Part shown: positions 1 to 23,305 of the stretch, in pieces
Layout of the letters: each line of letters begins with the position of its first letter
How positions within the stretch are numbered: the first letter of the stretch is position 1
Source of the DNA: Aurantiochytrium sp. KH105
Taxonomy: Eukaryota > Sar > Bigyra > Thraustochytrida > Thraustochytriidae
Reading direction: 5' to 3'
NCBI GenBank assembly: GCA_003116975.1
Contig: BGKB01000117.1
Span: forward strand, 188,231-211,535
Length of the DNA: 23,305 nucleotides
The notes under the pieces: generated by a model
Seen by the model: the letters and a program-made list of their open reading frames with translations, nothing else
Database searches by the model: none
Told to the model about the DNA's origin: nothing
Translations under genes and position numbers: made by a program

Positions 1-1160
1 GGGTGTCGCGGGGGAGTTAGTCCTCGTCGCTCTTTGTCGTCGATCCGTCGTCATCATGACTTACGAGAGCGTCTGCAGCGACTTGCTCTGCGCCACCGCG
101 TCGGCCAGCGCCTTGGCCCCCTCGTCGCCGATGCGGTTGCCCCAAAGACTGCTCATCCGAGTGCGTGCAAGGGCCAGGGCAAGCATGCAGACGCCAGAGA
201 CGGCCATACCGTGGGCGATGTGGTGTCGCGGGGGCGTTAGTCCTCGTCGCTCGTTGCCGTCGATCAGTCGTCATCATGACTTACTCCAGCGTCTGCAGCG
301 ACTTGCTCTGCGCCACCGCGTCGGCCAGCGCCTTGGCGCCCTCTGAGCCGATGCTGTTTTTCCAAAGACTGCTCATTCGAGTGCGTGTGAGGGCCAGGGC
401 AAAGCAGGCAGAGGCCAGAGACGGCCATACCGTGGACGATGTGGTGTCGCGGGGGAGTTAGTCCTCGTCGCTCTTTGCCGTTGATCCGTGGTCATTATGA
501 CTTACTCCAGCGTCTGCAGCGACTTGCTCTGCGCCACCGCGTCGGCCAACGCCTTGGCGCCCTCGACGCCGATGCTGTTCTTCCGAAGCCTGCTCATTCG
601 AGTGCGTGTGAGGGCCAGGGCAAGCATGCGGAGGCCAGAGACGGCCATACCGTGGGCGATGTGGTTTCGCGGGGGGGTTAGTCCTCGTCGCTCGTTGCCG
701 TCGATCAGTCGTCATCATGACTTACGACAGCGTCTGCAGCGACTTGCTCTGCGCCACCGCGTCGGCCAGCGCCTTGGCGCCCTCGGAGCCGATGTTGTTG
801 CCCGCAAGCCTGCTCATTCAAGTGCGTGTGAGGGCCAGGGCAAGCATGCAGAGGCCGGAGACGGCCATGCCGTGGGCGATATGGTGTCGCGGGGGAGTTA
901 GTCTTCGTCGCTCTTTGCCAGCGATCCGTCGTCATCATGACTTACTTCAGCGTCTGCAGCGACTTGCTCTGCGCCACCGCGTCGGCCAGCGCCTTGACGC
1001 CCTCTGAGCCGATGCCGTTGTAAGAAAGACTGCTCATTCGAGTGCGTGTGAGGGTCAGGGTAAGGATGCAGAGGCCAGAGACGGCCATGCCGAGGGCGAT
1101 GTGGTGTCGCCAGGGAGTTAGTCCTCGTCTCTCTTTGACGTCGAGCTGTTATCATCATGT
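1..1160 (-). repeat. Tandem array of ~220-bp exon–intron units, one LRR each
   Basis: Five full exon copies begin (plus coordinates) at 65, 285, 506, 726 and 946, a period of 220–221 bp. The homology of the intron part continues to about 1160. Introns are about as similar between copies as exons, including a block with GTTAGTCCTCGTCGCTC and the CATGACTTAC donor region. This indicates recent duplication or ongoing gene conversion of the whole unit rather than selection on protein alone. The array is open at the left edge, so the copy number is a minimum. Confidence 0.93.
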
Positions 1161-1256
1161 CTTCATCTGCTTTCTTGGCGCTTACATTATCTCGACTTCG
1201 CCGTCGGATATGGCCTTGATTGCCTTTGCGACCACCTCGCTCTTCGTGGTGGGCAT
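1..1256 (-). CDS. Multi-exon leucine-rich repeat protein, RNase-inhibitor type (3' end off window)
   Basis: Seen: exons on the minus strand at 1186–1256, 946–1029, 726–809, 506–589, 285–368 and 65–148; the next intron runs off the left edge. The ATG at 1256 is the first Met after an in-frame TGA (1317–1319). Exon 1 is 71 nt and each later exon is exactly 84 nt; every junction splits a codon 2/1 (phase 2). Donors are GTAAGT (GTAAGC for the first), acceptors are CAG. Each 84-nt exon gives one 28-residue LRR of pattern LxxNxIGxEGxKALADAVAQ…SLQTL. Intron lengths are 136 or 137 nt (156 for the first) and would break the frame if retained. Known: this LRR class forms curved protein-binding scaffolds (RNH1, NLR C-termini). 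No NACHT, kinase, signal peptide or membrane segment is visible in the part present. Inference: a ligand- or protein-binding scaffold, probably cytosolic; function unknown. Confidence 0.85.
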
Positions 1257-2176
1257 TGTCTCGTCGTCTTCGCCTCCGTCACGACGTCGACGGGAAACGG
1301 AGCTCGTTCTCCTTGATCACGGAGCCGAGCCCTTCGCCAAGGCGGGCGCTTCCGCCTTGCGTTTCGCACTCTCGTCCGCGCGGGATGATCCTGACGGCGC
1401 GCAGTGCGCGCTCGTGCAGCTGCACGGCAAGCAAAGGGCGGGCGGGCGAGCGCGCGCGTTGACCCTGCCTTGGCTTACGGGCAGAGGCTGCAGTTTTGCT
1501 CTTCGCTTCGTACTGCACGAAATCGTCGCGAAGCGTGCGCACTACAGGCCTGGACAGCGGCTGCACGGAGGGCTGCGGGGCGCTCCCCTGTGACTGGGCC
1601 CGCGTATTCATGGGAGGGGCCGCTTAGTGGGCGAGAGGTGATTGCCCCCCCGGAGGTCTTCGCGGACGCCCCACACTCCGCGGCACGCGCAGCAACTTTC
1701 TCAAAAAGCGAAGTCTGCGTTCTGCTGCGGAGACGCCGAGGTTGTGCGGAGACGTGGAGACGTGGTATAGCGTAAAAAGGAGCGCGAATAGTGCATGCCA
1801 AGTATTGGAAGTGCGTTTCACTGATTTATTTGAAGTAGGCCCCAAAAGGGGGAGAGGGAAGAGAATGAGAGGGACGCATGACGCCTGCGAGTTTTTTATG
1901 CGAGGAGATCGGCCTATGTCGGCTGTGGCCAGTCTCTATGCGGCGCTGAGTGGACACATCTAATATGTCTCTATCTGCATGCCTCCAATGCAGAGTTATC
2001 TGTTCTTTAACATTTGGCGACAATTAACGGGTAGAGAACCTTGGATGGGCTTCGATCAAAGGCGCGCGGACTAAGTCTGAGCGTGCTCGAGTCAATCGCG
2101 CAAATGAAATTTCGTTCGGTGTTTCGTTCGTCAAATTAGTAGATTTATACTCACTTTGCGGCACGCTTCCTAATTA
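1257..2176. other. Intergenic: upstream of the left LRR gene, downstream of the G8/PAN remnant
   Basis: No open frame here has recognisable domains. The short frames on both strands overlap each other and are compositionally biased. The stretch should hold the promoter and 5' UTR of the minus-strand LRR gene (next to 1256) and the 3' flank of the G8/PAN remnant (next to 2177). The composition changes from GC-rich (1257–1700) to more AT-rich (1950–2170). I see no clear TATA or CCAAT element. Confidence 0.5.
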
Positions 2177-5100
2177 TCAGAGATCACTGCAGCTGCGCGG
2201 CCCGGAAATGGACTTTTCATCAGCACTCGCGCCGCCATCGAGGTCAGAGAGGAGCGCGCATGTTTTCTTGTTGGACCCCTTGGCCGTGTAATTCAAGTGC
2301 GTGCACGTTTCGGCGTCACGGCAAGCGGTTCGACAAGCTTGCCAAGTCTTGACGTTTGCAATGTGATCAAGCACCGTTCCAATGTGAGAACGCCTGCAGT
2401 CCATCCATTCTTGCGAATTTCCTTGTGGCCCTGTCCACGAAGCAACATGCACTTCTTGCGCTTCGCAAAGTGATTAAAGTTGCCATACTCAGCGTCCGCG
2501 AAGCAAGCCTGCAGGCATGCCTCGGTGGTGTCAATCTTCGACTGGACCTTGATCTTGGTCTGCTCGGTGGGCTTGATGAAGAAACTCTCGCCAGTCGCCG
2601 CGTTGAGGCCCGCAGCGGCCAAAGGCGGTGGCATAGCTCCCCATTCCAAAGCCGTAGTCCTCACAGACGGCTGAAGCGTCACAAGCAGACTTTGCGCAGA
2701 GAGCAGAATTGGTCGAATTGAGCTTGCAAGCTGAAACACGGAGCTCGAGCTGGTCATGCCACATGATGGGGGGAATGCGAACATCAGAGCGCTCAAAGTA
2801 CGAGGTGCCAAAATTTCCGTAGGCCGGGGGCGACGAAAATTCGAGAGGACTGCTGAATGAAGTGAAAGTAGAAAAGGCCACGGCTGGTGTTGAAAAATTA
2901 AGTGTCGCCATTGCTTGCAAGCACCTCGGCAATAGAGTTTTGACGGCCGTGAATCCGTGGTCACAGTACTGGTTCCATACGGGGTTGCACTAGTAGGCCG
3001 CAACGGATTGCAAGCTGATGGTGACTCCGCTCGAGTATGGGATGGCGATGAGTACAACGTCATCTTCATCGATTTGGGCCCTCTTAAAATCAATGCTCAC
3101 TGCGCTTGCGCCTTCAAAGAGGGAGAGCCAACCAAGTCCATTGGAAGGACCAGTGATGACAGGGTTACCCTTGATGGGGAGACCGATTTGGCCGGCAGCG
3201 TCCGGATCTTGGTATCCGAGATGTACGACGGAGCCAACTCGCTGACACTCGATTTGATCTCAGTAACCACATATGGACTTGTCATCAAATTTCGCGTCAG
3301 CTGCCTCGTCATATGCAATGGTGAAGCTTGAAATGCTGCAACGATTGTCGTTGTCCTTGAAGACGTGATCGCGGAGGTACCAGATGTGCTGGGTCGTGCA
3401 GACGTCATTGGTGCGCCACCACTCGATACCCCTCGCGCGGCACCAACGATCTTGGGTCCATCGGCCTCAGAGCCGAGAACAGTCCCGTCAGCGTCAAACC
3501 AGTTGGCCAAATAGCCGCTCACAGAAAGATAGTCCAAGACCGAAGGACGAATGAGCATGGAGGTGTCGACATTTTCATCTTTGACATTGCGTGTGGCCTG
3601 GAGAAACGCGGGCGCGTAGCGGCCCGAGTGCGTGAGGAAGCGCCAGACGGGACTGCCAGATGCGGTCACCGCCATTGCGAAAGGTGATGCCGCCGATGAT
3701 ATGGCGTTGGTGCGTGTCGTACCACTTCAAGTCCATATGGTATTGCGACCACAGCTTGTTCCCGGAAGCTCGGGGGTGAAGGATTTGGAGCGACAGACTG
3801 TGCGTGCGCATGTTGTGCACAAAGTGGTAGCTCAAGATGGCTATGGCGCGTGTAACGTCGTGCGCTTCGAGTCCATCGATGGTGCTGCGCGGGCCCCAAT
3901 CGTTGAGCCCGTAGTTGGCGAGAAAGATCTTGGTGTTGGTGAAGACGAGATCGCACTCGGTGTATCGGCCCCAAGGGCTCGAATTGGTAGGGTCTGTGAG
4001 ACACATTGTGCTTCTTCCAGACACTTCGCGACCGTGTTTGTAGACGAGATCATCGGAGCTTTCGTCGACATGTTCGAGCTTGCCTCCCACGTAGATGCAG
4101 CCGCCCATGACCCACCAGATACCGGTGCCGTGACAGGTGTTATTACCGTCAAATTCGATGAAAGGGCACTCTTCAGGTGTCATGCCCGGGTCGAGTTCGT
4201 GGTCGCGATAGAACATGATGGCCTTGGGCATTTTCACGATGGCAAATCCTGCGTTTTCACTAGAAGCGGCGTTGCCAATGTACGAGTTGTACATATTGGT
4301 ATTGTAGATGCCGCTGGCCGTGGTATTGGCGGGCTGAGTGAACTTATTCGAGCTGTAAACGTTATCCATGAACGGTGCACCAGAGGTTCATAAAGTGGAC
4401 GTGACTGGCCAGGTTGTAGGAGAGTGTTCTTTTCTTCGACGCCATCTTCGCCGCTGTAAAAGCCGTGGCCGATGGCGTCATAGGCGACGTTGTCTTGAAG
4501 AAGGGTGTTTTTGGTGCTGTGGATGGCACAGCGGTAGATTGTATGATGCATACTCGAATGTTTGAGGTACGAGCGACTACCGCCTTCACCGATCAAACGC
4601 ACGTGCCACGGATAGCGCGCGAGCACGTTGGTCTGACCCATGCGATAAAGCTCGACGCCCTCGAAACGAGTCGTGGTATTCGGCCCAATGGCAATCGTGT
4701 GCCCGCCATAGCCTGTCAGCCACTTGTGCTCGCACGGGTACGTGTCGTAGCCGCTACTTTCGCAAATGTTATCGTCTGTATCGGTAGGCTTGAGGGTCTC
4801 GTCGTCTTGAATGACTATGTTGCGCGAAAGCAGACCCACCTCGCCCTGGTACTTGGGGCCGCCAAAGTGCGAGTGTGCGAGGGCCTCGGTGAGCGTGATG
4901 CGCGAGAACTCGCCTTTAACGTGCACGTTGGCAATCTCGCACACCTCGTTGCGATGCCAGTCGCGAGAGTCCTGGTTTCTGTTCCCGTAAGTACGAGGTG
5001 TTGGCCGGCGCGCTAGTTTACACGATGCTGAAAGTATATTCGAGTGTATTCTGCCGCGGCCGTGGCGGCCAAACGTGTCCAGGTCGGATGTAAAATGCTG

Positions 5101-5349
5101 TCGTGAATTTCGAGGGTGCCTCTGCCAGCCGCAGCGATGCCCTTGTACCAGACCGGGGCGGGAAGGCTGTCGGGGCGATCGCCATGCAAGGTGATGACAA
5201 TGTCGCTGTGCAGACGGCAGTTCAGAGCCGAGAGTAAACTTAACCTCGGCCTCCATGCCGGTGGTATTAAAGAAGATGTCGCTTCGTCCGCAACGATGCT
5301 TGTATGGTGATCTTGCTATAGCGGGTGATGCGCAAGTGTCAAAATTCAT
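2177..5349 (-). pseudogene. Degenerate G8 / parallel beta-helix (CEMIP/PKHD1L1-like) protein with two C-terminal PAN/Apple domains
   Basis: Seen: homologous-looking segments line up in family order but switch frame about eight times (near 5220, 4990, 4430, 4365, 3620, 3430, 2630, 2400). In-frame stops are TAG 5013–5015, TGA 3260–3262 and TAG 2990–2992. In order: a G8-like segment (5300–5020; IVITLHGDRPDSLP, TWTRLAAT), the beta-helix (4990–3600; GEVGLLSRNIVIQDDE, YRCAIHSTKNTLLQDNVAYD, IGHGFYSGEDGVE, NAASSENAGFAI, APAFLQATRNV), a C-terminal beta region (3430–2950; IEWWRTNDVC, NPVITGPSNGLGW), then Cys-rich PAN/Apple-like modules (2640–2400 and 2420–2177), ending at TGA 2177. Known: CEMIP, TMEM2 and PKHD1L1 share G8 plus beta-helix and act at the cell surface or in matrix; PAN/Apple modules bind carbohydrate or protein. 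No signal peptide is visible at the 5349 Met, so the 5' end is probably lost. None of the frame switches looks like a canonical intron. Neighbouring genes read cleanly, so decay is likelier than sequencing error, though error is not excluded. Confidence 0.75.
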
Positions 5350-5412
5350 TCGAAAAAATTACCCATGCAAGCGCTATCTCGAAAGTAGGGCTGAATTCGA
5401 GAGAGGCGAGCC

Positions 5413-5444
5413 AGCCGGCGCATTATACATGCGCCGGCTTTTTT
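5413..5444. other. Perfect 11-bp inverted repeat followed by a T run (terminator-like hairpin)
   Basis: The arm 5413–5423 (AGCCGGCGCAT) is exactly complementary to 5429–5439, with a 5-nt loop and a run of six T from 5439. It lies just outside the 5' end of the G8/PAN remnant. The form matches a bacterial intrinsic terminator, but in this eukaryotic setting it could equally be a small RNA hairpin, a 3' end signal or chance. Confidence 0.6.
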
Positions 5445-6260
5445 CCTTTCGAGCATCGTCTCAAATAACATGTATTTTTTCACGTCCTCGAATCTTACTT
5501 GACGCAAGGACGAATCAAAATCATGGCAGTGCTTGCAAAGTTGCTTTTATCTGCAATTATTTCTTCTGAACAAGACGCAAGGCCTTGAAAGTTGAAAGAG
5601 TCGGAGCAAAGGAGGTAGGACAGGCTAGCTTACAAAGGCATAGAGCTAGTGGCTCCACTCCGAAGTTTTGGCGTGAAATGTTCAGTCTCACATTCAATGC
5701 AAGAGTCAAAAGAAAAGATATATTGAAAGGCTGGCACGGACGCGCGTTGCAAACGCTTCTTCTTTTCCCTTTTTCTTCGGTTAGCGGGATCCGCTGGTCA
5801 TCTTGCCGTCGCACGCAAAAATTGTGGCGTCGTGATGCGACGGTGGGGCTTTCCAGACACGTTGTTGGGGCTCCAACCATTCTTTGTGCGGGTTGGTAAA
5901 GACGCGTCGCAGAGAGGTTCCTCTTTCTCCACTTAAAGGCGATGCTTACAGCTTTCCGCTTCCACACAGAGGGAGAGAGAGAAGCCCCGCTATCGCAGTC
6001 GGGAACGGGCGTTGGCGACCCCGCGTCTCCGCGCAGGTCCTGAACACGCACTTGTCACATGGATTTCGGTCGAAGTACACTTACGGAGCCTCGTCGCAGT
6101 TTTTTTGCTTCGCAGGCTCTGTGGGCCTTTGCTTTCCTGTTAGTCGAAAGATAGACAGACACTGGGGAGTCTTTTCGTTCGAAGCCCGGTCCCGGAAAGC
6201 GCGCGCTGTAGCTACTCGCGACTGGCTTGAGGTGGTTCGGGCTTGTGAGCGGCGGTGACT

Positions 6261-6286
6261 GGTGGTGGTGGTGGTGCTGCTGTTGT
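6261..6286. repeat. (GGT)n/(GCT)n trinucleotide tract
   Basis: Five GGT units are followed by GCTGCTGTTGT. This is simple-sequence DNA with no linked gene. Confidence 0.85.
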
Positions 6287-6523
6287 GTCGACAGAAAAGA
6301 ATCTGCTTTCCTTTTCTTTCTCGCGCGCGCGTCATCCAGAGTACTTTGACTTGCAAGGCGTGATGGCGCCACGCCTGCGATGATGATTTCGCTGGTCTAT
6401 ATCTGGCTTGCTGACTGGCTGGCTGGAGGCCATGATTATTTTCTTTTCGGCGCCAATGAAGAAGATGGCTCTCTTGCGTGCTTTTTCCGTTCTCGTAAAG
6501 TATCATAGTTGGTCGATTGATTG

Positions 6524-6599
6524 GCTGTCTGTCTGGCTGGCTGGCTGTCTGGCGGGGCTGATGAGCTAGCTGCAGCAGCAGCAGCAGCAGCTGCTGCAG
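6524..6599. repeat. (CTGG/CTGT)n tract and self-complementary (GCA)6–CTGCTGC
   Basis: 6524–6553 is an imperfect CTGG/CTGT tetranucleotide run. 6571–6599 holds six GCA units running into CTGCTGCAG, so the 3' end can fold back on the CAG run as a hairpin. Confidence 0.85.
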
Positions 6600-6816
6600 G
6601 GCCTCCAGCTCCATCCCGATTGGCCTGCTAGCTTGCTGACATCTTCCTCTTTCGTCGTAATGGCAACTCCAAGCCAACTAGCTCGGTCTCACAACCGCTC
6701 GCGCAGTCCCAACGGCGCTCGCTCGGAGTTTTCCGACCTTTGTTTTTCGATGTTGGTGCGCTAAACTTGCCACGCAGCTGCAGCCGCAGGGTTCGCTTGA
6801 AGACGACCTCGTCTGT

Positions 6817-6845
6817 GATGGATGGATGGATGGATGGATGGATGG
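6817..6845. repeat. (GATG)7 microsatellite
   Basis: About seven tandem GATG units with almost no interruption. The translations that cross it (Met-Asp-Gly-Trp runs) are repeat artefacts. Confidence 0.9.
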
Positions 6846-7413
6846 CGCTCCGCCCTTGGGCTGCCATCTTTTTCCTTTCTTCGCAGGAGCCCTCCACGAT
6901 GGCCATCTGTTCAGACGCAGTCGCCCCGGCCGCGTGGAGGGCGACTGCCTGCGAAGCGACATTTGCAGCGAGCGCCACGATCGCTGTCTCGCTCGGGCTT
7001 GATCGCTTCCTCCTGGCGCCAGGTCTGCACCTTGCGTTCGCAGGCCTCTCTCTCTGCACGCACTGCCGGTCTTCGGAGCGTGGCCTCGTGTCGCCGCCAG
7101 GAAGTCCGACTCGTACCATCGAACGAATGGCTGATCGGCTTGGAAACGACGAACCAAGCAGCGCATCCCAGCCGCCATAATGATCTTCCTCGCGCAAGAC
7201 GCCTTGGCGCTCTCAGCTTCGGGCCCTCCCATGTATTTGTTCATGTATACCCGTCCATCATGGCGGCGCCGTCGACCACTCGACTGGGACGGGCGCGCAT
7301 GAAGACAGAAAGATACGCAGTGGCCCCGTCCCGTGAAGACACCTGCGACGCAGACGCTCGCCGCCGCGCCGCGCGAACGAGGCGGCGAGAGGTCCTTGGG
7401 TCGGGGTCATCTT

Positions 7414-7464
7414 CGATGGCCATGGTCGATGGCCATGGCGATGGCCATGGCGATGGCACGATGG
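7414..7464. repeat. 12-bp minisatellite GGCCATGGCGAT
   Basis: Three to four copies of a 12-bp unit containing the palindrome GGCCATGGCC-like core, with small changes (GTCGAT versus GCGAT). No gene is linked to it. Confidence 0.8.
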
Positions 7465-7489
7465 TCAAGGGCCGGGGGCGGGGCGAGTG

Positions 7490-7517
7490 AAGGCGGCGGC
7501 GGCGGCGGCGGCGGCTG
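7490..7517. repeat. (GGC)9 trinucleotide tract
   Basis: About nine uninterrupted GGC units. Long GGC runs are known to form hairpins or quadruplexes; here they sit outside any gene I can support. Confidence 0.85.
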
Positions 7518-7630
7518 GCGTCGATGGCGCCCGCGCCGATTTCCCCGGCAGCTGAGCATCTCGCCGCGGCGACGAACAGCTCGTCGCTGGGAAGGAAGCG
7601 CGGCCTCTGCGGAGCTGCGCCTCGCCGCGC

Positions 7631-7780
7631 AAAGAGAGGAAAAGAAAGAAAGATTGAAAGAAAGAAAGAAGGAAAGAAAGAAATCAATGGAAAGAAAGAA
7701 AGAAAGTAAGAAAGAAAGAAAGAATGAATGAATGAATGAAAGGAAGGCTGGAAGAAGGAAAAGAAAAACAAGGAAAAAGG
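7631..7780. repeat. Purine-rich (GAAA)n / (GAAT)n block
   Basis: About 150 nt almost free of pyrimidine on the plus strand, mainly GAAA and GAAAG units, then four GAAT units near 7721–7740, then AAGGAAGGCTGG-like sequence. A homopurine mirror-repeat structure of this kind can form triplex DNA. Confidence 0.9.
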
Positions 7781-8523
7781 ATGGAATGGTGTGCCATGTC
7801 GTGCCATGCATGCCCTGAAAAAAAAAGAAATGATGGCCAAGAAAAAAGGGATCGGGAAGTGGAAAAATCTGAATTGCGCGAGATAGCGAATACCTACTAA
7901 CGACCGGGCGCGGACGATAAACGGGCGGAGCTCGTTTGGCGGTGTCTTGCTTGGGCCGCGCTTGGGCTGCTAACCTTCCATTCCATTACATTTCATTTCG
8001 TTTGGATGCAAGGCATTTCATTTTGTTCTTGGTTTCTTTTCGAGTTGGTTGGATTGGTCTCTCTTGGGTTGGTTTGCTGGCTGGAAGGTTTGCCGTAGTA
8101 TGATGACATACCCAGGGAGGGCGGGTGTGCGCTGCAGCTGCTGGCTGCTGTCCACACCATGGATCGCGGCAGGCCGCGCAGTAGCCAGCTGCAGCCAGAG
8201 CGCACGCAAACGGCGTGTTTGCGTGCGTGCCGGGACTTGCGCTGATTGCCGGCGAAGCCGAGAGGCACGAGCTTGCTTTCAGCAGCAGCGGATGGCGCGG
8301 TGACGGATGAACATCATCCGAATCCCCAGCTTTGGCGGTTGATTTCCCAATCTCTCCAAGCTCGCTCATTTTCCAGCTGCGCTGCCGCTATCTCCTTGAG
8401 CTCGATCGAGGCCATGTTTCTTCCCTTTCTCAAGGACGGGAGCTCCCTCGGTTCGCTGACCGACCCAAGGACTCACGCAACTGCAAGCAAGTGAGCGAGC
8501 GGTTGGCGGTTGGCTGCTCCACG

Positions 8524-8552
8524 TCCATCCATCCATCCATTCATCCATCCGC
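8524..8552. repeat. (ATCC)n microsatellite
   Basis: About seven ATCC units with one TTC interruption. It is the reverse-complement type of the (GATG)n class seen at 6817. Confidence 0.88.
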
Positions 8553-8871
8553 CGTGGCCATCCTCTCTCCACGCGAGCTCCTCCTGCTCCTTCCTCGTCC
8601 CGCCCGGGCGCAGGTTCGTCGTGTCGCCGTCGCTCTTTTTCCGTCGCCGCCCGTGCTTTCTTTCCTTCTCCCGCGAGGAGACAGCGCGAACGCCAGGCCA
8701 ATTCTCCAGGCTCGGGGGTGTGCGCCGCGCCGCCTCCGCCTCGCTGTCGGTGCCGCAGATAGAGCTAGATAGTAGATGGATAGATGGCGCTGCTCAACGC
8801 CGTCCCAGCTTCGCCGCCCCGCCTCCGGCAGCAGCCTGCTAGCCCAGCCCGGTCGCGAGTCGCGGTGGCAG

Positions 8872-8924
8872 TCGCTTGCTCTTGCTGTTGCTCTTGCTCT
8901 CGCTCTTGCTCTTGCTCTTTCGCT
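8872..8924. repeat. (GCTCTT)n hexanucleotide-like tract
   Basis: Tandem GCTCTT/GCTGTT units flanked by GC-rich sequence. The three frames read as Leu-, Cys/Ser- or Ala-rich strings and are repeat artefacts. Confidence 0.82.
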
Positions 8925-9049
8925 GCGTACGCGCGTGCGAGCGTGCACCCGAGACCGCGACGCGCGGCCAACGGTCGCTCGTACTCGCTCCTCCCTCGCC
9001 GCAACGGCGCCGCGGATCGATCGATCGATTGGTCGAGGCGGGCTTGGCT

Positions 9050-9200
9050 TGGCCTTCTTTCTTTCTTCTTTCTTTCTTTTTCCGCGCCTTCCATCGCTTT
9101 CTTCGAACTTTTTTTCTTCGATTGTTTTTATTTTTATTTTTATTTTTATTTTTATTTTTGTTTTCTTTCTTTCTTTCTTTTCTTCTTTCTTTCTTTTGCG
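9050..9200. repeat. Polypyrimidine block with (CTTT)n and (TTTTTA)5–6
   Basis: 9050–9080 is CTTT-rich, 9124–9160 is a clean TTTTTA hexamer run, and 9161–9197 is CTTT again. The plus strand is almost pure pyrimidine over about 150 nt, opposite in strand bias to the 7631–7780 block. Confidence 0.9.
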
Positions 9201-9433
9201 CCAGGAAGGTGGCGCGGCCAACTTGCCACTTGGCTTGGCGATTGATTGATTGATCCGCAGCGCTCGCTGCCAAGTGAGCCCGAAGCAAGGCGCCGCCGGA
9301 GGTGCGGCGGCGCAGCTTCGTTCCGAACCGCGGCTCCGTGTCGAAGCGGGAAAATTGCTGCGCAGAGAAGCCAGCGAGCGGGAGGGCGAGCGTTCAAAAA
9401 GTGGACTCCGAGGATCAGCGAGGCGCACGCGCC

Positions 9434-9478
9434 CGCCCTCCCTCCCTCCCTCCCTCGCTCCCTCCCTCGCTCCGTCCG
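9434..9478. repeat. (CCCT)n microsatellite
   Basis: About ten CCCT units with two CGCT interruptions, ending in CCGTCCGTG. A G-rich complement of this kind could form quadruplexes. Confidence 0.88.
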
Positions 9479-9795
9479 TGCCGCAGCGGCGTCCGCGAGG
9501 ACGGGAGGAGAGGGAGGGGAGGACGGAGGCCGGGAGCGCGCGCAGGTCTCCGGGAGCGGCGGCGCGCAGGAGCGAGCGCAGAAAGTCCGCGCGTTTGGCA
9601 AGGCAGGCATGGTGTGGTGCCGCGTTTTATGAAGGGGATTTCGGAATCTAGCAGCCTGGGCGCACGCACTGTAGTAGTCTTACTAGGTGAGCAAGCGCGA
9701 CAACGGGGACCGGGACGAGCGCCACGTCCCCGGGAGCGCGCGAGCGTTGGCGCGAGGCTGGAAAGGCGTCCAGGCTCTGCCTTTGTTCTGCCTGC

Positions 9796-9823
9796 TTGTC
9801 TGTCTGTCTGACTGTCTGTCTGC
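9796..9823. repeat. (CTGT)n microsatellite
   Basis: Six CTGT units with one ACTGT interruption. No gene is linked. Confidence 0.88.
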
Positions 9824-9920
9824 GTCGCGCGCACGGACGCGCGGAACCGCAGAGTTGGGAGCGAGCGAGGGAGGCGCGAGGGAGGGAGCTCGGCGAGAAC
9901 CCTCGCTCTGGGAGCGCCAT

Positions 9921-9960
9921 CTTTCTTTCTTTCTTTCTTTCATTCTTTTCTTCTTTTTCT
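9921..9960. repeat. (CTTT)n microsatellite
   Basis: Five clean CTTT units, then an irregular pyrimidine tail to 9960. Confidence 0.88.
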
Positions 9961-10090
9961 GTATTATGATGCTAGCCATCTCGTGCCGTGCGTCCCGCGC
10001 TCGGCCGGCGATCGGGACGAGAAGCACGGCAGGGAGGTCCGCACGCGTGCGCGGAGGCGGCACGGGCCAGCGGGAGCGCGGCAGGAGCAG

Positions 10091-10130
10091 GCTCGCGAAG
10101 CTGCGCCAAGCTGCGCGAAGCTGCGCGAGC
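10091..10130. repeat. Short tandem repeat of ~10 bp (GCTGCGCGAA)
   Basis: Three to four copies of GCTGCGCGAA/GCTGCGCCAA in a row. No coding role is supported. Confidence 0.75.
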
Positions 10131-11248
10131 CTGGAAAGAGGGGCGGCAAGGCGGACGGACGGCGGCGAGGCGAGGAGACAGCGCGCGAGGAACTTCCGCT
10201 CGCTCTTTTTCGCGAGGAAAAAATGGAGAAAGAAAGCATTTTCAATTTTTGTTTTCTTTTTGCGCAGGCATATGTGAAAAAAATTAAAAGAATGTTAGGC
10301 TGAAAAGAAAAGTAAAAGGAAACGAAACATGCTCTCTCGTGCTTGCTCCCTATCTAACTATCTAATCGGCCGGCCAACTGAAAAGAATCTTTCGATTTTC
10401 ATTTCTTTTTATTCAGTTGGTTTTCTGTTTTTCGCAGGTCCCCGAAGCGGAGTATGAAAGAAAAGGGAAGGAGCATGAAGGGAGAAAGCAAGGAAAGGAA
10501 AGAATGAAAGAGAAAGAAAACAAGCAAAAAAAAAGCGAATGCAGCGAGCTGTGCGAGGCGAGCGAGACGCTCTCTGCTGCCAGCGCAATCGACCTCGCCG
10601 CGCTTAGCCGCGTCTACGCTCGCACGAGCTGCGCGCTTTGCTTGCTTTGATCTAGCTTGCGTGCGCGCAGGCCCCGCGCGGGCGTTCTCCCTCCGCCAGC
10701 CTCGGCGCCTCCTGGCTCGCAGCCCTCGTCTCTCTCTCAAGACAGGCTTCCCGGGCTCATGAGCGCCTAATTCTAGAGCCTTCCTTATTCTGGTGCCTCG
10801 GCCCTGCTCGTCCATGGCGATCCCCGAGTCAAGTCAAGTCGCGCATGGCGGACGCGGGCGCCATGATGGTGAAGAAGATGCCCCTCGCGGCCGGCCGGGC
10901 GGTGCGACGCACAGCGGCGAGGAGGGCCTCGACGATGGCGGCTGCGGAGAGCGGTACCCTCGCGCCGGGCCGCTGCGTCTCAGACGCGGAGCGGAGAGCG
11001 TGAATGAGAGAGAGCGAGTTGGTGCGGTGCGGATACGCATTTCCTGGGGACGCCGTCAAGTTCAAGTTCAAGGTCAAGCAGGGCGCGCTTGACGGGCTGG
11101 AGAGCGAGAGAAGACCTTCGAGAGATGAGGGCCGATCGACCGGTGGCCACTGCGAATCAAGGGACGAATGAACGCGATGCCATGCAAGCAAGATGCGATG
11201 CGGGATGTACGCATTTCGTCCATGCGCAAGCAACTCGCGCTTGATGAT

Positions 11249-11282
11249 GGTCGGCCGGTCGGTCGGTCGGTCAGTCGATCGG
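11249..11282. repeat. (GGTC)n microsatellite
   Basis: About six GGTC units with GGCC and AGTC variants at the ends. Confidence 0.85.
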
Positions 11283-11626
11283 TTGCCTGCACTGGCCGAT
11301 CGATGCGCGACGAGATCGTCAACGGGCCGGCCCTGGATCTCATCCCACCCCATCCCGTTCGCCCCGTCGGCCCACCAACCGTCCACGTGGCCTTACGGCA
11401 ACGCACGACGGACGCGACGATCTCTCTCTCGCTCGCTCGCTCGCCGGTCGGAGCCAGAGCTGCGCGCTGTTGCGCTGCGTGCTGGGACGCAAGATAGATA
11501 CGCCCTACTGGCTGCGAGCTCCTGCTACAGCTACGGCTGCAGCTGCTTTGCTGCAGGCGGCGAGCAGGCGACGGGCTGGGACTGGGTGGGACGCGGGACC
11601 CGCGGCGAAGGCGCGAAGGCGCAGCA

Positions 11627-11661
11627 GCAGAGCGGGCAGAGCAGAGCAGAGCAGAGCAGCA
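11627..11661. repeat. (GCAGA)n microsatellite
   Basis: Four to five GCAGA pentamers, preceded by GCAGCAGCAG. No gene is linked. Confidence 0.82.
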
Positions 11662-11938
11662 GAGGAAAGCAGCGCCGGAGACGGCGGGGCGATGGCGATG
11701 GACGATGTGATGACGGCGATGGCGAAGGAGATCGAGGAGGAGGCGACGCGGCGGAGCGAGCGAGAGGAGGCGGGAGAGGGCGCGGCGGAGGGGAGCGGGA
11801 GCAGCGCGCGCGCCCGGGACCGCGAGGCGCGCCCGCGCGGGCTGGCGGCGGCGGGTGGTGAGGGGTGGACGAGGAGGAGGAGATGAGATGGATGAGGCAG
11901 ACCCCGCGTGACGGGCGTCGAACGGCGCGTGACGGGCG

Positions 11939-12050
11939 CAGAGAGAGAGAGAGACGGGCGGGGAGGGAGGGAGGGAGAGCGGAGGGAGGGAGCGGCGGGT
12001 GACACGGACGGACGGGGAGGCAGGGAGGGGGGAGGGAGGGAGGAGCGAGG
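11939..12050. repeat. (GA)n then (GGGA)n / (GACG)n block
   Basis: GA dinucleotides (11940–11955) pass into repeated GGGA units broken by short GACG runs. A second GGGA run lies at 12211–12232. The plus strand is strongly G/A-rich throughout, so the Arg/Gly-rich frames across it are not trusted. Confidence 0.85.
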
Positions 12051-12618
12051 AAAAAAGAGCGACGCGTGACGGCGCGCTGAACGCTCTTGAACCTCAGCCA
12101 AAAAGGATTTTTAGATTTTTGTAAAAATAAATAAATAAACGAAATAGAAGAAAAGAAAAAATTGGAATTGAAAAGTTTGTCTGAAAATAAAAGTTGCTAA
12201 AACGGAGGGGACGGAGGGAGGGAGGGAGGGGAGAGCGAAAAGCCAAAAGGCCAGGCGCGTCGGAGAGGCGAGGCGACTCGGGACGCGCCCCGGGACGCCG
12301 GGACTTCGCGGCGAGGCTCTCCGGGCGGCGGCGCGGCGAGAGCCGGGGAGAAGGGCCCTGCCGCGCGGTCTCCGCGGGCGGGCGGAGGCAGGGCAGGCCG
12401 CGGCGGCCAGCCAGGTGGCGGAGACCGCGACTTGAGGATGGAAGGGAAGGGCGGCGTCCTCCAACAAAATTAGAACGACACAAGAAAAAAGAATAAACCA
12501 CGGCTCGTGTAAAAAAACTGCGTCCCTCGTGAAAGCAGAAACCAGAGATAAAAGTTTTCATTTCTATTTTCATTCTCATTTTTGTTTCTGTTTTGTTTTG
12601 TTTTGCGGGAGAACGTGC

Positions 12619-12666
12619 GAAAGAAAGAAAGAAAAAGGAAAGAAAAAGGAAAGAAAAAGGGAAAAT
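12619..12666. repeat. (GAAA)n with GAAAGAAAAAG 11-mer repeats
   Basis: Three GAAA units run into three near-perfect copies of an 11-bp unit. The plus strand is pure purine. Confidence 0.88.
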
Positions 12667-12766
12667 GAAGGCCCCAACCGAGTTCGAGTTCGGAACCGGC
12701 GGCAAACTCAAATCAAATCGCAATCGCAACCACGCAGACAGATCGAGCAAGCCGGAGCCAACAAGC

Positions 12767-12842
12767 CAAGCCACGCCGCGCCAAGCCAAGCCGCGCCAAG
12801 CGAAGCCACGCCGCGCCGCGCCGAGCCCTGCCGAGCGAGGCC
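12767..12842. repeat. GC-rich short-unit repeat (CCAAG/CCGCG pentamers)
   Basis: Alternating CCAAG, CCACG and CCGCG pentamers over about 75 nt. It lies 430–500 nt upstream of the Myb start codon. Confidence 0.8.
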
Positions 12843-13015
12843 GCGCGGACAGACGCGAGCAGCGGCGACCCCCCCTTCCCCCCCCGGTCGGTCGCGTTGA
12901 TCGGCATCGTCGTCACCGCGAAGACGAGAGAGAGAGAGGAGAGCGGAGAAGCCAGCGCGCACTCTTCGCAGGAGAAGTAGCAAGCGAGGGATAGAGAGAG
13001 CAGGCGACGCGGGAA

Positions 13016-13052
13016 GACAGACAGACAGGCAGGCAGGCAGGCAGGCAGACAG
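13016..13052. repeat. (GACA)n(GGCA)n microsatellite upstream of the Myb gene
   Basis: Three GACA units, five GGCA units, then GACAGA. It sits about 220 nt before the Myb ATG, plausibly in its 5' UTR or promoter. A related GGCA run lies in intron 2 of the right LRR gene (17289–17308). Confidence 0.88.
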
Positions 13053-13273
13053 AAGACCAATTGCCCAACGCTCGCAAGCGCGCACGAAGAAAGGAAAGAA
13101 GTTTTTCGAGATAAGCGAGAGCCAGCGGACGCAAAGGTCTCTCTTTCAGTAGTCAACAAAGCCCCAAGGCAAGCAAGCACCGCCGTCCATCGAGACCACC
13201 CTCGGCAAGCCCACAAAGCAAGCAAGCCCTCAAAACGCCAACGCAGCAAGAACAGCAGCACCCAAACAAGGCA

Positions 13274-15139
13274 ATGATCCTCGAGACGGCACACGCCCTC
13301 CAGCTCGCAGCAGACCAAAAGAGAGACATGGAGGCCAGAATGCAAAAGGAAAAACGGATGCTCCGCGAGCAGCAGGGCATCGTTACGCGCCGAAGGGCGC
13401 TCGCCGCCGCCGCACACTCCAACCCAATTGCAGGCGGCGACGACGTCGAGAACGCATCAAATCCCAACAACAAACGCAGCAGGCCCGCCGCCATCAAGAC
13501 TGCGAACGCCGCGCGCGGCCAGGACGCAGCAGCCCTCGCACTCTTTGATGATCTCAGCGGCATGTTCTCGCCCATGAACGCCAACTCCACCTACAGCGAG
13601 CTCTTTTCCAACGGCGAGGAAGCTGCACACCTCGACATGCACGACAAGCATCGTCACCACCACGCGCGCAACGCCAGCGGAGGCAGTCTGCCGCTCCTCG
13701 GTCTCGAGGACATCCTCGGCGCCGGCGGACTCGAGGTTTCCGCCTCCGCCTACGAAGACGACTTCGCGCCCATGAACTATGGCTTCGAGCAGCAGCAGCT
13801 TGATCAAGAGCAGCAGCAGCAGCAGCAGCAGCTCCACCACCACGACAGCCACTACGACCTCGTCCACAGCGCCGCCAGCGAAAGCCTCTTTGCCGCGCGC
13901 CAACGCAACAACAACAACGGCGCAAGAATTGTCGTCGACGCCTCTGAAAACGACGTGGACGCCGTCGCCGAGTTCGGCGATCTCTTCCTCAACGGCGCTT
14001 CTCCCTCGGCCGCCCACGCTCACGCTCACGCAAACCCGTACAGCAGCCACCACCACGGCTACACCGAGCGAACCCACAGCCACCACGATATCCCCGCTGG
14101 CGCCTCTGGCATGGAGGAGACCTACGGTGGTCTCGTCGACGACGACGACGATGATGGATTCTCTTTTATGATCCAGGACCTCGCGCAAGGCGAGCCCTCC
14201 GACACCCACTCCGCGTCGAGCGCATCCACTGCAGCGACCGCGGCCCTCTCGGCAGCCTCCGCCCCGAACCCCACCAAGAAGCGCAAGCTTCACGTGGACC
14301 CGGCCATGCCCTACAAGACCAAGCAGGCGCGCCAAAACTCTTCGTCGTCCTCGTCGACCGCCTCGTGGTCTCACCCTGCGGCGAGCAGCAGCGGATACTC
14401 GACGCCCAACCTGGCCCAGCAGAACAAGGCCCGGGCCTCCTCCAACAAGAACACACAGAACCGCCACATGTCGCCCCTCGCCACCAAACAGCAGCTGCAG
14501 CAGCAGCAAAAGCAACATGCCACCACCGTCCATGCCCCGCCTGCAGTAGCCGCAGCCGCAGCAAGACTCGGCACCAACCTTCCCTACGCGCCGGCGCCAG
14601 GCTCCTCGCGAGATCCCCTCGCCGCCCTTCGCTACGGCAGCTCCAAGGTCGCAGGCAAGCGCTGGACCGCCAAGCAGGACGAGCAGCTCCGCAAGGCCGT
14701 CAACAAGTTCAAGTCCTCGAACTGGAAGGCCATCGCCCAATGCGTTGAGGGCCGCAACCACGTCCAGTGCCTCCAGCGCTGGAAAAAGGTCCTTCAGCCC
14801 GGACTCATCAAGGGCATGTGGGCGCAAGAGGAGGACGACAAACTGCTCGAGCTCCTGGCGCAGCAGGGCAAGGAAAAATCGTGGACGAAGATCGCCGAGC
14901 ACATCCCCGGCCGCACCGCCAAGCAGTGCCGCGAGCGATGGCATCTCAACCTCGACCCCTCCATCAACCGCGGCCCCTGGACCAAGCAGGAGGACGACAT
15001 CCTCATGGGTCTTCATGCCAAGATCGGCAACAAGTGGGCAGAGATCAAGCGCAGTCTCCCCGGAAGGACTGAGAACGGCGTCAAGTCTCGCTTCAAGTCC
15101 ATCCAGCGCGCCCTCAACAAGGATACGCGCTTTGACTAA
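13274..15139 (+). CDS. R1R2R3 Myb transcription factor, single exon, 621 aa
   Basis: Seen: a single open frame with three C-terminal Myb repeats: R1 about 461–510, R2 about 511–563, R3 about 564–615. The helix-anchoring Trp residues are W464/W484/W503, W516/W537/W556 and W569/W588; the last R3 position is Phe607. A basic KKRK (335–338) is a likely nuclear localisation signal. The N-terminal 450 residues are low complexity: a charged helical stretch at 14–40, Gln run 180–187, Asp run 289–294, Ser run 356–361, and His- and Ala-rich segments. These resemble activation or disordered regions. Known: 3R-Mybs bind MYB sites (AACNG type) and often control cell-cycle genes. The Met at 13274 opens the frame; a purine-rich stretch precedes it. 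The protein ends soon after R3 at TAA (15137–15139). It stands alone, with no neighbour on the same strand nearby. Target genes are not inferable here. Confidence 0.93.
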   Translation: MILETAHALQLAADQKRDMEARMQKEKRMLREQQGIVTRRRALAAAAHSNPIAGGDDVENASNPNNKRSRPAAIKTANAARGQDAAALALFDDLSGMFSPMNANSTYSELFSNGEEAAHLDMHDKHRHHHARNASGGSLPLLGLEDILGAGGLEVSASAYEDDFAPMNYGFEQQQLDQEQQQQQQQLHHHDSHYDLVHSAASESLFAARQRNNNNGARIVVDASENDVDAVAEFGDLFLNGASPSAAHAHAHANPYSSHHHGYTERTHSHHDIPAGASGMEETYGGLVDDDDDDGFSFMIQDLAQGEPSDTHSASSASTAATAALSAASAPNPTKKRKLHVDPAMPYKTKQARQNSSSSSSTASWSHPAASSSGYSTPNLAQQNKARASSNKNTQNRHMSPLATKQQLQQQQKQHATTVHAPPAVAAAAARLGTNLPYAPAPGSSRDPLAALRYGSSKVAGKRWTAKQDEQLRKAVNKFKSSNWKAIAQCVEGRNHVQCLQRWKKVLQPGLIKGMWAQEEDDKLLELLAQQGKEKSWTKIAEHIPGRTAKQCRERWHLNLDPSINRGPWTKQEDDILMGLHAKIGNKWAEIKRSLPGRTENGVKSRFKSIQRALNKDTRFD

Positions 15140-15767
15140 AACACACGATAAGATATGGGCAGCGAGCGACTTCCGCGACTGATTTATAAAAACCTCTTTT
15201 TTAGGTTCTGTACAAAGCATAATTCTTTTCTTTCGAGCTCGCTTTCATTTCATTTCATAAAAATTCATTGCATGCATGACCGAGAAGAATCAGATGGCCT
15301 GGAAAGAAGATCCTGAGCAGTCTCGGCTGTTCGTTCTCCCTGTCCACTATTGACTGTAGTCAAGCAATCAATCATGTCATCGACAGAATGAAAAAGTGAA
15401 CGATGACAAAGACTATACCGCAACCTCCCCACCGCTATGGTTGAAAATCGGTCTCACTGTCAATAGGCGACTGTGCGCTTGAAAGGTATGCCCAGGCAAA
15501 AAAAAACGTCTCTTGTCTCGACAGCGTGAGAATCTAGCAAAGGTCGACGCGGGCAACAAAAGCTATAATCAAGTCCGAGAACGACGACAAAAATTTGACC
15601 ACGACATTGAGCAAGACATTGGCTCGAGGATGGAATCCGCAGAATCCACCACTGCCATGGTGCGGAATCCATCTAAGCGCGGTTGATATGCGGATGATGT
15701 GCTTAGGAAAGCGCATCGCTTCTCTCGACAGGGTGATTGCAGCGCCCTCATCAAGTCTGAGAGACAC

Positions 15768-15842
15768 CTCCTCTCCCTCCTCTTCCTCTTCTTTCTACTT
15801 CCTCCTCTCCCTTCTCTTTCTTCTTCTTGTACTTCTTGAAGT
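15768..15842. repeat. Polypyrimidine tract (CTT/CCT-rich)
   Basis: About 75 nt almost entirely C and T on the plus strand, with TTCTTCTTCTT near 15820–15830. Confidence 0.8.
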
Positions 15843-16324
15843 TTGTCGGCAATGGCGATGATGTTGTTGAAGCAAGGATATCATGTGTCTTGCAGAATCC
15901 GAGGTTAGAACTTCATGCAATACCTACAGCTAGGCCTAGGCCTACTGCATTGCGGAGACGCTCAGAGGTTCGCTCGATCGCTGAGCCGCAGGCTCGCGCT
16001 CTTCCGTGAACGCGGCGACATTGGCTCTCTCCCTTGGCCGCTGGCACCTGCGGCTCTCGCCCGAGGTGCTGGTCGCAGTCCTCTCCACACCTCGCCTGGT
16101 CCCGCCCGCGTCAGCTGCAGGTCAGGTCAGGTCCGAGAGATTTCCTCGCCGCTCCTCCCCTGCAAGCACCGCAACAGACACGCCACGCCGTCCCTTCGCT
16201 TTCCTGGCCCGCACTGCCTGCGCCTCGCCTGCGCGTCGGCCGCACCGTCGTCTTGCGCGGCGTGCACACGCTCGCGCAAACAGCTGCAGCTGCAAGCAGC
16301 CCCACGCTGGACGGATTCACATCA

Positions 16325-16426
16325 CTCCATGACGAACCTGCTGCTGCTGCTGCACTGCATGCAACCCTGGTACTCCATGACGAACCTGCTGCTGCTGCTG
16401 CACTGCATGCAACCCTGGTACTCCAT
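16325..16426. repeat. 48-bp tandem duplication containing (CTG)4
   Basis: Two identical 48-bp units (16325–16372 and 16373–16420) plus a 6-nt start of a third. Each contains CTGCTGCTGCTG and GCACTGCATGCAACC. The unit is a multiple of three, so the crossing frame stays open and reads as a duplicated 16-residue Leu-rich peptide. I do not treat this as evidence of coding. Confidence 0.9.
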
Positions 16427-16928
16427 AGGCGGCCTCGCGGGGGTTTCCTGCTCTACCTCCCTTGGGGCTTCGTGTCGACGCGCCGCGGCGCCGCGCCGGT
16501 GCCGCTCCTCTTCGGCCTTATCGCAACAAGGGAAAAGGCTTCATCGCATCGCCCTGCACCGCATTGCAGCCGCGCACACGTGCAACCGGTTTCACGAGCC
16601 GCGCTGGAAGGCAGCGAGCGACGCTGGCCGCGCCGTCCTCCTCGCCGTCGCCGCCGTCGCAGGCCGAGGCGGAGGCCGACCGGGCGTGCTCGCGTGCGTA
16701 CGTACGGCGCCCGGCGCCGCCGCGGCGGGAAGGAAACCACGGTTGGTCGTTGAGGTCCTGGTCCTCTTCGCGGGCGCGGCGTAGGGTTTCCGGTGGCGCG
16801 CGGCTAGGAGCCTGGCGCGCGAAGAAAGAAAGCAGAGGGAGGAGCGGAGAGAGAAAGCAAAGCGGAGACAGCAGAGCCGCAACGAGCGAGGCCGGGCGAG
16901 CGAGCAGCGCGGCGAGGAGGGCGGCAGC

Positions 16929-19900
16929 ATGAGCCTGGGCGCGCAGGGCGCGTGGCACGCCGTGCACGGCGACGAGGCGGCGGCGGCGGAGATCCTGTAC
17001 GTGGGCGGAGCGCGGCTTGCGTGCGTGCATGCAGGCATGCGTGCAGGCATGCAGGGATGGAGGCAGGGAAATGTCCACGGCGCGCACACGGCGACGAAGC
17101 GCGTGGCGCGCGAGGGAGACGCGCAGAGCGAGGGCTGACGGACGCGGAGAGACGCGACGCGATGCCGTGCGCAGGGAGAAGGGAGAGCTCAGCATCGAGA
17201 GCCTCGTGGACGTGGTGGAGCGCAGCTGCACGCTGCAGGAGTTAACGTACGTTCGTTCGTTGGGGTTGGCCCATGCCGACTTCGCCGTCAGGCAGGCAGG
17301 CAGGCAGACGCGCGGACAGAATACTGACGGCGAGACGGATGGGAAACCGCGCAGACTCAATGGGCACTTGCTTGCGGACGAGGAGGCCCAGGCCCTCGGC
17401 CTCGCCCTGCAGCACAACAAGTCTCTGCGATACCTCGAGTACGTGACCTACTTGAACCCCCCCCCGCCCCGCTTCCCTCTCTGGGGGAGGGAAAGGGAAA
17501 AAAGAAGGAAAGAGAGAAAAAACTGACGAAGACGAGCAAGCGCAGCCTCCACAAGAACAATATTGGCAGTGCCGGCGTAGCGCACCTCGTAGACGGCTGC
17601 CTGCGCAACAAGTCCTTGCACACGCTCAAGTAAGTCGCCACGGTCAAGGCAAGGAATAAAATGGAGAGAGAGAGAGAAAGAAAAGAAAAGAAAAGAAAAG
17701 GAACAAAGAGAGACCCATCTCACACTGACACGCGCACTTCATTATCTCGTTCCAGTCTTGCCAGCAATGAGTTCAATCAACAGGCATGCGCGTCCATCGC
17801 TCGCATCCTCGCGCAGAGCCAATCTCTTCGCTCACTCAAGTACGTAGGGACATTAAGATGTGTGGCGGAGGGACAATTGGACAATTGGACTGACCCTTTT
17901 CGATGGCATGTCGTTGCTTATGTTTTCGTTTGGTTCTATTCTGTTTATTGAAAATCGCAGCCTCTCCAACAACTACCTGCACGACGGTATCGTTGAAGCC
18001 ATCCAAAAGACCTTGCACGAGAATGGACCTCTCGAGAACCTTGAGTACGTCGGCACATACATACTCTTCCTTTTTTTTTTTCCAAGAGTCTTGCAATCCA
18101 ACCATCAAGAATGTCCTGCGTATACTAACATTTTGCGCCGCTGCACATGTTTGTTCGCTCCACAGTCTCTCACGAAATGGTATTCAGGAAGCGGGCTTTG
18201 CTCGGTTCCTTCCCGTGCTCATGCGCAACCAATGTCTGCGCAAGCTGGAGTAAGTCCAAAAAGAATGGTCTCGGCCCAAGGAAGGGCAGCGACGAGAAAT
18301 CGAGTAGTAAAGAGGGGAACCGCAAACTCACTTTACTTTCGCCTCTCTCCCCACCCTCACGCCCAGCATCTCCACCAACAAAGTCGGCAAGGACGGCGCA
18401 CGAGCTCTGGCCATTGTGCTCCAGACCAACAAGACCTTGCACTCTCTCAAGTACGTGAACATATTGCTTTCCATGGCTCAAACATGAAAACTCACCAACT
18501 GATCATGGAAACAGCCTCGAACAGACTCGCATGGGCGCCGAGGGTCTCTTTGTCGTCGTCGCTGCCCTTCACAGCAACGACACCTTGCGCGAGCTCAACC
18601 TTTCCCACAACGAGGTCAACTTTTTTGCCATTACGGCACTTGCTGCTGCAGTCAAGCAGTCCGGCTTGCGTGTTCTCCAGTACGTTCTACCTTCAACTTC
18701 GCGACCACGTCAACGCAAGTGGCTGACCCCGTTCTCATCTTGTTCATAACCAGACTCAACCAGACCACGCTAGGACGCAAAGGAACCGAGGTCTTGGCCA
18801 CAGCTCTTACGCGCACAAGCACCTTGGAGACGCTTTCTCTTGCTTCCAACTCCATCGGGGATGTCGGCGTCCAAGCTCTCGCAAATGCGCTCCACCACAA
18901 TCGTTCTCTCCTGCGCATTGATCTTTCGAGCAACAACATTGGCGACGAAGGCGCTAAAGCCATGGGCCTCGTCCTGCAGCAACGTCGCACACTCCGTGAA
19001 CTTCGGTACGTGAAATGCTTGCTTCTCCTTTTCTGTTTCGTTTTTCGCTTTCTCGTGATCCGTGAACACTGACCAATGCTTGATGAACAAACATGCAAAC
19101 ACAGCCTTGACCATAATCGCATTGGCAACGATGGCATCAAAGCTCTAGCGCTTGGCCTCCGCGTCGCGACGACCTTGGAGTCGCTCGAGTACGTTCCTTT
19201 GTTCTTCTTTCTTCGTTGTGTTTTCTCAAACAAACTCTAACTCTCTGTTGTTCGGATATGCGCGCGCGCACAGTCTTGGTCGCAATGACTTCAATCATGA
19301 GGGAGTCTCTGCTCTGGCCGAAGTCGTCCGCCACCATCCTTCGCTTCGGGTACTCCAGTAAGTTCCAAGCGCGCACAATACAATTCCCTTTTTATTTTCT
19401 TTACTTTATTTCTGACGAGACATGAGCGATCTAACATGCGCTATACAGTCTTGACGAGAACGACCTTGGGGACAGCGGGGCCTCCACTTTGGCCTCTGCG
19501 CTGCAACGCAATCAAGTCATGAGGACGCTCAAGTACGTTTGACAAACCTTTGGTTATTCTTGCGAACACGTCATTCTAACGAACCGAATTCTGCACATAG
19601 TCTGTACTGCTGTCAGATTGGCGACAATGGTGCCCACGCCTTGGCAGTTGTGCTTCGACATCATACCTCGCTGCAGTCTCTCAACCTTGACAGCGCCAAA
19701 ATCGGCCATGCGGGACTCTTGTCCCTGGCCATGGCCCTCGAGCAGAACCGTTCACTCCGACACCTTTCGTACGTTTGTTTCATGATCAACTCTTCTAGAT
19801 GCGGGACCAATGTACTGACACGACTTGTTCGTAATTGTTTCCGTGTATCCAGGCTCCTCTTTGCCGACGTCACTCCGGCCTCGATCGACGCCCTTGCAAA

Positions 19901-20408
19901 AGCGCTCGAGGACAACGAGGTCCTCGTGGACTTGCGACTGCGATACGAATACGGCTACGTCAAATTCGACCAAACGGTGCAGAACCGTAAACTCATGGCT
20001 GCTCAAGAGCTCTTTGCCGGCGCCAACCAACTTTTGCTTGAGCTAGAGACAGCGCGCACGTTGTCTCTGCGTCATGGACTCCCGGTCATGAACCAGAAAA
20101 GGCCAGACAAGTTTGTCAGCAGGGTTCCCGACATCGTCGAGCAGGAAGAGAAAATCTACGACCTCGATCCCGTGCGCGAGGTGCAGAGACGCCTGACGCG
20201 GACCCGCGCTCAAATCGACCGTCTTGCGCAGGACATTCCCCTCTTGGGCCCCTACCTGCTGCGCCCTTGCCATCGTGCCTCGACGCGCACAGGGACGCGC
20301 GAGGCCGACATGTTTAGCTCCAGGCACATTCTCTTCAACGACAACAACACGCGCCACCACCACCAGCTGCAGCGCTCCGTCAGCGGCCGCATCATTCTCG
20401 CCCCTTGA
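16929..20408 (+). CDS. 15-exon leucine-rich repeat protein, RNase-inhibitor type, complete (678 aa by splice model)
   Basis: Seen: exons 16929–16996, 17175–17246, 17355–17438, 17546–17629, 17756–17839, 17961–18044, 18166–18249, 18367–18450, 18515–18679, 18754–19005, 19105–19188, 19274–19357, 19449–19532, 19601–19768 and 19853–20408 (TGA). All 14 introns are GT–AG and phase 2. Nine exons are exactly 84 nt (one 28-residue LRR); three are 165, 252 and 168 nt (two, three and two LRRs). About 17 LRRs span residues 47–520, pattern LxxNxIGxxGxxALAxxL…SLxxL. Exons 1–2 give a 46-residue N-terminal cap. The last exon adds a helical tail (a charged segment near PVREVQRRLTRTRAQIDRLA) and a His/Asn-rich C-terminus. 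Known: such LRR solenoids bind proteins. No NACHT, kinase, signal peptide or TM segment is seen, so a cytosolic scaffold is likely. Met 16929 is the first Met of its frame. Confidence 0.9.
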
Positions 20409-20713
20409 TGCTCACGAGGCATTCTCGACCCTAGGGAACAAGGGGTCCCATCTTGTACATACACAATATCAAAGACAAAGAGTGCCGTTCTGGCCGGCCT
20501 TCCGACAATGATCGACACCTTTGCCATCCTATAGCCTAGCTTTTCGCTGCCATAACAGTTTTAGTCATCGACCGAAAGTTCTACGCAAACGTCTTGTTCT
20601 CTGCTGCGATTGCTCCCTTTTCTCGAGCACACCAAGAAGAAAGTCCTCTGTTCAACAGTTTACAAATTCGAACACGTAGTAGGTCTACTTAGCCTTGAGG
20701 GGGTGTCCTCATC
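20409..20713. other. Shared 3' region of convergent LRR and WD40 genes
   Basis: 305 nt separate two convergent stop codons (TGA 20406–20408 on plus, TAA 20714–20716 on minus). It must carry both 3' UTRs. No canonical AATAAA is seen on either strand, and no coding signal is present. Confidence 0.6.
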
Positions 20714-21922
20714 TTACCGTGCCGTCTCTAGATCTGTTTCCACTTCAGCTGACGATCCAAGTACTTCTTCGATGGGGCTCTCTAAATACACTTCCGCCTC
20801 CGATCCGGACCGCACGGCCTCCGTGCCGTTCAGCTCGCGGATCAAGGCGCCCGTCTCCGCGTTCCAGACACGCACAGTGCTGTCGTCACTGCCGCTTACG
20901 ACCTCCAACCCGAAGAGAGAGACCGATTTGACCCAGTCCTTGTGTCCTTCCAGGACGTCTAGCGCGCGTCCGCTGTGCGCGTCCCAGAGTATAACCGTTT
21001 TGTCCCTGGACCCGCTCACAATGCGATGTCCCTCGAGCGCGACAGAGGTCACTACGCTGAGGTGTTCTTCCAGCACGCGGACGAGCTCGAAGGAGGGCAT
21101 GGCGTAGATTCTCACTAACTTGTCGCGTGACCCGCTCACCATGCGCTGCGCGTCGATCGCGACCGCGTTGACCTCGCCTTCCGCTTCCGTGAGGACGTCG
21201 CGTGGGTCGCCGTTGGCCCGGTCAAAAACGCGCACGGTGTGGTCGCTCAACCCGGCCACGAGCAGGTTCTCGTAGGCGGCAAGGTCCATGACAGACGCCC
21301 CGGCGGCGATTCGCAAGGTCTCTCGGCCGCTGATCTTGTCCCAAAAACGAATAGTCGTGTCGTACGAGCCGGAGACGAGCTCGTTGCCACTGAAGATGAG
21401 ACTCCCAGCATTGCTTGTGTGGCCCTCCAAGGCGTGCAGGACGGAGGCGGTGGTCAGGTCGATGATGAAGAGGCTGCCTCCGATAGTCCCCACGGCGGCC
21501 AGCATCCCCTGTACGGCCACTGTGATGGCCGGCTTGTCATTGGGCGTCTTCATCTCCAAGACGAGAGCTCCATCCTGCTTGCTCCATACGCGCAAGAAGC
21601 CATCAATGCTGGCAGCCAGCACAAAGTCGGTGGACTGCGCGACGCCCCACACGTAGCCTCGGTCGATGGGTGCGGCAAGAGGAGCGAGAAAGCGAGGGCG
21701 GCCGGCAAAGGAAGCGAAGCGAGCGGTGGCGGCTCGGAGAAAGAGAAAGGCACGACGCGAAGCGTGCATGTAGGCTTGCCGCGTTCTCCGCGGGCTTGCA
21801 GCGCCTCGCGAAAGTAGGGCTGAGAAGGGGAGCAAAGACGGCTGCTGGCTTGCGGGCCTTGCGGGCGGGCCTTGCGGGCCTGCGTGCGAGCCTGCCACGC
21901 GGCCCCTTTCGCGCGCGAGCAC
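20714..21922 (-). CDS. WD40-repeat beta-propeller protein, single exon
   Basis: Seen: a 402-residue frame from Met 21922 to TAA 20714–20716 with seven WD40 blades at about residues 89–121, 131–167, 171–205, 209–243, 249–286, 288–326 and 328–363. Typical motifs are VSGSYDTTIRFWD, VSGSRDKTVILWD, LEGHKDWVKSV and VSGSDDSTVRVWN. A short acidic tail (Glu/Ser-rich) follows. Blades 5–7 are the best preserved; blades 1–2 are divergent. Start choice: residues 1–51 are Arg/Pro/Ala-rich and unlike the rest. Met52 (21769) opens a stretch with several Arg, many Ala/Phe and no acidic residues, which looks like a mitochondrial presequence. A CCAAT on the minus strand (21939–21943) lies 17 nt before Met1 but about 170 nt before Met52, which favours Met52. 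Known: WD40 propellers are interaction platforms; no specific family is recognised. No introns, unlike the adjacent LRR gene. Confidence 0.9.
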   Translation of the reverse strand: MLARERGRVAGSHAGPQGPPARPASQQPSLLPFSALLSRGAASPRRTRQAYMHASRRAFLFLRAATARFASFAGRPRFLAPLAAPIDRGYVWGVAQSTDFVLAASIDGFLRVWSKQDGALVLEMKTPNDKPAITVAVQGMLAAVGTIGGSLFIIDLTTASVLHALEGHTSNAGSLIFSGNELVSGSYDTTIRFWDKISGRETLRIAAGASVMDLAAYENLLVAGLSDHTVRVFDRANGDPRDVLTEAEGEVNAVAIDAQRMVSGSRDKLVRIYAMPSFELVRVLEEHLSVVTSVALEGHRIVSGSRDKTVILWDAHSGRALDVLEGHKDWVKSVSLFGLEVVSGSDDSTVRVWNAETGALIRELNGTEAVRSGSEAEVYLESPIEEVLGSSAEVETDLETAR

Positions 21923-22189
21923 GAAGTGGAATTATGTGATTGGGCAAAAGGACCAGTATTCATCTTGGCACTTGCGGTTCGCACCTTGTTCTGGCTCAGA
22001 CCGGCCCGGAGAACTCATGCGATCTCCCGGCCACTGATTAAGCGAAAAAGGTGCGATGTTGGAGATGCTAAACCAACAATCGCTGGCTTGACATGAACGA
22101 AAGTAGAGACAACCATGGCATGTTGTCTTGTGATATCGTCAAATGGGAGAAGGGGAGAAAATCTGGAGGACGTCCGCAATCGCGGCTGG
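21923..22189. other. Short intergenic spacer between WD40 gene and TPR remnant
   Basis: About 270 nt with no supported frame. It should contain the WD40 promoter (reading left), including a CCAAT on the minus strand at 21939–21943. The boundary with the TPR remnant to the right is approximate. Confidence 0.5.
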
Positions 22190-23172
22190 ACTGAAGAAAC
22201 TTGATGTGCCAGGTGCAATGTATGGCACGGCATACGTGCCCGAATCCATGGGCAAGTACGCCGAAGCACTCACCGAGAGGTTCTTGAAATTGAAAAGAAG
22301 AAGGTGGGCCCAGAGCACCCTTCCTCGGGGGCGACGATGTATAGCTTCGCCAGCGTGTTCATCTTTACACGACGAAGCGCTCAAGATGTACCAAGAGGTT
22401 CTTGAGATTGATAAGCAGAAGTTCGGATCACATCACTTTGACGTAGCGAACACCATGCACCGCGCATGGTCATTACGAATAAGCACTCAAGACGTACCAA
22501 GAGGTTTTTAAGATTGAAAAGAAGAAGTTTGGTTCACATTACTTTGAAGTAGCGAACACAATGCACAGTCTATGTGCATGATCCGTACGAATAAGCATTC
22601 TAAATGTACCAAGAGGTTCTTAAGATTGAAAAGAAGAAGTTTGGTTCACATTACTTTGAAGTAGCGAACACAATGCACAGTCTATGTGCATGATCCGTAC
22701 GAATAAGCACTCAAAATGTACCAAGAGATGCTCGAGAATAGGAAGAAGAAGCTGGGCCCAGAACACCCGTCCACGGCGACGATAATGGCTTGCATTGCCA
22801 GAGTGCTCGAACCCCAAGGCCATTACGACGCAGCGCTAGGTTTTCCCGCAAAGGTTCTCGGGATCAGAACAAACAAATTCGGGCCAAAGCACGATTCGGT
22901 GACTGTGACGCAGTACTGGATGCCGCTTACGTATTCGCACCTCGAGCAATCTGCGAAGGCTTTCGATCATGCTCAGGACGCGTTGAAAGTCCTTCGCCGA
23001 ACTTTTCCGTCAGATGACGCAGATCCTCGTTTTGCTTTTGCCTAGCTTGCCAAAGACCAAGCTCTGCTGGATCTGGGTGTTTTCAAGCGCGCTGAGGCTA
23101 TATTGCTGCGCTCAGACGGTCCGTTAAAATCCGGGGATCCCGACTCGGCATGGAGTCACTTTACTGGCTCGC
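22190..23172 (+). pseudogene. Decayed kinesin-light-chain-type TPR protein
   Basis: Seen: repeated TPR motifs of the KLC/NPHP3 type (EALKMYQEVLEI, KKKLGPEHP, VLEPQGHYDAALG) on the plus strand, but not in one frame. The frame changes near 22270 and 22370. Spacing between successive TyrGln(Glu) anchor points is 106–112 bp instead of the 126 bp of a 42-residue TPR. In-frame TAA codons lie at 22480, 22592 and 22704, in place of the second Glu of a Tyr-Glu-Glu motif. The longest intact part is 22716–23045 (109 residues, about two TPRs). A TAG at 23046–23048 is followed in the same frame by a plausible continuation (LAKDQALLDLGVFKRAEAIL) to about 23172. Known: these TPRs bind proteins and are abundant in many protists. 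Inference: a relic, not functional. The 5' end is unclear; TPR-like sequence starts near 22200. Confidence 0.72.
22495..22718 (+). repeat. Two near-identical 112-bp tandem units inside the TPR remnant
   Basis: Units 22495–22606 and 22607–22718 differ at only a handful of positions. 112 is not a multiple of three, so each unit shifts the frame of the next, and both carry the same TAA. A more diverged relative lies just upstream (22389–22494, 106 bp). Confidence 0.9.
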
Positions 23173-23305
23173 TGTAGCTATGCACGACATTGTCGTGTCT
23201 ACTCGGGCACTTGACATCGAAGAAAGAAAGTGGAACATCCGTCGACGGTCACATCGAGGGACCAAGTCAAGAAACTGAAAGTCGACCCTCAATTAAAGCT
23301 CTCGT
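23173..23305. other. Right edge, nothing recognised
   Basis: The last 133 nt show no coding or repeat signal I can support. They may be further TPR remnant or 3' flank. Confidence 0.4.

Follow-up and report, generated by a model that had tools for sequence, protein, structure and literature searches.

Vertebrate NLRC3-type genes encode their leucine-rich repeats (LRRs) in 84-nt exons, and NLRC3 carries a NACHT domain. Brown algae, like thraustochytrids, are stramenopiles, and Zambounis and colleagues are said to have worked on brown-algal LRR-ROCO genes in 2012. In those genes each exon holds one LRR, the exons being 72 bp long, in phase 2 and subject to exon shuffling, with positive selection on concave-face sites and with splice variants (Teng et al., 2024; PMC11378527, available text). 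Tetrahymena has 90-bp LRR exons with an extreme phase-2 bias in tandem exon-plus-intron units; its arrays show a species-typical intron length and ectopic exchange between genes and are associated with a retrotransposon, and the youngest LRR genes are pericentromeric and subtelomeric (Xiong et al., 2019; PMC6564038, available text). Neither 'branch point' nor 'conserved intron' appears as a term in the main text of that study. Long AG exclusion zones in human genes are associated with alternative splicing, which is more frequent among exons with zones of at least 100 nt and was seen in every distant-branch-point exon known from experiment (Gooding et al., 2006; PMC1431707, available text).

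The window analysed here, by which we mean the whole stretch of 23,305 nt from Aurantiochytrium sp. KH105, corresponds to C117:188231-211535 in an assembly of 76.0 Mb and 367 contigs. The published assembly of this strain is described as diploid in appearance, with 512 scaffolds and a total of 76.7 Mb, the table of that account giving 86.0 Mb (PMC5924542, available text). It is likely, in our view, that an intracellular LRR-ROC-COR-TIR (ROCO-type) protein is encoded by a gene whose 5' half lies in the window, and that the LRR cassettes of this gene have been copied with their introns and selected on their binding face, and would exchange unequally.

Like the Tetrahymena arrays, as far as the available text describes them, the focal array consists of LRR-sized phase-2 exons in tandem exon-plus-intron units; its exons, in a thraustochytrid, are 84 nt long rather than the 90 bp of the ciliate. 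It shares with the brown-algal genes an LRR-ROC-COR protein, one-LRR exons and phase-2 junctions, and would share exon shuffling and positive selection at concave-face sites, whereas the brown-algal exon is 72 bp and its LRR 23 residues, and the TIR domain and near-identical introns found here are not mentioned in the available text on brown algae. NLRC3 proteins were among the matches to the focal LRR part and share its 28-residue LRR, but they carry NACHT (PF05729 on the matched proteins) where the focal protein has ROC-COR-TIR, and near-identical introns set the present array apart. A far branch motif and an AG-free zone are features common to the human distant-branch-point exons in the available account (PMC1431707), which are scattered and single, whereas here a putative branch motif so placed and such a zone occur in nearly every cassette intron of two families. 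Among open-licence PMC papers, the work listed on LRR or ROCO genes of thraustochytrids, Hondaea or protists does not describe this case, nor does that on arrayed LRR exons whose introns resemble one another or have a distant branch point.

One-LRR exon cassettes in a predicted ROCO gene

Tandem Repeats Finder detected a period of 220 with 5.3 copies, 89% matches and a score of 1818 at window 2-1163. Window 1-1256 reads, on its minus strand, as a first exon and then five phase-2 exons of exactly 84 nt (Table 1), each of which encodes one 28-residue LRR, presumably of the ribonuclease-inhibitor type, has AG and GT at its borders and continues the frame across its junctions. The GT-AG introns separating the five LRR exons are 136, 136, 137 and 136 nt long, and intron 1 is 156 nt; mean identity among the array introns was 0.91, compared with 0.60 after shuffling, and exon identity was 0.88. 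Repeat search and exon reading thus confirm a preliminary description of this DNA, which had noted five consecutive 84-nt LRR exons with near-identical 136-137-nt introns, here assigned to the minus strand, and the continuous frame bears out its view that all junctions are in phase 2. Its further proposal that units can be skipped, gained or lost with the frame intact holds for exon skipping. Intron retention, on the other hand, would not keep the frame, because the phase-2 GTAAG donor gives an in-frame TAA (17/17 junctions between units of the homologous copy on contig C54). On these data, 84-nt phase-2 exon cassettes in a row make up the predicted LRR domain. An Rfam scan of the window gave no match.

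Table 1. Predicted gene features (window positions unless a contig is named)
Feature	Position	Strand	Basis
First exon, 71 nt, ATG to phase-2 donor, MPTTKSEVVAKAIKAISDGEVEIM	1186..1256	-	C54 homologous first exon joins in frame
Intron 1, 156 nt; 3' part of same family as array introns	1030..1185	-	alignment; match C117:189260-189393
LRR exon 1, LSYNGIGSEGVKALADAVAQSKSLQTL	946..1029	-	84-nt exon reading
Array intron, 136 nt	810..945	-	intron search and alignment
LRR exon 2, LAGNNIGSEGAKALADAVAQSKSLQTL	726..809	-	84-nt exon reading
Array intron, 136 nt; query for genome-wide intron search	590..725	-	intron search
LRR exon 3, LRKNSIGVEGAKALADAVAQSKSLQTL	506..589	-	84-nt exon reading
Array intron, 137 nt	369..505	-	intron search and alignment
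LRR exon 4, LWKNSIGSEGAKALADAVAQSKSLQTL	285..368	-	84-nt exon reading
Array intron, 136 nt	149..284	-	intron search and alignment
LRR exon 5, LWGNRIGDEGAKALADAVAQSKSLQTL	65..148	-	84-nt exon reading
Next array intron, 5' 64 nt only, then run of N outside window	1..64	-	gap C117:186436-188230
Last exon, 1,016 aa, ROC-COR-TIR	C117:185805-182758	-	beyond three further units; Pfam
Second LRR gene, 84-nt phase-2 exons, 9 by pattern	17355..20408	+	two runs; not part of focal gene

Window position 1 adjoins a 1,795-bp run of N (Table 1); the window begins exactly where that run ends, and the C117 array is therefore broken by an assembly gap. Three further units lie beyond it, and the distance from exon start to exon start across the gap, 1,972 bp, corresponds to 8.95 units of 220.3 bp. 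The last exon contains a ROC GTPase domain (Roc PF08477, 6.7e-17, 62.3 bits, cut-off 27), followed by COR (COR-A PF16095, 37.9 bits, cut-off 35.3, residues 333-381, a partial match to profile positions 36-84 of 143 only) and a TIR domain (TIR_2 PF13676, 1.4e-13, likewise above its Pfam cut-off). Pfam scans of the C54 LRR part and the C117 last exon listed neither NACHT nor NB-ARC. The predicted protein has the make-up of a ROCO protein, with ROC, COR after ROC and LRRs upstream of ROC.

A gap-free homologous gene with 18 units is present at C54:209320-213331. Joining its first exon (71 nt), 18 cassettes and last exon, with the 72-nt form used for units 08 and 13, gave 1,535 codons and no internal stop, and LRR_6 matched the LRR part with 378 bits in 14 stretches. 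Four of its units (08, 11, 13 and 15; C54:209985-211821) have about 24 nt inserted where the exon begins; in units 11 and 15 the old and new acceptors are 24 nt apart and both in frame. A genome search with the focal array intron (590..725) returned 26 matches at E <= 0.001, itself counted, all within the C117 and C54 arrays. Stretches of C117 have counterparts on C54 in unchanged order, at 87-95%, the two being collinear at the places tested from 50 kb to 208 kb of C117, and we therefore rejected the possibility that C54 is a distant paralogue. A C44 piece likewise matches C116, its one collinear partner, at 96%. Since both contig pairs compared are collinear, the assembly seems to hold two genome copies. 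At the places compared in these two pairs, the collinear copies are 4-13% apart.

The two best protein relatives are from Hondaea fermentalgiana, and the host is, as judged from sequence, a close thraustochytrid relative of Hondaea. With Hondaea P0001 the C117 copy shares 97.4% identity and the C54 copy 96.2%; for the TIR tail of P0002 the respective values are 98.4% and 90.4%. Gene model P0002 contains MPTTKNEVVAKATKAISDGEVEIE, the counterpart of the focal first exon, and joins this receptor exon 1 straight to the TIR part without array and ROC-COR; the ROC-COR piece, P0001, is on a separate 2,057-bp contig. Because one copy is gapped and the P0002 model skips the array, unit numbers are unreliable. 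Minus-strand frames at window 2177-5358 resemble, by eye, a Hondaea 'G8 domain-containing' protein, the gene for which likewise adjoins receptor exon 1.

The second LRR gene of the window (Table 1), which has a homologous copy at C54:228167-231343 (95%), served as an old-array control. In its two runs intron identity was 0.53 and 0.59, compared with 0.53 and 0.54 after shuffling, and exon identity was 0.46 and 0.48. As this gene has the same exons and introns scarcely more alike than shuffled ones, one LRR per exon is an old state in this genome, and expanded arrays are marked by near-identical introns. Other features of the window include a plus-strand long frame at 13115-15139 with three Myb-like repeats at its C-terminus (by eye), a 48-bp repeat at 16324-16426 (2.1 copies, 100% matches) and a 112-bp tandem repeat at 22375-22727 (3.2 copies), TPR-like by eye, although 112 is not a multiple of 3.

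A larger array family and the layout of its introns

Twenty stretches were fetched, of which four belong to the C117/C54 locus, 14 contain other arrays and two (L047 and L048) gave zero and one exon by pattern. Each of the 14 other arrays comprises 4-17 phase-2 LRR exons of 84 nt; mean intron identity is 0.78-0.93, compared with 0.54-0.59 after shuffling. The idea that the focal array alone has near-identical introns was rejected, since all 14, read in detail, show the same. The preliminary description had thought such an array unusual in a protist; it does not stand alone, given this larger LRR-ankyrin-kinase family (hereafter the main family) in the same genome and the arrays of Tetrahymena (PMC6564038) and brown algae (PMC11378527), as described in the available texts. 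A first exon of one kind is common to the 12 arrays that reach the gene start. Among the last exons scanned (L036, L044 and L045), a protein kinase match was found in all three, with ankyrin above the Pfam cut-off in L044 and L045 and below it in L036 (24.2 of 27.3 bits). A second array with ROC-COR-TIR was sought in L047, without any exon by pattern, and in L048 (C166), which carries a ROC-COR-TIR frame and of which a single exon passes the LRR-exon pattern. A ROC profile search of the genome gave very many matches among the best 150 of 381 candidates; besides short small-GTPase frames, these include dozens in 1,000-1,370-codon frames on many contigs, which would represent a large ROC-like expansion or a mobile family.

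A 15-base donor pattern allowing at most one mismatch occurred 248 times in the genome, compared with four for the reversed control, and a whole main-family intron used as query gave at least 304 matches (40/41 candidates scored). The L036 last exon had 40 protein matches, of which 11 are Hondaea proteins P0127-P0137 and the remaining 29 align over 8-29% of the query with 25-40% identity. LRRs at 28-residue spacing are present in three of the 11 Hondaea proteins (P0128, P0132 and P0136), P0129 has one LRR, and seven have none by pattern. Because P0129 and P0136 start with an apparent translated array intron, these models are predictions and not proof of splicing.

At least 36 arrays were compiled among the matches listed, some resting on one or two hits; contigs with family members include C44, C8, C49, C51, C87, C122, C124, C128, C137, C151, C172 and C218. 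On contigs of at least 60 kb, 23 of 25 compiled arrays are within 20 kb of an end (6.5 expected), as are 13/13 on contigs of at least 200 kb, and the 5' end of the gene faces the contig end in all 23 end-near arrays. Exon hits outside this tally are near an end on C44 (about 13 kb) and C158 (about 10 kb), and distant from it on C12 (about 575 kb) and C166 (about 120 kb). By listed strands, six arrays on 11 shorter contigs point inward and five outward (C312, C316, C339, C340 and C350). 'Subtelomeric' should be taken here to mean close to contig ends, because repeats may break assemblies and a query of four TTAGGG units found no match. The focal gene is not end-near, its C54 copy being mid-contig.

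The introns were then compared for the position of CTRAC, which we take to be a branch-point-like motif, using 21 focal introns (excluding those of four irregular units and one truncated by the gap), the main-family introns and 26 controls, which are not independent (the second LRR gene with its C54 copy contributed 14, and last introns of arrays 12). The A of CTRAC was a median of 88 nt from the acceptor in focal introns and within 60-120 nt in 21/21, with an additional CTRAC at 15-45 nt in 7/21. CTRAC was found in 125/133 main-family introns at a median of 97 nt (124 at 60-120 nt, none at 15-45 nt), compared with 24/26 controls at a median of 19.5 nt (19 at 15-45 nt, two at 60-120 nt). The AG-free stretch before the acceptor, measured ignoring the last 12 nt of the intron, had a median of 94 nt in focal, 101 nt in main-family and 47 nt in control introns; the corresponding values after shuffling were 24, 21 and 26 nt. 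CTRAC is inside this zone or at its edge in 20/21 focal and 122/125 main-family introns.

Inside the zone, AG was the rarest of 16 one-substitution target dinucleotides (main family, 21/4,823; focal, 1/536), whereas it was common as such a target upstream of CTRAC (88/2,765 and 13/459); these counts are inflated by shared ancestry, and the zone had been defined from these very introns, but the within-intron contrast does not depend on that alone. Purifying selection against new acceptors would be the simplest reading. The pattern indicates that the introns are constrained between CTRAC and acceptor, as spliced introns would be, and the array introns of both families are probably spliced, from a distant branch point. 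Since the focal and main-family introns are only weakly alike (z 3.9), the layout would be either old or selected twice. By analogy with the human exons, cassettes of both sets of arrays may be skipped.

Turnover of units and divergence of the predicted binding face

Twenty-six units from C117 and C54 were aligned, and divergence figures were obtained from the 22 regular ones. Intron pi was about 0.12 (0.122), compared with 0.116 for the whole exon and 0.117 at fourfold silent sites. Introns and silent exon sites are equally diverged and whole units have therefore been copied, in support of the earlier suggestion that the entire 220-bp unit, intron included, is duplicated. The accompanying remark that introns are as alike as exons is correct on average, although concave-face codons are far more diverse. 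In C54, the divergence between units 05 and 07 (lag 2) is 0.5%, and that across the duplicated two-unit block 08-09 / 13-14 (lag 5) is 2.5% and 3.6%; in C117, units 06 and 07 are 1.8% apart over the part of 06 outside the gap. Units 04-05 / 06-07 of C54 were rejected as a block copy, since 04 and 06 differ by 9.3% and only 05/07 are close. The alignments indicate that cassettes were copied with their introns, singly and once as a two-unit block. That units are being 'homogenised now', as had been proposed, fits the three young C54 pairs (0.5%, 2.5% and 3.6%), whereas a mean intron distance of 10-14% indicates that most of the array is not very recent.

Mean intron distance was 0.126 between C117 and C54, compared with 0.103 within C117 and 0.136 within C54. 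Comparison of the first five C117 units with C54 gave 0.118 in register and 0.107-0.136 at 13 other offsets, and the last three gave 0.116 in register and 0.086-0.136 at 15 other offsets; with no diagonal, the units of C117 and C54 lack positional correspondence. As judged from these alignments, unit order differs between the two homologous copies, which have gained, lost or relocated units since they separated. Whole units would turn over in DNA, because the match in position has been lost between the copies and some C54 units are only 0.5-3.6% apart. For comparison, C117 and C54 differ by 7.0% over the 600 bp 3' of the array, by 14.1% over the 600 bp 5' of it and by 7.1% (20/281) at fourfold sites of the last exon. 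Whether the average unit is older than the parting of the copies depends on the yardstick, 7.1% at fourfold sites or 14.1% in the 5' flank, and a flat claim that most units are older was dropped on account of the latter. Turnover may be slow, because mean unit distance (10-14%) is about the divergence of the two copies.

For the main family, 133/136 exon-to-exon introns were used, three being dropped for length or N. Intron pi was 0.130 and exon pi 0.216, and intron distance was 0.131 between loci compared with 0.118 within. The nearest relative of a unit was in its own array for 46/133 units (9.9 expected by chance) and in another array for 87/133. Fourfold silent pi was 0.24, compared with an intron pi of 0.143 without splice-site ends (CI of the difference, 0.005-0.203); these introns diverge at most as fast as silent sites, and perhaps more slowly. 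When intron distance was set against exon distance in Mantel tests, the focal array gave r 0.17 (p 0.14) for the upstream intron and r 0.06 (p 0.35) for the downstream one, and the main family gave r 0.24 and 0.30 (p 0.005 each); these results are compatible with the presence or absence of recombination inside units.

Exon codons 2 and 3 are, on our assumption from LRR structures, the LxxN segment of the beta strand on the concave face. Seven and eight different residues occur at these codons among 22 units, and replacement divergence there was 0.58, 4.8 times intron pi (22/26 units), compared with 0.30 times intron pi at codons other than 2, 3, 5 and 8. The split codon together with codons 2 and 3 had a pi of 0.438, above intron sites (Mann-Whitney p 6e-5, as a guide only, since units are related). 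In the main family, replacement divergence at codons 2 and 3 was 0.66, 5.1 times intron pi. Silent divergence at the two codons was likewise raised (0.23 focal, 0.58 main family), giving pN/pS of 2.5 and 1.1 from the few silent sites of two codons, and the case for selection therefore leans on the intron yardstick. Residues of the predicted ligand-binding face are the fastest-changing positions.

Competing explanations and implications

In the explanation that we favour, misaligned cassettes would exchange unequally, by unequal crossing-over or gene conversion, changing repeat number and order. The introns would act as long homology stretches for this exchange, phase symmetry would hold the product in frame, and selection on the concave face would drive ligand change. 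Once ligand is bound, TIR and ROC-COR would signal in the manner of known immune or allorecognition receptors; an immune role is suggested by domain content together with the pattern of selection. It is also possible, though we doubt it, that diversity is made mainly in RNA, with cassettes as optional exons and the distant branch point and AG-free zone as a device for regulated skipping. A CTRAC at 60-120 nt in all 21 focal and 124/133 main-family introns, compared with 2/26 controls, and AG-free zones twice as long as in controls (94 and 101 nt against 47) are consistent with such a device, as is the retention of frame when a cassette is skipped; in the available texts, human exons with long zones are more often alternatively spliced (PMC1431707) and splice variants of brown-algal ROCO genes differ in LRR content (PMC11378527). 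A distant branch point would, however, fit constitutive splicing too, the branch motif is a putative one, 7/21 focal introns hold a near-acceptor motif as well, and DNA-level copying and concave-face divergence exist regardless. A simple past expansion, in which the arrays spread by tandem duplication and now drift without continuing exchange, is an explanation that we entertain only tentatively. The agreement between mean unit distance (10-14%) and copy divergence (7.1% fourfold, 14.1% in the 5' 600 bp) would be expected from it, and silent sites and introns of the focal array have diverged equally, as drift would produce. Against this, the three close C54 pairs are younger than the split of the copies, and positional correspondence between copies is lost; main-family introns are, moreover, nearly as alike between loci (0.131) as within (0.118), with 87/133 units nearest to a unit of another array.

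Near-identical introns in many genes, and a main-family intron pi (0.130, or 0.143 without splice-site ends) below the fourfold silent value of 0.24, could also be due to mobile introner-like elements inserted repeatedly into LRR exons, an origin to which we give almost no credence. The intron-only genome search led us to reject it, as 26/26 focal-intron matches are inside the C117 and C54 LRR arrays and none in unrelated genes. The main-family intron matches listed share contigs with LRR-exon matches, one on C313 excepted, most are spaced about 240 bp apart, and insertion would have been needed at the same LRR codon every time. An assembly artefact or a dead gene is very unlikely: the C117 array does include 1,795 N, repeats are error-prone in assembly and four C54 units have an altered 5' end, but the C54 copy is gap-free with an open frame of 1,535 codons, there is constraint at codons and against AG, and 3/11 predicted Hondaea proteins of a related family, two of the 11 starting with a translated intron, show the 28-residue LRR spacing.

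A broader proposal, which we regard as speculative and improbable as it stands, is that dozens of receptor genes (at least 36 arrays over the apparent two genome copies, LRR-ROC-COR-TIR and LRR-ankyrin-kinase) are built from interchangeable cassettes and constitute a two-layer DNA and RNA repertoire generator. If this were true, the introns would be a conserved device, providing both homology for inter-locus recombination and a distant branch point for regulated RNA choice, many arrays would be near chromosome ends in one fixed orientation, and the logic of the repertoire would be comparable to that of Dscam or lamprey VLR.

The known one-LRR-one-exon arrays gain a lineage, the thraustochytrids, and a length class, 84 nt, and the array design is tied to two predicted signalling outputs, ROC-COR-TIR and ankyrin-kinase. 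The array introns offer an internal yardstick by which selection on the binding face can be gauged within one gene, and the AG-exclusion evidence provides a testable link between array introns and alternative splicing. Because thraustochytrids are cultured for oil production, RNA and long-read tests of that link and of cassette turnover are within reach.
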